Origin: Gallaecimonas sp. GXIMD4217
GTDB lineage: Bacteria; Pseudomonadota; Gammaproteobacteria; Enterobacterales; Gallaecimonadaceae
Assembly (NCBI RefSeq): GCF_038087665.1
Contig: NZ_CP149925.1
Coordinates: 2,790,870-2,854,869, forward strand
Direction of reading: 5' to 3'
DNA length: 64,000 bases
The notes beneath the pieces were generated by a model. That model was not told the DNA's origin, made no database searches, and saw only the letters and a program-made list of their open reading frames with translations. Positions 1 through 64,000 of the stretch are shown one piece after another; position 1 is the stretch's first letter, and every line of letters starts with the position of its first letter. Made by a program: the position numbers and the translations under genes.

Positions 1-273
1 GTGGGGGTCTACCTGCCCATGGGACTGTCGGTGCCCATCTTTGTCGGCGGCCTGCTGGCCCATGCCCTGCGCAACAGGACGCAGGGCAACGGCAAGGGCC
101 TGCTGCTGGCCTCGGGCCTGATCACCGGCGAGGCGTTGATGGGGGTGCTGGTGGCGGTGGCGGCGGTGACCCTGCCGGGGCAGCTGCCCTGGCTGGACGG
201 CCTGGCCCTGGCGCCCTGGCTGGGCGCCGCCGCCCTGCTGGGCTGTATCTATTACCTGTACAGGCGCAGCTAG
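1..273 (+). CDS. OPT family oligopeptide transporter, C-terminal fragment
   Basis: This is the last 90 residues of a membrane transporter whose start lies left of the window. The fragment is almost entirely hydrophobic, with about three membrane segments, and contains a GLSVPIFVGGLLAH stretch followed by a short basic loop and GLITGEALMGV. These resemble the last helices of OPT/YSL-family transporters, which import peptides or metal chelates across the inner membrane. It ends with the basic tail YLYRRS. The next gene is convergent with only one base between the stop codons, and no terminator is visible. Family assignment is by recognition of the conserved C-terminal pattern; the substrate cannot be told. 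Confidence 0.7.
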   Translation: MGVYLPMGLSVPIFVGGLLAHALRNRTQGNGKGLLLASGLITGEALMGVLVAVAAVTLPGQLPWLDGLALAPWLGAAALLGCIYYLYRRS

Positions 274-274
274 G

Positions 275-724
275 CTACTGCCGTTCGAGGACCAGGCCGA
301 TATAGCCCTGGCTGTGGGGCTGCACCGTGAACAGGCGTCGCTCGTCCAGCCGCCACAAATAGGGCAGCCGCAGCTGGGTATCGGTGCGGAACAGGGCCCG
401 GTTGGGCTCGGGCTCCAGGGGATGGAAGCGGTTCCGGCCCGGCCTGTCGCCCCGGGCCGACAGGGCCAGGGTCTGTTGCTGTTGCCCCATCACCTCGCCG
501 TTTGGCCAGAGGTAGGTGGTACCCAGCCGCAGCTCCTTGCCCTGGCCATGCAATCGGTAATCTATGGTCAGCTCCTTGCCCTCGGCCGGGAACAGCACCT
601 TGCCCTGCCAGTGGCCCTGCAGCGCCAAGGTCGGGTAATGCTCCCCCAGGCTCAGGCCCAGGCCATAGCTGGCCGGCAGCAGCAAGGCCGCCAGGATCAG
701 TCTGCGCTGCCAAGGGCCCGGCAT
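275..724 (-). CDS. hypothetical single-pass membrane protein (downstream partner)
   Basis: A 149-residue protein, not recognised. It has a short basic N-terminus, one hydrophobic segment at about residues 9-25 (LILAALLLPASYGLGL), then a probably periplasmic domain rich in beta-type sequence with several aromatic residues. The start chosen is the ATG at 724, which overlaps the upstream gene by 28 nt and directly precedes the membrane segment; the frame stays open further upstream, but that sequence has the composition of a shadow reading. The overlap points to translational coupling with the 129-residue gene before it, so the two products probably work together. The arrangement of two one-pass proteins recalls regulator/effector pairs, but neither has a DNA-binding domain. 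Confidence 0.6.
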   Translation of the reverse strand: MPGPWQRRLILAALLLPASYGLGLSLGEHYPTLALQGHWQGKVLFPAEGKELTIDYRLHGQGKELRLGTTYLWPNGEVMGQQQQTLALSARGDRPGRNRFHPLEPEPNRALFRTDTQLRLPYLWRLDERRLFTVQPHSQGYIGLVLERQ

Positions 725-1086
725 CGCCAGCCTCCTTCTGCGGGCTCGCAGCCCACCCATTGCCCGTCCTGGTCGCTGACCAGGCTGCCCACGGCCAGCT
801 CGGTGGCCAGCGCCTGCAACGCCTCGGACGGCGGCCGGGGGTAAAGTCGCCCGTCCACTTCCACATAGCCCCGTTGCAGCCCCAGCTGGCCCTGGCTGAG
901 TCCCAGGCTGAACAGGCCGTAACAGCAGGCCAGCACCAAGGCCCAGAACGGCAACCACAACCACCAGCGCCCCCCGGGGGCACTGGGCTGGTTGAAGGTC
1001 TCCTCCAGGAAGGCCTTCTCGTCTTCGCTGAGGATCTCCTCACCGGACAGGGACTGTGACACGGATGACTCCTCGACGGCGCACAT
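697..1086 (-). CDS. hypothetical single-pass membrane protein (upstream partner)
   Basis: A 129-residue protein, not recognised. The first 40 residues are acidic and polar (predicted cytoplasmic), followed by a strongly hydrophobic, tryptophan-rich membrane segment at about 41-64 (WWLWLPFWALVLACCYGLF). A short periplasmic part follows with GYVEVDGRLYPRPP and two cysteines near the C-terminus in VGCEPAEGGWRCRAL. The gene is first of a two-gene unit, overlapping the next gene by 28 nt. The ATG at 1086 was taken as start; an in-frame internal valine codon is an alternative. Function unknown; a sensor or assembly pair in the envelope is only inference. Confidence 0.6.
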   Translation of the reverse strand: MCAVEESSVSQSLSGEEILSEDEKAFLEETFNQPSAPGGRWWLWLPFWALVLACCYGLFSLGLSQGQLGLQRGYVEVDGRLYPRPPSEALQALATELAVGSLVSDQDGQWVGCEPAEGGWRCRALGSAD

Positions 1087-1191
1087 GAACGCCCGTTATA
1101 GGGTATTGACCGGCCCAGGGCGGCTTTTCTCCACGACGGGCGCAACTGGGCAGCGGATATCATCCTGACTGAAAAACAACGGAAGCTGAAC

Positions 1192-1219
1192 AAAAAAAGG
1201 GCGGCCAAGGCCGCCCTTT
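1192..1219 (-). terminator. rho-independent terminator of the S8 protease gene
   Basis: A perfect hairpin with 8-bp GC arms (GGGCGGCC / GGCCGCCC), a 2-nt loop and flanking A/T tracts lies 17 nt past the protease stop on the minus strand and ends in a run of T. Confidence 0.85.
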
Positions 1220-1235
1220 GCGTTCCCTGCTGCTA

Positions 1236-3734
1236 TCAGAGGGAAACGGTCAGCTCTGCCGAGCAGTTGCTGCTGCCGGCTTCACAGATCTGATAGAGGT
1301 AATCGCCGCCATTGCTGCTGAAGCGATCCCGGTAGCGACCGTCGTTGTCGGTGCTGTCGATGAGCACGCCGTCACGGTAGATGTCCACCAGGGCGCCTGT
1401 GGCACCGCTCCACTGCAGATCCACCGAAGCGTTGCCGCGGCGGGACAGGGACGAGCGCTTGAGGCTGAGCTCGATGCTGGACTCGGCCACCGTCACCTGC
1501 TGGCTGGCGGTGTCGCTGAGGCCGTCGGCATCGGTCACGGTCAGGGTGACCGTGTAGGTGCCGCCACTGGCATAGCTGTGGGACGGGTTGACCTCGCTGG
1601 CGCCGTTGCCGTCACCGAAATTCCAGCTCCAGTCGACGATGTTGTTGTCGGCGTCGCTGGAAGCGTCGGTGAAGGCCACGTTAAGGCCATCGACGCTGGC
1701 GCTGAAGTCCGCCACCGGCGCCTGGGGCTGGCTGCCACCGTCGCTCTTGGCGGTGATGGTCATGCCCCAGCTGTTGAGGGTACCGGTGTCGGCGCTGGCG
1801 TTGTCGGACACGCTCAGGGTCCAGGTGCCGTTCATGGCCTCGCCGTTGAAGCTGTCCAGCGTCCAGGAGCCGATCACGTCGTCGGCGCTGCCGCCGCTGC
1901 GGTTATGGAGCACATGCTCGGTGCCCGCCGGCGAGATCAGCGACACGATCAGATCACCACTGTAGGTATGGCTGATATTGACGTTGGCCTCGACCCCGAA
2001 CACGGTGCCAAGCTCCGTCACCTCTATGGTGGAGGTGCTGGTGCTGTTGTCGTTGATGGCCACCGGCGTGCTGTTGCTGTAGCTGAAGTCGCTCAGACCC
2101 TGGGGCAGGACATCCAGGGTGACCGTGCTCTGCTTCTGCATCTCGCCGTTGTCGCCGGTCACGGTGAGGGTATAGCTGCCCCACTGGGTCTCGGCCGTGG
2201 TGACCACATCCAGGCTGACCTGGTCGCCTGGCTGGGCCGTGCTGGCCGACAGGCTGGCGCCGGGCAGGGCCGGGCTGGTGGCCAGGCTCAGGGCCACGTC
2301 ACCGGACCAGTCGGCAATGCTGCCCACGTCGATCAGGTACTGGGCGCTGTCGCCGGCGACGATCTCCTGGTTGGCCGGGCTGGTGCTGAGCTTGAAGCCC
2401 GGGGTGGGATCGGCCGCATCCAAGGCCGAGGCCAGGTTGATGCGCTTGCCGGAAACGGTCTTGCCGACCAGGGCCGGCAGCTCGTCACCGCTGTCCATGA
2501 GCAGCTGCTTCATTTCCACCGGGCTCAGATCCGGGTTGATGGACCAGATCAGGGCGGCGGCGCCGGCCACATGGGGGCTGGCCATGGAGGTGCCGGAGTA
2601 GCTGTCGTAACCGCCACCGGGCACGGTGGACAGGATGCTGGAGCCGGGGGCACCCAGGTCGACACTGGTCAGGCCGTAGTTGGAGAAGCCGGACATGTTG
2701 TCGTTTCGGTCCGTGGAGGCCACCGCCAGTATGGCGTCGGAGTCGTAGCTGGACGGGTAATGGGGCGAGCTGTCGCCGTCGGAGCTGTCGTTGCCGGCAG
2801 CTGCCACGAACAGGATGCCGGCATTGCCGGCGGTGTCGATGGCGCCCTTGAGGGCCTCTGAATAGCCACCGCCGCCCCAGGAGTTGTTGGTTGCCTTGAT
2901 GTCGATGCCGCGGTTGACCTTGAGATCGGTCATGTAGTCGATACATTCGATGGCATCGGAAGAGCTGCCGGAGCCGGAGGGGCTCAGGAACTGGCAGCCG
3001 ATGATGGTGACTTCCCAGTTGACCCCGGCCACACCGCTGCCGTTGTTGCCGGAGGCCCCTATGGTACCGGCCACATGGGTACCGTGGCCGTTGCCGTCCA
3101 TGGGGTCGCCGTTGTCGTTGTAGGCGGAGAAGCCGTGGATGTCGTCGACCACGCCATTACCGTCGTCGTCGACGCCGTTGCCGGCAATTTCGCCGGGGTT
3201 GACCCACATGTTGGCCTGCAGATCCGGGTGGCTGTAGTCCACGCCGGTGTCGATGACGCCGACGATCACCGAGCGGGAGCCGGTGGTGATGTCCCAGGCC
3301 TCGGGGGCGTCTATGTCGGCATCGACGGTGCCGCCACTCTGGCCGGTGTTGTGCAGGCCCCACAGCTCACCGAAGCGGCTGTCATCCGGGGTGGCATTGG
3401 CGTGCAGCAGGTAGTTGGGCTCGGCCACTTCAATGGCGGGATGCCGGGCCAGGCGCTTGAGCAGGGCGTCCCTGTCCTGGCCCTTGGCCAGGCTCAGCTT
3501 GGCGATGCGCCCCCCCATGACATGCTTCATGCGGTCGTCACGGCCGTCCCCGTCCCGATCGCGCAGCGACAGGCCATGGCCCCGGGCAACGGCATGCCGC
3601 TCGGCGGCCTGGGTGCCCTTCTTGAAGATCACCAGCACCGAATCGCTGGCCGCGTCGAACTTGGTTGCCGCCAGGCCGGGGGCGGCCAGCAGGGCCGCCG
3701 ACACCGCCAGGGCGATGGCAGTTTTATGACTCAT
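1236..3734 (-). CDS. secreted S8 (subtilisin-type) serine protease with P domain and PKD domain
   Basis: An 832-residue extracellular endopeptidase. In order: signal peptide (1-22, ending APGLAA), an inhibitor-like propeptide (about 30-112, ending VAEPNYLLHAN), and the catalytic domain with Asp162 (GVIDTGVDYSHP), His217 (GNGHGTHVAG), oxyanion Asn315 (AAAGND) and Ser383 (GTSMASPHVAG). A linker beta domain follows, then a proprotein-convertase P domain (about 550-660), a PKD domain (about 670-750, WNFGDG) and a C-terminal beta module with two cysteines. P and PKD domains are typical of proteases secreted by marine gammaproteobacteria to degrade protein particles, where PKD often binds substrate. 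The gene stands alone with its own terminator. Its promoter region holds a TTAACA/TGTTAA dyad. All catalytic residues are present. Confidence 0.93.
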   Translation of the reverse strand: MSHKTAIALAVSAALLAAPGLAATKFDAASDSVLVIFKKGTQAAERHAVARGHGLSLRDRDGDGRDDRMKHVMGGRIAKLSLAKGQDRDALLKRLARHPAIEVAEPNYLLHANATPDDSRFGELWGLHNTGQSGGTVDADIDAPEAWDITTGSRSVIVGVIDTGVDYSHPDLQANMWVNPGEIAGNGVDDDGNGVVDDIHGFSAYNDNGDPMDGNGHGTHVAGTIGASGNNGSGVAGVNWEVTIIGCQFLSPSGSGSSSDAIECIDYMTDLKVNRGIDIKATNNSWGGGGYSEALKGAIDTAGNAGILFVAAAGNDSSDGDSSPHYPSSYDSDAILAVASTDRNDNMSGFSNYGLTSVDLGAPGSSILSTVPGGGYDSYSGTSMASPHVAGAAALIWSINPDLSPVEMKQLLMDSGDELPALVGKTVSGKRINLASALDAADPTPGFKLSTSPANQEIVAGDSAQYLIDVGSIADWSGDVALSLATSPALPGASLSASTAQPGDQVSLDVVTTAETQWGSYTLTVTGDNGEMQKQSTVTLDVLPQGLSDFSYSNSTPVAINDNSTSTSTIEVTELGTVFGVEANVNISHTYSGDLIVSLISPAGTEHVLHNRSGGSADDVIGSWTLDSFNGEAMNGTWTLSVSDNASADTGTLNSWGMTITAKSDGGSQPQAPVADFSASVDGLNVAFTDASSDADNNIVDWSWNFGDGNGASEVNPSHSYASGGTYTVTLTVTDADGLSDTASQQVTVAESSIELSLKRSSLSRRGNASVDLQWSGATGALVDIYRDGVLIDSTDNDGRYRDRFSSNGGDYLYQICEAGSSNCSAELTVSL

Positions 3735-4124
3735 TGTTGTCTTCCCTCATGTGGTTGTGCACAAGTCAAGGTGGCCTGTCCTGCTACCACCCTTTTTTTC
3801 TGCCCAATTAACATGGTGTTAAATTCTCGTTACCGCCAGTGACGCCACCGCAAAATAGCCCTTTTGTCCTAATCCCTTTGGTGACCTGGCCTTTCAGCAA
3901 CAACGGCGCCCATCGCCTTGCCGGCCCGGTCCCTGCTACCGCCGGGCAAACACAAGCTGCTGAATTTTTTGGAGTGACGGTCAATTGAGTAGGGTGATGG
4001 CTGCCCCGGCTAAACAGCCGCAACGCCTTCAGGGCGCGCCGGGCCGCGGGCCTTGGACAGCTATTGGCGATGGGGCCGTTGCCGGCCCGGTGAGCAGGGG
4101 CAACGGCTACCGGCAGGCGGGAGC
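3735..4124. other. intergenic region upstream of the protease gene
   Basis: A 390-bp stretch without a convincing gene. Short open frames occur but have no ribosome-binding site or recognisable product. The part next to the protease start is the AT-richest and should hold its promoter. A dyad lies at 3808-3822; apart from that nothing structured was seen, and no clear terminator for the LuxR-type gene was found. Confidence 0.5.
3808..3822. promoter_or_regulatory. TTAACA-TGG-TGTTAA dyad, candidate operator of the protease gene
   Basis: Perfect 6-bp inverted arms with a 3-nt centre, in an AT-rich patch about 75 nt upstream of the protease start codon. The position suits a regulator binding site. 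The binding protein is not identified. Confidence 0.35.
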
Positions 4125-4784
4125 CTAGAGGAAGACCTCGTGCTGCTGCGCCCAGCGCAGCAGCTCGACCCTGTTGCGGGACTGGGTCTTGCGGAACACC
4201 GACGACAGGTGCGCCTTGACGGTGTGGGCGCTGATGTTGAGGCGGTTGGCGATCTCCTTGTTGCGGGCGCCGTGGGAAACCAGTTCGACGATCTTGCGCT
4301 CGCGCCTGGTCAGGGCCTTGATGGCACCGAAGTCGCTGCCCAGCTCTTGCAGCCGGCTCTGCTCCTTCTTCAGCAGCTTGTCCAGCATCTGCGACAGGGT
4401 CTGGCGCTCGAACCAGAGTTCGCCGCCCATCAGCTTGGTGATGGCCTGGCCCAGCAGATCCAGGCGGTCGTCCCGGTACAAAAGCCCCCGCACCCCCATC
4501 ATCAGTGCCGCCTGGGGATCCACCTGCCTAGACTCCACCTGGTAGAAGACCACGGGCGCCGCCTTGACCAGCTCCAGGTAGGCCTCGGGCAGGCCGCAGC
4601 TGTGCAGGCGATCAGCCTCGTAGGGCAGCAGCACCAGGGCGTCGTCATGCTGCTCGAGCAGGGCGGCCAGCGCCTGGCGGTCCTGGCAGTGCCGGACCTT
4701 CAGGCCAAGGGAACGGGCCAGCAGCACCAGGTTGTGGCTGCCTTCCTGGGGGGAAAAGTAGATGAGTTGATTGAAGCCTTCCAT
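4125..4784 (-). CDS. LuxR-family transcriptional regulator (CsgD/VpsT-like layout)
   Basis: A 219-residue DNA-binding regulator. The N-terminal 130 residues form an atypical receiver-like domain (starting MEGFNQLIYFSPQEGS) without a clear phospho-acceptor Asp. The C-terminal 65 residues are a LuxR helix-turn-helix: LTRRERKIVELVSHGARNK, then EIANRLNISAHTVKAHLSSVFRK. This layout is shared by CsgD and VpsT regulators of biofilm matrix, but the target genes are not visible here. The start at 4784 was chosen because GGGAG lies 9 nt upstream; the frame remains open for 40 more codons without such a site. It is a monocistronic gene between the protease and a DUF465 gene. Confidence 0.85.
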   Translation of the reverse strand: MEGFNQLIYFSPQEGSHNLVLLARSLGLKVRHCQDRQALAALLEQHDDALVLLPYEADRLHSCGLPEAYLELVKAAPVVFYQVESRQVDPQAALMMGVRGLLYRDDRLDLLGQAITKLMGGELWFERQTLSQMLDKLLKKEQSRLQELGSDFGAIKALTRRERKIVELVSHGARNKEIANRLNISAHTVKAHLSSVFRKTQSRNRVELLRWAQQHEVFL

Positions 4785-4980
4785 GCGCAATCTCCCAACA
4801 GAGTCCGGTTGTTGTATTGAGACGTTACCCGGGGCCCCACCCCGGGAATAGGGCGTTGGCGGCAACACCCTTTCGGCATTTGCCTTGAGCCATTTATTGA
4901 CCAATTGTCTACAGGCAACGTCCCGATACTACTGCCTTTTCTGGCCAAGATCAGCCCCTGATTGGCGGCCTTTAGGCAAG

Positions 4981-5003
4981 AAAAAGGCCACTGTCGTGGC
5001 CCT
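4981..5003 (-). terminator. terminator of the DUF465 gene
   Basis: GGCCAC-GACA-GTGGCC hairpin on the minus strand followed by five T, just past the stop of the DUF465 gene. Confidence 0.8.
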
Positions 5004-5008
5004 TGGGG

Positions 5009-5245
5009 TTAGCGTCCGTTCAGCCAACCGTAGAGTTCATCCTTCAATTTCGCTCGTCGCAGTTTCAATTCCTTCATGGCGCTGTCGTCCACGGGCTGGC
5101 TCCGAGAATGGAGACCCTTGATATGGTGGTCGATGCGGTGATATTCGGCGGCGGCGCGGGCAAAGTCGGGTTCGGATAGTTTTAGCTGGGCAATGCGTTC
5201 CTGATATTGGGGAAACTCCGTGTACAGACTGTGGTTCTCAGGCAT
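5009..5245 (-). CDS. YdcH/DUF465 family small coiled-coil protein
   Basis: A 78-residue, highly charged helical protein beginning MPENHSLYTEFPQY, with a FARAAAEYHRIDHHIKGL helix and a second KELKLRRAKLKDELYGWL helix. This two-helix pattern and length are those of the DUF465 (YdcH) family, whose biochemical role is not established. The start at 5245 is preceded by AAAGGAG at good spacing; an earlier in-frame start lacks one. The gene is followed by its own terminator and is divergent from prmA. Confidence 0.85.
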   Translation of the reverse strand: MPENHSLYTEFPQYQERIAQLKLSEPDFARAAAEYHRIDHHIKGLHSRSQPVDDSAMKELKLRRAKLKDELYGWLNGR

Positions 5246-5373
5246 CGCAGCTCTCCTTTGTGGTTCAGGTGGCCTTGGGGTACCCATCTAGCTTAGCCAA
5301 GAAGCCGGCGACGGGCCCCTAAAGATGGGACTCATGGTAGACTTGCGGGTTCCCCCCAAGTGGAGACAATTTC

Positions 5374-6252
5374 GTGGCCTGGATCCAACTCAGAACCAAC
5401 ACCAATGCCCAACTGGCTGAAAAGCTCGGCGATCTGCTGATGACCCAGGGCGCCCTGTCCGTCACCTTCATGGATGCCAAGGACACCCCCATCTTCGAGC
5501 CCATGCCGGGGGAAACCCGTCTCTGGGGCGACACCGACGTCATGGCCCTGTTCGAGGCCGATGCCGACACGGCCCCGGCCCAGGCCATGATCCGCACCCT
5601 GCTGGGAGAAGACACCCCCATCAAGGTCGAGGCCCTGGAAGACAAGGACTGGGAGCGGGCCTGGATGGACAACTTCCATCCCATGCAGTTCGGCCGGCGG
5701 CTGTGGATCTGCCCCAGCTGGAAGCCGGTACCGGATCCGGACGCCGTCAACGTGATGCTGGACCCTGGCCTGGCCTTCGGCACCGGCACCCACCCCACCA
5801 CGGCGCTGTGCCTGCAATGGCTGGACGGTCTGGATCTGGCCGGCAAAACGGTAGTGGACTTCGGCTGCGGCTCCGGCATCCTGGCCATCGCCGCCCTCAA
5901 GCTGGGTGCCGAGCGGGTGGTGGGCGTGGACATCGACCCCCAGGCCATCCTTGCCAGCCGTGACAACGCCGAGCGCAACGGCGTCGCCGACAAGCTGGAG
6001 CTGTACCTGCCCGAAGACCAGCCCCTTGGCCTCAAGGCCGACGTGGTGGTGGCCAACATCCTGGCCGGCCCCCTCAAGGAGCTGTCCGAGATCATCACCG
6101 GCTACCTCAAGCCCGGCGGCCTGTTCGCCCTGTCCGGCATCCTCGACAGCCAGGCCGATGACCTGGTCGAACACTACCAGCGCTACGGCCGGCTGGACCA
6201 GGTGGCCATCAAGGACGAATGGTGCCGGGTCAGCGGCATCGCCAAGGGCTGA
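5374..6252 (+). CDS. prmA: ribosomal protein L11 methyltransferase
   Basis: A 292-residue enzyme that methylates ribosomal protein L11 on several amino groups with S-adenosylmethionine. The N-terminal domain ([20 protein letters not shown]) is the L11-recognition domain. It is followed by the conserved [18 protein letters not shown] segment and the methyltransferase motif [19 protein letters not shown] near residue 163, then [13 protein letters not shown] as the catalytic NxxL region. Length matches the family (about 293). The start codon is GTG at 5374 with GGAG about 9 nt upstream. The gene precedes dusB-fis, the order seen in E. coli and relatives. Confidence 0.97.
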
Positions 6253-6373
6253 TCTTACGCCCCAACAGCCCCGCAAAGGCGGCCAGAAAGGCCAAAAAAG
6301 CGGCTCCGGGACCTTGACATTTGCGGTGGTCGATCCGGGTCGGAAAAAAAACGTTAGCGTTCATTTTCTGACC

Positions 6374-6402
6374 TTTTCAGACGGGACATAAATGCGTAAT
6401 AT
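6374..6402 (+). promoter_or_regulatory. probable dusB-fis promoter with GC-rich discriminator
   Basis: TTTTCA at 6374-6379 and TAATAT at 6397-6402 are separated by 17 bp, directly upstream of dusB. The -10 is followed by ACGCGCCCC. Such a GC-rich discriminator is a known hallmark of growth-rate and ppGpp-controlled promoters, including those of fis operons. Confidence 0.6.
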
Positions 6403-6434
6403 ACGCGCCCCTGTGCTGTTGACGACCACCGCGT

Positions 6435-7397
6435 ATGCAGATTGGCCCCTACAAGCTGGACGTGCCCATCATCCTGGCCCCCATGGCCGGCGTGACCGAT
6501 CGTCCCTTCCGGGAGCTCTGCCGACGCCTGGGAGCCGGCCTGGCCGTCTCCGAGATGCTGTCCAGCAACCCCAGGGTCTGGCAGTCGGAAAAATCCCGAC
6601 TGCGCATGGACCATGAGGGGGAGTCCGGCCTGCGCTCGGTGCAGATCGCCGGCGCCGATCCCGAGTTGATGGCCGATGCCGCCCGCCTGAACGTCGCCAA
6701 CGGCGCCCAGGTGATCGACATCAACATGGGTTGCCCGGCCAAGAAGGTCAACAAGAAGCTGGCGGGCTCGGCCCTGCTGCAGTACCCGGAGCTGGTGGAA
6801 GAGATCCTGCTGGCCGTGGTCAAGGCGGTGGACGTGCCCGTGACGCTGAAGATCCGCACCGGCTGGGATCCCGACCACCGTAACGGCGTCGAGATCGCCC
6901 GCCTGGCCGAGCGCAGCGGCATCCAGGCCCTGGCCGTTCACGGCCGCACCCGGGCCTGCATGTACAAGGGCGAGGCCGAGTACGACACCATACGCGCCAT
7001 CAAGCGCGCCGTGGATCTGCCGGTGGTGGCCAATGGCGACATCACCAGCGCGGAAAAGGCACGCCATGTGCTCGACTACACGGGCGCCGACGCCATCATG
7101 ATTGGCCGCGGTGCCCAGGGCCGCCCCTGGATCTTCCAGGAGGTGGAGCACTACCTGAGTACGGGTCGGTGCCTGCCGGCGCCCGATAAAAAAGAGCAAC
7201 AGCAGATCCTGCTCGGTCACGTGCAGGCCCTGCATGAGTTTTATGGTGAAGCCAAGGGCCCCCAGATCGCCCGCAAGCATGTGGGCTGGTACCTGGGTGC
7301 CCAGGATCCCCAAGGGGCCTTTCGCCGTGTTTTTAATTCGTTGACGGACGCCAATGAGCAGCTGGATGCGCTCAATGGCTATTTCCGTTCCCTGTAA
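6435..7397 (+). CDS. dusB: tRNA-dihydrouridine synthase B
   Basis: A 320-residue FMN enzyme that reduces specific uridines in the D-loop of tRNA to dihydrouridine using NADPH. The TIM-barrel start is [15 protein letters not shown] (about 15-29). The catalytic cysteine is Cys100 in [23 protein letters not shown]-phosphate residues follow in ANGDITS and [11 protein letters not shown]. Length equals that of E. coli DusB (321). It is first in a two-gene operon, with fis starting 30 nt after its stop, the standard arrangement in gammaproteobacteria. Confidence 0.97.
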
Positions 7398-7427
7398 GTT
7401 CAAAAAACAACGAAGAGCGTTACGACT

Positions 7428-7724
7428 ATGTTCGAGACCAATCTGACGACTGAAGATAAGTCCATCAATGCTGTAGGTGGCGTCAAGACCGCCAACTCCC
7501 GTCCCCTTCGTGATTCCGTACGTCAAGCGCTCCAGAACTACTTCTCCCAGCTGGAAGGCCAGGATGTGAACGAACTGTACGAGATGGTGCTGTCCGAGGT
7601 GGAAGCCCCCATGCTGGACGTGGTCATGATGCACACCCGCGGCAACCAGACCAAGGCCGCCAACATGCTCGGCATCAACCGCGGCACCCTGCGCAAGAAA
7701 CTCAAGAAATACGGCATGAACTGA
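7428..7724 (+). CDS. fis: DNA-binding protein Fis
   Basis: A 98-residue nucleoid protein, the same length as E. coli Fis, with a nearly identical C-terminal helix-turn-helix ([20 protein letters not shown]). The central dimer helices ([29 protein letters not shown]) are conserved, as is the N-terminal beta-hairpin used for recombinase contact. Fis bends DNA and activates rRNA and tRNA promoters in fast growth. It is cotranscribed behind dusB, and the promoter upstream of dusB has features of growth-rate control. A strong hairpin terminator follows. Confidence 0.98.
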
Positions 7725-7742
7725 GCATTTCAGTGCATGCAC

Positions 7743-7774
7743 AAAAAAGCCCCGGCCATGGCCGGGGCTTTTTT
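7743..7774. terminator. bidirectional terminator between fis and the HDOD gene
   Basis: Perfect GCCCCGGCC / GGCCGGGGC arms with a 2-nt loop, flanked by six A and six T, serving both convergent genes. Confidence 0.9.
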
Positions 7775-7786
7775 ATGGATTTGCGG

Positions 7787-8608
7787 TCAGTCCAGCAGGG
7801 CGCTGAAGCTGGGGCCGTACTCGCGGACCCTGGTCCAGGCTTCCTTGGCCATGGGCCAGGACAGGCCCAGCTTGGTGACCAGCTGCAGCGGCCAGTCCAC
7901 CGGGGCGTCGTCGTCCATCTCGTCCAGGCCGTTGAGGTAGTCGGCCAGATAGACCAGGGCGGCATACTCGCTCCAGGGCTCAGCCAGCAGCGGCACCCGC
8001 TGGTTGCGGATGGCCAGCTGGATGCTCTGGGGGAACAGCCAGCGGTTGGCCAGCTCGGCGCCCACCTCGGCGTAGGTGAAGCCCAGTACCGCGTGTTCGG
8101 CATAGGAGCGCGCCTCGCCCTTGGCGACGCGCTGGTCCAGCTCGGCGGCCAGCTCCGGCTCGGCGGCGTGGATGATCAGCTCGCCGATGTTGTGCAGCAT
8201 GCCGCAGGTAAAGGCCAGCTCGGCATCCGCCTTGGCCTTGGGTGCCAGCACCCGGCACAGCTCACCCACCTCGAAGGAACGGATCCAGAAGGCCTTGAGA
8301 TCGAAGTGGCGCACCTCGGGGTAGAGATCCACCAGGCCGGAGGCCATCACCATGTTGCGCAGCACGTCCAGGCCCAGACGCACGGCCGCCTCGTTGACGG
8401 TGGCCACCTGCCGGGAACGGCCGTAGCGGGCGGAGTTGGCAAGCTTGAGGGTATTGGCGGAGATCACCGCATCCAGGCTGATCTTGTCTGCCACCTGGCG
8501 CAGATCCACGTCCGGATCGTTGAAGGTCTCGATCAGCTGGCGTACCACTTCCGGGATCTGCGGCAGCTTCTGCGGACGTGAAAAAAACTGTTCTATTGTC
8601 ATTGTCAT
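7787..8608 (-). CDS. HDOD domain protein
   Basis: A 273-residue protein made almost entirely of one HDOD domain, a catalytically inactive relative of HD phosphohydrolases found in signalling proteins. Visible landmarks are LPQIPEVVRQLIETF at the N-terminus, the ISANTLKLANSARYG segment, AFTCGMLHNIGELII and HAVLGFTYAEVGAELANRW. The HD-type metal dyad is not intact, as expected for HDOD. HDOD proteins commonly connect two-component or c-di-GMP signals to motility and stress outputs; no partner is adjacent here. The start at 8608 has GAGGGAA upstream; a second ATG two codons later is possible. Confidence 0.85.
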   Translation of the reverse strand: MTMTIEQFFSRPQKLPQIPEVVRQLIETFNDPDVDLRQVADKISLDAVISANTLKLANSARYGRSRQVATVNEAAVRLGLDVLRNMVMASGLVDLYPEVRHFDLKAFWIRSFEVGELCRVLAPKAKADAELAFTCGMLHNIGELIIHAAEPELAAELDQRVAKGEARSYAEHAVLGFTYAEVGAELANRWLFPQSIQLAIRNQRVPLLAEPWSEYAALVYLADYLNGLDEMDDDAPVDWPLQLVTKLGLSWPMAKEAWTRVREYGPSFSALLD

Positions 8609-8747
8609 CGATGTTCCCTCGACTCTGTCTGGCCTCACTTTACCCCAGCAGCCGTCATTTCTACCATCCCAAAGGTTGCGGGAAATCAAGTCCCTGCATT
8701 GATCATGGAATTAGACTGCAGCCTCTCACTGGAAAGAGGATAGTTCC

Positions 8748-9068
8748 ATGGCAAGGAAACTGTGGCCCCTGGTGTTGATGCTGTCATGCTCGGCCAGCGC
8801 CAACATCAGTATTTCCGAGCGCGAGCTGCTGGAGCTCTGCTACCAGTCCTTCCACAAGCTCGATGCCGGGGTACGCTCGCTGCCCATCCATTACGACGAC
8901 CTCAGCAACGAAGGCGCCTACTTCTTTGTCTGGGACAAGGCCAACGGCGTCACCATCCGCCGCCAGGACAGGGAGTCCGAAGGCTACTGCTACCTGGATC
9001 GCACCACGGGCGTGGGGGTGGCCGTGTTCGACTTCGACGCCACCCAGTTCTTCAGCGTAGCCCTCTAG
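8748..9068 (+). CDS. hypothetical secreted protein
   Basis: A 106-residue protein with a signal peptide (MARKLWPLVLMLSCSASA) and a short mature domain containing LCYQSFHKLDAGVRSLPIHYDD and YCYLDRTTGVGVAVFDFDAT. Not recognised. The start has GAAAGAGGA about 9 nt upstream. It stands alone between the divergent HDOD gene and a terminator shared with the convergent permease gene. A cysteine appears in the signal region, but the lipobox context is weak, so periplasmic location is preferred. Confidence 0.65.
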   Translation: MARKLWPLVLMLSCSASANISISERELLELCYQSFHKLDAGVRSLPIHYDDLSNEGAYFFVWDKANGVTIRRQDRESEGYCYLDRTTGVGVAVFDFDATQFFSVAL

Positions 9069-9085
9069 TCGTCGGCCAGGGCCAG

Positions 9086-9111
9086 AAAGGCCGGCATCTG
9101 CCGGCCTTTTT
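9086..9111. terminator. bidirectional terminator
   Basis: GGCCGGC-ATCT-GCCGGCC hairpin with A and T tracts between two convergent genes. Confidence 0.85.
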
Positions 9112-9114
9112 ACG

Positions 9115-10122
9115 TCAGCCTCTTCCCCTCAGCTGCCGGTAGAAACTGGCCAGCATCAGCGCCGCCAGCACCAGGCCAGAGCCCAGGCTCAGCCACAGCG
9201 GCAGCAACTCGTGCTCGCCCGCCCGGGTGATGATGCCGTCCGGCCAGAGCCCGGCCAGGGTGTTGGTGAGGTAGCCAAAAGCGATGGCCGGCACTATGAC
9301 CCCGGCCAGGTAGGCCCACAGCGCCCGCATGCCCAGCTCCTGGCGCACCAGGCCCAAAGCGGCGGCGTTGGTGGCCGGTCCCGCCAGCAGGAATACCAGT
9401 ACCGCGCCCGGCGACACCCCGGCCAGCAGCAGGCCGGCGGCAATGGGGGTGCTGGCGGTGGCGCAGATGTACATGGGGATGCCGATCAGCACCATCACCA
9501 CCATGGCCACCAGGCCCCCGCCCCATTGGGTGAGGAAGTCCTGGGGCACATAGGTCACCACCAGGGCCGCGAAGAAGAGGCCTATGGCCAGCCACTTGGC
9601 GGAATCGTCCACCAGATCCACGGCCGCGAAACGCAGGCCCTGGCGCCATTTGCTCTTGGGCCTGTCGCCGCCGCAGGCCTGCTTGGCGCAGCGCGGCGCC
9701 GGCGCCGGTGCCGCCACCTTGCCGCCGTTTTGCCGCCCCGCCAGCAGGCCGGCACTGATGGCCGAGGTGACGGCGGCCAAGGGACGGATGATGGCCAGCA
9801 GCGGGCCCAGCAGGCCGTAGGACACCGCCACCGAATCCACCCCCGTTTCCGGGGTGGATACCAAAAAGGACACGGTCGCGCTCCTGGAGGCGCCGGCCCG
9901 CCTCAGGCCCATGGCCGCCGGCAGCACCCCGCAGGAGCACAGCGGCAGGGGGGCGCCGAACAGGGCCGCCTTGACGGTGGGCCAGAGCCCCTCGCCGCCC
10001 AGGTGCCGGCCCAGCCAGTCGCTGGGGATCAGCAGCTTGATCAGCGCCGCCGCCAGGTAGCCCAGCAGCAGCCAGGGCGCCGCGTCCAGGAACAGCTCCC
10101 AGAAATTGGTCAATAAGGTCAT
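9115..10122 (-). CDS. SO_0444-type copper/zinc efflux permease
   Basis: A 335-residue polytopic inner-membrane protein with about eight to ten hydrophobic segments. The motif PLCSCGVLPAAMGLRRAG followed by SATVSFLVSTPETGVDS, and later ICATASTPIAAGLL and GPATNAAALG, mark the predicted permease family that includes the SO_0444 Cu/Zn efflux transporter. A central cytoplasmic loop has a cysteine pair (RCAKQACGG) that could bind metal. The ATG at 10122 overlaps the stop of the MerR gene by 4 nt (ATGA), so regulator and transporter are translationally coupled. Metal efflux is supported by this pairing with a ZntR-type regulator; zinc is the most likely substrate. Confidence 0.82.
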   Translation of the reverse strand: MTLLTNFWELFLDAAPWLLLGYLAAALIKLLIPSDWLGRHLGGEGLWPTVKAALFGAPLPLCSCGVLPAAMGLRRAGASRSATVSFLVSTPETGVDSVAVSYGLLGPLLAIIRPLAAVTSAISAGLLAGRQNGGKVAAPAPAPRCAKQACGGDRPKSKWRQGLRFAAVDLVDDSAKWLAIGLFFAALVVTYVPQDFLTQWGGGLVAMVVMVLIGIPMYICATASTPIAAGLLLAGVSPGAVLVFLLAGPATNAAALGLVRQELGMRALWAYLAGVIVPAIAFGYLTNTLAGLWPDGIITRAGEHELLPLWLSLGSGLVLAALMLASFYRQLRGRG

Positions 10123-10514
10123 CGTTTCTCCAGGGCATCCAGGATGCTGCAATGCACGGCCAGCTCGTCACCGCCGCAGCAGGCCTCCACCATGTCGCTG
10201 AGGGCGTCGCGCACCCGCGCCAGCTGGGCCAGCCGCTGCTCCACCTGGGCCAAATGGGCCTGGGTCAGGGCCTTGACCTCGCCACAGCTGTGCACATCCT
10301 TTTCCACCCGGATGCTGAGCAGCTCCTTGATGGCGTCCAGGCCGAAGCCCAGCTCCTTCATGGCCAGGATAAAACCCAGCTGCCGTACCGCATCCGGGCC
10401 GTATTCGCGGTAGCCGTTGTCGCCCCGCGCCGGTTGCAGCAGGCCTTCCTTGTCCCAGAACCTCAGGGTGTCCACGCTTACGCCCGTCTGCCGGGCCAGT
10501 TCACCTATCTTCAT
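10119..10514 (-). CDS. MerR-family, ZntR-like zinc-responsive regulator
   Basis: A 131-residue regulator. The N-terminal winged helix is MKIGELARQTGVSVDTLRFW with RGDNGYREYG as the wing. A long dimerisation helix follows. Putative metal ligands are Cys77 (VHSCGEV), Cys112, Cys113, His121 and Cys122, which match the spacing of the zinc ligands of E. coli ZntR. MerR proteins twist promoters with over-long spacers to activate transcription on metal binding. Such a promoter, with a 19-bp spacer, lies directly upstream, so the gene probably controls its own operon with the efflux permease. The start at 10514 has only a weak ribosome-binding site. Confidence 0.88.
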   Translation of the reverse strand: MKIGELARQTGVSVDTLRFWDKEGLLQPARGDNGYREYGPDAVRQLGFILAMKELGFGLDAIKELLSIRVEKDVHSCGEVKALTQAHLAQVEQRLAQLARVRDALSDMVEACCGGDELAVHCSILDALEKR

Positions 10515-10543
10515 GACTTGCCGTCCATTCCACTGATGACCAC

Positions 10544-10574
10544 AGCCTAACCTTGGAGTTCGCTTCAGGGTCAA
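10544..10574 (-). promoter_or_regulatory. MerR-type promoter/operator with 19-bp spacer
   Basis: On the minus strand TTGACC (10574-10569) and TAGGCT (10549-10544) are separated by 19 bp instead of 17. The spacer carries an imperfect dyad (CCTGAAG ... CTCCAAGG). This is the classic layout of promoters activated by MerR-family proteins. Confidence 0.75.
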
Positions 10575-10624
10575 GTCCCCTTTTACCTTATCCGGGCCGC
10601 AATTTCTTCATCTGCGGCCCACAA

Positions 10625-10647
10625 AGGGAAACGTTTTCGTGTACAAT
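10625..10647 (+). promoter_or_regulatory. PurR-like operator overlapping the purHD promoter
   Basis: AGGGAAACGTTTTCGT at 10625-10640 matches the 16-bp purine repressor box at all but one or two positions, including the central AAACGTTT. It directly abuts a TACAAT -10 element at 10642-10647, so repressor binding would block the promoter. Confidence 0.75.
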
Positions 10648-10691
10648 GCGCGCGCGTTTTTGGCCCACATCTGATAGCAGAGACCCAACTC

Positions 10692-12257
10692 ATGCAAGAC
10701 GTCCGTCCTATTCGCCGCGCCCTCATCAGCGTTTCCGACAAGACCGGTATCACCGACTTCGCCAAGGCCCTCACCGAGCGTGGTGTTGAGCTGCTCTCCA
10801 CCGGCGGCACCTTCCGCCTGCTCAAGGAGCACGGCATCAAAGTGACCGAGGTGTCCGACTACACCGGCTTCCCGGAAATGATGGACGGCCGGGTCAAGAC
10901 CCTGCATCCCAAGGTCCACGGCGGCATCCTGGGTCGTCGCGGCACTGATGACGCCATCATGGCCGAGCACGGCATCGACGCCATCGACATGGTGGTGGTA
11001 AACCTCTACCCCTTCGCCGCCACCGTGGCCAAGCCGGACTGCACCATGGAGGACGCGGTAGAGAACATCGACATCGGCGGCCCCACCATGGTCCGCTCCG
11101 CCGCCAAGAACCATAAGGACGTGGCCATAGTGGTCAACGCCGGCGACTACGACCGCGTCATCAATGAAATGGACGCCAACAACGGCTCCCTGCAGTTCGA
11201 GACCCGCTTCGACCTGGCCATCCGCGCCTTCGAGCACACCGCCGCCTACGATGGCATGATCGCCAACCACTTCGGCGCCATGTTCAACGACGAGTCCAAG
11301 TTCCCGCGCACCTTCAACAGCCAGTTCATCAAGAAGCAGGACCTGCGCTACGGCGAGAACAGCCACCAGCAGTCCGCCTTCTACGTGGAAGCCGAGCCGG
11401 CCGAGGCGTCCATCGCCACCGCCGTGCAGCTGCAGGGCAAGGCGCTGTCCTACAACAACATCGCCGACACCGACGCCGCCCTGGAGTGCGTCAAGGAATT
11501 CGAGGCCCCGGCCTGCGTCATCGTCAAGCACGCCAACCCCTGCGGCGTGGCCGTGGGCGCCAACATCCTCGAAGCCTATGACCGCGCCTTCAAGACCGAT
11601 CCCACCAGCGCCTTCGGCGGCATCATCGCCTTCAACAAGGAGCTGGACGGCGACACCGCCAAGGCCATCGTCGAGCGCCAGTTCGTGGAAGTGATCATCG
11701 CCCCCAGCGTTTCCCAGGGCGCCCGCGAAGTCTGCGCCACCAAGGCCAACGTACGGGTGCTGGAATGCGGCCACTGGGACAACCGCCCCGCCGCCCTGGA
11801 CTACAAGCGCGTCAACGGCGGCCTGCTGGTCCAGGACCGAGACCAGGGCATGGTCAGCCAGGCCGATCTCAAGGTGGTGACCGAGCGCGCCCCCAGCGCG
11901 GAAGAGATGAAGGATCTGCTGTTCGCCTGGAAGGTGGCCAAGTTCGTCAAGTCCAACGCCATCGTCTACGTCAAGAACGAGATGACCATAGGCGTTGGCG
12001 CCGGCCAGATGAGCCGCGTCTACTCCGCTAAAATAGCCGGCATCAAGGCCGAGGACGAAGGCCTGGAAGTGCCGGGCTCCGTCATGGCCTCCGACGCCTT
12101 CTTCCCCTTCCGTGACGGCATCGACGCCGCCGCCAAGGCCGGCATCACCGCGGTGATCCAGCCCGGCGGCTCCATCCGCGACGACGAGGTGATCCAGGCC
12201 GCCAACGAAGCCGGCATCGCCATGGTCTTCACCGGCATGCGCCACTTCCGCCACTAA
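10692..12257 (+). CDS. purH: bifunctional AICAR formyltransferase / IMP cyclohydrolase
   Basis: A 521-residue enzyme catalysing the last two steps of IMP synthesis. The N-terminal methylglyoxal-synthase-like domain ([13 protein letters not shown] through [20 protein letters not shown]) is the cyclohydrolase. The larger C-terminal part is the folate-dependent transformylase, with [11 protein letters not shown] carrying the key Lys-His and AFGGIIAFN. Length agrees with the family (E. coli 529). It is first in the purH-purD operon, with purD starting 10 nt after its stop, and lies behind a PurR-like box, so repression by excess purine is likely. Confidence 0.98.
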
Positions 12258-12267
12258 GGAGCACGAG

Positions 12268-13542
12268 ATGAAAGTTCTGGTAATCGGCGGCGGTGGCCGC
12301 GAGCACGCCCTGGCCTGGAAAGCGGCCCAGAGCCCCCAGGTGGACACCGTCTTCGTGGCCCCCGGCAACGCCGGCACCGCCCTGGAGCCCAAGCTGGAAA
12401 ACGTCAATGTTTCCGGCAACGAGGCCCTGGTGCAGTTCGCCAGGGACAACGGCGTGGCCCTGACCATAGTGGGCCCGGAAGCGCCCCTGGTGGACGGCGT
12501 GGTCGACGCCTTCCAGGCCGCGGATCTCGCCATCTTCGGCCCCACCGCCGCAGCGGCCCAGCTGGAGGGCTCCAAGGCCTTCTCCAAGGATTTCCTGGCC
12601 CGCCACGACATCCCCACCGCCCAGTACCGCACCTTCAGTGAGGTGGCGCCGGCTTTGGCTTATCTTGATGAGCGCGGCGCCCCCATAGTGGTCAAGGCCG
12701 ACGGCCTGGCCGCCGGCAAGGGCGTCATCGTCGCCATGACCCTGGCCGAAGCCAAGGAAGCGGTGGAGGACATGCTGTCCGGCAACGCCTTCGGCGACGC
12801 CGGCGCCCGGGTGGTCATCGAGGACTTCCTGGAAGGCGAGGAAGCCTCCTTCATCGTCATGGTCGACGGTGACCACGTTCTGTCCATGGCCACCAGCCAG
12901 GACCACAAGCGGGTCGGCGACGGCGACACCGGCCCCAACACCGGCGGCATGGGCGCCTACAGCCCGGCCCCCGTGGTCACCAGCGCGATCCACGACCGCA
13001 TCATGCGTGAAGTGATCCTGCCGACCGTGGCAGGCATGAAGGCCGACGGCACCCCCTACACCGGCTTCCTCTACGCCGGCCTGATGATCGACGCCAGCGG
13101 CGCCCCCAAGGTCATCGAGTTCAACTGCCGTTTCGGCGACCCCGAGACCCAGCCGATCATGATGCGCCTGCAATCCGATCTGGTGGCCCTGTGCCAGGCT
13201 GCCGTGGAAGGCAGGCTGAATGAGGTCAGCGCCGACTGGGACAGCCGCGCCGCCGTAGGCGTGGTGATGGCCGCCGAGAACTACCCGGCCAGCCCCAAAA
13301 AGGGCGACGCCATCAGCGGCCTGGATGCCGTCCCCGCCGACGTGAAGGTATTCCACGCCGGCACCCGCGAGCAGGACGGCCAGGTGGTCACCTCGGGCGG
13401 GCGCGTGCTCTGCGTCACCGCCCTGGGCGACACGGTGTCGGCAGCCCAGCAGCTGGCCTACCAGGGCGTCAAGGCCATCAACTGGGACGGCGCCTTCTAC
13501 CGCTCCGACATCGCCTACCGGGCCATAGCCCGGGAGCAGTAA
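12268..13542 (+). CDS. purD: phosphoribosylamine-glycine ligase (GAR synthetase)
   Basis: A 424-residue ATP-grasp enzyme that joins glycine to phosphoribosylamine in purine synthesis. It begins [18 protein letters not shown], the diagnostic N-terminal loop. It continues with [19 protein letters not shown], the ATP-binding [12 protein letters not shown] and the metal-binding [20 protein letters not shown] precedes the start. It is the second gene of the operon with purH, and the unit ends in a hairpin terminator. Confidence 0.98.
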
Positions 13543-13553
13543 GCTCAGCGAAC

Positions 13554-13581
13554 AAAAAAGCCGGCGCAAGCCGGCTTTTTT
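13554..13581 (+). terminator. terminator of purH-purD
   Basis: GCCGGC-GCAA-GCCGGC stem-loop preceded by six A and followed by six T. Confidence 0.88.
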
Positions 13582-13636
13582 ATTGGCCTGCGGCAACGGA
13601 TATACTGTCGCCTTGACCACCAAGAAGAGAACGCAA

Positions 13637-14335
13637 ATGGGCGCACAATGGAAAGCCAAGCATAAGGCGGCCGCCGCCAATGCCAAGGGCAAGATGTTCA
13701 CCAAGCTGGCCAGGGAGGTCATAGTGGCCGCCAAGGCAGGCGCCGATCCGGACATGAACCCGCGCCTGCGCATGGCCGTGGACGCCGCCAAGAAGGCCTC
13801 CATGCCCAAGGACACCCTGGAGCGGGCCATCAAGAAGGGCTCAGGCCAGCTGGACGAGACCGTCAACTACGAGCTGGTCACTTACGAGGGCTTCGCCCCC
13901 CACCAGGTGCCGGTGATCGTCGAGTGCCTGACCGACAACAAGAACCGCACCGCCTCCGGCATGCGGGTCGCCTTTCGCGGCGGCCAGCTGGGCGGCGCCG
14001 GCTCGGTGTCCTGGGACTTCGACTACCTGGGCCTGATCGAGGCCGTGGCCGAGACCGACATGGAGGCCGAGGAGGCCGCCATCGAGGCCGGCGCCCAGGA
14101 TCTGCGCGAAGGGGAAAACGGCGAGGTGCTGTTCCTCACCGAGCCCGGCGATCTGATGGCGGTGGCCAAGGCCTTGGGCGAGCTGGGCTTCAAGGTGGAA
14201 AGCGCCAAGCTCGGCTACCTGTCCAAGAACCCCAAGACCCTGGACGGCGAGGCCCTGGCCGAGGTCGAGGCCTTCCTGGAGAAGCTGGACGAGGACGACG
14301 ACGTCCAGGAGATCTACGTGGGCCTGGCCGGCTGA
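13637..14335 (+). CDS. YebC/PmpR-family protein
   Basis: A 232-residue member of the YebC family. It starts [20 protein letters not shown] and has the conserved [20 protein letters not shown] and [20 protein letters not shown] segments, then [13 protein letters not shown]. Family members bind DNA as regulators or, in more recent work, assist ribosomes stalled on proline stretches. It differs from the canonical YebC start (MAGHSKWANTKHRK), so it is probably the second, YeeN-like paralogue. The start at 13637 was chosen by alignment to the family N-terminus. The gene has its own terminator. Confidence 0.88.
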
Positions 14336-14345
14336 GGCCCGCCAC

Positions 14346-14375
14346 AAAAAAGCCGGCCTATTGGCCGGCTTTTTT
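14346..14375. terminator. bidirectional terminator
   Basis: AGCCGGCC-TATT-GGCCGGCT hairpin with flanking A and T tracts, between convergent genes. Confidence 0.88.
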
Positions 14376-14796
14376 ATTGCTCGTTCGTGCCGTCCTGGGG
14401 CGACAGCACCCTGGGCCGACCATAGCGGCGGCGCACCCAGTTGATGGCCTTGAGCACCCCGGGCCTTGCCACCAGCTTGCGCTCCAGCCAGTACTTGCCG
14501 GGCAGGTCGGACACCATCACCGCGAACAGCAGGGTCAGCAGGCCCTGGCCCGGGGTGAACAGCATGATGATGCCAGCCGTCAGCAGCAGCACCGCCATGG
14601 CATTGCGCAGCAGCCAGATCAGGTAGGGCAAGGGTCCGTGCTGGCGATGGCGCACCTTGTCGAGGAAATAGTCGGCGGGCATCTGCACGATCAGAAAGGG
14701 CACGGCGATCATCGAGATGATCGCCATCACCAGGCCGCTCAGGGCCAGGGTCGGCAGCCAGGGCTGGATCCAGGCCAGCCAGTCGGGCAGGGTCAA
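14374..14796 (-). CDS. small inner-membrane protein, PGPGW-like
   Basis: A 140-residue protein with two long hydrophobic stretches at the N-terminus (about 14-40) and a third at about 64-95. The third contains IIMLFTPGQGLLTLLFAVMV, resembling the PGPGW motif of a family of uncharacterised inner-membrane proteins. The C-terminal 35 residues are basic (WVRRRYGRPRVLSP). A cytoplasmic amphipathic region between the segments reads YFLDKVRHRQHG. No function is known. The gene is alone, convergent with the YebC-family gene and divergent from recC. Confidence 0.65.
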   Translation of the reverse strand: MTLPDWLAWIQPWLPTLALSGLVMAIISMIAVPFLIVQMPADYFLDKVRHRQHGPLPYLIWLLRNAMAVLLLTAGIIMLFTPGQGLLTLLFAVMVSDLPGKYWLERKLVARPGVLKAINWVRRRYGRPRVLSPQDGTNEQ

Positions 14797-14907
14797 GGGC
14801 GTTTCCTCCTCTACAGCCCCTAAAGCATCTCCCTAAAAGGGCCGCCGGGCAAGTAGCGAAATCGCCGCTCAGCCTTTACCATCAGGAGCTTGCCAAAAGG
14901 AGGGCGC

Positions 14908-17900
14908 ATGCAGCCGGGTCTTTCCGTCATTCACGCCAACAAGCTCGAGGATCTGCGGGATCTGCTGGTCCAGTTTCTCAAGACCAGTCCCCTGCCGGTG
15001 CTGGAAAAGGAGACCTTCCTGGTCCAGTCCAACGGCATGGCCCAGTGGCTCAAGCTGGCCCTGGCCCACGACGAGGGCCTTGGGATCTGCGCCGCCACCG
15101 ACATGCAGATGCCCGGCCGCTTCCTGTGGCAGGCCTACCGGGCCGTGCTGGGCCAGGGCGCCGTGCCGCCCAGCTCCGTCTACGACAAGCCCCGCCTGCG
15201 CTGGCGGCTGCTGCGGCTGCTGCCGACCCTGCTTGGCGATGCCGACTTCGCCCCCCTGCACCGCTTCCTGGACCGGGACCACGACTGCCGCAAGCGCTGG
15301 CAGCTGGCCGAGAAGCTGGCTGATCTCTTCGACCAATACCAGGTCTACCGGGCCGACTGGCTCAACGCCTGGGCCGCCGGCCAGGACGTGATCATCAACG
15401 GCCGTGGCGAGCCGCAGCCCCTGGACGGGGCCAACCGCTGGCAGGCCAAGCTGTGGCGGGCCCTGGAGGCGGACGTGCCGGCCGAGCTTCGCCACACCAG
15501 CCGGGCCGGCCTGCACCAGGACTTCCTGGACGCCTGCGCCGCCCTGGACGCGCGCCCCGCCGGCCTGCCCAGGCGCATCCTGGTGTTCGGCATTTCCTCC
15601 CTGCCCAACCAGGTGCTGGAAATGCTCAGCGCCATCAGCCGCCACTGCCAGGTGCTGCTGCTGGTCAACAACCCCTGCCGCCACTACTGGGGCGACATCA
15701 TCGACGGCCGCGAGCTGCTGCGCATCGAGCGCCGCCGCCACCGCAACAAGCCCGGCCTGGGCTCCGGCGACGAGCTGCACAGCCAGTCCAATGCGCTGCT
15801 GGCGGCCTGGGGCAAGCAGGGCCGGGACTACATCGGCCTGCTGTACCAGTACGACGAGCCCGAGTCCTACCGGGACAACTTCCAGAAGATCGACCTCTTC
15901 GACGACTACCAGGGCACGCACCTGCTGGCCCGGCTGCAGCAGGACATTCTCGATCTGGAGCCGCTGCCGGCCGCGCCCAGAACCCTGGCCGAAGACGACC
16001 AGTCGCTGCAGTTCCACATCGCCCACAGCCGCCAGCGGGAGCTGGAAGTGCTCCACGACCAGCTGCTGGCCCTGTTCGAACAGTACCAGGCCAGGGGCGA
16101 GCGCCTGCGCCCCAGGGACATCATCGTCATGGTGCCGGACATCGCCCAGTACGCCCCCCACATCGAGGCGGTATTCGGCCAGCTGGACAGGCGTGACCCC
16201 CGCCATATCCCCTATACGCTCTCCGATCGCACCGAACGCAGCTTCAACCCCATGCTGCTGGCCCTGGAGCGGCTCCTGGAGCTGCCCCGCTGGCGTTTCG
16301 GGGTCTCGGAGATCCTCGATCTGCTGGACGTGCCGGCGCTCAGGGCCCGCTTCGACCTCAGCGAAAGCCAGCTGCCGCTGCTGCGCCAGTGGGTGGAGGG
16401 GGCCGGCGTCCGCTGGGGCCTCAACGGCGACCAGCGCGCCCGGCTGGACCTGCCGGACTGGGAGGAAAACGGCTGGCTGTTCGGCCTGCGCCGCATGCTG
16501 TTGGGCTACGCCGTCGGCGACGGCGAGCCCCTGGCCGGCATCGAACCCTATGACGAAGTGGCCGGCCTGGACGCCGCCCTGGTGGGCCCCCTGGCCGATC
16601 TGCTCGCCGTGCTGGAACGGCACTGGCGGGCCCTGTGCGAGCCCGCCACAGTGGACGACTGGTGCCAGCGGCTCCAGGCGCTGCTGGCCGACTGCTTCGC
16701 GCCCCAGTCGGAGCAGGACACCCACACCCATAGCCGCCTGCTGGAGCTGCTGGATGCCTGGCAGGACGACTGCCACCAGGCCGGCCTCAGCGAGGCCCTG
16801 CCCCTGAACGTGGTGCGCGAGGCCTGGCTGGCCGGCCTGGACGACAGCGGCCTTAGCCAGCGTTTCCTGGCCGGCGCCGTCAACTTCGCCACCCTGATGC
16901 CCATGCGCGCCATTCCCTTCAAGGTGGTGTGCCTGCTGGGCCTGAACGACGGCGACTACCCGCGCAGCCAGCAGCCGGTGGACTTCGACCTCATGCACCT
17001 GGCCGGCCAATACCGGCCCGGCGACCGTTCCAGGCGCGAGGACGACCGCTACCTGTTCCTGGAGGCGCTGCTGTCGGCCCGGGACCGGCTCTACCTGTCC
17101 TGGCTGGGCCGCAGCGAGCAGGACAACACCGAGCGGCCGCCGTCGGTGCTGCTGGGCCAGCTGCGCGACCATATCCAGGCCGGCTGGGCCCTGCCGGGCG
17201 GCCGCAAGGTGCTGGAGCAGCTGACCCGGGTCCACCCGCTGCAACCCTTCAGCCGCAACTACTTCGACGGCTCAGGCCCCTTCACCTATGCCGCCGAATG
17301 GCGGGCCCAGCTGGAGGCGCCGGAAGCGGCCATCGGCGAGCTTGCCTTCCAGGCCCTGACCGAGCCCCTGACCCTCAAGGCCTTGGGCGCCTTCCTGCGC
17401 CAGCCGGTGCGGCTGTTCTTCAACGAGCGCCTGAAGATCTGGTTCGACGACGCCTCAGCGGCCCCGGGCGACGAGGAACCCTTTGCCCTGGGGGGGCTAG
17501 ACCGCTACCAGCTGGCCGACGAGCTACTCAGCCAGGCCCTGGCCCAAGGCCCGGAGGCCATAGAGCCGACCCTGGCCCGCCAGCGCCGCCGCGGCCAGTT
17601 GCCCGCCGCCGCCTTTGCCGAGCTGGCCCAGGCCGAGCTCACCGAGCCGGCCCGGGCCGCCTTTGACAACGCCAGTGCCCTCCTGGCCCGCTTCCACCAG
17701 CCGGTGGCCGCCCTGGAGCTGGATCTGGCCCTCGGCGAGGGGCTGTGCCTGCAGGACTGGCAGGGCGAGCTGCGCCGGGACGACACCGGCCAGCTGGCCC
17801 AGCTGCTGCTGCGCCCCGGCGAGCTGGCGCCCAAGGGCAAGGTCAAGTACCACCACCTGCTGCGGCCCTGGGCCCGGCACCTGGCCCTGTGCGCCGCCGG

Positions 17901-18273
17901 CCATGGGCCGACCACCCTGGTCAGCGGCGCCGATACCGTGCTGGCCCTGCGCCCCCTGGCCCAGGCCCCCGCCCTGGCCCACCTCAAGGCCCTGGCCAAG
18001 GCCTACCAGGCCGGCCTCAACCAGCCGCTGCCCCTGCCCCAGGCCGCCGCCTTCGCCTACCTGGAGGCCCTGGCCAAGGGCGAGGAGCAGGCCCTGGCCA
18101 GGGCCGCCAGCCGCTACAACCACGACGACTTCAACGGCACGGGTGAAGTGGACAAGGATCCCTACCTGGCCCGGGCCTTCCCGGCCTTCGAGCAGCTGGA
18201 CGGCGACGCCTTCCAGGCCCTGGCCAAGGATCTCTACCAGCCCCTGCTGGATTGCCTGGAGGAACACAGGTGA
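14908..18273 (+). CDS. recC: exodeoxyribonuclease V subunit gamma
   Basis: A 1121-residue subunit of the RecBCD helicase-nuclease that repairs double-strand breaks and degrades foreign linear DNA. RecC splits the duplex and reads the Chi signal. It starts MQPGLSVIHANKLEDLRDLL and keeps VQSNGMAQWLKLALA, DMQMPGRFLWQAYRAVLG and LLGLNDGDYPRSQQPVDFDLM. Length equals E. coli RecC (1122). The start at 14908 has AAAGGAGGG upstream. The stop overlaps the recB start by 4 nt (GTGA). Unlike E. coli, no ptrA lies between recC and recB. Confidence 0.97.
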   Translation: MQPGLSVIHANKLEDLRDLLVQFLKTSPLPVLEKETFLVQSNGMAQWLKLALAHDEGLGICAATDMQMPGRFLWQAYRAVLGQGAVPPSSVYDKPRLRWRLLRLLPTLLGDADFAPLHRFLDRDHDCRKRWQLAEKLADLFDQYQVYRADWLNAWAAGQDVIINGRGEPQPLDGANRWQAKLWRALEADVPAELRHTSRAGLHQDFLDACAALDARPAGLPRRILVFGISSLPNQVLEMLSAISRHCQVLLLVNNPCRHYWGDIIDGRELLRIERRRHRNKPGLGSGDELHSQSNALLAAWGKQGRDYIGLLYQYDEPESYRDNFQKIDLFDDYQGTHLLARLQQDILDLEPLPAAPRTLAEDDQSLQFHIAHSRQRELEVLHDQLLALFEQYQARGERLRPRDIIVMVPDIAQYAPHIEAVFGQLDRRDPRHIPYTLSDRTERSFNPMLLALERLLELPRWRFGVSEILDLLDVPALRARFDLSESQLPLLRQWVEGAGVRWGLNGDQRARLDLPDWEENGWLFGLRRMLLGYAVGDGEPLAGIEPYDEVAGLDAALVGPLADLLAVLERHWRALCEPATVDDWCQRLQALLADCFAPQSEQDTHTHSRLLELLDAWQDDCHQAGLSEALPLNVVREAWLAGLDDSGLSQRFLAGAVNFATLMPMRAIPFKVVCLLGLNDGDYPRSQQPVDFDLMHLAGQYRPGDRSRREDDRYLFLEALLSARDRLYLSWLGRSEQDNTERPPSVLLGQLRDHIQAGWALPGGRKVLEQLTRVHPLQPFSRNYFDGSGPFTYAAEWRAQLEAPEAAIGELAFQALTEPLTLKALGAFLRQPVRLFFNERLKIWFDDASAAPGDEEPFALGGLDRYQLADELLSQALAQGPEAIEPTLARQRRRGQLPAAAFAELAQAELTEPARAAFDNASALLARFHQPVAALELDLALGEGLCLQDWQGELRRDDTGQLAQLLLRPGELAPKGKVKYHHLLRPWARHLALCAAGHGPTTLVSGADTVLALRPLAQAPALAHLKALAKAYQAGLNQPLPLPQAAAFAYLEALAKGEEQALARAASRYNHDDFNGTGEVDKDPYLARAFPAFEQLDGDAFQALAKDLYQPLLDCLEEHR

Positions 18274-21200
18274 GTTTCGAGCCCCTCAAGCCCCTGGCCT
18301 TTCCCCTGCACGGCAGCCGCCTGATCGAGGCCAGCGCCGGTACCGGCAAGACCTACACCATCGCCGCCCTCTACCTGCGCCTGGTGCTGGGCCACGGCGG
18401 CGCCAACGGCCACGGCGCACCCCTGACGCCGCCGCAGATCCTGGTGGTGACCTTCACCGAGGCGGCCACCCAGGAACTGAAAGACCGCATTCGCGCCCGC
18501 CTCACCGAGGCCGCCGCCGTGTTCGGCGGCGCCGACACCACGGATCCGCTGCTGCACAGCCTCAAGGCCGATTTCGACCCGGACGCCTGGCCCGGCTGCG
18601 CCCGCCGCCTGACCCTGGCCGCCCAGTGGATGGACGAAGCCGCCATCCACACCATCCACGGCTGGTGCAACCGCATGCTGCGGGCCCATGCCTTTTCCTC
18701 CGGCAGCCTGTTCAACCTGACCCTGGAAACCGACCTCAGCGAGCTGCTGGATCAGGCCATCAAGGACTACTGGCGCCGCCACTACTACCCCCTGGGCCCG
18801 GACCAGCTGGCCCCCATCCAGGCCCTTTGGCCGACCCCGGACAAGTTCAAGGAGGCGGTGCGACCCTGGCTCGGCCTGGCCGAACCCCTGGCCGGCGACC
18901 TGGGCCCACTGCTGGCCGAGCAGCAGGCCCAGCGCCTGGAACAACTGGCGCCGCTCAAGGCCCAGTGGCGCCAGTGGCTGCCGGAGGTGGCCGAGCTGCT
19001 GGAGCAGGCCCTGGCCGCCAAGGTGCTGAGCGGCAACAAGGTGCGCAAGGGCACCTTGGAGAAGTTCCTCAACGGCCTCGGCGACTGGCTGGCCGACGAA
19101 CACCGGCTCAGGCCGGAGCTGCCCGACAGCGCCTGGAGCCGCTTCACCCCGGACGGCCTGGCCGACGCCGCCAACAAGGGCAAGGCGGCCCCACAGCACC
19201 CGGCCTTCACCGCCCTGGCCGAGCTGCCGCAACAACTGGACGCCCTGCCCCAGGACCGGGAGCTGCTCATCCGCCACGCCGCCACCTGGATACAACAACG
19301 CCAGGAACAGGAAAAGCACCACAGCGCCACCCTGGGCTTCGACGACCTGCTGACCCGGCTGCAGGGCGCCCTCGGCGGCGACCAGGGCCAGGCCCTGGCC
19401 CAGCTGATCCGCCAGGAATACCCGGTGGCGATGATCGACGAATTCCAGGACACAGACCCCACCCAGTACGGCATCTTCGCCAGGGTCTATGGCCTGGGCC
19501 AGAGTTCAACCAGCCCTGACGAGTCAGTACATGAGCAGTCTGAGGCAGGCAGAACCGGGATTTTCCTGATCGGCGACCCCAAGCAGGCCATCTACAAGTT
19601 CCGCGGCGCCGACATCTTCACCTACCTGCAGGCCAAGACCGACACCGCCGGCCGCCACTACACCCTGGGCCGCAACTACCGCTCCACCCAGGCACTGGTG
19701 GCCGCCGTCAACGGCGTCTTCGAGCAGGGCGAGCAGCACCCGGACGGCGCCTTCCTGTTCAAGGACGCCATCCCCTTCATCCATGTGGATGCCCAGGGCC
19801 GTAAGGAAGTGCTGACCATTCAAGACAAGCCCCAGCCGCCGCTCACCGCCTGGCAGCTGGACACGGACCAGCCGGTGGCAACGACCCAGTACCGCAGCGC
19901 CCTGGCCGACAGCTGCGCCAGCAAGATGGTGCGGCTGCTGAACCTGGGCCAGCAGGGCCAGGCCGGCTTCGACAGCAAGGGTGAGTTCGAGCCGCTCAGG
20001 CCCAAGCACATGGCGGTGCTGGTCCGCGCCAAGACCGAGGCCGACGCCATCCGCGCCGCCCTGGCCGAGCGCGGCGTCCAGTCCGTGTACCTGTCCGACA
20101 AGGAATCGGTGTACCAGAGCCAGGAGGCGGTGGATCTGCTGGCCTGGCTCAGGGCCAGCGCCGAGCCCGAGAACCACCGCCTGCTGCGGGCCGCCCTGGC
20201 CACCCCCACCCTGGCTCTCGACTGGGCCCGGCTGGACCAGCTCAACAGCGACGAGCTGGCCCTGGAGGCCCAGGTGGAAAGGCTCAAGGGCTACCAGGAC
20301 AGTTGGCGCCACCAGGGGCCCCTGCCGCTGGTGCGGGCCTGGCTGAAGGACTTCCAGGTGCCGGGCCGCCTGCTGGCCAGGCCGCTCGGTGAGCGATCGC
20401 TGACCAACCTGCTGCACCTGGCCGAGCTGCTGCAGCAGGCCGCCACCACCCTGGACGGCGAACAGGCGCTGATCCGCCACCTGGAGGCCCACCTCAGCGA
20501 CGCCGGCGGCCAGGAGCAGATCCTGCGCCTAGAATCCGACGCCGATCTGGTCAAGGTGGTCACCATTCACAAATCCAAGGGCCTGGAATACCCCCTGGTG
20601 TTCCTGCCCTTTATCTGCGGCTTCCGCCCCGAGGAAGGCAAGGGCGAGTTCGTCAGCTACCACGAAAACGGCAGACGCCGCCTGGATCCCCACAAGCACC
20701 CGGACAGCATCCAGAAGGCCGACCGCGAGCGCCTGGCCGAGGATCTGCGCCTGCTGTACGTGGCCCTGACCCGGGCCAAGCACGCCTGCTGGCTGGGCCT
20801 GGCCGCCATCAAGGGCCGCGGCAGGGACAGCGCCCTGCACAAGAGCGCCATCGGCCAGCTGCTGGGCGGCGGCCAACCCCTGGATCCCCAGGCCCTAAGT
20901 GAGCGCCTGCAAGCCTGGCAGGCCGCCATCCCCGGCCTGGTGGTCGAGGCCCTGCCGGACGCCAGCGACGACGGTTTCCTGCCCAGCGACCAGGGCCAGC
21001 CCCTGGGCCAGGCCCGCACCTTTACCGGCCCGGTGGCGGAAAACTGGTGGATTTCCTCCTACTCGGCCCTGAAGCTGGCCGAGGGCGAACGCATCGCCGC
21101 CGATACCGCCCAGGGCGAGCAGCTGCTGGAAGAGCGCGAAGAACCCAAGATCAGTCCCAGGGCCAGCACCGGCGACGACATGCACCACTTCCCCCGCGGC

Positions 21201-21893
21201 CCGGAGCCCGGCACCTTCCTGCACGGCCTGCTGGAATGGGCCGCCGAGCATGACTTCAAGCCGGATCCGACGGAGCTGGCCGAGATGCTGCGCCGCCGCT
21301 GCGCCCTGCGCGGCTGGGAAAAGTGGGCCCAGCCCCTGGACCGATGGCTGCAGCACTACCTGTCGGCGCCCATGACCCTGCCGGTGGGCGATCCCGTGGC
21401 CCTGTCGGGGCTCAAGGCCCACCAGGCGGAGATGGAGTTCTGGTTCGACGCCCACCGGGTCGATCTGGCCGCCCTGGACCGCCTCATTGCTGCCGAGGTG
21501 CTGCCGGGCCGGAGCCGACCGGCGCTGACCCCGGGCCTGCTCAACGGCATGCTCAAGGGCTTCATCGACCTGGTGTTCGAGCACCAGGGCCGCTTCTTTG
21601 TTGCCGACTACAAGTCCAACTGGCTGGGCGAGGACGACGCCGCCTACGGCCAGGAGGCCATGGCCCAGGTGGTGCTGGATAAGCGCTACGACCTCCAGTA
21701 CGTGCTCTACTGCCTGGCCCTGCACCGGCTGCTGAAGGCCCGCCTGGGGCCGGACTACGACCACGAGCGCTACTTCGGCGGCGCCCTCTACCTGTTCCTG
21801 CGCGGCCAGGGCTGCTTCTGCGACCGGCCCGGGCCGGCGCTGCTGGCGCGCCTGGACGCCCTATTCGCCAAGGAGGCCGACCATGATGCCTGA
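18270..21893 (+). CDS. recB: exodeoxyribonuclease V subunit beta
   Basis: A 1207-residue 3'-5' helicase and nuclease subunit. Walker A is ASAGTGKT (21-28) and the DExx box is [10 protein letters not shown] (about 387-396). Motif III/IV is [18 protein letters not shown]. The C-terminal nuclease has Asp1113 and Lys1115 in VADYKSNW. The start is GTG at 18270, with GGAGGA upstream and a GTGA overlap with recC. Residues 412-429 form an extra segment between the DExx box and GDPKQ that is absent from the E. coli protein as I recall it. That segment is coded with unusual codons for this genome (TCA, CCT, GTA, TCT, AGA). Confidence 0.97.
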
Positions 21894-23790
21894 TCAGCTG
21901 CACGACCTGCTGGACGCCTGGGTGGAGCGGGGCTGGCTGCGCCGCCTGGACCGGGCCCTGGTGCGCTTCCTGCGGGATCTGGACGCCGAAGCCAGCCCCC
22001 TGGTGCTGCTGGCCGCCGGCCTCTGCTCCCACCAGCTCGGCCGCGGCCACATCTGCCTGGACCTGGCCGCCACCCTGGCCGATCCCGACGGCGCCCTCAG
22101 CCTGCCGCCGGAAGGGGACTTCGGCGAGGAGCTGCCGACCCTGCCATCCCGGCTCCTGGCCGGCCTCCAGCTCAGCGACTGGCTGGCCGCCCTGGCCGCC
22201 TCGCCCCTGGTGGACCAGGGCCCGGGCAGCCAACCCCTGGTACTGAGCGGCAACCGCCTCTACCTGCGCCGCTACTGGCAGTACGAGCAGCAGCTGGCCG
22301 GGCAGCTCCGCAGCCGCCTGGCCGAGCCGCTGGTGCTGCCGGATGACCTCAAGGCCCGCCTGGACGCCCTGTTCCCGGCGACAGACGAGCCGGACTGGCA
22401 GCGCATCGCCTGCGCCCTGGCGGTAAGCGGCCGCTTCACGGTGATCACCGGCGGCCCCGGCACCGGCAAGACCACCACTGTGGTGCGCCTGCTGGGCCTG
22501 CTGCAGCAGCTGGCCATGGACGGCGGCCACAAGCTGCGCATCCAGCTGGCCGCCCCCACCGGCAAGGCCGCCGCCCGCCTCACCGAATCCATCGGCGGCG
22601 CCCTGGCCCGCCTGGCGGTGCCGGATGCGGTGCGCGCCGCCATCCCCACCGAGGTCAGCACGGTGCACCGGCTGCTGGGCAGCATTCCCGGCAGCCGCCA
22701 TTTCCGCCATGACGCCGGCAACCCCCTGCACCTGGATCTGCTGGTGGTGGACGAGGCCTCCATGGTCGACCTGGAGCTGATGGCCCAGTTGCTGGACGCC
22801 CTGCCCCGGCATGCCCGCCTGGTGCTGCTGGGCGACAAGGACCAGCTTGCCTCGGTGGAGGCCGGCGCCGTGCTGGGCGACCTCTGCGAGGGCGCCGAGG
22901 CGGGCCTTTACCATGCCGACACCCTGGCCTGGCTGGCGCCCCTGGCCGGCCACGACCTTGGCGCCTATGGCGGCGACGGCCCTGGACTTGCCCAGCACAG
23001 GGCCATGCTCCGCAAGAGCCACAGGTTCGGCGAGCGCTCCGGCATTGGCCAGCTGGCCCGGGCCGTCAACGCGGGCGATAAGGCGGCGGTGCAGCAGCTG
23101 TGGCAGGCGGGCTACGCCGATCTGGCCCGGCTCGACCTCAACCGCCCCCGCGCCCTGGAGCAGCTGGTGGTGCAGGGCCACAACGGCGGCCCCGGCTACG
23201 GCCATTACCTCAAGGTGCTGCGCGACCACCCCAGGGACGACAGGGACGCCTGGGCCAGGGCGGTGCTGGCCGCCTTCGGCGACTTCCAGCTGCTCAGCGC
23301 CTTGCGCAAGGGCCCCTGGGGGGTGGAAGGCCTCAACGAACTGGCCGCCCAGGCCCTGCACCAGGCCGGGCTGATCCCGGCCACTTCCGGCTGGTATGAG
23401 GGCCGGCCGGTGCTGGTCAGCCGCAACGACTACCACCTGGGGCTGATGAACGGCGACATCGGCATCGCCCTGGAGGTGGAAGGCCTGCTGCGGGTGGCCT
23501 TCCTGCTGCCGGACGGCGCGGTGAAGTGGGTGCTGCCGTCGCGGCTTTTGGACGTGGACAGCGTCTACGCCATGACGGTGCACAAGTCCCAGGGCTCGGA
23601 GTTCGCCCACACCGCCCTGGTGCTGCCGGAATCCCTGAACCCGGTGCTGACCCGGGAGCTGGTCTATACCGGCATCACCCGGGCCAGGGAGCGCTTTACC
23701 TTGGTGGCGCCGGAGCCTGGGCTCTTGGCTGCTGCCGTGGAGAGGCGGGTGGTGCGATCGTCGGGGTTGCGGGAGGCACTGTACGACTAA
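21883..23790 (+). CDS. recD: exodeoxyribonuclease V subunit alpha
   Basis: A 635-residue 5'-3' helicase subunit of RecBCD. Walker A is GGPGTGKTTT near residue 190. Motif Ia follows in LAAPTGKAAARLTESIGG, then VVDEASMVDLELM and the C-terminal helicase motif VHKSQGSEFAHTALVLP. The ATG at 21883 overlaps the end of recB by 11 nt. Length is close to E. coli RecD (608). It closes the recCBD operon. No hairpin terminator follows; a REP-like palindrome lies 30 nt downstream and may serve as the transcript end. Confidence 0.97.
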   Translation: MMPDQLHDLLDAWVERGWLRRLDRALVRFLRDLDAEASPLVLLAAGLCSHQLGRGHICLDLAATLADPDGALSLPPEGDFGEELPTLPSRLLAGLQLSDWLAALAASPLVDQGPGSQPLVLSGNRLYLRRYWQYEQQLAGQLRSRLAEPLVLPDDLKARLDALFPATDEPDWQRIACALAVSGRFTVITGGPGTGKTTTVVRLLGLLQQLAMDGGHKLRIQLAAPTGKAAARLTESIGGALARLAVPDAVRAAIPTEVSTVHRLLGSIPGSRHFRHDAGNPLHLDLLVVDEASMVDLELMAQLLDALPRHARLVLLGDKDQLASVEAGAVLGDLCEGAEAGLYHADTLAWLAPLAGHDLGAYGGDGPGLAQHRAMLRKSHRFGERSGIGQLARAVNAGDKAAVQQLWQAGYADLARLDLNRPRALEQLVVQGHNGGPGYGHYLKVLRDHPRDDRDAWARAVLAAFGDFQLLSALRKGPWGVEGLNELAAQALHQAGLIPATSGWYEGRPVLVSRNDYHLGLMNGDIGIALEVEGLLRVAFLLPDGAVKWVLPSRLLDVDSVYAMTVHKSQGSEFAHTALVLPESLNPVLTRELVYTGITRARERFTLVAPEPGLLAAAVERRVVRSSGLREALYD

Positions 23791-23820
23791 GAGCTGGTGT
23801 CCCCCCGGCAAGATGCCCTT

Positions 23821-23853
23821 CGTAGGGTGGGTTAGCGCAGCGTAACCCACCGT
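23821..23853. repeat. REP-like palindrome, GTAGGG-headed
   Basis: GGTGGGTTA (23826-23834) and TAACCCACC (23843-23851) form a 9-bp hairpin with the loop GCGCAGCG. It is preceded by GTAGGG. RAYT-linked REP elements characteristically carry a GTAG or GGAG head 5' of the hairpin. A related copy (same head, loop AGCGCAGCG) lies upstream of the RAYT gene at 24617. Confidence 0.7.
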
Positions 23854-23885
23854 GCATTTCCTTTTTCACGCTGCTTTATTAGCTT

Positions 23886-23956
23886 TGAACTGCATTTTTC
23901 GAGATCCGCTGCGCGGGGCGTGACTTTCTTGCACCGCCAAGAAAGTCACCAAAGAA
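23886..23956. repeat. outer inverted repeat, left copy, with 12-bp hairpin
   Basis: About 70 bp that recurs, diverged and inverted, at 25340-25411. Shared landmarks are TTCGAG, CGCTGCG, GGGG, CGTGACTTT and AAAGTCACCAAA. Within it GTGACTTTCTTG (23920-23931) and CAAGAAAGTCAC (23938-23949) form a perfect 12-bp stem with a 6-nt loop. Confidence 0.7.
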
Positions 23957-24050
23957 GGCGGTCCCGGTTCAAGTGGCCTTCGGCTACCCTCGCGTCGATG
24001 CTTCTTGCCGGGGCTCGGGCCAGACTCGCTTCCCTGCTCGGCTGGCCCTA

Positions 24051-24070
24051 AGCCGGCATCCATGCCGGCT
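24051..24070. repeat. short perfect palindrome
   Basis: AGCCGGCAT and ATGCCGGCT arms with a 2-nt centre, in the gene-free stretch between recD and the GFA-family gene. No T tract follows. The surrounding sequence (23957-24114) shows no gene that could be supported. Confidence 0.5.
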
Positions 24071-24114
24071 TGCCCCTATCGCACCATCGCCACTCGGCAC
24101 TCTCAACGGGCGAT

Positions 24115-24135
24115 CTTGGCCGCTGCGCGGCCATT
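24115..24135. repeat. 21-bp inverted repeat, left copy
   Basis: This 21-bp sequence (CTTGGCCGC ... GCGGCCATT) occurs in exact reverse complement at 25263-25283. Each copy also contains an internal palindrome of 6-bp arms (GGCCGC / GCGGCC). The pair encloses the GFA-family gene, the RAYT gene and its REP hairpins. Confidence 0.75.
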
Positions 24136-24206
24136 AGCAGGTGACTACAAGCTATGGCAATGTAAAGGCACACCACCTTGGGGATGGCCTGTAGGGAGCA
24201 GAGGAA

Positions 24207-24608
24207 ATGGAACAAAAGATGGCAGGCGGCTGCCTGTGCGGGGCCTTGCGCTACGAAATCGCCGGCAAGCCCTTCGATGCGGATTACTGCCATTGCCGCC
24301 AGTGCCAGCTGAACACCGGTTCGGTGTTCGGGGTCTGGATGGACCTGAAGGCGGTTCAGGTGACCTGGCTCAGCGGTGAGTTGAAGGAATACGCTTCGTC
24401 CGAGGATGTACGCCGGGGTTTCTGCCCCGACTGCGGCACGGCAATGAGCTACCGCAGCACCCAGTATCCGGACTACTACACCCTGGCCATCACCACCCTG
24501 GACGACCCCAACCAGATCAGCCCCAGCTACCATATCCATACCGACGGCCAGCTTAAATGGCTGCACCTGGCGGATGACTGCCCACGCCATCCACAAAGCC
24601 GATCGTAA
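24207..24608 (+). CDS. GFA/CENP-V family zinc-binding protein
   Basis: A 133-residue protein of the glutathione-dependent formaldehyde-activating (GFA) fold. Predicted zinc ligands are visible as Cys9 and Cys11 (GGCLCGALRYE), Cys28, Cys30 and Cys33 (YCHCRQCQ), and Cys73 and Cys76 (FCPDCGTAM). Family members bind zinc, and some bind glutathione adducts; the true substrate of this one is unknown. GAGGAA precedes the start. The gene lies inside the nested inverted repeats with the RAYT gene, so it may be cargo of that island or simply a bystander. Confidence 0.85.
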   Translation: MEQKMAGGCLCGALRYEIAGKPFDADYCHCRQCQLNTGSVFGVWMDLKAVQVTWLSGELKEYASSEDVRRGFCPDCGTAMSYRSTQYPDYYTLAITTLDDPNQISPSYHIHTDGQLKWLHLADDCPRHPQSRS

Positions 24609-24616
24609 AACCAACG

Positions 24617-24673
24617 TAGGGCGTCAATAAGCGCAGCGCATTGCGCCGTATTGAAGTAATTGCGCCGTATTGA
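24617..24673. repeat. REP cluster upstream of the RAYT gene
   Basis: GTAGGGCGTCAAT ... ATTGCGCC forms a hairpin with one bulged base (GGCG-T-CAAT against ATTGCGCC, loop AAGCGCAGCGC), headed by GTAGGG. Directly after it TTGCGCCGTATTGA occurs twice in tandem (24641-24654 and 24660-24673), spaced 19 bp. The element is the inverted partner of the hairpin at 25225-25261. Confidence 0.8.
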
Positions 24674-24694
24674 TGTGCGGCCAATACTCGGAAC

Positions 24695-25222
24695 ATGCCC
24701 GATTACCGCAGAGTGTGGCTGCCCGGCGCCACCTACTTTTTCACCGTCAACCTGCTTCGCCGCCAGGGCAATAACCTGCTGGTGAGGCATATCGACCTGC
24801 TGCGACAGGCCGTGCTTCAGGTTAAACACCGCCACCCTTTTATCATCCACGCCTGGGTGGTGTTACCCGACCACCTCCATTGCATTATCGAGTTGCCCCA
24901 AGGCGACTGCGACTACGCTACCCGGTGGCGTCTCATCAAAGGCGGCTTTTCCAGGCAGTTGTCAAAAACCGAGCGTCGTTCACCGGTCAGGCTTCATCGA
25001 AGGGAGCGGGGGATTTGGCAAAGGCGGTATTGGGAACACCTGATCCGCGACCAGCGTGATCTCGCCAACCATATGGATTACATCCATTACAACCCGGTGA
25101 AGCATGGCCTGGTCAACCGAGTTGTCGACTGGCCGTACTCCACCTTTCATCGCCATGTTCGTCTTGGCGTGTATCCCAAGGATTGGTGCGGTACAGGCGA
25201 TGCATTGGAGTTCGAGGATTAA
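24695..25222 (+). CDS. REP-associated tyrosine transposase (RAYT)
   Basis: A 175-residue HUH single-strand nuclease of the Y1 transposase fold. The N-terminal YRRVWLPGATYFFTVNLLRR is typical. The metal-binding HUH pair is His60 and His62 in LPDHLHCII. The catalytic tyrosine is in the helix HMDYIHYNPVKHG (Tyr129 or Tyr132). RAYTs cut and join single-stranded DNA at REP hairpins and are thought to spread or maintain those repeats; they are usually single-copy and domesticated. REP-type hairpins lie on both sides in opposite orientation. No clear ribosome-binding site precedes the ATG; REP sequence runs up to 21 nt before it. Confidence 0.92.
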   Translation: MPDYRRVWLPGATYFFTVNLLRRQGNNLLVRHIDLLRQAVLQVKHRHPFIIHAWVVLPDHLHCIIELPQGDCDYATRWRLIKGGFSRQLSKTERRSPVRLHRRERGIWQRRYWEHLIRDQRDLANHMDYIHYNPVKHGLVNRVVDWPYSTFHRHVRLGVYPKDWCGTGDALEFED

Positions 25223-25224
25223 CC

Positions 25225-25261
25225 AATCCGGCGCAATGCGCTTTGCTTATTGCGCCGGATT
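25225..25261. repeat. REP hairpin downstream of the RAYT gene
   Basis: AATCCGGCGCAAT (25225-25237) and ATTGCGCCGGATT (25249-25261) are perfect 13-bp arms with an 11-nt loop, 3 bp after the RAYT stop. Read on the minus strand it matches the upstream REP (GGCGCAATAAGC ... GCGCATTGCGCC), so the two flank the gene head-to-head. Confidence 0.85.
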
Positions 25262-25262
25262 C

Positions 25263-25283
25263 AATGGCCGCGCAGCGGCCAAG
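25263..25283. repeat. 21-bp inverted repeat, right copy
   Basis: Exact reverse complement of 24115-24135, lying one base beyond the downstream REP hairpin. Confidence 0.75.
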
Positions 25284-25339
25284 TAATCCCTTATGAGCAG
25301 CTGAGGTGGAGCGAGCGTAGGGCTGCGATTAGGGGAAGG

Positions 25340-25411
25340 GCTTTTGGTGACTTTTGGCCCGTCAAAAGTCACGTCCCCCGCAGCGCAACCTCGAAGAAAG
25401 CAGCTTGAATC
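25340..25411. repeat. outer inverted repeat, right copy, with 10-bp hairpin
   Basis: Diverged reverse-complement copy of 23886-23956. GTGACTTTTG (25347-25356) and CAAAAGTCAC (25363-25372) form a perfect 10-bp stem with a 6-nt loop. Confidence 0.7.
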
Positions 25412-25424
25412 CATAACCATCTCC

Positions 25425-25883
25425 CTACTCCATCCCCTCAAACTCGGAACACACCCTGTCCCGCTCCGCCACCTTGCCCTTGTCGCCCATGGCCTCAAGG
25501 CGCAGATCGCCGCAGCGGCGCTTGATGTCGGCTTTATTGGGGTCGTCCCGGCCGTAGTCGCTGACCTCGGCTATCACTGGCTGGTATTGGGCGGCGGCGC
25601 GGCAGTACATGTTGCGATAGCGGTCGTGGTCCACCTGCTGGCACAGCAGGGTGAAGAGCTTCTTGGCGCTCTGGGTGCAGCGGCTGTGGCGGGTGGCGTC
25701 CTGGTATTGGTCGAAGCACACCGACCGGGGGTCGATGCGCCAAAGCTGGTGGGTAAAGCGGATGATCTGCCCCTCGAAGGGCACGGCCTTGCTGACCACG
25801 CTGGTGTTCATGCCGTCCAGCAGGTGCTGGGTGATCAGCTCGGAGGGGATTTGCAGTATTGAGGCCAGGCTCATATGGTTCAT
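25425..25883 (-). CDS. hypothetical protein
   Basis: A 152-residue soluble protein, not recognised. The first part reads ASILQIPSELITQHLLDGMN. The middle has RIDPRSVCFDQYQDATRHSR with a cysteine, and the second half is charged with further cysteines (LLCQQVDHDRYRNMYCRAAA, KRRCGD, RVCSEFEG). No signal peptide or membrane segment is seen. Two starts are plausible: the ATG at 25883 and another three codons on at 25874, each with a GGA-type site upstream; the second has better spacing. It borders the RAYT island and is divergent from the HipA-family gene. Confidence 0.6.
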   Translation of the reverse strand: MNHMSLASILQIPSELITQHLLDGMNTSVVSKAVPFEGQIIRFTHQLWRIDPRSVCFDQYQDATRHSRCTQSAKKLFTLLCQQVDHDRYRNMYCRAAAQYQPVIAEVSDYGRDDPNKADIKRRCGDLRLEAMGDKGKVAERDRVCSEFEGME

Positions 25884-26026
25884 CCTTGAACAATCCTCAA
25901 GTCATTGAGCCTTAAAGCAACAGGCAGGTCAATAAGTAGCCGCCATCATAGCTGCTACCGCTACCATGGCCCTCCTGAGTATCCATTCAACAAGGCGCAA
26001 AAATCTCCTCATTTCCGTGAAGGTTC

Positions 26027-26096
26027 TTGCGACAACATATTGATAAAACTAGAATCAAGCTCAGATAAAACCATTCAAGAATTTATTCAAAAATTA
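26027..26096 (+). promoter_or_regulatory. promoter and 12-bp direct repeats upstream of the HipA-family gene
   Basis: TTGCGA (26027-26032) and TAGAAT (26050-26055) are separated by exactly 17 bp. Between the expected start of transcription and the ATG, ATTCAAGAATTT (26073-26084) and ATTCAAAAATTA (26085-26096) form tandem 12-bp repeats, with a third ATTCA entering the start codon. The stretch is far more AT-rich than its surroundings. It could be an operator for the gene's own DNA-binding domain. Confidence 0.55.
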
Positions 26097-26100
26097 ATTC

Positions 26101-27408
26101 ATGAGCGATCAGATCCGCCCGCTGCTACGGGGGCAATACCGCACTGCTCCTGAGTTGGCCAAGCTCACCGGCTTGAGCCAACCAACCCTGTCCCGGCGGC
26201 TGCGCGAAATGGGAGACGAGCTGCTGCGGGTAGGAAAGGCCAGGGCCACCCGCTATTACCTGCGTCGCCCCGTCGCAGGGCAGGCGCAATGGCCCCTGTA
26301 CCGGGTCGATGTCTCGGGCAAGGCGGCGCTGCTCACCACCTTGCACGCCGTCTATCCCCAGGGCTACCTGGGTATTGCCCCTTCGGGCCAATTCGACTAT
26401 TTCGAGGGGTTGCCCTGGTGGCTGGCCGATATGAGGCCCCAGGGCTTTATGGGCCGGGCCCTGGCCAGGTCACTGGCGGCCGGCATGCCGCTGTCTCCCG
26501 ACCCCAGGGACTGGAGCGACGACGATACCCTGCTGGCACTGAGCCGGGAGCCCAGGGAGGCCATCGGCAACCTGCTGGTGGGAGACAAGGCCTATCAGCA
26601 GTGGCTGGCGGAAGCACCTCAACCAGTGGCCAAAGCCGCTTTGCCGGAGCTGGCCCGGCAGGCCATGGCCGGTATGCCGGCCGGTTCATCTGCCGGCGGC
26701 GAGCAGCCCAAGTTTGCCTGTTACCTGGAAGGTTGCCATTGCCTGGTCAAGTTTTCCGCTCCCCTGGACAATGCCCCGGCCCGGCGTTGGGGAGATCTGC
26801 TGGTGTGCGAGTCCCTGGCCCTGGCTCAGCTCGCCGAGGCGGGACTGAGCTGTGCCCAAAGCCGCCTGTGCCGCCTGGAGCGGCGGCAGTTCCTGATCAG
26901 CGAACGCTTCGATCGCCTGGGTGACCACGGCCGCCAGGGACTGGTTTCCCTGGCCATGCTGGACGCCCAATTCGTCGGAGAAGCCCTGTGGGAGTGGCCG
27001 GCGCTGGTAGCGGCCTTGGCAGACCAAGGTGTCGTCGACCTAGATGCGCTAGAAGACGTCACCAAGGCCTGGTGCTTCGGCCGCCTCATTGGCAACAGCG
27101 ACATGCACAACGGCAATCTTTCGTTCCTCTACGACGGGCGAAAGCCACTGGCCCTGGCACCTTTTTACGATATGTTGCCCATGGCCTTCGCCCCCAATCG
27201 CATGGGTGAAATGGCCACGGCCCCCCTTGATGCCAGCCTCGACGCCTCGGTCGGCGGGGAGTCTTGGCGCTGGGCTTGGCAGCAGGCCATGGCCTTCTGG
27301 CGCAGGGTCAGCGCCGACGACAGGATCAGCCCGGATTTCCGCCTGCTTGCCCAGGACCAGCAGGCGCTGCTGGACGGTTACAGGGACAGGATCTGGCGCA
27401 TGGCCTGA
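26101..27408 (+). CDS. yjjJ: HipA-family serine/threonine kinase, YjjJ/HipH type
   Basis: A 435-residue protein of the HipA toxin-kinase family. Residues 12-40 form a fused helix-turn-helix (TAPELAKLTGLSQPTLSRRL). The kinase part has the flexible loop SSAGGEQPKF (196-205), the catalytic loop GNSDMHNGN with Asp334, and the magnesium-binding FYDML with Asp357, so all active-site residues are present. In E. coli the homologue YjjJ/HipH is a toxin with no HipB neighbour. Here too no antitoxin gene is adjacent. The fused DNA-binding domain may replace HipB for autoregulation. The ATG has no Shine-Dalgarno sequence. Confidence 0.88.
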   Translation: MSDQIRPLLRGQYRTAPELAKLTGLSQPTLSRRLREMGDELLRVGKARATRYYLRRPVAGQAQWPLYRVDVSGKAALLTTLHAVYPQGYLGIAPSGQFDYFEGLPWWLADMRPQGFMGRALARSLAAGMPLSPDPRDWSDDDTLLALSREPREAIGNLLVGDKAYQQWLAEAPQPVAKAALPELARQAMAGMPAGSSAGGEQPKFACYLEGCHCLVKFSAPLDNAPARRWGDLLVCESLALAQLAEAGLSCAQSRLCRLERRQFLISERFDRLGDHGRQGLVSLAMLDAQFVGEALWEWPALVAALADQGVVDLDALEDVTKAWCFGRLIGNSDMHNGNLSFLYDGRKPLALAPFYDMLPMAFAPNRMGEMATAPLDASLDASVGGESWRWAWQQAMAFWRRVSADDRISPDFRLLAQDQQALLDGYRDRIWRMA

Positions 27409-27470
27409 GCCCCCCTTGCCCTTATCCGGCAGGAAAAAGACGGGACAACAACAAAAAACAAAGAATTAGA

Positions 27471-27637
27471 TTGACTCCCGCCAGAAAGTGGTTACTATTT
27501 GCGCAGCTTGAAAGTACCGTTGTTTATGCATTCCATTTCGACGTCCCTTCGTGACCCGGTCTGTCGTTCATAAGTAGCACTTCCAGCAACACCGCCCCTA
27601 CAGGGCTTTATTTATCAAGATCAATAGGATGACTCTT
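27471..27637 (+). promoter_or_regulatory. cold-shock gene promoter and long 5' leader
   Basis: TTGACT (27471-27476) and TACTAT (27493-27498) with a 16-bp spacer are followed by a leader of about 130 nt before the cold-shock ORF. Long structured leaders are characteristic of cspA-type mRNAs, where they act as thermosensors. The fold was not computed. Confidence 0.6.
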
Positions 27638-27841
27638 ATGTCTACTACCGGCACCGTTAAGTGGTTCAACGAAGAAAAAGGTTATGGCTTCATCGCTCAG
27701 GACAACGGCCCTGACGTATTCGCCCACTTCCGCGCCATCCAAGGCGACGGCTTCAAGACCCTGAAAGAAGGCCAGAAGGTCGAGTTCACCGTGACCCAGG
27801 GCGCCAAAGGTCCCCAGGCCGAGAACATCGTCGTTCTGTAA
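27638..27841 (+). CDS. CspA-family cold-shock protein
   Basis: A 67-residue single cold-shock domain that binds single-stranded RNA and DNA as a chaperone. RNP1 is KGYGFI (14-19) and RNP2 is DVFAHF (26-31). The sequence begins [19 protein letters not shown] and ends AENIVVL, as usual for the family. The start at 27638 was chosen by that N-terminus; AGGATG lies upstream. It is preceded by a long leader and followed by a terminator and the DbpA-type helicase gene. Which csp paralogue it corresponds to cannot be settled. Confidence 0.96.
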
Positions 27842-27862
27842 GCCGACACCAAATTTAAGAAC

Positions 27863-27895
27863 AAAAGGGCAAGGCCGACGGGTCTTGCCCTTTTT
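27863..27895 (+). terminator. terminator of the cold-shock gene
   Basis: AAGGGCAAG and CTTGCCCTT arms around a 10-nt loop, followed by T5. Confidence 0.85.
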
Positions 27896-27929
27896 CTTGC
27901 TCCAACCCCGTATTTTGTAGGATGCCCCC

Positions 27930-29318
27930 TTGAGCCAACCCGATTTCGCCACCCTGAACCTGGCCCCCGCCCTGCTGGGCAACCTGGCCACCCTGGGCTA
28001 CACCACCATGACCCCCATCCAGGCCCAAAGCCTGCCGCCCATGCTGGCGGGCCGGGACGTCATCGCCCAGGGCAAGACCGGCTCCGGCAAGACCGCCGCC
28101 TTCGGCCTGGGCCTGCTGAGCCGGCTCAACGTCAAGCGCTTTCGCATCCAGTCCCTGGTGCTGTGCCCGACCCGGGAGCTGGCCGACCAGGTGGCGGTGG
28201 AGATCCGCCGCCTGGCCAGGGGCATCCACAACACCAAGGTGCTGACCTTGTGCGGCGGCATGCCGTTCGGCCCCCAGGTGGGCTCCCTGGCCCACGGCGC
28301 CCACATCATAGTGGGCACCCCGGGCCGGGTGCTGGACCACCTCAGCCGCGGCACACTGGTGCTGGACGAGCTCAACACCCTGGTGCTGGACGAGGCCGAC
28401 CGCATGCTGGACATGGGCTTCCAGGACGCCCTGGACGCCATCATGGCCCACGCCCCCGGCAACCGGCAGACGCTGCTGTTCTCCGCCACCTACCCGGACG
28501 AGATCAAGGCCATTGCCGGGCGCATCATGAGCAAGCCGGTGCAGGTGCAGGTGGCCGCCAGCCACGACGGCACCAGCATCAGCCAGCACTTCCACCTGCT
28601 GGCCGAAGGCGGCAGCCGCATCGACGCGGTGCGCCTGCTGCTGGCCAGGCACAAGCCGGAGTCGGCGGTGGTGTTCTGCAATACCAAGAAGGAAACCCAG
28701 GAGCTGGCCGACATCCTGGCCGGCCAGGGCTACGGCGCCCTGGCCCTGCACGGCGATCTGGAGCAGCGCGAGCGGGATCAGGCCCTGGTGCGCTTCGCCA
28801 ACAAGAGCGTGTCTGTGCTGGTGGCCACCGACGTGGCGGCCCGGGGCCTGGACGTGCAGGATCTGGATCTGGTGGTGAACTACCACCTGGCCCACGACCC
28901 CGAGGTGCACGTGCACCGCATCGGTCGTACCGGCCGGGCCGGCAGCAAGGGCCTGGCCTGCTCGCTGTACCTGGAGCGCCAGGCCCACCGCATCATCGAA
29001 CTGGAAGACTACCTGGGCACCAATATCAACCCCAGGCCCCTGCCCCCGGCCGAGCTGCTGGAACAGGCCCCCTACCTCGCCCCCATGGCCACCTTGCAGA
29101 TCGACGGCGGCAAGCGCCAGAAGCTCAGGCCCGGCGACATCCTCGGCGCCCTGACCAACGACGACAGCATCAGCGGCAAGCAGGTGGGCAAGATCAACGT
29201 CATGGACGACTGGGCCTACGTGGCGGTCAGCCGCGAGGTGAAGAAGCGGGCCCTGGACAAGCTCGGCAACAACAAGCTCAAGGGCCGCAGCTTCCGGGTC
29301 CGCGCCATAGGCCGCTGA
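27930..29318 (+). CDS. dbpA: ATP-dependent RNA helicase DbpA
   Basis: A 462-residue DEAD-box helicase acting in large-subunit ribosome assembly through 23S rRNA hairpin 92. Motifs in order: Q motif region YTTMTPIQAQSLP, motif I GKTGSGKT, PTRELA, TPGRVLDH, DEAD in VLDEADRMLDMG, SAT, and HRIGRTGRAG. The C-terminal RNA-binding domain (GDILGALTNDDSISGKQVG, ending KGRSFRVRAIGR) identifies DbpA rather than a generic helicase. The start codon is TTG at 27930 with AGGA upstream. It follows a cold-shock gene and is convergent with a hydrolase gene only 3 bp away. Confidence 0.95.
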   Translation: MSQPDFATLNLAPALLGNLATLGYTTMTPIQAQSLPPMLAGRDVIAQGKTGSGKTAAFGLGLLSRLNVKRFRIQSLVLCPTRELADQVAVEIRRLARGIHNTKVLTLCGGMPFGPQVGSLAHGAHIIVGTPGRVLDHLSRGTLVLDELNTLVLDEADRMLDMGFQDALDAIMAHAPGNRQTLLFSATYPDEIKAIAGRIMSKPVQVQVAASHDGTSISQHFHLLAEGGSRIDAVRLLLARHKPESAVVFCNTKKETQELADILAGQGYGALALHGDLEQRERDQALVRFANKSVSVLVATDVAARGLDVQDLDLVVNYHLAHDPEVHVHRIGRTGRAGSKGLACSLYLERQAHRIIELEDYLGTNINPRPLPPAELLEQAPYLAPMATLQIDGGKRQKLRPGDILGALTNDDSISGKQVGKINVMDDWAYVAVSREVKKRALDKLGNNKLKGRSFRVRAIGR

Positions 29319-29321
29319 GGG

Positions 29322-30014
29322 CTAGTCGACGTCCCGGGCCGCCCCTTCGATCAGGGTGGCCACTGCCTCGGGCTGGGAGGCCAGGCTGGCATGGCCGGCG
29401 TCCAGCTCCAGCACCTGCCGGGCCTGCATGCGCTCGGCAAACCAGCGCTGGGTGTCGGGGGGGATCATGCGGTCCTGGCCGGACACCTGGTACCAGCTCG
29501 GCTTGCTCTTCCAGGCCGGGGCGCCGGCGGCGTCCTCGAAGCAGCGGGCGGCGATGGGTTTCTGGGTCCGGGCCATCACCAGCGCCTGGGTCTCGTCCAG
29601 GTCCTGGCAGAAGTGCTCGCGAAACTGCGCCTTGTCCAGCCACAGGAAGCCGTGCTCGTCCGGCCTGATGATGGCGGCGCCCGGGGGCGGCTCCTGCCGC
29701 GCCAGCAGCAGCCCAGGCGCCTCGCCTTCGTCCGGGGCGAAGGCGGCGATATAGACCAGGCCCACCACCTTGGCGTCGTTGCCGGCGCCGCTGATCACCA
29801 TGCCGCCGTAGGAGTGGCCCACCAGCAGCACGGGGCCGTCTATGCCGTCCAGGTGCTGCTTGGTCCTGTGGATGTCGTCGAGCAGGGAGGTCAGCGGCAG
29901 CTGCACGGCGCTGACCTCGTGGCCCCTGGCGTGCAGCGCCGCTATCACCTTGGCCCAGTGGGAGGCGTCTCCCCAGGCGCCATGCACCAGCACGATATGA
30001 AGTTGGTTGCTCAT
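29322..30014 (-). CDS. alpha/beta-hydrolase
   Basis: A 230-residue cytosolic hydrolase. The N-terminus IVLVHGAWGDASHW holds the oxyanion His-Gly. The nucleophile elbow is GHSYGG (Ser about 67), the acid is Asp in SGQDRMIPP, and the base is His in DAGHASLASQP. The pattern is that of esterase-like alpha/beta-hydrolases often annotated next to salicylate esterase relatives. The substrate is unknown. It has no obvious operon partner, and its 3' end nearly touches the dbpA stop. Confidence 0.85.
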   Translation of the reverse strand: MSNQLHIVLVHGAWGDASHWAKVIAALHARGHEVSAVQLPLTSLLDDIHRTKQHLDGIDGPVLLVGHSYGGMVISGAGNDAKVVGLVYIAAFAPDEGEAPGLLLARQEPPPGAAIIRPDEHGFLWLDKAQFREHFCQDLDETQALVMARTQKPIAARCFEDAAGAPAWKSKPSWYQVSGQDRMIPPDTQRWFAERMQARQVLELDAGHASLASQPEAVATLIEGAARDVD

Positions 30015-30076
30015 GATCTGCGTTCCCTTTAGTGGCGGTTGCTCCCTAAAAGGTATAGCCGCCCTGGGCGTAGTCG

Positions 30077-31291
<1,215 letters not shown>

Positions 31292-31494
31292 TTCAAGGCT
31301 CGCGGCGGCAATCATTGGACGGCCATTCTACCGGAGCGCACCGGGCGCCGCTGCCCCTTCTAGCCCTTTCGTCCGGGTTACCGCTGGCGCGCCCTGGGCT
31401 ATAAGGGACAAGGCGGCCGTCACCTGGCTGACACGGCTTCGTAAGAAAGCCCTGTCACCATGGCCGGTCAACACAACAGGAGGGGACCATAACA

Positions 31495-33207
31495 ATGAGA
31501 ATCAAGATATTGGCGGCCACCATCGCGGCCCTGGCCACGGGCCAGGCCCTGGCGGCGCCCGAGGTGCACTACGACCAGTGCCGCCAGCCGTTCAGCTACG
31601 GCGGCAGCAGCTACCTGGGCACCACCGACAGGGACAACGCCGGGGTACAGTGGTGCTACCTGAAGACGCCCCAGCAGGGCTCAACCTGGGCCGTGGTGCG
31701 GGAAGAAAGCATACCGCTGCAAAAGACGGTGTCCGGCACCAACTGCGCCGCCACCAGCAGCTACCTGGGCGAAACCTTCCACGGCTGCTCCACCAGGGGC
31801 CACTCCACCTTCTGGTGCTACACCGACGACCAGGGCAGCAACTGGGAGAACTGCCAGGGCGAGGACGGCGGCGAGCTGCTCGGTCATGCCCAGCCCCAGG
31901 CCACGGCGCTGGTGGAGACGGTGGCGGTGGGTTCCTGCTTCAAGCAGCAGGGCAGCATGGGCCAGGCCATGGCCAGGCTGACCGCCAGCCAGCCGGATCT
32001 GTTCATGTGGCTGGGCGACAACATCTATGCCGACACCACCGACATCAGCACCATGCGCGCCAAGTACGACGCCAAGAAGGCCAACCCGGACTACCGGGCC
32101 TTCCTGGAGGCCGGCATCCCGGTGCTGGCCACCTGGGACGACCATGACTTCGGCGCCAACAACGCCGGCGACAACTACCCCAAACGGGCCGAGAGCCAGC
32201 AGGAGTTCCTGCGCCATTTCGATGTACCCGCCGACGATCCCCGCTACAAGGGCCAAGAAGGTATCTACAGCGCCCTGATCCAGGGCCCGGCCGGCAAGAG
32301 GGTACACAGCATCATGCTGGACGCCCGCTACCACAGATCCCCCACCTTCTCCAGCTACGGCCAGTGCCGGGGTGACGCCTCCACCCTACTTGGCGAGACC
32401 CAGTGGGCCTGGCTGGAGGCGGAGCTGGCCAAGCCCAGTGAGATCAAGATCATCGCCTCCGGCATCCAGGTGCTGCCGCCGCTGCATCGGGAGCGCAGCC
32501 TGAGCAGTTACTGCGCCTATGGCAACGGCCAGGCCTTCAACGCCGCCGTGGAAAGCCTCGGCGAGAGCGCCCTGTCCGGCACCAGCTACGAGTCCTGGGC
32601 GGAGATGCCCCAGCAGCGCGAGCGGCTGCTGCGCCTGGTGCAGAAGGCGATCAACGACGGCAAGGCCAAGCAGGTGATCTTCGTCAGCGGCGACCAGCAC
32701 TGGGGCGAGCTGCTGCAAAAAGACATCCCCGCCAGCACCGAGCACGGCCCGGCGGTGACGGTATTCGAGGTGACCGCCTCCGGCTTCGGCCAGAACTGGC
32801 CCTATGATGTGCCGAACCCGAACCGGCTGCCGGTCTGGGCCGACAGCCAGGGCGACGGCAACTACGGCCAGCAGTGCGTGCTGCCCTTCAAGTACCAGGG
32901 GATCAGCTACGATTCCTGCACCAGCCGCGACCATGACAGGCCCTGGTGCTACACCCAGGTGGACGGGAATGGTAATGGCATCGAGGGCCAGTGGGGCAAC
33001 TGCGCCCCCGAAGGTGCCGCCATCCCCACCGGGCTGGTGGGCAAGGTGCCGGCTGAGCTGGGCGCCGTATCCACCGCCGACCGCCACCTGATCAACAAGA
33101 CCGGCAGCAACTACGGCCAGATAGACATCGACTGGCAGCAGCGGCGGATCCGCCTGTCCATCCAGAGCGAGACCGAGGAAGTGGCGTCCACCCTGGTGGC
33201 CTTCTAA
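31495..33207 (+). CDS. secreted PhoD-type phosphatase with fibronectin type II-like modules
   Basis: A 570-residue exported enzyme with a signal peptide (1-21). The central PhoD-type metallophosphatase domain shows VGSCFKQQ (about 145), MWLGDNIYAD (171-180), TWDDHDFGANNAG and SGDQHWGEL. Two cysteine modules precede it and one follows. Module b (Cys84, Cys98, Cys108, Cys120) and module c (Cys461, Cys475, Cys485, Cys503) follow the spacing C-x2-PF-x-Y-x7-C-x8-WC of fibronectin type II domains. Module a (Cys29, Cys54) lacks two cysteines. FN2 modules bind collagen-like ligands in animals, so here they may tether the enzyme to a substrate. A strong AGGAGGGG site precedes the start. Confidence 0.85.
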   Translation: MRIKILAATIAALATGQALAAPEVHYDQCRQPFSYGGSSYLGTTDRDNAGVQWCYLKTPQQGSTWAVVREESIPLQKTVSGTNCAATSSYLGETFHGCSTRGHSTFWCYTDDQGSNWENCQGEDGGELLGHAQPQATALVETVAVGSCFKQQGSMGQAMARLTASQPDLFMWLGDNIYADTTDISTMRAKYDAKKANPDYRAFLEAGIPVLATWDDHDFGANNAGDNYPKRAESQQEFLRHFDVPADDPRYKGQEGIYSALIQGPAGKRVHSIMLDARYHRSPTFSSYGQCRGDASTLLGETQWAWLEAELAKPSEIKIIASGIQVLPPLHRERSLSSYCAYGNGQAFNAAVESLGESALSGTSYESWAEMPQQRERLLRLVQKAINDGKAKQVIFVSGDQHWGELLQKDIPASTEHGPAVTVFEVTASGFGQNWPYDVPNPNRLPVWADSQGDGNYGQQCVLPFKYQGISYDSCTSRDHDRPWCYTQVDGNGNGIEGQWGNCAPEGAAIPTGLVGKVPAELGAVSTADRHLINKTGSNYGQIDIDWQQRRIRLSIQSETEEVASTLVAF

Positions 33208-33210
33208 CGC

Positions 33211-33237
33211 AAAAAGGCAGCCAAACGGCTGCCTTTT
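33211..33237. terminator. bidirectional terminator
   Basis: GGCAGCC-AAAC-GGCTGCC hairpin with A5 and T4 flanks between convergent genes. Confidence 0.85.
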
Positions 33238-33254
33238 CATTGGCTCATCCGGGC

Positions 33255-33833
33255 TTACTCCATGGCCTGGACCTTGCCGCCACCCACTATGGACTTCTGC
33301 ACCCTGGGGCTGCCCTGGTAGAGCACGGTGCCGCCCTGGGCGATATTGGCATTGAGCTGTTGCTCGGCCTTGACCCTTACCATGCCGCCACCGAACAGGC
33401 TGGCCACCACCTGGCGGCTGCTGAGGGCGGTGGCGTCCACCAGGCCGCCGTTGTTCAGGGACAGGCTGAACTGGTGCACCGGCAGGAAGCCGGGCTTGAT
33501 CACCACCTCGCCACCATTGACCAGCTGCAGGCCATTGAGGGTGCTGGTGCCTATCTCCAGATCCAGCTGCTCGGTGCAATATTCGCCGCAGCCGACCACC
33601 AGGGTACCGTCCACCACCTCGGCGCTGAGCTTGGCCAGGCCGCCCGGCTCGCCCACGGCGTGCAGGTAGTGTTTGCCGTAGGGCAGGATCACCACCCGGC
33701 CGGCGGTCTTGATGGCCACCTTCTGGAAGGCCGGCATGGCCAGGGTCCTGTCGGTAGCGCCCTGGGAGTCTTCGGTGGAGGCGCAACCACCCAGCAGCAG
33801 GGCGGCCAAGCAGAGTTGCAGCAAACGGGTCAT
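33255..33833 (-). CDS. GIN-domain (DUF2807-like) lipoprotein
   Basis: A 192-residue predicted lipoprotein. The lipobox is LLGGC with Cys17, followed by AST. The mature part is a repetitive right-handed beta structure: VAIKTAGRVVILPYG, LQLVNGGEVVIKPG, LSLNNGGLVDATALS, VASLFGGGMVRVKA and SIVGGGKVQAME. These N/G-G turn repeats are typical of the GIN/DUF2807 adhesin-head-like domain. Two cysteines in VGCGEYC may form a disulfide. Function is unknown; an envelope role is inferred. It is divergent from the YgjP-like gene. Confidence 0.75.
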   Translation of the reverse strand: MTRLLQLCLAALLLGGCASTEDSQGATDRTLAMPAFQKVAIKTAGRVVILPYGKHYLHAVGEPGGLAKLSAEVVDGTLVVGCGEYCTEQLDLEIGTSTLNGLQLVNGGEVVIKPGFLPVHQFSLSLNNGGLVDATALSSRQVVASLFGGGMVRVKAEQQLNANIAQGGTVLYQGSPRVQKSIVGGGKVQAME

Positions 33834-33972
33834 TGGTCATCCTTTGAGCAGTCAAGCAATGACTCTAAATTAACATACCTTTAACCAAGATCAATGGCCG
33901 TCTGGGCAGCCATGGCAATGAAAAACGCGGTTCTGCTCCCGAAATGGTCCCGAAAGCCCTAAAATAGCGGCC

Positions 33973-34464
33973 ATGCAGCAGCTCAAGTACCTGGCCGGCT
34001 ATCCGGCCCAGCTCCAGCAACAGGCCCGCCAGCTTATCGACAGCGGCAAGCTGGGCCCGTACCTGGAACGCAAGTATCCCCGGACCAACACCCTCACCAG
34101 CGACAAGGCGCTGTTCGAGGAAGTGCAGCGGCTGCGCAGCCGTTTCCTCAGGAATGCCGCCCCCATCAGCAAGGCCTGTTACGACAGCAAGATCCAGGTC
34201 ATCAAGCACGCCCTGGGCCAGCACCACTATGTGCAGCGGGTCCAGGGTAGCAGGCTCAAGACCAAGAACGAGATCCGCGTCGCCTCCATCTTCAAGGAGG
34301 CCCCGGCCGACTTCCTGACCATGATCCTGGTCCATGAGCTGGCCCATGTCCGCGAGAAGGAACACAACAAGGCCTTCTACCAGCTCTGCTGTCACATGGA
34401 GCCCGGCTACCACCAGCTTGAGCTGGACATGCGCCTGTGGCTGACCCACAGGGAGCTTGGCTGA
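33973..34464 (+). CDS. YgjP-like (M48-type) metallopeptidase domain protein
   Basis: A 163-residue protein of the YgjP/DUF45 family. The zinc signature HELAHVREKEHNKAFYQLC (from about residue 121) provides His-x3-His and a third His downstream. The N-terminal YLAGYPAQLQQQARQLIDSG and ASIFKEAPADFLTMILV are conserved in the family. Members are annotated as metal-dependent hydrolases, and a UTP pyrophosphatase activity has been reported for one. No signal peptide is seen, so it should be cytosolic. A hairpin terminator follows. Confidence 0.85.
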   Translation: MQQLKYLAGYPAQLQQQARQLIDSGKLGPYLERKYPRTNTLTSDKALFEEVQRLRSRFLRNAAPISKACYDSKIQVIKHALGQHHYVQRVQGSRLKTKNEIRVASIFKEAPADFLTMILVHELAHVREKEHNKAFYQLCCHMEPGYHQLELDMRLWLTHRELG

Positions 34465-34484
34465 ACATCTGGGTCTAAGCTGAA

Positions 34485-34512
34485 AGACGCCGGCATGAAG
34501 GCCGGCGTTTTC
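34485..34512 (+). terminator. terminator of the YgjP-like gene
   Basis: ACGCCGGC-ATGAAG-GCCGGCGT stem-loop followed by TTT. Confidence 0.75.
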
Positions 34513-34528
34513 TGCTGAGGACATCGCG

Positions 34529-34924
34529 ATGAACGACCCCTTTACAACCCACGGCGCCTTCAGCTGGGCCGAGCTGATGTGCGATGACGTGGACAGGGCC
34601 AAGGCCTTCTACGGCGAGCTGTTCGGCTGGACCTACGACACCCTGCCCATGCAGGACGGCGAGTACCACGTGGCCATCTGCGGCGGCCAGAAGATCGCCG
34701 GCATCATGAAGAAACCGCCCCAGGCGGCGGACATGCCCACCATGTGGGGCAACTATGTGACGGTGCTGGACATCAACCATACCGCCCGCTTCGCCGAGGA
34801 GCTGGGCGCCACCATACTGGTGCCGCCCACGCCCATTCCCGGTGTCGGCATCTTCTGCCTGTTCCAGAGCCCCAGCGGCGAGCTCCTGTCGGCCATTCAG
34901 TACAAAGAGACGCCGGAGGCCTGA
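34529..34924 (+). CDS. VOC-superfamily (glyoxalase/dioxygenase fold) protein
   Basis: A 131-residue protein with one vicinal-oxygen-chelate fold. FSWAELMCDDVDRAKAFYGE and LFGWTYDTLPM form the first module. WGNYVTVLDINHTARFAEELG and IFCLFQSPSGELLSAIQY form the second. The closing SPSGE with Glu is the usual metal ligand position. Proteins of this subgroup are annotated glyoxalase/bleomycin-resistance-like with unknown substrates. Its last 28 bp overlap the 3' end of the convergent secreted-protein gene. Confidence 0.85.
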   Translation: MNDPFTTHGAFSWAELMCDDVDRAKAFYGELFGWTYDTLPMQDGEYHVAICGGQKIAGIMKKPPQAADMPTMWGNYVTVLDINHTARFAEELGATILVPPTPIPGVGIFCLFQSPSGELLSAIQYKETPEA

Positions 34925-35481
34925 TCCCAGGCCGGTGGCGGCGGGGCCACCGGCCTGGTGAGATCGAATTCCATCCGGAAACGCCGGCCGGGCCGGCTCA
35001 GGCCATAGCTGAAGTGCTTGCCCGGCTCGATCTCCAGGATCCAGGTATTGGCCACGGCCGCGTCCAGGCCCTGGGCCTTGAACAGGGCCTGGCTGTGGGC
35101 ATCGGCGGGAAAGGCCTGGCGGCCGGCACTGCCGCTCTCTACCGTATGGCCGCCGTATTGGCTCAGGCGGTCTTCGCTGCCGTCCTGGTGGCGGTGATCA
35201 TGCTTGAGTTCCAGGCCGTCGCTTGTCTTGCGCAGCACCCAGATCCGCGAGCGGTTCTCGCCCACCTGAAGCGGGATGCGCAGCTCGCTGTCGCTGCAGT
35301 CGCGCACATGCATGACGATGCGTGCCTCCCGCCAGTCCTGGTCGGCCGCTTCCGACTCCACCACCCTGGCCTCGAAGGCCTTGCCGCACTGGGCGCCGAG
35401 GGCGGCGAAGAATTGCTGCTGGGGCCCGGCCAGGACCAGCGTCGGGAACAGGGCCAACAGACCCAGATTTTTCAAAGACAT
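34897..35481 (-). CDS. hypothetical secreted protein
   Basis: A 194-residue protein with a signal peptide (MSLKNLGLLALFPTLVLAG). Mature landmarks are FFAALGAQCGKAFEARVVE, IVMHVRDCSDSELRIPLQVG, RIWVLRKTSDGLELKHDHRH, and a C-terminal FSYGLSRPGRRFRMEFDLTRPV. The two cysteines could pair. It is not assigned to a family. The start at 35481 begins at the signal peptide; the frame is open for 37 further codons upstream with unlikely composition. The 3' end overlaps the VOC gene by 28 bp with no terminator between. Confidence 0.75.
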   Translation of the reverse strand: MSLKNLGLLALFPTLVLAGPQQQFFAALGAQCGKAFEARVVESEAADQDWREARIVMHVRDCSDSELRIPLQVGENRSRIWVLRKTSDGLELKHDHRHQDGSEDRLSQYGGHTVESGSAGRQAFPADAHSQALFKAQGLDAAVANTWILEIEPGKHFSYGLSRPGRRFRMEFDLTRPVAPPPPAWDQASGVSLY

Positions 35482-35801
35482 GATGACATTTCCATGCTTG
35501 GAGATGGCCCAGCATAGCGGCTTTTCGCAGGGCCCGCAGCAGCGGCACGAACGACGATTGGCCCGGAATGACCCCGGAAATAAAAATGTCACTAACCCTT
35601 AGCGCAAGGGCGGCGCAGCCGGCCAAAACACCAGGGTAAAGCCAACAAAAACAATCGACTGGCAACAGGCAGTGGCGATCAACCAGAAAATGCATTTGAA
35701 CTCAAATCAATCCAGCTCGAATGATTATTTGGGTTTCACGCTTGATCTCTGACCAGTAGAGAGGGGACAATAAGGATGCATTCTTAGCAGAGGACCTTGT
35801 T
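35482..35801. other. intergenic region, AT-rich in its right half
   Basis: A 320-bp stretch without a supportable gene. The right half (about 35640-35780) is much more AT-rich than the surroundings and probably holds the promoter of the small HMA-like gene, but no convincing -35/-10 pair could be fixed. Only minimal open frames of a dozen codons occur here. An AGAGGA site at its end serves the TTG start at 35802. Confidence 0.45.
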
Positions 35802-35996
35802 TTGCATCGCATCGAAGTGGAAAGCATCCAGAGCGATTTTTGTATTTCCAAGATATTCCAGGCCATTCAATGCCAGGATATCGAAGCCAAGGTTCGCGTC
35901 GACCGCGACCGAAATGAGCTGCTGATCGCCAGCAGCGAGAGCCGCCAGTGCCTGGTGGAGGCCCTGGCCGACTGCGGCTATCCCGCCGTCAACTGA
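35802..35996 (+). CDS. small protein resembling a heavy-metal-associated domain
   Basis: A 64-residue protein. It begins with a beta strand (HRIEVESI), then a loop and helix (QSDFCISKIFQAIQ), two strands (EAKVRVDRDRNELLIAS) and a second helix ending ALADCGYPAVN. That order and the GYPA ending are those of the HMA/copper-chaperone fold. The CxxC metal motif is reduced to a single Cys at the loop (SDFC), so metal binding is uncertain. The start is TTG with AGAGGA seven bases upstream. A terminator follows. The HMA assignment is structural inference from pattern only. Confidence 0.6.
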   Translation: MHRIEVESIQSDFCISKIFQAIQCQDIEAKVRVDRDRNELLIASSESRQCLVEALADCGYPAVN

Positions 35997-36048
35997 GCCG
36001 GAACCCCATCGCCAGCCGTCTGTGAAGAAGGCTGCCGAAGAGGCTCCC

Positions 36049-36074
36049 AAGCCGCCCGCCCGGGCGGCTTTTTC
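36049..36074 (+). terminator. terminator of the HMA-like gene
   Basis: AAGCCGCCCG-CC-CGGGCGGCTT hairpin followed by T3. Confidence 0.85.
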
Positions 36075-36141
36075 ATTCAGGGCTTGTGCCGGCGGCAAAT
36101 GTGCCGACAATGGGTTAATCGAATGTAACAAGAATAAGCAG

Positions 36142-36939
36142 ATGCACAGCCTGTCTCCCGCCGATCTCGTGATCCTGCTGGTGGAACCCTCCGCCACCCA
36201 GCGCCGTATCATCAGCAACAACCTGGCCGAAGAGGCCGTCCACCAGGTGGACTGCGCCACCGGCCTGGCCGACGCCCTGGCCAGGCTGGCCGAGAGCCGG
36301 CCTGATCTGGTGCTGAGCAGCCTGCATTTCGAGGACGGCAGCGCCCTGGAGCTGGTCCGGGCCATGGGCCGGGATCCGGAGCTGGCCAAGGTGCCCTTCA
36401 TGCTGGTGACCAGCGAGCAGCGCCCTGCCCAGCTGGAGGCCTTCAAGCAGTCAGGGGTGGTGGCGCTGCTGCCCAAGCCGTTCAGCCGCGAGCAGCTGGG
36501 CCGGGCCCTCAACGCCACCCTGGATCTGCTCAGCCCGGACGAGCTGGAGCTGAGCCATTTCGACGTGCAGTCATTGCGGGTACTGGTGGTGGATGACAGC
36601 CGCCTGGCGCGCCGTCACATCAAGAGGGTACTGGAGAACCTGGGGGTGAGCCGGATCACCGAGGCCGAAGACGGCGCCCAGGCCCAGCAACTGCTGGGCC
36701 TGCATATGTTCGATCTGGTGGTAACCGATTACAACATGCCCCATGTCAACGGCCGGGAGCTGGCCGAACACATCCGCAGCCAGAGCCAGCAGTCCCACCT
36801 GCCGATCCTGATGGTGACCAGCGAGGCCAACGGCGCTCACCTGGCCAACATCACCCAGGCCGGCATCAATGCCATCTGTGACAAACCCTTCGAACCCATG
36901 GTGGTCAAGGAAATGCTGTACCGGCTGCTTAACGACTGA
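36142..36939 (+). CDS. double-receiver response regulator
   Basis: A 265-residue protein made of two CheY-like receiver domains and no output domain. The first (about 1-130) is degenerate: Glu15 stands at the acidic pocket and Ser60 replaces the phospho-acceptor Asp (DLVLSSL), although Lys112 of PKPF remains. The second (about 145-265) is intact: Asp151/Asp152, phospho-acceptor Asp196 in VVTDYNMP, Thr226, and Lys248 in CDKPF. It probably relays phosphate in chemotaxis or another pathway; no kinase is adjacent. The ATG has a weak ribosome-binding site. The 3' end is repeated twice in tandem downstream. Confidence 0.85.
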   Translation: MHSLSPADLVILLVEPSATQRRIISNNLAEEAVHQVDCATGLADALARLAESRPDLVLSSLHFEDGSALELVRAMGRDPELAKVPFMLVTSEQRPAQLEAFKQSGVVALLPKPFSREQLGRALNATLDLLSPDELELSHFDVQSLRVLVVDDSRLARRHIKRVLENLGVSRITEAEDGAQAQQLLGLHMFDLVVTDYNMPHVNGRELAEHIRSQSQQSHLPILMVTSEANGAHLANITQAGINAICDKPFEPMVVKEMLYRLLND

Positions 36940-37118
36940 TGCCTGCCCGGCATCAATGCCACCTGTGCCCGATACAAGCCCCTTCGACCCCATGGTGGGC
37001 AAGGAAATGCTGTACCGATTACTGAACGACTAACGGCCGGCGAAGGGCCATCCATGCCCGATACAAACCCCTTCGACCCCGTGGTGGTCAAGGAAATGTT
37101 CGGCTGCTTAACGACTGA
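36862..37118. repeat. three tandem copies of the response-regulator 3' end
   Basis: The last 78 bp of the gene (copy 1, 36862-36939) recur as copy 2 (36949-37033) and copy 3 (about 37047-37118). Shared text includes CCCTTCGA, CCCATGGTGG or CCCGTGGTGG, CAAGGAAATG and TTAACGACTGATG or GAACGACTAA. Copies 2 and 3 share a GCCCGATACAA insert and lie closer to each other than to copy 1. Translated, copy 2 reads PFDPMVGKEMLYRLLND with a stop, while copy 3 is frameshifted by a 4-nt loss. They are non-functional remnants of duplication. Confidence 0.85.
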
Positions 37119-37124
37119 TGGCCG

Positions 37125-38021
37125 TCAGCGACTGACGATCAGCATGGTGCCGGCCACGGTCAGGGCGGCGCCTATCCAGGCCCCGGGAGCCGGCGCCCGC
37201 CTCAGCACCAGCCACAGCATGGGCAGCACCAGCACCGGGCTCACCGAGCTGAGCATGGCCACCATGCCCACGTTGCCATGGCGCAGCGCCAGCAGGATCA
37301 GGGTCATGCCCACCCCCATGGACAGGAAGGCGTTCAGGGCCACCAGGCCGAACACCTTGGCGTTGATGGGCTGCAGGGCCCTGGCCAGGCGGGCGCCGGA
37401 GCACAACAACACCATGTGAGCCACAAAGGCCGCCGACATCCGCATCGCCGAGGCGGACACGGCATCGATATCCCCTTCCATCACCGGCTTGACGATCAGG
37501 GTCGCCAGGGCCTGGCAGCAGGCCGCCACCAGTCCCAGGGCGATGCCCACCGCCTTGGAGCCGTTGTCCGCCTCCCAGGCGTGATCGTCGCCGCCGCGCT
37601 TACCGAAGAAGATGGCGCCCATGACCCCGGTCACCAGCAGGCCACAACCCACCAGGGTCCAGCCCACTATGGTTTCACCGAACACCAGGTAGGCCAGCAC
37701 GGCGGAAAAGAGCGCATGGGTGGCGAACAGCACCCCGGAGCGGCGCGGCCCCAGCCGGTTCATGGCCGCGAACAGGGCGGTATCGCCGATGAAGATGCCG
37801 ATCAGCCCCGACAACGCCATCACCAGGCTGTCGTCCGCCTGCAGGCTCTGCCAGCCGCCGCTGGCCAGGGCCAGGGACCACAGCATCAGGGTGACGCAGG
37901 CCATGCGCCAGCGGGAAAAGGCGAAGGCGCCCAGGTGCCGGGCCGCCGAGGCGGACAACAGGCTGGACACCGCCCAGCAGGTAGCGGCCCCCAGGGCCAG
38001 GTAGTCGTAGGAAAGTGCCAT
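37125..38021 (-). CDS. EamA-family (DMT superfamily) transporter
   Basis: A 298-residue inner-membrane protein with ten predicted helices in two EamA repeats. The first repeat runs from DYLALGAATCWAVSSLLSA to LLVTGVMGAIFFG. The second runs from AVGIALGLVAACCQALATLIV to ALTVAGTMLIVSR. The connecting cytoplasmic loop reads GKRGGDDHAWEADNGSK. DMT transporters export or exchange small metabolites; the substrate is unknown. The stop lies only a few bases from the tandem duplicates of the response-regulator tail, so that duplication fills the gap between the convergent genes. Confidence 0.9.
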   Translation of the reverse strand: MALSYDYLALGAATCWAVSSLLSASAARHLGAFAFSRWRMACVTLMLWSLALASGGWQSLQADDSLVMALSGLIGIFIGDTALFAAMNRLGPRRSGVLFATHALFSAVLAYLVFGETIVGWTLVGCGLLVTGVMGAIFFGKRGGDDHAWEADNGSKAVGIALGLVAACCQALATLIVKPVMEGDIDAVSASAMRMSAAFVAHMVLLCSGARLARALQPINAKVFGLVALNAFLSMGVGMTLILLALRHGNVGMVAMLSSVSPVLVLPMLWLVLRRAPAPGAWIGAALTVAGTMLIVSR

Positions 38022-38075
38022 GGCTGTCGGTAACGGGTTCTGAGGCCGCCTAGTGTAGGGCCTGGGATAAGGCGA

Positions 38076-38657
38076 TCAAGCCTTAAGCGGCAGGCTGGCC
38101 AGCAGGCGCTCGGCGCAGTCCCGCAGCGCCGCCTCGCCGGGATGGGTGTGGGCATAGGTGCGCAGGCCGTAGACACCGACCAGGAAGAAGCGGGCCAGGG
38201 ACTCCACCTGGGCATCCGCCGGCAGCTCGCCCCGCTCAAGGCCCCTTTCCATGGCCTGGACCACCCTGTCCTCCAGGCCGGTGAGCAGCTGGCACAGCTT
38301 GGCGGCGATCTCCTCGTCGTTCTCCGCCAGCTCCTGCAGGGTCTTGGTGAGCAGGCAGGACAGCTGATCACAGCACAGCAGTTCGGCCAGCATGCCGTCC
38401 AGGTAGTTGCGCAGGCCCTGGCCCAGGGATACCTCCTGGAAACAGCCTTCCAGGGCCTGGTGGCGCTGGTCCACATAGTGATCCACGGCCGCCAGCAGCA
38501 GGCCCCGCTTGTTGCCGAAGGCACCGTACAGGCTGCCCGGATGCAGGCCGGTGGCCCTGGTGATGTCGGCCATGGTGGTGGCGTTGAAGCCCTTGAGCCG
38601 GAAGGCCTGCATGGCCTGGGTCAGGACCTGATCGCGATCGAAGCTGGCGGTGCGCAC
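38076..38657 (-). CDS. TetR/AcrR-family repressor
   Basis: A 193-residue regulator. The N-terminal TetR helix-turn-helix is AFRLKGFNATTMADITRATG with LHPGSLYGAFGNKRGLLL as recognition helix and continuation. The C-terminal ligand domain contains four cysteines (LLCCDQLSCLL, KLCQLL), which could sense electrophiles as NemR does. It is divergent from an old-yellow-enzyme gene, and the shared intergenic region has two inverted repeats. This layout matches nemR/nemA-type control of electrophile detoxification, which is inference from context. Confidence 0.88.
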   Translation of the reverse strand: MRTASFDRDQVLTQAMQAFRLKGFNATTMADITRATGLHPGSLYGAFGNKRGLLLAAVDHYVDQRHQALEGCFQEVSLGQGLRNYLDGMLAELLCCDQLSCLLTKTLQELAENDEEIAAKLCQLLTGLEDRVVQAMERGLERGELPADAQVESLARFFLVGVYGLRTYAHTHPGEAALRDCAERLLASLPLKA

Positions 38658-38711
38658 TGTGTTCTCCTGTTCGAAGCGGCCATTCTAGCCCCTGTAACCC
38701 CTTAGAACCAA

Positions 38712-38757
38712 TTCTTGAACGATGATTCAAAAACATTCTTGAACAGTAATTCAAGAA
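38712..38757. promoter_or_regulatory. tandem TTCTTGAA-n6-TTCAAGAA operators
   Basis: Site 2 is a perfect 8-bp dyad with a 6-nt spacer (38736-38757). Site 1 (38712-38733) is the same with one mismatch, exactly 24 bp upstream. A further half-site ATTCAAGAC follows near 38776. The spacing, about two helical turns, suggests cooperative binding of TetR dimers. Confidence 0.8.
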
Positions 38758-38795
38758 ACTCTATTTTGAGCAGGCATTCAAGACTTGGAGTTCCC

Positions 38796-39839
38796 ATGAG
38801 CACCGACAGCCTGTTCCAGCCCTATGCCCTGAACGACACCCTGACCCTGAAAAACCGCATCGCCATGGCCCCCCTGACCCGCTGCATGGCCGGCCCCGGC
38901 CTGGTGCCGACGGCCGAGATGGCCGCCTATTACGGCCGCCGCGCCGACGCCGGTCTGATCATCTCCGAGGCCACCATCATCCGCCCGGACGGCCAGGGCT
39001 ACCCCAACACCCCTGGCCTGTTCAGCCGCGAGCAGCTCGACGGTTGGAAACAGGTGACCGCGGCCGTACACGAGCAGGGCGGCCTGATCTTCAACCAGCT
39101 CTGGCACGTGGGCCGCCTGGCCCATCCCCACTTCACCGGCACCGAGCCTGTGGCGCCCTCGGCCCTGGCCCATGAGGGCACTGTGCCGCGCATGCGCGAG
39201 CTGACCTACCAGGTGCCCCGGCCCCTGACCGTGGAGGAGATCCGCGAGCTGGTGGACGACTATGCCAAGGCTGCCGGCAACGCCATCGAGGCCGGCTTCG
39301 ACGGCGTCGAGATCCACGGTGCCAACGGTTATCTCATCGACCAGTTCCTGCACCATGCCAGCAACATCCGTGACGACGCCTATGGCGGCAGCCCGCAGAA
39401 CATGGCCCGCTTCGCCCTGGAGGTGGTGGACGCGGTCATCGCCGAGATCGGCGCCGACCGGGTCGGCCTGCGCCTGTCCCCCGGCGCCTATGTGCATATC
39501 GAAGGCGACGCCCGCGACCGCCAGGTGTTCGACCACCTGCTGGCCGAGCTGGAAAAGCGCAACCTGGCCTACCTGCACCTGGGCATCTTCGACGACGGCC
39601 TGACCTTCGACTACCTGGATGGCCGTGCCAGCGACTACCTGCGCCGCCATTACCGGGGCAGCCTGATGGGCGTCGGCGGCCTGAGCCCGGAGACGGCCGC
39701 CGAGGCCATCAACGACGGCCGCTTCGATCTGGCCGCCATAGGCCGCCCCTTCATCGCCAACCCGGACTATGTCACCAGGGTGCAGCGCCAGGCGCCGCTG
39801 GTCCGCTACGACGAGTCCATGCTGGCCGAACTGGTCTGA
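38796..39839 (+). CDS. old yellow enzyme family alkene reductase
   Basis: A 347-residue FMN-dependent reductase of activated alkenes and other electrophiles. It begins MSTDSLFQPYALNDTLTLKN and has RIAMAPLTRCMAGPG, FNQLWHVGRLAHP, and the active-site EIHGANGYLIDQFLHHASN. It has DDAYGGSPQNMARFALEVVD and, at the C-terminus, GVGGLSPETA and AAIGRPFIANPD as the FMN phosphate site. Asn replaces the second His of the usual HxxH/N pair, as in many family members. It is divergent from the TetR gene and lies behind its operators. NemA-like function is likely. Confidence 0.93.
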   Translation: MSTDSLFQPYALNDTLTLKNRIAMAPLTRCMAGPGLVPTAEMAAYYGRRADAGLIISEATIIRPDGQGYPNTPGLFSREQLDGWKQVTAAVHEQGGLIFNQLWHVGRLAHPHFTGTEPVAPSALAHEGTVPRMRELTYQVPRPLTVEEIRELVDDYAKAAGNAIEAGFDGVEIHGANGYLIDQFLHHASNIRDDAYGGSPQNMARFALEVVDAVIAEIGADRVGLRLSPGAYVHIEGDARDRQVFDHLLAELEKRNLAYLHLGIFDDGLTFDYLDGRASDYLRRHYRGSLMGVGGLSPETAAEAINDGRFDLAAIGRPFIANPDYVTRVQRQAPLVRYDESMLAELV

Positions 39840-39852
39840 GCCACAAACCCAC

Positions 39853-39883
39853 AAAAAAGCCCGCCGATTGGCGGGCTTTTTTT
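39853..39883. terminator. bidirectional terminator
   Basis: GCCCGCC-GATT-GGCGGGC hairpin with A6 and T7 flanks between convergent genes. Confidence 0.9.
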
Positions 39884-42800
39884 CAACCGGCGATCCGGTA
39901 ACGGCCGTCGAGGCGGCTGATCCCAAGGCCGGTCTGCTTTTCCACCTGGATCTGCACCGGGATCCGCTCCTTGAGCGCTTCCACGTGGCTGATCACCCCC
40001 ACCATCTTGCCGGAGGCATTGAGGGTATCCAGGGCGTCCAGGGCCGTGTCCAGGGTCTCGGCATCCAGGGTGCCGAAGCCCTCATCCAGGAACAGCGAAT
40101 CGATGCTGGTCTTGTGGGAGACCAGATCCGACAACGCCAGGGCCAGGGCCAGGCTGACCAGGAAGCTTTCGCCGCCGCTGAGGGTCTTGGTGTCGCGCAC
40201 CACATCGCCCTGCCAGGTGTCCATCACCTCCAGCTCCAGGGTCTCGCCGGCCTTGCGGCCCAGCTGGTAGCGGCCGTGGAGCTGAGCCAGGCGCTGGTTG
40301 GCCAGGTAGATCAGGTGATCCAGGGTCAGGCCCTGGGCGAAGCGGCGGAACTTGGCGCCGTCCGCCGAGCCGATCAGGCTGGCCAGGTGCGCCCAGAGAT
40401 CGGCGTCGCGGCGAAGGGCCTCCAGCTCCGCCAGCAGAGCCTCGCGGCCCTGGCGGCGCTCCTCGTCGCTGCGCAGCTGCTCCCGGATCTGGCCCTGCTG
40501 CTCCGCCAGCGCCTTGAGCTCGGCGCCCAGGCTGGCCAGGGCGGCCTCGAGCTGCGGCCCGTCGAGTTCGGTCTTGGGCTCGGCCTCCAGCTCGGCCAGC
40601 TGCTCCCTGGCCTGGGCCAGCAGTACTTCGGCCTCCTGCACGGCCTTGTCCAGGCTGTGCTTGAGGGTCTCCAGCCGGTTCCGCTCCGCCTTGTCCAGCA
40701 GCGCGGCCTGGAAGGCGGCGTCATCGGCAAAGGGGCTGTCGGCCAGGGCCTGTTGCCAGTCCTGTTCGGCCTGGCGGCACTTGTCGGCCTGCTCCCGACA
40801 AAGCTGCTGCAGGCGCTTGTGCTCGCCGGCCAGGGTATCCAGCCGGGTCCTGGCCTCGTTGGCGGCCTGGAGGCAGGCCTCCAGCTCGCCCTCGACCGGC
40901 GCGGCCCTGATCTCGTCCAGCACCGCCGGCGCCAGGGGCAGCCGGCTTTCCAGCATCGCCAGCTCGTCGGCCAGTTGCCCTGCCCTGGCCGTGGCGCCTT
41001 CCAGCGCCGCGTTCAGTTCCGGGCCCTGCTTTTCCAGCGCCTGCAGCTGCTTCTGCAGTTCCTGGTAGTCGTTCCACCTGGCCTGGCGCTGCTGCAACCA
41101 GGCATGGAAATCGTCCGGGTTGGGCAGGGTCTCGCCCTGGGCCGCCAGCTCGTCGGCCAGGCCCTGATCCAGGGCGGCCAGCTCGTCGGCCAGCTCCCGG
41201 CTGCGCGTCTCCTGGACCCGCTCCTGCTCCACCAGATCCTGGCGCTTGTCGTCGAAAAAGCGCTGCTGCCCTTCCAGCTCGGCAAGGCGGTGCTTGCCAT
41301 CCCTGAGCTCCAGCAGGGATTGCTGGATCTCGTCGCGGATCTGGTCGAGCTGGCCTATCACCCTGACCAGCTGCTGGTGCTGGACCAGGCGGCTGCTCAG
41401 CTCTTCCTCCAGCCTGGCCTGGTCCAGCTCGTCGGACAGGGACAGCGAACGGCAATGGGCCCGCCATTGCTGCTCCAGGGGGCTGGCCTGCTCCGCCAGA
41501 CGCGCCAGGCGTTCCCGGGTCGATTCCAGCTGCGCCTCCAGCCGGGATACCAGTTCGCCCTGGGCCTGGCCATCGGCCAGGCATTGGGCCTGCTGCTCCT
41601 TCAGCTGTTGGCGGCGCCGTTCGGTTTCGGTGAGCTGGATCTGCTGGTACTGGCTGACCGCGGGATGCTCCTTGGCGCCACAGAGGGGACAGGGCTCACC
41701 GGGCTGCAGTCGCTCCCGGTGGGCCTTGAGTTCGTTGATCTGCCGTTCCTGCTCGACGAGCCGGTCCAGATCCTCCAGGTGGCTGCCCAGTTGCCGGTAC
41801 TGGTCCCGCAGCTGCTGCAGCTGCTGTTGTTGCTGCCGGCACTCGTGCTGCTGCCGATCCAGGCGCTGTTCCTGCTCCTGGCGTTCCTGCTGGATCTCCT
41901 GGAGCCTGGCCAGCAGCCCCTTGAACTCGGCCAGCTCGCTCTGGGTCTCCTGCAGCTGTTGCCACTGGGCCCTGAGCTCCTGCTCGTCACGCCCCACCAG
42001 CAGCTTGTCCAGGCGCTGGTGCAGGGCGTCGTAGTGTTCGCGGCGGCTCTGCACCTCCTTGAGCAGTTCGCGCTTTTCCAGGCCCTTGTGCTTTTCCTCC
42101 AGGGCCAGCGCCTCCAGCTTGCGCCTGAGGGCGCCGATCTCTTTGCTGGTCTTGGCCTGGTTGAGCACCAACCGTTCCCGCTGGTGGAAGCGCTCCCGCC
42201 ACAGCGGCAGCTGCTCTCCCAGCCTGGCCTCGCCCTGGCGCTGCGCCAACTGCTCCTGGAGGTCCTTAAGTCGCTGCTGGTGCTGCTGCCTGGCCTGCTG
42301 GGCGGCCTCCCGGTCCGCCATGGCCAGCCGGCTCGCCGCCCATTGGCTGGCAAAGCGCTGCCGCCAGGCCTGCTGCTGCTGCTCTTCCAGCTCGCTCAGC
42401 TGGGCCTGGGCCTGATTCTGGGCCTGGCGCTGCTCCTGGCAGCGTTCGAAGGGGTGGCGCAGGCTCTCGGCCGGCTGGCTGGCCGCCAGCCGGTCAAGCT
42501 CCGGCTGCTGTTCGGCCAGGGCCTGGCCGGCCTGTTGCCGCTGGCTCTCGGCCCGGGTGCGGCGCTCCCTGGCCCGGGCCAGGCCGTCCAGCCAGATCTT
42601 CTGCTCCTGCAGGCGCTGCTGCCCGGCCTGGGCCTGGGCCTCCTGCTCGGTCAGGGCCTGCAAGCGCTCGGAAAGTTCCTGGCGCTCCGGCTCGGCCAAC
42701 ACCTGTACGCCCTCTATCCTGGCCTGCTGCTGCTCCAGCTGCTGCCGGGCGGCACGGCTGTGCTCGAATACCAGCTCGGAGATGCGGCCGTAGATCTCGG

Positions 42801-43329
42801 TGCCGGTCAGCTCCTCCAGCAGCTCGGCCCTGTCGTTGGCGTTGGCGTTGAGGAAGGCGGCGAAGCCGCCCTGGGCCAGCAGCATGGACTTGGTGAAGCG
42901 CTCGAAATCCAGGCCGGTGAGTTCCGCCACCAGGCCCAGCTTGTCCTTGACCTTGTCGGCCAGGATCTCGCCATCCAGGCGGGCCAGCTCCACCGTGGGC
43001 GGCTGCAGCTTGCCGTCGGCCCGGCCCCGGGCCCGGCGCTGGCTCCAGAAAGCCCGGTAGCCCTGGCCCTTCACCTCGAACTCCACCTCCGCCAGGCTGT
43101 CGCCGGTGTGGCGGGTCATCAGCTCGTTGGCGGTGGGTGAGACGCTGAGCCTGGGGGTCTGGTGGTACAGGGCCAGGCAGATGGCGTCCAGCAGGGTGGT
43201 CTTGCCGGCCCCGGTGGGACCGGTGATGGCGAACAGGCCGCTGCCGTCGAAGGGGGGCTGGGTGAAATCCAGCTTCCACTCCCCCTTCAGGGAATTGATG
43301 TTCTTCAGGCGCAGGCTGAGGATCTTCAT
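39883..43329 (-). CDS. sbcC: exonuclease SbcCD ATPase subunit
   Basis: A 1148-residue Rad50-like SMC ATPase that with SbcD opens DNA hairpins and trims protein-blocked ends. Walker A is TGPTGAGKTTLLDAICLAL near the N-terminus. Two long glutamine-rich coiled coils flank the zinc hook Cys547-Pro-Leu-Cys550 in GEPCPLCGAKEHP. The C-terminus has the ABC signature LSGGESFLVSLALALALSD and Walker B SLFLDEGFGTLD. It is about 100 residues longer than E. coli SbcC (1048), mostly in the coiled coils. The ATG overlaps the sbcD stop (ATGA), so the two are translationally coupled. Confidence 0.97.
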   Translation of the reverse strand: MKILSLRLKNINSLKGEWKLDFTQPPFDGSGLFAITGPTGAGKTTLLDAICLALYHQTPRLSVSPTANELMTRHTGDSLAEVEFEVKGQGYRAFWSQRRARGRADGKLQPPTVELARLDGEILADKVKDKLGLVAELTGLDFERFTKSMLLAQGGFAAFLNANANDRAELLEELTGTEIYGRISELVFEHSRAARQQLEQQQARIEGVQVLAEPERQELSERLQALTEQEAQAQAGQQRLQEQKIWLDGLARARERRTRAESQRQQAGQALAEQQPELDRLAASQPAESLRHPFERCQEQRQAQNQAQAQLSELEEQQQQAWRQRFASQWAASRLAMADREAAQQARQQHQQRLKDLQEQLAQRQGEARLGEQLPLWRERFHQRERLVLNQAKTSKEIGALRRKLEALALEEKHKGLEKRELLKEVQSRREHYDALHQRLDKLLVGRDEQELRAQWQQLQETQSELAEFKGLLARLQEIQQERQEQEQRLDRQQHECRQQQQQLQQLRDQYRQLGSHLEDLDRLVEQERQINELKAHRERLQPGEPCPLCGAKEHPAVSQYQQIQLTETERRRQQLKEQQAQCLADGQAQGELVSRLEAQLESTRERLARLAEQASPLEQQWRAHCRSLSLSDELDQARLEEELSSRLVQHQQLVRVIGQLDQIRDEIQQSLLELRDGKHRLAELEGQQRFFDDKRQDLVEQERVQETRSRELADELAALDQGLADELAAQGETLPNPDDFHAWLQQRQARWNDYQELQKQLQALEKQGPELNAALEGATARAGQLADELAMLESRLPLAPAVLDEIRAAPVEGELEACLQAANEARTRLDTLAGEHKRLQQLCREQADKCRQAEQDWQQALADSPFADDAAFQAALLDKAERNRLETLKHSLDKAVQEAEVLLAQAREQLAELEAEPKTELDGPQLEAALASLGAELKALAEQQGQIREQLRSDEERRQGREALLAELEALRRDADLWAHLASLIGSADGAKFRRFAQGLTLDHLIYLANQRLAQLHGRYQLGRKAGETLELEVMDTWQGDVVRDTKTLSGGESFLVSLALALALSDLVSHKTSIDSLFLDEGFGTLDAETLDTALDALDTLNASGKMVGVISHVEALKERIPVQIQVEKQTGLGISRLDGRYRIAG

Positions 43330-44522
43330 GCGTCGTTCTCCAGCTCGGACAGCACGGTGCTGAATCGGCTCCTGAGTTCGCCGGCCAGGGCCGGCTCCAG
43401 CTGCTCGGCCGCCAGGCGGCGCTCGAACACCTCGGTGGGGTTCAGGTCAGCCAGGGTTTCCTTTGCCTCGGCGGCCAGCTGGCGCTCGCCGCTGCGGCTG
43501 CGGCGCACCCGCAGCAGCTCCACCTCGATACCTTCGCAGAGCGCCTGCACCCTGGCCTGGAGATCGCTGAGGTAGTCCTGGCCGGTCACCTCCACCTCCA
43601 GCCAGCTGCCCGGCGGCAGGGCGCGGATCTGCTCTCCCAGCGCCTCCAGCTCGCCCTTGAGGCTGGCCAATGGCTGGAACAGCGGCACCGCCAGGGCACT
43701 GACCGACTGCAGGGCGCCCTGGTCGAACGCCACCAGCAGTACCTGTTTCTGCTGCCCGGCCTCGTCGAAGCTGAGCGGTATGGGCGAGCCGCAGTAGCGG
43801 ATGTGCTCGCTGCCGGCCACCTTCTGGGCCTTGTGCAGGTGGCCGAGGGCGATGTAGTCCGCCTCGGGGAAGGCCGAGGCCGGGAAGGCGTCCAGGGTGC
43901 CGATGTAGATGTCGCGCACCGACTCCGAACTGCGGGCACCGACGGTGGTCAGGTGGCCGGTGGCCAGGATCGGCAGCTTGTTCTGGCTGGCCTTGTTCCT
44001 GGCCTGGGCCAGTTCAAAGACGGCCCGGTACCGGTCGGCAATGGCCTGGGTCAGGGCCGCCTGCTTGTCCTGGCCGCTCTGGCCGGCTTCGCTGGCCAGC
44101 AGATCCCGGGCCCGCAGGAAGGGAATGGCGCAGAGCAGGGCCCCGGGCTGGCCCTGGCGATCCTCAAGTTCGATCAGGTGCTGCTCCGGGCCGCTGAGGC
44201 CGCCCGGGATCACCTGGGTGTTCAGGCAGGCCAGCAGCTCCCTGGACTCGCCCAGGGTGGCCACGGAGTCATGGTTGCCGCCCAGGATCACCAGGCGTGC
44301 CCCCTGGGCCTGCATTTGCACGATAAACTGGTTGTAGAGTTCCCGGGCATAGCTTGGCGGTGCGCCGGTATCGAAAACATCACCGGCGACAATGACGGCG
44401 TCGACCCGGTGTTCGGCCACCTGCTCCAGCAGCCAGTCCAGGAAGGCCTTGTGTTCGGCCGCCCGGCTCTTGCCCATGAAATGCTGGCCCAGATGCCAAT
44501 CCGAGGTATGTATGATGCGCAT
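43326..44522 (-). CDS. sbcD: exonuclease SbcCD nuclease subunit
   Basis: A 398-residue Mre11-like nuclease. The metallophosphoesterase motifs are HTSDWHLGQHF (residues 5-15), VAGDVFDTGAPP, LGGNHDSVATLGE, ILATGHLTTVGA and YIALGHLHKAQ. The C-terminal capping and SbcC-binding region ends FSTVLSELENDA. The start at 44522 was chosen because the protein begins MRIIHTSDWHLG as in the family; the longer open frame upstream is chance. It is first in the sbcD-sbcC operon with a 4-nt overlap. Confidence 0.97.
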   Translation of the reverse strand: MRIIHTSDWHLGQHFMGKSRAAEHKAFLDWLLEQVAEHRVDAVIVAGDVFDTGAPPSYARELYNQFIVQMQAQGARLVILGGNHDSVATLGESRELLACLNTQVIPGGLSGPEQHLIELEDRQGQPGALLCAIPFLRARDLLASEAGQSGQDKQAALTQAIADRYRAVFELAQARNKASQNKLPILATGHLTTVGARSSESVRDIYIGTLDAFPASAFPEADYIALGHLHKAQKVAGSEHIRYCGSPIPLSFDEAGQQKQVLLVAFDQGALQSVSALAVPLFQPLASLKGELEALGEQIRALPPGSWLEVEVTGQDYLSDLQARVQALCEGIEVELLRVRRSRSGERQLAAEAKETLADLNPTEVFERRLAAEQLEPALAGELRSRFSTVLSELENDA

Positions 44523-44636
44523 GAAATGTCCAAGTCGTCCTGACGGCTTCCCCATGATGCAAAGACTAGCACGGCGGCCCCTTCTGCCGCAGTGCCGGAC
44601 CATGGCAAACTGGCCCCTTTTTGACGGGAGTGGCCC

Positions 44637-45164
44637 ATGCTGAACGCGCTGCCCGGCGACCTGGACGCCTTTCTCAACCGCATCTTCTACCTGCTGGCCG
44701 AGGCCGACGTCTGCCTGCTCAGGCGTCAGGTGGATCACCTCTGCTACCACGCCGAAAGCGACCGGCAGTACCGGCGGCTCAAGGCCGAGCTGGCCAGGGA
44801 CAACAAGCTGCTGGTGGAGGGCCTGATCGGCGGCCGCGCCATTGCCACCTTCGAGCTGGCCGAACCCGTGACCTGGCACCAGCTCAGCATTCCCCTGCTG
44901 GAGCTGTGCGCCCCCAAGGCCGGCAAGGCGAGCCGGGTGGGCTACGAGCATGTGGAAGTGGTGCTGTCCAAGGACGAAAGCCTGGCGGACTTCGCGGCTC
45001 GCCATGCCCATCTGGATCTGGACTGCCGCCACCTGCACCGGGCGCGCAATGCCGAGGTGGTGCTCGGTTTCGGTACCCTCAGGGTCAAGTTCCACAAGGA
45101 AAGCCTGGCCGAGGTGATCGAGCGGGAGATCGCCAACGGCGAGGTGGTGCCTGTGCCTCACTGA
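44637..45164 (+). CDS. YecM-family VOC-like protein
   Basis: A 175-residue protein similar to E. coli YecM, whose fold is related to VOC metalloenzymes. The family pattern is visible in FYLLAEADVCLLRRQVDHLCY, LIGGRAIATFELAEPV, the ELCAPKAGKASRVGYEHVEV segment, and LGFGTLRVKFHKESLAEVIE. Candidate metal ligands include His34, His127 and nearby Glu residues. The function in cells is unknown. GGGAG precedes the ATG. It is divergent from sbcD. Confidence 0.85.
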   Translation: MLNALPGDLDAFLNRIFYLLAEADVCLLRRQVDHLCYHAESDRQYRRLKAELARDNKLLVEGLIGGRAIATFELAEPVTWHQLSIPLLELCAPKAGKASRVGYEHVEVVLSKDESLADFAARHAHLDLDCRHLHRARNAEVVLGFGTLRVKFHKESLAEVIEREIANGEVVPVPH

Positions 45165-45208
45165 CGGGCGCCTTTGGCTAAACTGGTGTTGAAACCACTG
45201 GAGGCCCC

Positions 45209-45625
45209 ATGCACCATCCGGAAAGCCGCCGCACCATGTCCATTCGCACCCAGCACCTGCAGGTCTCGGCCCTGAAATCCCGGGTGCGCGACTACCCGCT
45301 GCTGAGCGCCGAGCAGGTGGTGGCCAGGCTCAAGGGCCGGGCCACCATGGGCGCCGAGGCCCTTTGCCAGCAACTGGCCGAAGGCGGCTTCCTGCTGGAG
45401 ATCGCCTGGGGCGGCGAGCTGCGCTATCCGGCCTTCATGGTCGCCGAAGGGGAGGTGTTCGAAGAGATGCCGACCCTGCTGGAAAGGCTCGGCCAGGAGC
45501 TGGAGGCCGATGTCGAACATTACCTCTGGCTGACCGAACAGCACCCCGAGCTGGAGGCGGTGCCGGCGGATCTGCTCACCAGCCGGGAGGGCCGGCTGAT
45601 CCTGCTGGCCTTCCTCCAGGATTAA
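45209..45625 (+). CDS. hypothetical protein
   Basis: A 138-residue soluble protein, not recognised. Landmarks are VSALKSRVRDYPLLSAEQVVARLKG, IAWGGELRYPAFMVAEGEVF, and a C-terminal LTSREGRLILLAFLQD. The middle IAWGGELRYPAF with the following helix resembles antitoxin-like or recombination-associated tails in which a protein pairs with a partner by its C-terminus, but this is too weak to name. GGAGG lies four bases before the ATG at 45209; the ATG at 45236 is an alternative. Its stop is 3 bp from the convergent mscS stop. Confidence 0.6.
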   Translation: MHHPESRRTMSIRTQHLQVSALKSRVRDYPLLSAEQVVARLKGRATMGAEALCQQLAEGGFLLEIAWGGELRYPAFMVAEGEVFEEMPTLLERLGQELEADVEHYLWLTEQHPELEAVPADLLTSREGRLILLAFLQD

Positions 45626-45628
45626 ACC

Positions 45629-46513
45629 TCAGCCGCCCTGTGTCCGGCTTATCTCCACCCGGAGCGGCCTGGCCGTATCCAGGTGCATGTCCATCTGCGG
45701 GAAGGCAATGGTGATGCCGGCCTCGGCCAGCAGCTCGTCCAGCACGAAACGCAGTGCCGACTGTATCCGCCTGAGCTCCATGGGGGTCTTGGCCTTGGCC
45801 CAGAACAGCAGGCTGAACTGCAGGGCGTTGTCGCCGAATTCCTCGAACAGCACCTCGGGCGCCGGCGCCTTTTCCACGCCGGGATTATCGGCGGCGGCCT
45901 GCAGCATCAGCTCCCGTACCTTGTCCACGTCGGTGCCATACTGGACCCCGACACTGACCCGGCCCCGCACCTGGGACGACACCAGGGTCCAGTTCACCAC
46001 CCGCCTTTCCAGGAATTCCGAGTTGGGCACCAGCACATGAACGCCATCGGCCCGCAGGATACGCACGCAGCGGTTGCCGATGTCCTCCACCAGGCCGGTG
46101 GCCTGCTCCAGCTCCACGGTATCGCCGATGCGGATGGGACGCTCGATAAGCAGGATCAGCCCCGAGATCAGGTTGTTGATCAGGTTCTGGGCCCCGAAAC
46201 CGACGCCTATGGCCAGGGCGCCGCCCAGCACCGCGAAGATGGTGATGGGAATGCCGGCAAAGGGCAGCGCCACCAGCAGCACCAGGGCATAGAGGAAATA
46301 GGACGCCAGCCGCTCCACGGCGTAGGCCCCGCTCTGGGTCATGTGGCCACCCAGGCGCCGGCCCATCAACCGGGTCAGGCGCCTTGCCAGGAACATGCCC
46401 ACCAGCACGATGAGGCCGGCGATGGCCAGCTGGTTGAGGTGGATCTGGGTTTCGCCGCTGGTGTACAGCGGCATCTCCCACAGCTTCTTGAAACTCTCCT
46501 GCCAGTTGGCCAT
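45629..46513 (-). CDS. small-conductance mechanosensitive channel, MscS family
   Basis: A 294-residue channel that opens on membrane tension to protect against osmotic downshock. After a short N-terminus come membrane segments at about 27-42 and 66-86. The pore helix is FAVLGGALAIGVGFGAQNLI, with the Gly/Ala pattern of MscS TM3, followed by NNLISGLILLIERP. The cytoplasmic beta and alpha/beta domains follow, with VPNSEFLERRVVNWT. Length matches E. coli MscS (286). AAGGAGG precedes the start. It is divergent from a tiny ORF. Confidence 0.95.
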   Translation of the reverse strand: MANWQESFKKLWEMPLYTSGETQIHLNQLAIAGLIVLVGMFLARRLTRLMGRRLGGHMTQSGAYAVERLASYFLYALVLLVALPFAGIPITIFAVLGGALAIGVGFGAQNLINNLISGLILLIERPIRIGDTVELEQATGLVEDIGNRCVRILRADGVHVLVPNSEFLERRVVNWTLVSSQVRGRVSVGVQYGTDVDKVRELMLQAAADNPGVEKAPAPEVLFEEFGDNALQFSLLFWAKAKTPMELRRIQSALRFVLDELLAEAGITIAFPQMDMHLDTARPLRVEISRTQGG

Positions 46514-46610
46514 GGCGCCCTCCTTGTCCTTCTATTCAACATATACCGCCAGGGCGAAAGTGCCGCCATGGGCCCCGTGGCCCAGGCTCAAGGAAAGCCA
46601 AGGAGGTCTC

Positions 46611-46658
46611 ATGGACAAGCTCTGGGAATACATTGCCGAACTGGTCTTCAACGGCTAG
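46611..46658 (+). CDS. candidate 15-residue peptide gene
   Basis: A 16-codon ORF coding MDKLWEYIAELVFNG. It has a near-perfect AAGGAGG Shine-Dalgarno six bases before the ATG, and its stop codon abuts a strong hairpin terminator, so the unit looks like a complete tiny transcript. The peptide is amphipathic (Leu, Trp, Tyr, Ile, Leu, Val, Phe on one face) and could lie on the membrane. No promoter was fixed; the 97 bp to the divergent mscS start would have to contain it. It may instead be a leader peptide or part of a small RNA. No homologue is known to me. Confidence 0.5.
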   Translation: MDKLWEYIAELVFNG

Positions 46659-46687
46659 AAAAAAGCCTCCCGGCGGGAGGCTTTTTT
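46659..46687. terminator. bidirectional terminator between the 15-residue ORF and the 56-residue gene
   Basis: GCCTCCC-GGC-GGGAGGC hairpin with A6 and T6 flanks, directly at the TAG of the tiny ORF and 14 bp from the stop of the convergent small gene. Confidence 0.88.
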
Positions 46688-46701
46688 GAGGTGGGTCTTG
46701 T

Positions 46702-46872
46702 TCAGGCCTTGGGGGCCTTGGTCTTGGCTTTCAGGACCTTGGGGGCGGGCTCGGCTTTCTTGTTATGGCATTGCCGGGTCGCAGGTCTTTCGCCATAGTG
46801 GTTGACGGGTGTACAGACACGGACCTCAACGGGTTCTGCACTCAGGGCTGCCGCCAGGATGAGACTGATCAT
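46702..46872 (-). CDS. small secreted basic protein (56 residues)
   Basis: A short gene with a strong AGGAGGAACCC site before its ATG at 46872 and a terminator after its TGA. The product starts with a very short hydrophobic signal (MISLILAAALSA), followed by a core with two cysteines (VRVCTPVNHYGERPATRQCH). It ends in a lysine/proline/alanine tail (PKVLKAKTKAPKA). The cysteines could form a disulfide in the periplasm. It resembles short KAPK-type periplasmic proteins in composition only. Function unknown. The good ribosome-binding site and the shared terminator support a real gene. Confidence 0.65.
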   Translation of the reverse strand: MISLILAAALSAEPVEVRVCTPVNHYGERPATRQCHNKKAEPAPKVLKAKTKAPKA

Positions 46873-46989
46873 GGGTTCCTCCTGTCAAACGTTTGCCGTC
46901 GGCACGGGCCGAGGCAAAACGCGGGCATGTTAGGGAAGAATCGCCTAACACTCAATCACAATTATTTAACAGAATGTGTCAGGGCACCA

Positions 46990-47607
46990 ATGCAGATGGA
47001 CGCACAACAAGAAATACTGGACTTCTGGTTCGGGGAACTGGATGACCAGGGCATGGCCGGCAAGGCCGCCGCCCGGCGCTGGTACCAGTTCGATCCCGGG
47101 TTCGACCTGGAAATCAAGACGCTGTTCGAGCCCCTGCTGCGCGACGCCATCGCCGGCGAGCTGGAGCACTGGCGGGACAGTCCCAGGGGGCGGCTGGCGC
47201 TGGTGCTGCTGCTGGATCAGTTCAGCCGCCAGATCTGGCGGGGCACGCCCAGGGCCTTTGCCCAGGACGAGCTGGCCCAGGCCCTGGTGGAGGAAGGGCT
47301 GAGCCTGGGCCAGGATGACGAACTGGCCCTGGACGAAAAGCGCTTCTTCTACATGCCGCTGATGCACGCCGAGAACCTGGCCCTGCAGGAGCTGAGCGTG
47401 CAATGTGTCGAACGCCTGCTGGCCGGCTGCACCAGCGAGGCGGCCAGGGAGGCGGTGAACAATTCGCTGCACTTTGCCAGGGAGCACCGGGACATCATTG
47501 CCCGTTTCGGCCGCTTCCCGCACCGCAACCGCATACTGGGCCGCCAGAGCAGCCCCCAGGAGCAGGCCTACCTGGCCGGCAACGGCCAGAGCTACGGCCA
47601 AGGCTGA
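46990..47607 (+). CDS. DUF924-family protein
   Basis: A 205-residue cytosolic helical protein. The family opening is ILDFWFGELDDQGMAGKAAARRW (W-F-G motif), followed by LLLDQFSRQIWRGTPRAF, the conserved DQF-RN/RQ segment. It then has KRFFYMPLMHAENLALQELSV and the C-terminal FGRFPHRNRILGRQSSPQE, all diagnostic of DUF924. The fold is TPR-like; no activity has been established as far as I know. The start at 46990 was chosen for proximity to the motif; ATG at 46996 is possible. Confidence 0.9.
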   Translation: MQMDAQQEILDFWFGELDDQGMAGKAAARRWYQFDPGFDLEIKTLFEPLLRDAIAGELEHWRDSPRGRLALVLLLDQFSRQIWRGTPRAFAQDELAQALVEEGLSLGQDDELALDEKRFFYMPLMHAENLALQELSVQCVERLLAGCTSEAAREAVNNSLHFAREHRDIIARFGRFPHRNRILGRQSSPQEQAYLAGNGQSYGQG

Positions 47608-47670
47608 CTTGCACAGCCCCCGGCCCCGCTCTATGGTTGCAATGTTTATCCAAGGACCCGAGGAGATCCC

Positions 47671-48078
47671 ATGAAGAAGCTGTTGACCGCCGCCCTGCTG
47701 GCCAGCCCCCTGGCCCTGGCCGCCACCCCGGCCCCCGAACAGGCCAGCGTCTATTTCATCAGCCCCCAGGACGGCGCCGTCGTCGACCAGAGCTTCACCA
47801 TCAAGTTCGGCCTCAAGGGCATGGGCGTGGCCCCGGCCGGCATCGACAAGGCCAATACCGGCCACCACCACCTGCTCATCGACCTGGACGAGCTGCCGGA
47901 CATGTCCATGCCGCTGCCGGCCAGCGACCATGTCAAGCACTTTGGCGGCGGCCAGACCGAAACCACCCTGACCCTGCCGCCGGGCAAGCACAGCCTGCAG
48001 CTGCTGCTGGGTGACCATCTGCACAGGCCCCACCACAAGCCGGTGCTGTCAGAGAAGATCACCATCACCGTGAAATGA
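47671..48078 (+). CDS. DUF4399-family periplasmic protein
   Basis: A 135-residue secreted protein with signal peptide MKKLLTAALLASPLALAA. The mature domain has VYFISPQDGAVVDQSFTIKFG, then KANTGHHHLLIDLDELPD with a three-histidine cluster, and LPPGKHSLQLLLGDHLHRPH with more histidines. This pattern defines DUF4399; metal binding by the histidines is plausible but not known. GAGGAG precedes the start. A hairpin terminator follows and the first pirin gene starts 39 nt after its stop. Confidence 0.88.
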   Translation: MKKLLTAALLASPLALAATPAPEQASVYFISPQDGAVVDQSFTIKFGLKGMGVAPAGIDKANTGHHHLLIDLDELPDMSMPLPASDHVKHFGGGQTETTLTLPPGKHSLQLLLGDHLHRPHHKPVLSEKITITVK

Positions 48079-48081
48079 ACC

Positions 48082-48104
48082 AAGGCGCCTGCGGGCGCCT
48101 TTTT
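48082..48104 (+). terminator. terminator of the DUF4399 gene
   Basis: AGGCGCC-TGCG-GGCGCCT hairpin followed by T5. Confidence 0.8.
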
Positions 48105-48117
48105 AGTGGATGTCGAC

Positions 48118-49056
48118 ATGAGCGAACTCCTTGCCCCCCAGTTGCTGGACTGTCCCCACCACCAGAACTGCCCCGAACAGCAGTCGCTGCCCCTGCGTGC
48201 CACCACCCTGGGCGGCGGCCTGACCATAGCCCGGGCCCTGCCGCACCGTGACAGGCGGCTGATCGGCCCCTGGTGTTTCCTGGATCATATGGGACCCGCC
48301 CTCTCGACGGGTCCCAGGACCATCAATGTCGGCCCCCATCCCCATATCGGCCTGCAGACGGTGACCTGGCTGTTCGAGGGCGCCATCCGCCACCGGGACA
48401 GCCTGGGCAACGACCTGGAGATCCGGCCCGGCCAGCTCAACCTGATGACGGCGGGCAGGGGCATCGTCCACTCGGAGCAAAGCACCAGCCCGGCCGGCGC
48501 GATCCTGCACGGCGCCCAGCTGTGGCTGGCCCTGCCGGAGGCCGAACGCCACCAGCCGCCGCGCTTCGAGCACATCGAGTCCCTGCCCCAGCGCCGGGAG
48601 GGAGCGGCACGGATCCACTGCTTTGCCGGCCGCCTCGGCGAGCTGCAGTCCCAAGCCCGCTGCCACTGGCCCCTGGTGGGCGCCGAGATCCAGGCCAGTG
48701 ACAAGACCACCCTGACCCTGCCCCTGGACGGCGGCTTCGAGCACGGCCTGCTGCTCATCGACGGCCAGTGCCACCACCCCGGCGGTCAGCTCGACAAGGC
48801 GGAACTGCTGTACCTGGGCCCGGGCCTTACCGAGCTGCCCCTGGCCCTGGCGGCCGGCAGCCGGCTGCTGCTGATCGGCGGTATTCCCTTCGAGGAGGAT
48901 GTGGTGATCTGGTGGAACTTCGTGGCTCGCAGCCAGGCCGAGATCGTCCAGGCCAGGGACGACTGGCAGCAGGGCCGCCTCGGCGACCTGCCCGGCCATG
49001 ACGGCCCTCCCCTGGCGGCCCCGCCCTTGACGGGCCGGGTCAAGGGCGGCCGCTAA
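48118..49056 (+). CDS. pirin-family bicupin protein (first copy)
   Basis: A 312-residue two-cupin protein. The N-terminal cupin carries the metal site: His in PHPHIGLQTVTWLFEG and HRD, then the signature MTAGRGIVHSE with His and Glu. The C-terminal cupin lacks this set, as usual. Pirins are iron-binding; some have quercetinase activity or act as redox cofactors of regulators. The start at 48118 was preferred over an upstream GTG. The next gene but for 105 bp is a second pirin, only moderately similar, so they are not a recent duplication. Confidence 0.92.
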   Translation: MSELLAPQLLDCPHHQNCPEQQSLPLRATTLGGGLTIARALPHRDRRLIGPWCFLDHMGPALSTGPRTINVGPHPHIGLQTVTWLFEGAIRHRDSLGNDLEIRPGQLNLMTAGRGIVHSEQSTSPAGAILHGAQLWLALPEAERHQPPRFEHIESLPQRREGAARIHCFAGRLGELQSQARCHWPLVGAEIQASDKTTLTLPLDGGFEHGLLLIDGQCHHPGGQLDKAELLYLGPGLTELPLALAAGSRLLLIGGIPFEEDVVIWWNFVARSQAEIVQARDDWQQGRLGDLPGHDGPPLAAPPLTGRVKGGR

Positions 49057-49161
49057 AACATGCACGAAAACGAAAGAAGCTGGCTATTTTTAACGCTTTT
49101 TATCTATTCAGAAGAAAAATAAGCTGGGTCCCGTGGCAAAACCGCTTTCTCAGGAGGTCAT

Positions 49162-50001
49162 ATGACTCAGCAGCAAGAGCGCGCCCTGCGCGCCATAGTC
49201 CGGGGCCAACCCACCAGCGACGGCGCCGGCGTCAAGCTCAAGCGCCTGATCGGCACCCATGGCGTGTCCGAGCTGGATCCCTTCCTGCTCCTGGACGAGT
49301 TCAGCTCGGCCCAGGCCGACGACTACCTGGCCGGCTTCCCGGATCATCCCCACCGGGGCTTCGAAACCGTCACCTACATGCTCAACGGCCGCATGCGCCA
49401 CCGCGACAACCAGGGCAACGAGGGCCTGCTGGCGTCCGGCGACGTGCAGTGGATGACCGCCGGCCGCGGCATCATCCACTCGGAGATGCCCGAGCAGGAG
49501 GAGGGCCTGATGCGCGGCTTCCAGCTGTGGGTGAACCTGCCGGCGGCCGAGAAGATGAAGGCGCCCCGCTACCAGGACATCAAGGCCGCCGAGATCCCTG
49601 TGGTGACCGGCGAGGACGGCAGCCGCATCAAGGTCATCGCCGGCCGCTATGGCGAGATCACGGGCCCGGTGGACGGCGTTTCCCTGGCGCCCCTGTACCT
49701 GGACATCGAGCTGGCGCCGGGCGCCTCCCTGAGCGTGCCGGTGCCACTGGGCCACAACGCCCTGGTCAATGTCTTCGAAGGCGCCCTGCACCTGGCCGGT
49801 GAAGAAGTGGCCGCGGGCAACATGGCCATACTGGAGGACGGCGACGTCGTCACCCTTGACGCCGGGGCGGAAGGTGGCCGGGCCCTGCTCATTGCCGGGC
49901 GGCCCCTGAACGAGCCCGTGGTGCGCTACGGCCCCTTCGTGATGAACAGTCAGGAGGAGATCAACCAGGCCATACGCGACTACCAGCTGGGCCGGTTCTG
50001 A
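49162..50001 (+). CDS. pirin-family bicupin protein (second copy)
   Basis: A 279-residue pirin, closer to the canonical family than its neighbour. The metal site is in FPDHPHRGFETVTYMLNG, RHRDNQGNEG and MTAGRGIIHSEMP. C-terminal cupin strands include VPLGHNALVNVFEGALHLAG. CAGGAGG lies before the ATG. The upstream 105 bp is AT-rich and likely carries a separate promoter, so the gene can be expressed apart from the first pirin. A hairpin terminator follows the stop. Confidence 0.95.
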   Translation: MTQQQERALRAIVRGQPTSDGAGVKLKRLIGTHGVSELDPFLLLDEFSSAQADDYLAGFPDHPHRGFETVTYMLNGRMRHRDNQGNEGLLASGDVQWMTAGRGIIHSEMPEQEEGLMRGFQLWVNLPAAEKMKAPRYQDIKAAEIPVVTGEDGSRIKVIAGRYGEITGPVDGVSLAPLYLDIELAPGASLSVPVPLGHNALVNVFEGALHLAGEEVAAGNMAILEDGDVVTLDAGAEGGRALLIAGRPLNEPVVRYGPFVMNSQEEINQAIRDYQLGRF

Positions 50002-50004
50002 CCA

Positions 50005-50028
50005 GGGCGCCCGCGGGCGCCTTTCTTG
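50005..50028 (+). terminator. terminator of the second pirin gene
   Basis: GGCGCCCG/CGGGCGCC perfect palindrome followed by TTTCTT. Confidence 0.75.
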
Positions 50029-50108
50029 TCGCCGGCTCCAGGGGATTGCATCGGCCCCACAAATTCCCCAAGCTGGGGCTCTGGCTTGTGTTTCGAGGCT
50101 GCGCCGCC

Positions 50109-50696
50109 ATGGCCAAAGACAAGATGATCCCCCTGCTTCAGGAGATCAGCCGCTGCCGGCTCTGCGAGGCCCAGCTGCCCCTGGGCCCCAGACCGGTGGT
50201 GCGGGCCTCCGCCACCGCCCGGCTGCTGATCATCGGCCAGGCCCCGGGCACCAGGGTCCACGAGACCGGCATCCCCTTCAACGACCCCTCCGGCGATCGC
50301 CTGCGGGACTGGCTGCAACTGGACCGGGAGCAGTTCTACGACACCGGCCGCATCGCCATCATGCCCATGGGCTTCTGCTACCCGGGCCGGGGCAAGGGCG
50401 GCGATCTGCCGCCCCGCCCGGAATGCGCCCCCACCTGGCACCAGAAGCTGCTGGCACAGATGCCGAACCTGGAGCTGGTGCTGCTGGTGGGCCGCTACGC
50501 CCAGGCATACTACCTGGATAGCCCCTACCGGACCCTGGCCGAGACGGTGCGCCACCATCAGGAGTTCGGGCCGCTGTATTTCCCGCTGCCCCACCCCAGC
50601 CCCCGCAACCTGCTGTGGCTGAGGCGCAACCCCTGGTTCGAGGCCGAGGTGCTGCCGGTACTGAGGCAAAGGGTCCAGGCCTTGCTGGCCCACTAA
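50109..50696 (+). CDS. uracil-DNA glycosylase family protein, probable Fe-S type
   Basis: A 195-residue protein with the UDG-superfamily fold. Motif 1 is IIGQAPGTRVHETGIPF (GQAPG, 43-47) followed by NDPSGDRLRDWL. The C-terminal motif 2 is PHPSPRN (161-167). Four cysteines (Cys16, Cys19, Cys90, Cys106) have the placement of the 4Fe-4S ligands of family 4/5 glycosylases. Such enzymes remove uracil or other damaged bases. Whether this one is active on uracil is uncertain, since the GQAPG motif differs from family 4 GEAPG. No clear Shine-Dalgarno sequence precedes the chosen ATG. Confidence 0.82.
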   Translation: MAKDKMIPLLQEISRCRLCEAQLPLGPRPVVRASATARLLIIGQAPGTRVHETGIPFNDPSGDRLRDWLQLDREQFYDTGRIAIMPMGFCYPGRGKGGDLPPRPECAPTWHQKLLAQMPNLELVLLVGRYAQAYYLDSPYRTLAETVRHHQEFGPLYFPLPHPSPRNLLWLRRNPWFEAEVLPVLRQRVQALLAH

Positions 50697-50719
50697 AAAG
50701 GCTCCCGAGGGAGCCTTTT
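50695..50719. terminator. bidirectional terminator
   Basis: GGCTCCC-GA-GGGAGCC hairpin with A5 and T4, between the convergent UDG-like and psuG genes. Confidence 0.85.
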
Positions 50720-50723
50720 CTGA

Positions 50724-51627
<904 letters not shown>

Positions 51628-51635
<8 letters not shown>

Positions 51636-52719
51636 GGTTTTCCTCCAGGACGCGGCCCAGGGCCGCTTCGGACATCAGGGGGTGAATGGTATCGGCGGCA
51701 CTGGCGGCCAGGGCGCTGGCGGCCATGGCCAGCTCGCAGCTCTGCCGCCAGTCCCGGTCGTTGAGCAGGCCATGGGCCAAGGCGGCCATGGCGGCGTCGC
51801 CGGCGCCGGTGACATTGGCCACCTGCACCGGCACGGTGTCGAGCCAGAAGCCCTGGCCGCATTCGCTGGCGTAGGCGCCGTCGGCGCCCAGGCTGAGCAG
51901 CACCCGCTGCACGCCGGCGCCGTGCAGTTCGGCCACGGCCCTTTCCACCTCGGCCGGGCCGGCGATGTTCAGGCCGGTCAGCACCTCCGCCTCCAGGCGA
52001 TTGGGCTTGAGGGTGTGGATCTGGCCAAGATAAGGCTTGAAGCGGGCCGCCTTGGCGGCGGAGACGGTATCCACCAGCACCGGCTTGTTGCCGGCCCGGG
52101 AGAACAGCCAGGACAGGGCGTCCGGGCCCAGGTTGGCGTCCAGCACCCAGAGCCCGGCCCGCTCCAGCAGGCCGACGCGGGCTTCCAGGGCCTGGCTGTC
52201 CAGGCGCTCGAGAATGGCCATGTCGTTGAGGGCCAGCTGCATCTCGCCATCGGCGTCATGCAGCGACAGGTAGGTGGAGCTGCGCTGGCCGGCCAGGCGC
52301 AGGCAGTGCTCGGTGCCGACACCGGCCAGGCGGCAGGACTGGATCAGCCGCTCACCCCAGTCGTCCTGGCCCAGGGCGCTGATCAGCTCGACCCGGCTGC
52401 CGAGCCGGGCCAGGTTCTCGGCCACGTTGCGGGCCACGCCGCCCGGCGAGGCGCTCAGCCGGCCCGGGTTGGAGTCCTGCAGGCGCAGTTCCCCGTCGGC
52501 CTGGCCGGCCAGATCCATGTTGGCGCCGCCCAGCACGGCGGCAAAGCGCTCCGGCGCCAGTATGTAGCCCTTGCCCTGGATGTAGCCCTTCTGGGTCAGG
52601 TGCATGATGTGGCCGGCCACGGCGCTGCGGCTGATGCCCAGCCTATCCGCCAGCTGCTGCTGGGGGATCAGCGGGTCGGTGCGGATCAGATCCAGGATCT
52701 GCTGCTCTCGCTCGGTCAT
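51628..52719 (-). CDS. psuK: pseudouridine kinase with fused N-terminal DNA-binding domain
   Basis: A 363-residue PfkB-family kinase that phosphorylates pseudouridine for PsuG. Residues 1-55 form a winged helix: EREQQILDLIRTDPLIPQQQ, then LADRLGISRSAVAGHIMHL and GYIQGKGYIL. The kinase part starts VLGGANMDLAG, has GGVARNVAENLARLG, and ends with the anion-hole motif NVTGAGDAAMAALAHG. The kinase could thus regulate its own operon. Two direct repeats lie immediately before the start codon (52720-52750). E. coli PsuK lacks the helix-turn-helix. The ATG at 52719 is taken rather than the adjacent TTG. Confidence 0.92.
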
Positions 52720-52750
52720 CAAACTTTTGTTAGCAATGCAAACTTATGTT
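52720..52750 (-). promoter_or_regulatory. direct repeats before psuK, candidate operator
   Basis: CAAACTTTTGTT (52720-52731) and CAAACTTATGTT (52739-52750) differ at one position and are spaced 19 bp, roughly two helical turns. They abut the psuK start codon, where a repressor would block initiation. Confidence 0.55.
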
Positions 52751-52842
52751 TATTCTGCCTGGGAAAAACGCGTGCGGCAAGCCCGGTCAGGCAGGGCTCA
52801 GCCCCGGCTGGTAAACTGGGCCAAAACCACAAGGACAAACTC

Positions 52843-53397
52843 ATGAAGAAACTGCTGTTCCTTGCCGCCGCCCTCTTCCTTGGCGGCTGCGCCCAGCTGG
52901 CCCAGTTCAGCCAGTACGCCGTCACCGACGCCATGGTGGAAAGCGCCCTGGCCGACAAGCTGGACGAGCTCAACGCCAGATATGCCGCCAAGAGCAAGGT
53001 GTCGCTGCACCTGAACGAGATGGACGTGACCATAGGCCCGGACGGCCAGGACGTGGTGCGCCTGAGCGTGGCCGGCGGTGCCAGGGTTGATGCCTGGCTG
53101 GCCAGGCTGCCGGTGAACCTGAAGCTGAGCCTGCAGGCCAGGCCCGTCTACGAGCCAGCCGAGCAGGCCATCTACCTCAAGGAGCTGCGGCTGCTGGACT
53201 CCAGCGCCGAGGCCCTGGGCTACAAGGGCAACCTGCAGCCGCTGTCCGACGAGCTGATGCAGCTGGTGCACCAGGTGCTGGACAACAGGCCGGTCTACAA
53301 GCTGGATCCCAATGATCCCCGCCAGGCACTGATCGGCCAGGTGCCGATCCGCATGACGGTGCAGCAAGGCAGGCTGCTGTTCCAGCCCCAGCTCTGA
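52843..53397 (+). CDS. DUF1439 lipoprotein, YceB-like
   Basis: A 184-residue predicted lipoprotein. The lipobox is FLGGC (Cys16) followed by AQ. The mature domain resembles the E. coli YceB/DUF1439 family: QYAVTDAMVESALADKL, VSLHLNEMDVTIGPDGQ, YLKELRLLDSSAEALGY, and LMQLVHQVLDNRPVYKLDPND. The fold is predicted to be tubular and lipid-binding-like. Its function is unknown. AAGGA precedes the start. A terminator shared with hemE follows. Confidence 0.85.
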   Translation: MKKLLFLAAALFLGGCAQLAQFSQYAVTDAMVESALADKLDELNARYAAKSKVSLHLNEMDVTIGPDGQDVVRLSVAGGARVDAWLARLPVNLKLSLQARPVYEPAEQAIYLKELRLLDSSAEALGYKGNLQPLSDELMQLVHQVLDNRPVYKLDPNDPRQALIGQVPIRMTVQQGRLLFQPQL

Positions 53398-53401
53398 GAC
53401 G

Positions 53402-53429
53402 AAAAAGGCCCCGCGATGCGGGGCCTTTC
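53402..53429. terminator. bidirectional terminator
   Basis: GGCCCCGC-GAT-GCGGGGCC hairpin with flanking A5 and TTTCTT. Confidence 0.88.
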
Positions 53430-53447
53430 TTATGCTGCCGTCGAGTC

Positions 53448-54515
53448 CTACTCGGCGTGATAGGTGCGGGACAGCTCGTGCACCGCCTCGATGAAGGCGC
53501 CGGCGTGCTCCGGATCCACCTCGGGGTGGATGCCGTGGCCCAGGTTGAAGACGTGGCCGGAGCCATGACCGAAGCCGGCCAGGATGCGGGCCACTTCGTC
53601 GCGGATCACGGCCTTGGGCGCGTACAGCATGGAGGGATCCATGTTGCCCTGCAACGCCACCTGGTCGCCGATGCGGCGGCGGGCGTCGGCCATGTCCACT
53701 GTCCAGTCCAGGCCCACGGCGTCACAGCCGGTGGCGGCGATGTCTTCCAGCCAGAGGCCACCGCCTTTGGTGAACAGCACCACAGGTACCCTGCGGCCGT
53801 CGTGGTCGCGAATGAGGCCGTCGACGATCTGCTGCATGTAACGCAGGGAGAATTCGCGGTAGGCCGGGCCGGACAGCACCCCGCCCCAGGTGTCGAAGAT
53901 CTGCACCGCCTGGGCGCCGGCCTTGATCTGGGCGTTGAGGTAGCTGGTCACGGACTGGGCCAGCTTGTCCAGCAGCTGGTGGGCCAGGGCCGGCTCGGAG
54001 AAGATCAGCTTCTTGACCTTGGCGAAGGTCTTGGTGGAGCCGCCCTCGACCATGTAGGTGGCCAGGGTCCAGGGGCTGCCGGAGAAGCCGATCAGCGGCA
54101 CTTCGCCCTTGAGCTCGCGGCGTATGGTGCGCACCGCGTTCATCACGTAGCCCAGCTCGTCCTCCGGATCCGGCACCGGCAGCCTGTCGATGTCGGCGGC
54201 GCACTGGATGGGGCGCTCGAAGCGGGGGCCCTCGCCGGTCTCGAAGTACAGGCCCAGGCCCATGGCATCGGGGATGGTGAGGATGTCGGAGAACAGGATG
54301 GCGGCGTCCAGGGGGAAGCGGCGCAGGGGCTGCAACGTGACCTCGCAGGCCAGCTCGGCGTTCTTGCACAGATCCATGAAGCTGCCGGCCTCGGCGCGGG
54401 TGGCCTTGTACTCGGGCAGGTAACGGCCGGCCTGGCGCATCATCCACACCGGGGTCATGTCCACCGGCTGGCGCAGCAGGGCGCGGAGGTAGCGGTCGTT
54501 CTTCAGCTCGCTCAT
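53448..54515 (-). CDS. hemE: uroporphyrinogen decarboxylase
   Basis: A 355-residue cytosolic enzyme that removes four carboxyl groups from uroporphyrinogen III to make coproporphyrinogen III in heme synthesis. The N-terminal signature is [19 protein letters not shown], with the Arg residues that bind the substrate. The second signature is [32 protein letters not shown] and [19 protein letters not shown] are also conserved. Length equals E. coli HemE (354). It is monocistronic; the next gene upstream is an iron-regulated reductase fusion. Confidence 0.98.
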
Positions 54516-54582
54516 ATCCAGTCTCTCGCATCAAAAAACGGCCGCATTGTACCAGCTAACCGCCGCCCTGGCCTGTTTTCGA

Positions 54583-57051
54583 TCAATAGAGGTCACGCTT
54601 GTAGCGGCCCTGGTCTTGCAGCTCGTCGAGCCGCTGCTGGCCCAGGCCCTCGACCAGCACCTGGTGCACCGCCGGCCCCAGGGTGGTGGCGCTGCCGCAC
54701 ACATGGAGCACGGCGCCGTCGTCCAGCCAGGCCTTGAGCTCGGCCAGGTTGGCCACCACCAGGTCCTGCACATGGGCCGGCTGTTCACCCCTGGACCAGG
54801 CCCTGTCCAGGCGACTGAGCACGCCGTTGGCCTGCCATTGCCGAAGTTCGGCGTCGAAGTAGGCGTCCTGGTCCGGGTGGCGCTCCCCCATCAGCAGCCA
54901 GGCCGGGCCCGGGTTGGCGCGGCTGGCCCGCTCGGCCAGAAAGCCGATATAGGGGGCCAGGCCGGTGCCGGCGCCGATCATCACCAGCGGCCGGTCGCTA
55001 TCGGGGCCATGGAAGCCGGCATGCGTCTTGAGCCGCACCTGCAGCTGCTGCCCCGGCTTGATGGCCGCCAGCTGCCCCGACGCCAGGCCGGTGCGGCCGT
55101 CGTCCTTGACGAGCCTTCGCACCAGCAGGTGCAGCTCGTCGCCCTTGGCCAGGGGACTGGAGGCCAGGGAATAGCTGCGCGGCGCCAGGGGCGGCAGGCG
55201 GTCCACCAGCTGCTGGGGGCTGGCGGCGGTCTCGCCCTGCCACTCCAGATGGCCGGCCAGGGCCTCGGCCAGGGTCAGGCGGCGGCCGGCCAGGCGCACC
55301 TGGGCGTGGGGATCCAGGCCGACGGCCGCCAACTCGGGCTGCAACTGGCTGGGATGGCGCACCGGCAGCACCTCCAGCAGATCGCCGGCCCGGTAGCGGC
55401 GGCGGGCCCCGGGCAGGGCCAGGCGCAGGTGATGGGCCGTGCGCAGTGGCTGGCCGGGATTGAGGCAGTGGTTGCCCACCACCAGCGCCTGCTGCCAGGG
55501 CGCCTCTGCCAGTTCGCCGTCCAGGCCGAGCCTGGCGGACAGGCCCTGGAACCAGTGGCGGATGGCGCCCTCGGCGCCCCTGTCCACCTCCTGCACCGGC
55601 AGCAGCAGGGCCGCGCCCAGCTGCTGGGCGCGCTCGGCCAGCCAGTGGCCGAAGGCGCAGAAGGCCTGGTACTGGCTGTCGCCAAAGGCCAGCACCGCCA
55701 CCCGGGTGTCGCCCAGGGACAGCTCGGCCTCGGCCAGCTGCTGGGCAAAGCCGCGTACCGCGTCCGGCGGCTCGCCCTCGCCGTAGGTGGAGGCCAGGAG
55801 CAGCACCTGGCGGTACTGGCCCAGCTGGGCCGGAGCCAGCTCGGTCATGGATCTGAGGTGGCTGTTGACGCCCTGGCCGGCCAGCCACTGGTGGGCCCGC
55901 TGGCCCCAATGGGCGGCGGTACCGCTCTGGCTGGCATAGGCCACCAGGGTCTGGGCCTCGCCGTTCGTCTCGGCCCTGGGGCGCCGGCGCCGCTTCAGGA
56001 ACAACCAGAGGCCGGTGACGGCGAAGGAGCACACCGCCAGAGAGGCCAGCAGCCAGATCAGCTTGCCGGCCAGGCCGAAGTACTGGCCGGTGTGCAGGCC
56101 GTAGATGTTGGCCAGCAGGTAATCGCCGCCCTTGAGATCGGAAAACTTCTCGTGCTGCAGCAGCACCCCGGTGGCGGCGTCGAAGCTCAGCTTGGAATAG
56201 GCATGGTGATGGGGGGCATCGTCTTCCAGGTAGCGCACCGTCAGCGGCGCACCGGGCTTCTTGGGCAGCATCCACAGGGCATATTCGCCATCTGGCTTGG
56301 CCTTAAGGAAGCTGGCCCAGACCTTGTGCTGATCCACTTCCCTGCCGCTGCTGACCAGCTCGGCCTGCTCGGCGGCGGGGGAGGCCAGCATGGCCTTGAG
56401 GCCGCTGCGGTACCAGTCGAAGGAGAACCAGGGACCGGTGATGGCCATGATCAGCAGCGGCAGCACCAGCCAGGTCCCTATGACGGCGTGCCACTGCCAC
56501 AGCGCCTGGCGGCCCCTGAGGCCCCGGCGCCAGCCCAGCCACTGGCGGACGTTGCCGAGCCGGTCCGGGGCGCGGCGGATCAGGCCGGTGATGATCAGAA
56601 AGAGCGCCATGAAGCTGGCGATGCCGGTGATGGTGCCGCCCACCGAGCGCGGCAGCAGCAGCCAGCGGTGCACGAACATCACCACGGTGAGCACGTCGGC
56701 CGCCAACGGCCTGTCGCCCAGCACCTCGCCGGTGTAGGGGTCGAAGACCTTGAAGCCGAAACTGCCCTCGCCCTTCAGCAGCGCCTGGCCAGGGCGCTGC
56801 GGCTCGTCCGGGTACAGGTAGAGGCGGGCCAGCTGCTGGTCATGGTCCCGGGCCCAGGCCGACAGCCTGGCGGACAGCTCCGGGGCCGGCAGCACCTGCT
56901 CCCGCACCTCCAGGCTGTGGCCGCCACGACCAAAGGCGGAGAGGATCTCCTCCTCGAAGGACAATAGGGCGCCGGTAAGGCCGACGATGAACAGCACCAG
57001 GGCCGAGCACAGGCCCAGGCATTGGTGGAGGCGGAAGCTGATGCGCTGCAT
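54583..57051 (-). CDS. PepSY membrane / flavodoxin / FAD-NADPH reductase fusion
   Basis: An 822-residue membrane reductase. The N-terminal PepSY-associated part (1-365) has four membrane segments: LGLCSALVLFIVGLTGALL, TITGIASFMALFLIITGLI, WLVLPLLIMAITGPWFSF and LIWLLASLAVCSFAVTGLW. A flavodoxin domain follows (about 370-510, VAYASQSGTAAHW and STYGEGEPPD). An FAD domain (RSYSLASSPL) and an NAD(P)-binding domain (VMIGAGTGLAPYIGFLAERA) complete it. The cytoplasmic half is like the cytochrome P450/sulfite reductase diflavin module. It may pass electrons from NADPH across the membrane to ferric siderophores. A Fur-like box lies immediately upstream. Confidence 0.9.
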   Translation of the reverse strand: MQRISFRLHQCLGLCSALVLFIVGLTGALLSFEEEILSAFGRGGHSLEVREQVLPAPELSARLSAWARDHDQQLARLYLYPDEPQRPGQALLKGEGSFGFKVFDPYTGEVLGDRPLAADVLTVVMFVHRWLLLPRSVGGTITGIASFMALFLIITGLIRRAPDRLGNVRQWLGWRRGLRGRQALWQWHAVIGTWLVLPLLIMAITGPWFSFDWYRSGLKAMLASPAAEQAELVSSGREVDQHKVWASFLKAKPDGEYALWMLPKKPGAPLTVRYLEDDAPHHHAYSKLSFDAATGVLLQHEKFSDLKGGDYLLANIYGLHTGQYFGLAGKLIWLLASLAVCSFAVTGLWLFLKRRRRPRAETNGEAQTLVAYASQSGTAAHWGQRAHQWLAGQGVNSHLRSMTELAPAQLGQYRQVLLLASTYGEGEPPDAVRGFAQQLAEAELSLGDTRVAVLAFGDSQYQAFCAFGHWLAERAQQLGAALLLPVQEVDRGAEGAIRHWFQGLSARLGLDGELAEAPWQQALVVGNHCLNPGQPLRTAHHLRLALPGARRRYRAGDLLEVLPVRHPSQLQPELAAVGLDPHAQVRLAGRRLTLAEALAGHLEWQGETAASPQQLVDRLPPLAPRSYSLASSPLAKGDELHLLVRRLVKDDGRTGLASGQLAAIKPGQQLQVRLKTHAGFHGPDSDRPLVMIGAGTGLAPYIGFLAERASRANPGPAWLLMGERHPDQDAYFDAELRQWQANGVLSRLDRAWSRGEQPAHVQDLVVANLAELKAWLDDGAVLHVCGSATTLGPAVHQVLVEGLGQQRLDELQDQGRYKRDLY

Positions 57052-57058
57052 TGAAACT

Positions 57059-57114
57059 GAGAATGATTTGCATTTGTTGCTGCAATTCTAGTCCCTTGGC
57101 CGGCGTCGCTTCAA
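57059..57114 (-). promoter_or_regulatory. Fur-like box and promoter of the PepSY reductase gene
   Basis: GAGAATGATTTGCATTTGT (57059-57077) matches the 19-bp iron repressor box at most positions. On the minus strand TTGAAG (57114-57109) and TAGAAT (57090-57085) have an 18-bp spacer, placing the box at the transcription start. The -35 lies within the last codons of nudC. Confidence 0.65.
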
Positions 57115-57908
57115 TCCCCTTTTATCTCGGCCACCATGGCGTCGATCAGCACCCGGGAAATGGTGCCTTCCCGGGGGATGTCCGGCAGCCGGTCCACCTC
57201 GAACCAGCGCGCCTCCTCCAGCTCCAGGGGATCCACCTGGATCTCGCCGCTGTCGTAGTCGGCCAGGAAGCCCACCATCATCGAATGGGGGAAGGGCCAG
57301 TTCTGGGAACAGTGGTAGCGGATGTTGCGGACCTTGACCGACACCTCCTCCATGACCTCACGGGCCACGGTTTGCTCCAGGGATTCACCGGGCTCGGCGA
57401 AGCCGGCCAGCACCGAAAACAGGCCCTCGGGATGGCGCGGCGAGCGCCCCAGCAGCAGCCTGTTGCCCCGGCGCACCGCCACTATCATGCTGGGCGACAG
57501 CCTGGGGTAGGCCCGATGCTGGCAATGGTCGCAATGGGCGGCGATTTCCTCCTGCACCATGCGGGTGCGGGCACCGCACTGGCCGCAGAACCTGTGGGTG
57601 CGCTGGAAATGGGCCAGCTGCAGGGCCCGGCCGCCCAGCTGGAACAGTTCCTGGCCCAGCAGGCTGCGCAGCGACACGAACTCGCCGCCGGCAGGCGTGT
57701 CGTTGACGTCCGGCCATGGGTAGAGCAGCGCCGGCAGGCCCTGGTGCTCGCCCACCCTCAGCAGCGGCTCCGCCGGCTCGGGCAGGCCCAGCTCGGCGCG
57801 GCTGGCCAGGGGCACTTCCCCTTCCACCAGCCAGATACGGTCCTGGCAGACCACCAGATAGCAGGCGGCCTGTTCAATTGCGAATGTTGATAGGTACAGC
57901 TCGGACAT
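57111..57908 (-). CDS. nudC: NADH pyrophosphatase / NAD-cap RNA decapping enzyme
   Basis: A 265-residue Nudix hydrolase that cleaves NADH to NMNH and AMP and removes NAD caps from RNA. The zinc ribbon is Cys108/Cys111 (FCGQCG) and Cys126/Cys129 (HCDHCQ). The Nudix box is GFAEPGESLEQTVAREVMEE. The NudC-specific motif is SQNWPFPHSMM (usually SQPWPFPxS). Length is near E. coli NudC (257). The ATG at 57908 was chosen; GTG at 57914 is an alternative. It is divergent from rsd, as in E. coli. Confidence 0.96.
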   Translation of the reverse strand: MSELYLSTFAIEQAACYLVVCQDRIWLVEGEVPLASRAELGLPEPAEPLLRVGEHQGLPALLYPWPDVNDTPAGGEFVSLRSLLGQELFQLGGRALQLAHFQRTHRFCGQCGARTRMVQEEIAAHCDHCQHRAYPRLSPSMIVAVRRGNRLLLGRSPRHPEGLFSVLAGFAEPGESLEQTVAREVMEEVSVKVRNIRYHCSQNWPFPHSMMVGFLADYDSGEIQVDPLELEEARWFEVDRLPDIPREGTISRVLIDAMVAEIKGD

Positions 57909-58013
57909 GTTCACACGGACTCCGAAAAGGGTTGATCCCGCCCCCAGACTTCATTACATCATAAGGGGGTGGCAGCAGTAACCGCCATAAGGCTCACAAA
58001 AGGGAGACAGCCT

Positions 58014-58484
58014 ATGCTCACCCAACTGGAAAAGGCCAAGGCGCTGTGGGGCGGAGCCAGCGACACCATCGACCGCTGGTTCGCCGAACGCCAACAACTG
58101 CTGGTCTGCTTCTGCGAACTGGCCGCCAAGGCCCCCAACGGCCAGACCCCGCTGCCGGACACGGCGCAACTGGAAAGCTTCTGCGAGCTGCTGATGGACT
58201 ACCTGTCCGCCGGCCACTTCGAGATCTTCGAGCAGATCGTCTCCCAATGCGAAAAGCGCGGCCCCGACAGCCTGGCCCTGGCCAACAGGATTTATCCCAA
58301 GATCACCGAGACCACCCAGGCCATCCTCGACTTCAACGACAGGTACGCGGAAATCGAATCCGAGGAGCAGCTGTTCGATCTGGGCAGGGAGCTGGGCCGG
58401 CTCGGCGAGGTACTGGAGCGGCGCTTCGAACTGGAAGACCGACTGATCCAGACCCTCTATAGCCACCAGGCCCAACCCGCATAA
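58014..58484 (+). CDS. rsd: Rsd/AlgQ-family anti-sigma-70 factor
   Basis: A 156-residue helical protein that binds RpoD region 4 in stationary phase and favours alternative sigma factors. It begins MLTQLEKAKALWGGASDTID, then RWFAERQQLLVCFCELAA, SFCELLMDYLSAGHFEIFEQ, and a C-terminal ERRFELEDRLIQTLYS. Length equals E. coli Rsd (158). GGGAG lies upstream of the ATG at 58014; the open frame extends 15 codons further without a site. Position beside nudC is conserved in enterobacteria. Confidence 0.95.
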   Translation: MLTQLEKAKALWGGASDTIDRWFAERQQLLVCFCELAAKAPNGQTPLPDTAQLESFCELLMDYLSAGHFEIFEQIVSQCEKRGPDSLALANRIYPKITETTQAILDFNDRYAEIESEEQLFDLGRELGRLGEVLERRFELEDRLIQTLYSHQAQPA

Positions 58485-58512
58485 AAAAACCCGGCGCCTG
58501 GCCGGGTTTTTT
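58483..58512. terminator. bidirectional terminator
   Basis: AACCCGGC-GCCTG-GCCGGGTT hairpin with A and T tracts between rsd and fkpA. Confidence 0.88.
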
Positions 58513-58517
58513 GTACC

Positions 58518-59321
58518 TTAGTGCTGGTGGCCGTCTTCGTGCTGGTGGCCTTCCTCGGCAGGGGCTGCTTCCTGAGCGTTCTCCTGGCCCTCGATGTCCA
58601 GCAGCTCCACCTCGAAGATCAGGGTGGAGTGGGGGCCGATATCACTGCCGGCACCGCGCTCGCCGTAGGCCAGCTCGGACGGGATGAAGAAGCGGTATTT
58701 GGAGCCCACGGACATCAGCTGCACGCCTTCGGTCCAGCCCCTGATCACGCCGTTCAGCGGGAAGGTCAGCGGCTGGCCGCGCTCGTAGGAGCTGTCGAAG
58801 ACCTTGCCCTTCTCTTCGCCCGCGGCGGGGATCAGGGTGCCCTCGTAGTGGACCTGGACACGGTCGGTAGCGGCCGGCTTGGCGCCTTCGCCTTCCTGGA
58901 GCACTTCATACTGCAGGCCGGACTCGGTGGTCACCACGCCTTCACGCTTGCCGTTCTCTTCCAGGAACTTGACGCCGGCGACCTTGTTGGCTTCGGCGTC
59001 GGCCTCGGCCTTGGCCTGGGAGGCTTCAACGGCCTGCTTGTCCAGGGCCTGCAGTACGGCGGTCATGGCCTCCTGGTCCAGCTTGGCCTGGCCATGGATG
59101 CCGTCCTTGAAACCGGCGACGACGATGTTCTTGTCCAGCTTGATGCCCAGCTCTTCCTGCTTGGCCAGGGATTTGCTGATGTATTCGGCAACACTGGCGC
59201 CAATGGCGTAGGCCTGCTTGGACTGGTCGTCCTCCAGCTTCACTTCAGGCTCTTTCTGCTGACAGGCGGTGGCGGCCAGTACCAGGGCCGGGATCACCGC
59301 CAGCTTGAACCAGGGTTTCAT
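58518..59321 (-). CDS. fkpA: FKBP-type peptidyl-prolyl isomerase FkpA with histidine-rich tail
   Basis: A 267-residue periplasmic isomerase and chaperone. The signal ends at a lipobox-like AATAC (Cys20), so it may be a lipoprotein, unlike E. coli FkpA. The N-terminal dimerisation domain contains SKQAYAIGASVAEYISKSL. The FKBP domain (about 140-245) has VQVHYEGTLIPAAGEEKGKV, FDSSYERGQPLTFPLNGVIR and YGERGAGSDIGPHSTLIFEV. The C-terminus EEGHQHEDGHQH is a metal-binding-type histidine tail as in SlyD. AAGGAG precedes the ATG at 59321. It is divergent from a WD40-like lipoprotein gene. Confidence 0.93.
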   Translation of the reverse strand: MKPWFKLAVIPALVLAATACQQKEPEVKLEDDQSKQAYAIGASVAEYISKSLAKQEELGIKLDKNIVVAGFKDGIHGQAKLDQEAMTAVLQALDKQAVEASQAKAEADAEANKVAGVKFLEENGKREGVVTTESGLQYEVLQEGEGAKPAATDRVQVHYEGTLIPAAGEEKGKVFDSSYERGQPLTFPLNGVIRGWTEGVQLMSVGSKYRFFIPSELAYGERGAGSDIGPHSTLIFEVELLDIEGQENAQEAAPAEEGHQHEDGHQH

Positions 59322-59419
59322 GCGCATCTCCTTGTGGTTTGAATAATGGCGCACCTTGTTGTCTCGCCAGTACGCTCAAAGTCCTTATACTAAACGCAAA
59401 AGTCACCACTATTAAATCC

Positions 59420-60496
59420 ATGTTGCGCATTCTGTTTATTTCCCTGCTGACCTCGGTCCTGACCGCCTGCCAGCCCGCCCCCGAACCCCTGGCACGCTGG
59501 GCCCTGACCGGTAACGGCGCCTATGACGGCGATTTCAGCCAGGACGGCCGCCTGGCCGCCATCAGCGGCGATCCGGAAGGCATAGTGGTGTGGGATCTGG
59601 ACAGGGCGGCGCCCCTGTACCGGCTGGTGATGAACCCCAGGGAACTGAGCGCAAGCGATCTCGAGCGCGACGGCTGGACCCCGGACGAACGGCTGCCGGC
59701 CATGGGCCTGCCGGTGGTGCACGTGAAGTTGTCGGAAAACGGCGATTACCTGGTTACCGCCGACCAGAACAGGCTGGCCCTGTGGCGCACCAGCGACGGC
59801 CAAAACCTGGGCTATTGGCACACGGGTGAACGCACCGGCGCGCCCCGGGTCGACGAGCCCGACACCAGCCAGGACAGGAGCATCCGCGACGTGGCCGTCT
59901 CCAACGGCGGCAACTTCATCGCCTACGGCCGCGCCGACGGCGTGGTGGTGCACATCAACCTGGGCACAGGCCGGCGCCTGGAGTTTCTCGGCCACTCCGA
60001 GAAGATCAACGCCATCGCCATGTCCGCCAACGGCCGCTACCTGCTGAGCGGCGGCAACGACTACCGGGCCCTGCTCTGGGACAGCCAGAGCGGCCAGGTG
60101 CTGCGCCGGTTCGACTTTCCCAACAGGGTCACCCAGGTGGCCCTGAGCAGCGACGGCCGCTTCGGCTTCGCCGCCGACGCCATGCACAACGCCAACATCT
60201 ATGATCTGGCCACCGGCGAACGGGTCAGCGCCCTGCAGACCAACGACCGCCAGGACACCTTCAGCGTTGCCCGCTTTTCACCGGACAACAGCTACCTGGC
60301 CACGGGCGGCATGGGCCGGGCCCTGACCCTGTGGCGGCTGGCCGACGGCAGCCAGCTCAGCCGCCAGCGGGTAGGGGTCGCTGGCAAGGTGGTGCCACGC
60401 AGCGCCGTTGTCTATGGGATAGGTTTTGCCAACGACAGGCTCTACACGCTAAGCTCCGCCGGCTTGTTGGAAGCCTGGCCCCTGGAGGCAAGATGA
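59420..60496 (+). CDS. WD40-like beta-propeller lipoprotein
   Basis: A 358-residue predicted lipoprotein (lipobox LTAC, Cys17). About six to seven WD40-like blades are visible, each ending near WD or an equivalent: GIVVWDLDRA, RLALWRTSDG, GVVVHINLGTG, YRALLWDSQSG, NANIYDLATGE, ALTLWRLADG and GLLEAWPLEA. GHSEKINAIAMSANGRYLLSGGND is the most canonical blade. Such propellers scaffold protein complexes in the envelope. The stop overlaps the slyX start by 4 nt (ATGA). No Shine-Dalgarno sequence is seen. The location between fkpA and slyX differs from E. coli, where no such gene intervenes. Confidence 0.82.
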   Translation: MLRILFISLLTSVLTACQPAPEPLARWALTGNGAYDGDFSQDGRLAAISGDPEGIVVWDLDRAAPLYRLVMNPRELSASDLERDGWTPDERLPAMGLPVVHVKLSENGDYLVTADQNRLALWRTSDGQNLGYWHTGERTGAPRVDEPDTSQDRSIRDVAVSNGGNFIAYGRADGVVVHINLGTGRRLEFLGHSEKINAIAMSANGRYLLSGGNDYRALLWDSQSGQVLRRFDFPNRVTQVALSSDGRFGFAADAMHNANIYDLATGERVSALQTNDRQDTFSVARFSPDNSYLATGGMGRALTLWRLADGSQLSRQRVGVAGKVVPRSAVVYGIGFANDRLYTLSSAGLLEAWPLEAR

Positions 60497-60705
60497 CGGA
60501 TATCAACGAAAGACTGGAATACCTGGAGACCAAGGTGGCCTACCAGGACGCGACCATCCACGATCTGTCGGATCAGATAGCAGCCCTGCAGCAGCTGGTG
60601 GAAAAGCAGCGCCAGCAGATGGCCTACCTGGCCCAGAAGATGAAGGAAGTGCAGGTCAGCCATGTGGCCGGGGAGCACGAGGAAACCCCGCCTCCCCATT
60701 ACTGA
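60493..60705 (+). CDS. slyX: SlyX protein
   Basis: A 70-residue coiled-coil protein with the SlyX heptad pattern: INERLEYLETKVAYQDATIH, then LSDQIAALQQLVEKQRQQMA and a C-terminal HEETPPPHY, the conserved proline-tyrosine end. Function is unknown; it is usually found near fkpA and slyD. The ATG overlaps the WD40-like gene stop by 4 nt. It is convergent with yheV, whose stop is only 3 bp away. Confidence 0.95.
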   Translation: MTDINERLEYLETKVAYQDATIHDLSDQIAALQQLVEKQRQQMAYLAQKMKEVQVSHVAGEHEETPPPHY

Positions 60706-60708
60706 GCC

Positions 60709-60906
60709 TTATTCCGGCTTGAACAGGCCGATCACCTGCTCGGCCTCCCGGCTGGCCTGCTTCACTTCTTCCGGCTCCTGGGTCTGGCTGTAACCGCAGG
60801 CCACGCACTGGATGCGCTCGACATTGTTTTCGGCAATGAGCTGGATCACGTCCTGCTCCTTGCACTGGGGGCAGACGGCCCCGGCGATAAAGCGTTTCTT
60901 CGCCAT
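60709..60906 (-). CDS. yheV: YheV-family zinc-ribbon protein
   Basis: A 65-residue protein with one zinc ribbon: Cys12 and Cys15 (VCPQCKEQD), Cys34 and Cys37 (QCVACGYSQ). It starts MAKKRFIAGAVCPQC as in YheV and ends in an acidic helix (EPEEVKQASREAEQVIGLF). E. coli YheV lies near kefB, slyX and yheS, as here. Its function is unknown. Confidence 0.94.
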   Translation of the reverse strand: MAKKRFIAGAVCPQCKEQDVIQLIAENNVERIQCVACGYSQTQEPEEVKQASREAEQVIGLFKPE

Positions 60907-60967
60907 GCTTGCTCCCGGCCAACCCGGCCATTTAGGATCGCCCTAACTGGGACGAGAAAGACCTCAA

Positions 60968-62884
60968 ATGATACACCTTCAGGGCCTGCAATTGATCAGG
61001 GGCGGGCGCAAACTCTTCGACGGCGCCAACCTCAGCCTCCATGCCGGGCAACGCCTGGGCCTCATCGGCGCCAACGGCTGTGGCAAATCCACCCTCTTTG
61101 CCCTCATCAAGGGCGAGCTGGAGCTGGACGGCGGCGACTTCAGCCTGCCCGGCGACTGGGTCATCGCCTCCGTGGCCCAGGAGACCCCGGCCCTGGACAG
61201 GGCCGCCCTCGACTATGTCATCGACGGCGACCGCCGCTACCGGCAGCTGGAGGCCCAGCTGGCCGAGGCCCAGCAGCGGGACGACGGCAATGCCATGGCC
61301 CGGCTCATGGCCGAGCTGGAACAGGCCGGCAGCTACGACATCCAGGCCAGGGCCGGCGCACTGCTGCATGGCCTCGGCTTCGGGGCCGAGCAGATGCAGC
61401 GGCCGGTGAAGGCCTTCTCCGGCGGCTGGCGCATGCGCCTCAACCTGGCCCAGGCGCTGATGTGCCCCTCCGACCTGCTGCTGCTGGACGAACCCACCAA
61501 CCACTTGGATCTGGACGCGGTGTTCTGGCTCACCGACTGGCTCAAGGGCTACCGCGGCACCCTGGTGCTGATCTCCCACGACCGGGACTTCCTGGACGAG
61601 GTGGTCACCCATATCGCCCATGTCCATCAGCAGCAGCTGCACCTCTATGCCGGCAACTATGCCGCCTTCGAGCGCCAGCGCGCCGAGAAGCTGGCCCAGC
61701 AGCAGGCGCTGTACGAGAAGCAGCAGGCCCAGCGCGCCCACCTGGAAAGCTTCATCAACAGGTTCAAGGCCAAGGCCAGCAAGGCCAAGCAGGCCCAGAG
61801 CCGCATCAAGGCCCTGGAGCGCATGGAGGATCTGGCCCCGGCCCATATCGATTCGCCGTTCAGCTTCGACTTCCCCCAGGCCAACAGCCTGCCCTCGCCG
61901 CTGCTGGCGGTGGACAAGGTCAGCCTGGGCTACGGCGATCGGCCGCTGCTCAGCAACGTCGGCCTGCGCCTGCAGCCCGGCCAGCGTATCGGCCTGCTCG
62001 GCCCCAACGGCGCCGGCAAGTCCACCCTGATCAAGTTCCTGGCCGGTGAGCTGCCGGCCCTGGCCGGCGAAGTGGTCCAGGCCCAGGGCCTGAAGGTGGG
62101 CTACTTCGCCCAGCACCAGCTCGAACACCTGGACGCCGGCGCCAGCCCGCTGCTGCACCTGCAGCGCCTGGCCCCGGAAAAACGCGAGCAGGAGCTCAGG
62201 GACTTCCTGGGCCGCTTCGATTTTCGCGGCGACAAGGCCAAGGAAGCCATAGGCCCCTTCTCCGGCGGCGAGAAGGCCCGCCTGGCCCTGGCGCTGATCG
62301 TCTGGCAGGCCCCCAACCTGCTGCTGCTGGACGAGCCCACCAACCACCTGGATCTGGAAATGCGCCAGGCCCTGACCCTGGCCCTGCAGGGCTTCGAGGG
62401 CGCCATGGTGATCGTCTCCCACGACCGCCACCTGCTGCGCACCACCACCGACGACTTCTGGTGCGTGCTGGACGGCGCCGTACGCCCCTTCGAGGGCGAC
62501 CTGGACGACTACCACCAGTGGATCCTGAGCCGCGAGCGCCAGGCCAACGCCGGCAACCAGGCCGAGGCCAAGGCCCATTCCGCCCAGTCCCGCAAGGACC
62601 GCAAGCGCCTGGAGGCGGAGCACCGCCAGAAGACCAGGCCGCTGCGCAACCGGCTGGACAAGCTGGATCAGGCCATGGCCAGGGCCGGCCAGGCCCTGGC
62701 GGACATGGAGCAGCGCCTGGGCGACACCGGCCTCTACGACGCCGCCCGCAAGGCCGAGCTCACCCAGCTGCTCCAGCAACAGGCCGAGGCCAGGGCGGCG
62801 CTGGAGGAGGCTGAGCTTGAATGGATGGACATCAGCGAGGAGCTGGAGGCCCTGGACAGGGCCTTTGCCGAGGAAGCCCAATGA
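60968..62884 (+). CDS. yheS: ABC-F ATPase YheS
   Basis: A 638-residue soluble double ATPase of the ABC-F family, which acts on ribosomes. Domain 1 has Walker A GANGCGKST, signature SGGWRMRLNLAQAL and Walker B LLLLDEPTNHLDLDAV. The linker (about 230-300) is helical and basic. Domain 2 has GPNGAGKST, SGGEKARLALALI and LLLLDEPTNHLDLE. The C-terminal coiled coil (about 535-638) ends in an acidic stretch. Length equals E. coli YheS (637). It is translationally coupled to the next gene by an ATGA overlap. Confidence 0.96.
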   Translation: MIHLQGLQLIRGGRKLFDGANLSLHAGQRLGLIGANGCGKSTLFALIKGELELDGGDFSLPGDWVIASVAQETPALDRAALDYVIDGDRRYRQLEAQLAEAQQRDDGNAMARLMAELEQAGSYDIQARAGALLHGLGFGAEQMQRPVKAFSGGWRMRLNLAQALMCPSDLLLLDEPTNHLDLDAVFWLTDWLKGYRGTLVLISHDRDFLDEVVTHIAHVHQQQLHLYAGNYAAFERQRAEKLAQQQALYEKQQAQRAHLESFINRFKAKASKAKQAQSRIKALERMEDLAPAHIDSPFSFDFPQANSLPSPLLAVDKVSLGYGDRPLLSNVGLRLQPGQRIGLLGPNGAGKSTLIKFLAGELPALAGEVVQAQGLKVGYFAQHQLEHLDAGASPLLHLQRLAPEKREQELRDFLGRFDFRGDKAKEAIGPFSGGEKARLALALIVWQAPNLLLLDEPTNHLDLEMRQALTLALQGFEGAMVIVSHDRHLLRTTTDDFWCVLDGAVRPFEGDLDDYHQWILSRERQANAGNQAEAKAHSAQSRKDRKRLEAEHRQKTRPLRNRLDKLDQAMARAGQALADMEQRLGDTGLYDAARKAELTQLLQQQAEARAALEEAELEWMDISEELEALDRAFAEEAQ

Positions 62885-63297
62885 GCGAGACCTTCTGGGA
62901 CTACTGCCTGCAGCAGTATCCGCGCCATGAGAAGCAGCTGCTGGCCTGGCAGGACAGCCATGGCCTGGACGTCAATCTCTACCTGCTGGCCGCCTGGCTG
63001 GACGAGGAACAGCTCTACCTGGGCCAGGCCAGCTGGCTGGCACTGCTGGCCGAAAGCCGCCGCCTCCAGGCCCAGCTGCTTGACCCCTTCAGGAGCCTGC
63101 GCCGGGCCCTGAAGGCCGAGCTGGACAAGGACGGCTACGCCGAACTCAAGACCATGGAGCTGCGCCTGGAAAAAGAGGCCCAGCGCCAGTACCTGGCCCT
63201 GGTGGCCAGGGATCCCGCCAGCGCCGCCTTCCCGGAACCCGCCGACAACGGCCTCAACCTGCCCAGGCTGCTGGCCTTCTACCGGCTCAAGCCCTGA
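62881..63297 (+). CDS. TIGR02444-family protein
   Basis: A 138-residue helical protein that starts MSETFWDYCLQQYPRHEKQL. It contains LLAWQDSHGLDVNLYLLAAWL and a C-terminal NLPRLLAFYRLKP. This matches the small TIGR02444 family of uncharacterised proteobacterial proteins, often next to yheS. The ATG overlaps the yheS stop by 4 nt. The 3' end overlaps the convergent MFS gene by 11 bp. Confidence 0.88.
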   Translation: MSETFWDYCLQQYPRHEKQLLAWQDSHGLDVNLYLLAAWLDEEQLYLGQASWLALLAESRRLQAQLLDPFRSLRRALKAELDKDGYAELKTMELRLEKEAQRQYLALVARDPASAAFPEPADNGLNLPRLLAFYRLKP

Positions 63298-64000
63298 CCG
63301 CCACAGGCGCCGGCTCCCGGAGCCGGGCCGCCAGCGCCAGGGTCACCAGGCACACCGCCAGCGACGCCGCCACCACCCCGGGCCAGCCCCAGCCCTGCCA
63401 GAAAGGGGTCAGGTAGAGGCTGCCGGTGCTGGCGCCGAGATAATAGAACACCAAATACAGGGACGAGGCACTGGCCTTGGCGCCTTGGGCCTGGCGGCTC
63501 ACCCAGCTGCTGGCGTTGGCATGGCAGAGGAAGAAGCCGAAGGCGCTGAGCAAAAAGCCCAGCACGATCAGCGCCAGGGGCGCGGCCAGGGTCACCAGGC
63601 TGCCCGCCATCATCAGGCCTATGCCGGCCATCATGGCCCCGGGCTGGCCCCAGCGCCGGGCCAGGGGACCGGACAGGGTCGAGGCCAGGGTGCCGCTCAG
63701 GTAGGTCAGGAACAGCAGCCCCAGCAGGCTGGGCGGCAACCCGTAGGGCGCCTCGGCCAGGCGGAAGGTGGCCATGCTGTACTGGTTGACGAACACCATG
63801 AAGTTGAGGCCGCCGATAAGGTAGCTGGCCAGCAGCACCGGCCGCCCCAGGTGCCCCAGCAGCCCCGCCGCCATGGCCTTGGCCGCCAGCGGCTTGGCCA
63901 CGAAACCCCGGGACGGCGGCAGCAGCCGCCAGAACACCGCCAGCAACGCCAGGCTCAGGGCCCCCAGCACCAGCAGGGTATCCGACCAGCCCAGCCAGCC
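63287..64000 (-). CDS. MFS transporter, C-terminal part (runs off the window)
   Basis: About 237 C-terminal residues of a major-facilitator permease; the N-terminal half lies beyond the right edge. Six or more hydrophobic helices are visible, with LLASYLIGGLNFMVFVNQYS, FLTYLSGTLASTLSGPLARRWG, GFLLSAFGFFLCHANASSWVS and SSLYLVFYYLGASTGSLYLT. The pattern FF-CHANASSWVSRQA is like YnfM-type MFS proteins. The substrate is unknown. Its 3' end overlaps the TIGR02444 gene by 11 bp. Confidence 0.88.
   Translation of the reverse strand, partial: GWLGWSDTLLVLGALSLALLAVFWRLLPPSRGFVAKPLAAKAMAAGLLGHLGRPVLLASYLIGGLNFMVFVNQYSMATFRLAEAPYGLPPSLLGLLFLTYLSGTLASTLSGPLARRWGQPGAMMAGIGLMMAGSLVTLAAPLALIVLGFLLSAFGFFLCHANASSWVSRQAQGAKASASSLYLVFYYLGASTGSLYLTPFWQGWGWPGVVAASLAVCLVTLALAARLREPAPVAVRA

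Follow-up and report, generated by a model that had tools for sequence, protein, structure and literature searches.

A PhoD-type enzyme encoded by Gallaecimonas sp. GXIMD4217 carries three fibronectin type II (FN2) modules, two of them in tandem ahead of the catalytic domain and the third within that domain. This protein, described here as PhoD-FN2, is real, conserved and unusual, and is to be seen as a variant within the PhoD family, not as a system of a new kind. It is probably, and here a moderate degree of confidence is intended, a secreted PhoD-type metallophosphodiesterase or phosphatase with built-in FN2 modules that dock on a large ligand or surface. The gene lies in what is called here 'the window', i.e., the whole 64,000-nucleotide stretch of DNA that was analysed.

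The gene and its protein

The PhoD-FN2 open reading frame spans 31495..33207 of the window (+ strand, as are all of the features of the protein given below) and encodes 570 amino acids, as seen from its translation and from Pfam matches to PhoD and to fn2. An earlier, sequence-only reading had described this frame as a PhoD-type phosphatase with FN2-like modules, and re-reading of the sequence confirms the ORF, its coordinates and the cysteine positions that had been given. The combination of domains is borne out as well. That is, Pfam PhoD (PF09423) matches residues 144-410 with an E-value of 1.3e-20 (74.3 bits versus a cut-off of 27), and fn2 (PF00040) matches the protein as a whole with an E-value of 6.8e-13 (48.8 bits versus a cut-off of 22.2), in three stretches of which residues 461-503 are the best. 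An NCBIfam scan of the protein gave sub-threshold matches throughout. With whole-protein phmmer against PDB sequences, the FN2 part finds MMP-2, MMP-9, fibronectin and PDC-109, and the catalytic part finds the PhoD structure 2YEQ.

Judged by eye, using the sequence together with the family alignment, residues 1-20 (31495..31554) look like a Sec-type signal peptide, one which lacks a twin-arginine, and this stretch is the most variable part of that alignment (mean identity 0.27). The protein thus is presumably exported by Sec, with its disulfides formed outside of the cytoplasm. A path for leaving the cell is present, as a gene for GspD, the type II secretin, was found above cut-off in five of five genomes tested.

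The three FN2 modules

FN2 is mainly an animal domain, and as a module it is short, about 42 residues. Its four cysteines are termed here C1 through C4, and positions within modules are given relative to these. Module b (residues 84-120; 31744..31854), as delimited by conservation counts and by BLASTP to module c, has all four, at C84, C98, C108 and C120. Module c (residues 461-503; 32875..33003), as delimited by Pfam, phmmer and conservation counts, likewise has four, at C461, C475, C485 and C503. The spacings that had been claimed for these two modules (Cys84-Cys120 and Cys461-Cys503) are just as had been read, including the pattern C-x2-PF-x-Y-x7-C-x8-WC of module c; the Pro-Phe pair of FN2 is absent from module b. 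Module a (residues 29-68; 31579..31698), which is based on a Pfam fn2 match at residues 29-58, on conservation counts, and on a model of modules a and b together as searched with Foldseek, has only C1 (C29) and C3 (C54).

The sequence-only reading had called module a a degenerate third copy, a description which can be made precise, as the cysteines that it lacks are C2 and C4. Upon alignment using the Trp and Tyr markers, the C2 place is occupied by T43 in 27 of 27 rows and the C4 place by V68 in 26 of 28. The FN2 disulfides of Endo180 are 187-213 and 201-228, which is to say C1-C3 and C2-C4 (PMC4635314). As C2 and C4 are partners there, module a appears to have lost exactly one FN2 disulfide pair while keeping the other. 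Of the FN2 pocket it keeps, in addition, the first Tyr and the two Trp.

Conservation across the family is high at these positions. The four cysteines of modules b and c are present in 28 of 28 rows of the family alignment, and no row that covers them (27 or 28 of 28 rows) departs from the ten cysteines of the three modules, from the Trp that precedes C3, or from the Tyr that in every module directly follows C3. Three residues ahead of C4, a Trp is found in 28, 26 and 28 of 28 rows for modules a, b and c, respectively.

A profile search against FN2 had been proposed as a check, and it returns the above-noted match over the curated cut-off. The N-terminal pair of modules, taken alone, barely passes (22.3 bits versus 22.2), with module a as its best stretch. 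Pfam fn2 nevertheless is found in the N-terminal pairs of all 24 family members scanned at E-values up to 1, the Gallaecimonas protein having 1.3e-4 and the best 2.5e-8. Against PDB sequences, phmmer matches of the N-terminal 107 residues are weak (PDC-109, E 0.032), and those of residues 451-507, containing module c, include MMP-2 at 7e-14 as summed over three repeats, with 9.6e-5 for the best single repeat. The modules also resemble one another, b and c with 33% identity over 49 columns (BLASTP) and a and c with 42% over 36 columns. Given these Pfam, phmmer, family-wide and module-to-module matches, the modules are real FN2 modules and not a chance pattern of cysteines.

Membership in the kringle family (PF00051) was considered as well, and rejected on score, with 13.5 bits versus a cut-off of 34.3 for the N-terminal pair. 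Sub-threshold kringle matches are seen in 10 of 24 N-terminal pairs, and kringles match residues 451-507 with E-values of 0.19 or worse (phmmer, PDB). Kringles have six cysteines, and the modules here instead have four. The motif PWCYT...W..C of modules b and c, which resembles kringles, gives these modules the look of an FN2/kringle blend.

Module c as an insertion in the catalytic domain

FN2 modules had been proposed for both ends of the protein. Two of them, a and b, do indeed precede the catalytic domain, but module c is internal to that domain rather than terminal. The main part of the PhoD domain covers about residues 141-453 (31915..32853), based on the Pfam match at 144-410, conserved columns and mapping to 2YEQ. 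It is followed by some 83 inserted residues (about 454-536; 32854..33102), as defined by alignment with PhoD-only relatives and containing module c, and then by the last strands of PhoD (residues 537-570; 33103..33204), which are assigned from that same alignment and from strands in the model. With boundaries that are those of the alignment, this insertion is absent from 27 of 27 aligned PhoD-only relatives (27 of 53 such loci). The segment NRLPVWAD lies on one side of it and the strand SNYGQIDIDW on the other, and the PhoD-only relatives continue straight from the one to the other.

Domain counts agree. Of the 47 rows of the family alignment designated A1, 25 match Pfam fn2, just as many as have the full architecture, and all 47 match PhoD at E-values up to 0.01. 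Among the 27 PhoD-only proteins, fn2 is found in none at E-values up to 1 and PhoD in all 27.

MMP-2 and MMP-9 bear FN2 inside of their catalytic domains, as is the case with module c here. The difference is that those enzymes are zinc proteases with three FN2 modules in tandem, whereas here a phosphodiesterase has one within the domain and two ahead of it. Among PDB sequences, it is the MMP-2 and MMP-9 repeats that module c matches best, and of the gelatin-contact residues only some are kept. The FN2 insertion of human MMP9 has been placed at the chordate node (PMC1654190).

Predicted fold

A model of the full protein, built from 47 sequences, has a mean pLDDT of 88.7 and a pTM of 0.81. Its top Foldseek match in the PDB is PhoD 2YEQ (E 3.1e-14), a loose superposition with a TM-score of 0.43 on the query and an rmsd of 8.4 Å. 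Purple acid phytases and sphingomyelinase-like phosphodiesterases come next, and MMP-2, MMP-9, the mannose receptor and PDC-109 are found lower in the list, with E-values of 0.005-0.06.

Five models of the N-terminal pair have mean pLDDT values of 91.9, 88.9, 69.3, 57.9 and 57.5, i.e., two of the five are confident. Structure prediction was another check that had been proposed, and an FN2-like fold is what is seen. Foldseek aligns the pair with factor XII FN2 over 53 columns at 2.4 Å, and the TM-score is 0.72 if scaled to the target and 0.40 if scaled to the query. The first 28 PDB matches listed are all to FN2- or kringle-domain proteins, with weak E-values, the best being 4.3e-3 and none falling under 0.001.

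The catalytic domain

PhoD-like enzymes are characterized by phosphodiesterase/phosphomonoesterase activity with Fe3+ and Ca2+. The putative metal ligands here are C148, D175, Y178, D215, D216, N222, N223, D400 and H402. In PhoD of B. subtilis, the substitutions C180A, D265A, N271A, N272A and D436A abolish activity, and D207A and D266A strongly reduce it (PMC4223295). The equivalents here are C148, D215, N222, N223 and D400, and then D175 and D216, with the mutated places taken from alignment to 2YEQ using an offset of 56 inferred from Cys180, and the Tyr and His places taken by alignment. Every one of the 47 rows of A1 has C148, D175, Y178, D215, D216, H217 and H402, and conservation is at least 90% for N222 and D400. 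N223 is invariant within the PhoD-FN2 family, with Asp at that place in PhoD-only rows, a change from Asn to Asp which likewise has been reported (PMC4223295). As the metal ligands of PhoD are kept, activity is likely. That is, PhoD-FN2 probably is an active enzyme of the Cys-ligand subfamily.

Phospholipase D (PLD) of Streptomyces chromofuscus belongs to that same subfamily of the PhoD family (PMC4223295). The B. subtilis and S. chromofuscus enzymes share with PhoD-FN2 the catalytic domain, a Cys-type ligand set, and export, and differ in that here the domain is broken by the FN2-bearing insertion of about 83 residues, with its last strands still to follow. Some members of this superfamily have cap domains (PMC4223295), and in B. 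subtilis PhoD a C-terminal helix acts as a cap. Another marine bacterial PhoD, CamPhoD of Cobetia amphilecti, also has a fibronectin-type module ahead of PhoD (PMC6950083). The module of CamPhoD, however, is of fibronectin type III and not FN2.

Family and distribution

A pattern scan of genome contigs, using one genome per species over 84,980 species, yielded 571 relatives, and the 80 best ones were retained. Among these 80 are 27 relatives (L002-L028) which share the whole architecture, with 59-71% identity in their best segment. One of these (L025) begins at a contig end and so is without module a. The remaining 53 match over the PhoD core only, with identities of at most 41%. By label, the 27 consist of 22 from Pseudoalteromonas along with Thalassomonas, Marinagarivorans, an uncultured member of Pseudomonadales, and two unclassified gammaproteobacterial metagenome-assembled genomes (MAGs), with carriers labelled as belonging to Cellvibrionaceae, Colwelliaceae and Pseudoalteromonadaceae. 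Mean identity to the Gallaecimonas protein, leaving out L025, is 0.57 for module a, 0.56 for module b, 0.60 for module c, 0.70 for the PhoD core and 0.30 for the linker.

Bacterial FN2 otherwise is rare among the genomes sampled, in keeping with the view that FN2 on a bacterial phosphatase is unusual. These genome counts use E-values up to 0.001 and samples which overlap, and scoring in the larger searches did not extend to all first-look candidates in all genomes. With those provisos, fn2 was found in 1 of 59 genomes of relatives, in 2 of 394 from the order, in 1 of 321 from the class and in 1 of 299 from the phylum, with the single genome being Gallaecimonas's own in the first and last two cases. 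It was found as well in 6 of 14 genomes picked via loci, the six being known carriers that were included deliberately, and in 45 of 108 genomes of one genus, that of the second carrier from the order. This genus is inferred to be Pseudoalteromonas, as the match in one of its members (G416) shares contig number and coordinates with that in the P. luteoviolacea genome of L018. There was no positive among 199 genomes from the phylum of a planctomycete nor among 247 from the phylum of a Bacteroidota genome, two samples which included no carrier as a control, though the same profile gave matches in the other samples.

Reading of 37 FN2 loci (L082-L118) found that all align with the PhoD-FN2 gene, representing 35 distinct genes, 20 of which already were among the relatives from the pattern scan; no bacterial FN2 outside of the PhoD-FN2 architecture was seen among these 37. 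The other 15 of the 45 carriers from the one genus comprise 14 with open frames of 569-659 amino acids and one (G463) with 118 only. No report of an FN2-bearing bacterial PhoD was found in the open-licence literature searched on FN2 or PF00040 in bacteria, though automatic domain databases probably list these proteins already. FN2 assignments in Plasmodium proteins are mentioned (PMC10892792), and the PF00040 that appears in a 2005 kinase paper is printed there for WD repeats and thus was set aside.

In the family tree, which has long outgroup branches that were flagged by the program, the Gallaecimonas protein groups with a MAG, Marinagarivorans and the uncultured Pseudomonadales (support 96/94), apart from the Pseudoalteromonas rows. 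The patchy distribution would fit with transfer between lineages, to which loss is the alternative. Two Pseudoalteromonas records from a plasmid search, 1.2-1.3 Mb in length, hold the whole gene, and nine other matches there are partial. A phage or viral origin was considered and dismissed. That is, 29 pattern matches in viral contigs include no relative, phage records give one partial PhoD match covering 22% of the query, and PhoD proteins of viruses, as matched by fold, have nothing visible to tell about FN2. Composition likewise was considered as an indication of recent import, but as the G+C near the gene (0.66-0.69 per kb) resembles that of its surroundings (0.58-0.70), no recent arrival is shown.

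Genomic context

A DEAD-box helicase gene precedes the PhoD-FN2 gene in the window and a YgjP-like gene follows. The other four genomes of the same genus have no match to fn2 or to PhoD; the PhoD control matched in 3 of 14 named genomes. In two of these four congeners as fetched (L130 and L132), genes that by eye are for a thiol peroxidase-like protein and a large SbcC-like ATPase are found beside the helicase, and a relative of the YgjP-like gene is found elsewhere in L130. Gallaecimonas's own genome has, outside of the window, an apparent second PhoD gene (G000:C1:1773930-1775465), with a stronger score of 147.5 bits and two matches in a frame of 776 amino acids. Two neighbors may be described in passing. 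At 26101-27408 (+ strand) there is a HipA-like kinase-domain protein (Pfam HipA_C, E 2.8e-23) with, by eye, an N-terminal helix-turn-helix, and at 33255-33833 (- strand), convergent with the PhoD-FN2 gene, there is a small DUF2807 (head GIN domain) protein, of which no relative was found in the flanks of 12 other loci compared.

A conserved operon was looked for over 13 loci and rejected, with neighbors held in common by two to four loci at most, mostly among near relatives, and by none together with the window. Membership in the Pho regulon fared similarly. The Pho box motif is CTGTCA-N5-CTGTCA, and when the 300 bases ahead of each of 27 genes were scanned for best matches, no site proved to be shared by all. 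In the window the top match is 10/12, as reached by 1 of 60 shuffles, and L009, L010 and L026 share another 10/12 site on the other strand (1, 1 and 2 of 60 shuffles). Context therefore gives no function, as no neighbor recurs in more than four of the 13 loci and there is no consistent Pho box. A promoter scan found no promoter-like site, and two terminator-like sites were seen versus 1.0 in shuffles.

What the modules may bind

As they are more conserved than the linker, the FN2 pockets presumably bind some ligand. Comparison with two better-known kinds of FN2 bears on what that ligand might be. With Endo180, mutating Y193, R206/D208 or Y219 abolished gelatin binding (PMC4635314). The Y193 equivalent, a Tyr at C1+6, is found here in 27 of 27 rows of module a, 28 of 28 of module b and 22 of 28 of module c. 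A Tyr at C3+6, the place of Y219, is found in none of the three modules across the 28 rows of the family alignment. At other places from C3+1 up to C4, 6 of 28 rows have a Tyr in module a and 2 of 28 have one in module c. Nor is the Arg/Asp pair of the C2-C3 loop conserved in any module of that alignment. C2-C3 spacing is 11, 10 and 10 in modules a, b and c versus 12 in Endo180, and C1-C2 spacing is 14 in all three, as in Endo180. One of the three features of gelatin- or collagen-binding FN2 thus is kept, the Tyr at C1+6.

PDC-109, a bovine seminal protein of the binder-of-sperm kind, consists instead of a tandem pair of FN2 modules which bind phosphorylcholine, with pocket residues that include Y30, W47 and W58 (PMC2823774). 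In modules a, b and c, respectively, the equivalents of Y30 are Y35, Y90 and Y467, those of W47 are W53, W107 and W484, and those of W58 are W65, W117 and W500. The first Tyr and both Trp therefore are present here as there, giving three of the four members of the phosphorylcholine-binding set (Y30, Y54, W47 and W58), with the equivalent of Y54 missing. PDC-109 shares as well the short C2-C3 spacing of modules b and c, but PhoD-FN2 is without the second pocket Tyr and PDC-109 is without an enzyme domain.

Competing explanations

Under the docking explanation favored here, the two tandem FN2 modules ahead of the catalytic domain, the first without one of its disulfides, along with the third in the loop ahead of the last strands, would keep the enzyme attached to some surface or large ligand outside of the cell, which may be a protein matrix, a membrane or phospholipid particle, or a glycan. 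So held, the enzyme would release phosphate or cut phosphodiesters at that surface. Docking via FN2 modules is proposed by analogy with the FN2 inserts of MMP-2 and MMP-9, which hold gelatin. What may be said against docking is that the modules could be purely structural, i.e., elements of stability or of an active-site cap which have no ligand, with module c shaping the mouth of the active site much as does the C-terminal helix of B. subtilis PhoD. Module c does sit within the catalytic domain, the architecture is kept with limited variation in length, and cap domains are known in the superfamily (PMC4223295). The aromatics that line the animal FN2 pocket, however, are largely invariant, beyond the cysteines, and two more modules are found outside of the catalytic domain on a linker that is poorly conserved (mean identity 0.30), such that this purely structural role seems quite improbable.

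Two narrower explanations specify the ligand. In one, improbable as well if somewhat less so, the choline head groups found on membranes of eukaryotes are what the modules bind, as with PDC-109, and PhoD acts on those lipids as a phospholipase D or phosphodiesterase, as with S. chromofuscus PLD. S. chromofuscus PLD shares with PhoD-FN2 its family and Cys ligand (C148 here; PMC4223295), the Y30, W47 and W58 equivalents of PDC-109 are present (PMC2823774), the C2-C3 spacing of 10 in modules b and c equals that of PDC-109 module a, and in the PDB it is PDC-109 (E 0.032) that the N-terminal pair matches best, albeit weakly. Yet the second phosphate-contacting Tyr (Y54 of PDC-109, C3+6) is missing from its place in all three modules, and the two pocket Trp do not indicate choline as gelatin-binding FN2 have them too. 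The other, which takes up the collagen-like or matrix ligand of the sequence-only reading, is that the modules bind a collagenous protein of marine animals, and it is the most doubtful of the explanations considered here. Specific support for a ligand of that kind is lacking. The Y193 equivalent is kept, but a Tyr at the place of Y219 is missing from every module and the Arg/Asp loop is shorter and not conserved, and no collagenase or matrix protein is found by Pfam among the ten window neighbors scanned. This is despite the best PDB matches of module c being the gelatin-binding repeats of MMP-2, MMP-9 and fibronectin (PMC4635314), and despite retention of the first essential Tyr.

Implications

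A more far-reaching scenario, which as a whole is rather unlikely, is that marine gammaproteobacteria acquired the animal FN2 domain, put it three times on one phosphodiesterase, once inside of the catalytic domain, and spread the result between genera, thereby fastening a phospholipase- or phosphatase-like enzyme to eukaryotic membranes or matrix, as an independent parallel of the gelatinase design.

The PhoD-FN2 family matters in any event as a bacterial counterpart of the gelatinases, in whose catalytic domain FN2 is likewise inserted. A bacterial family of phosphodiesterases having three FN2 modules is, in addition, a natural test of FN2 binding beyond that of collagen. For marine bacteria, the family suggests a route by which phosphorus may be mined from particles rather than from solution.
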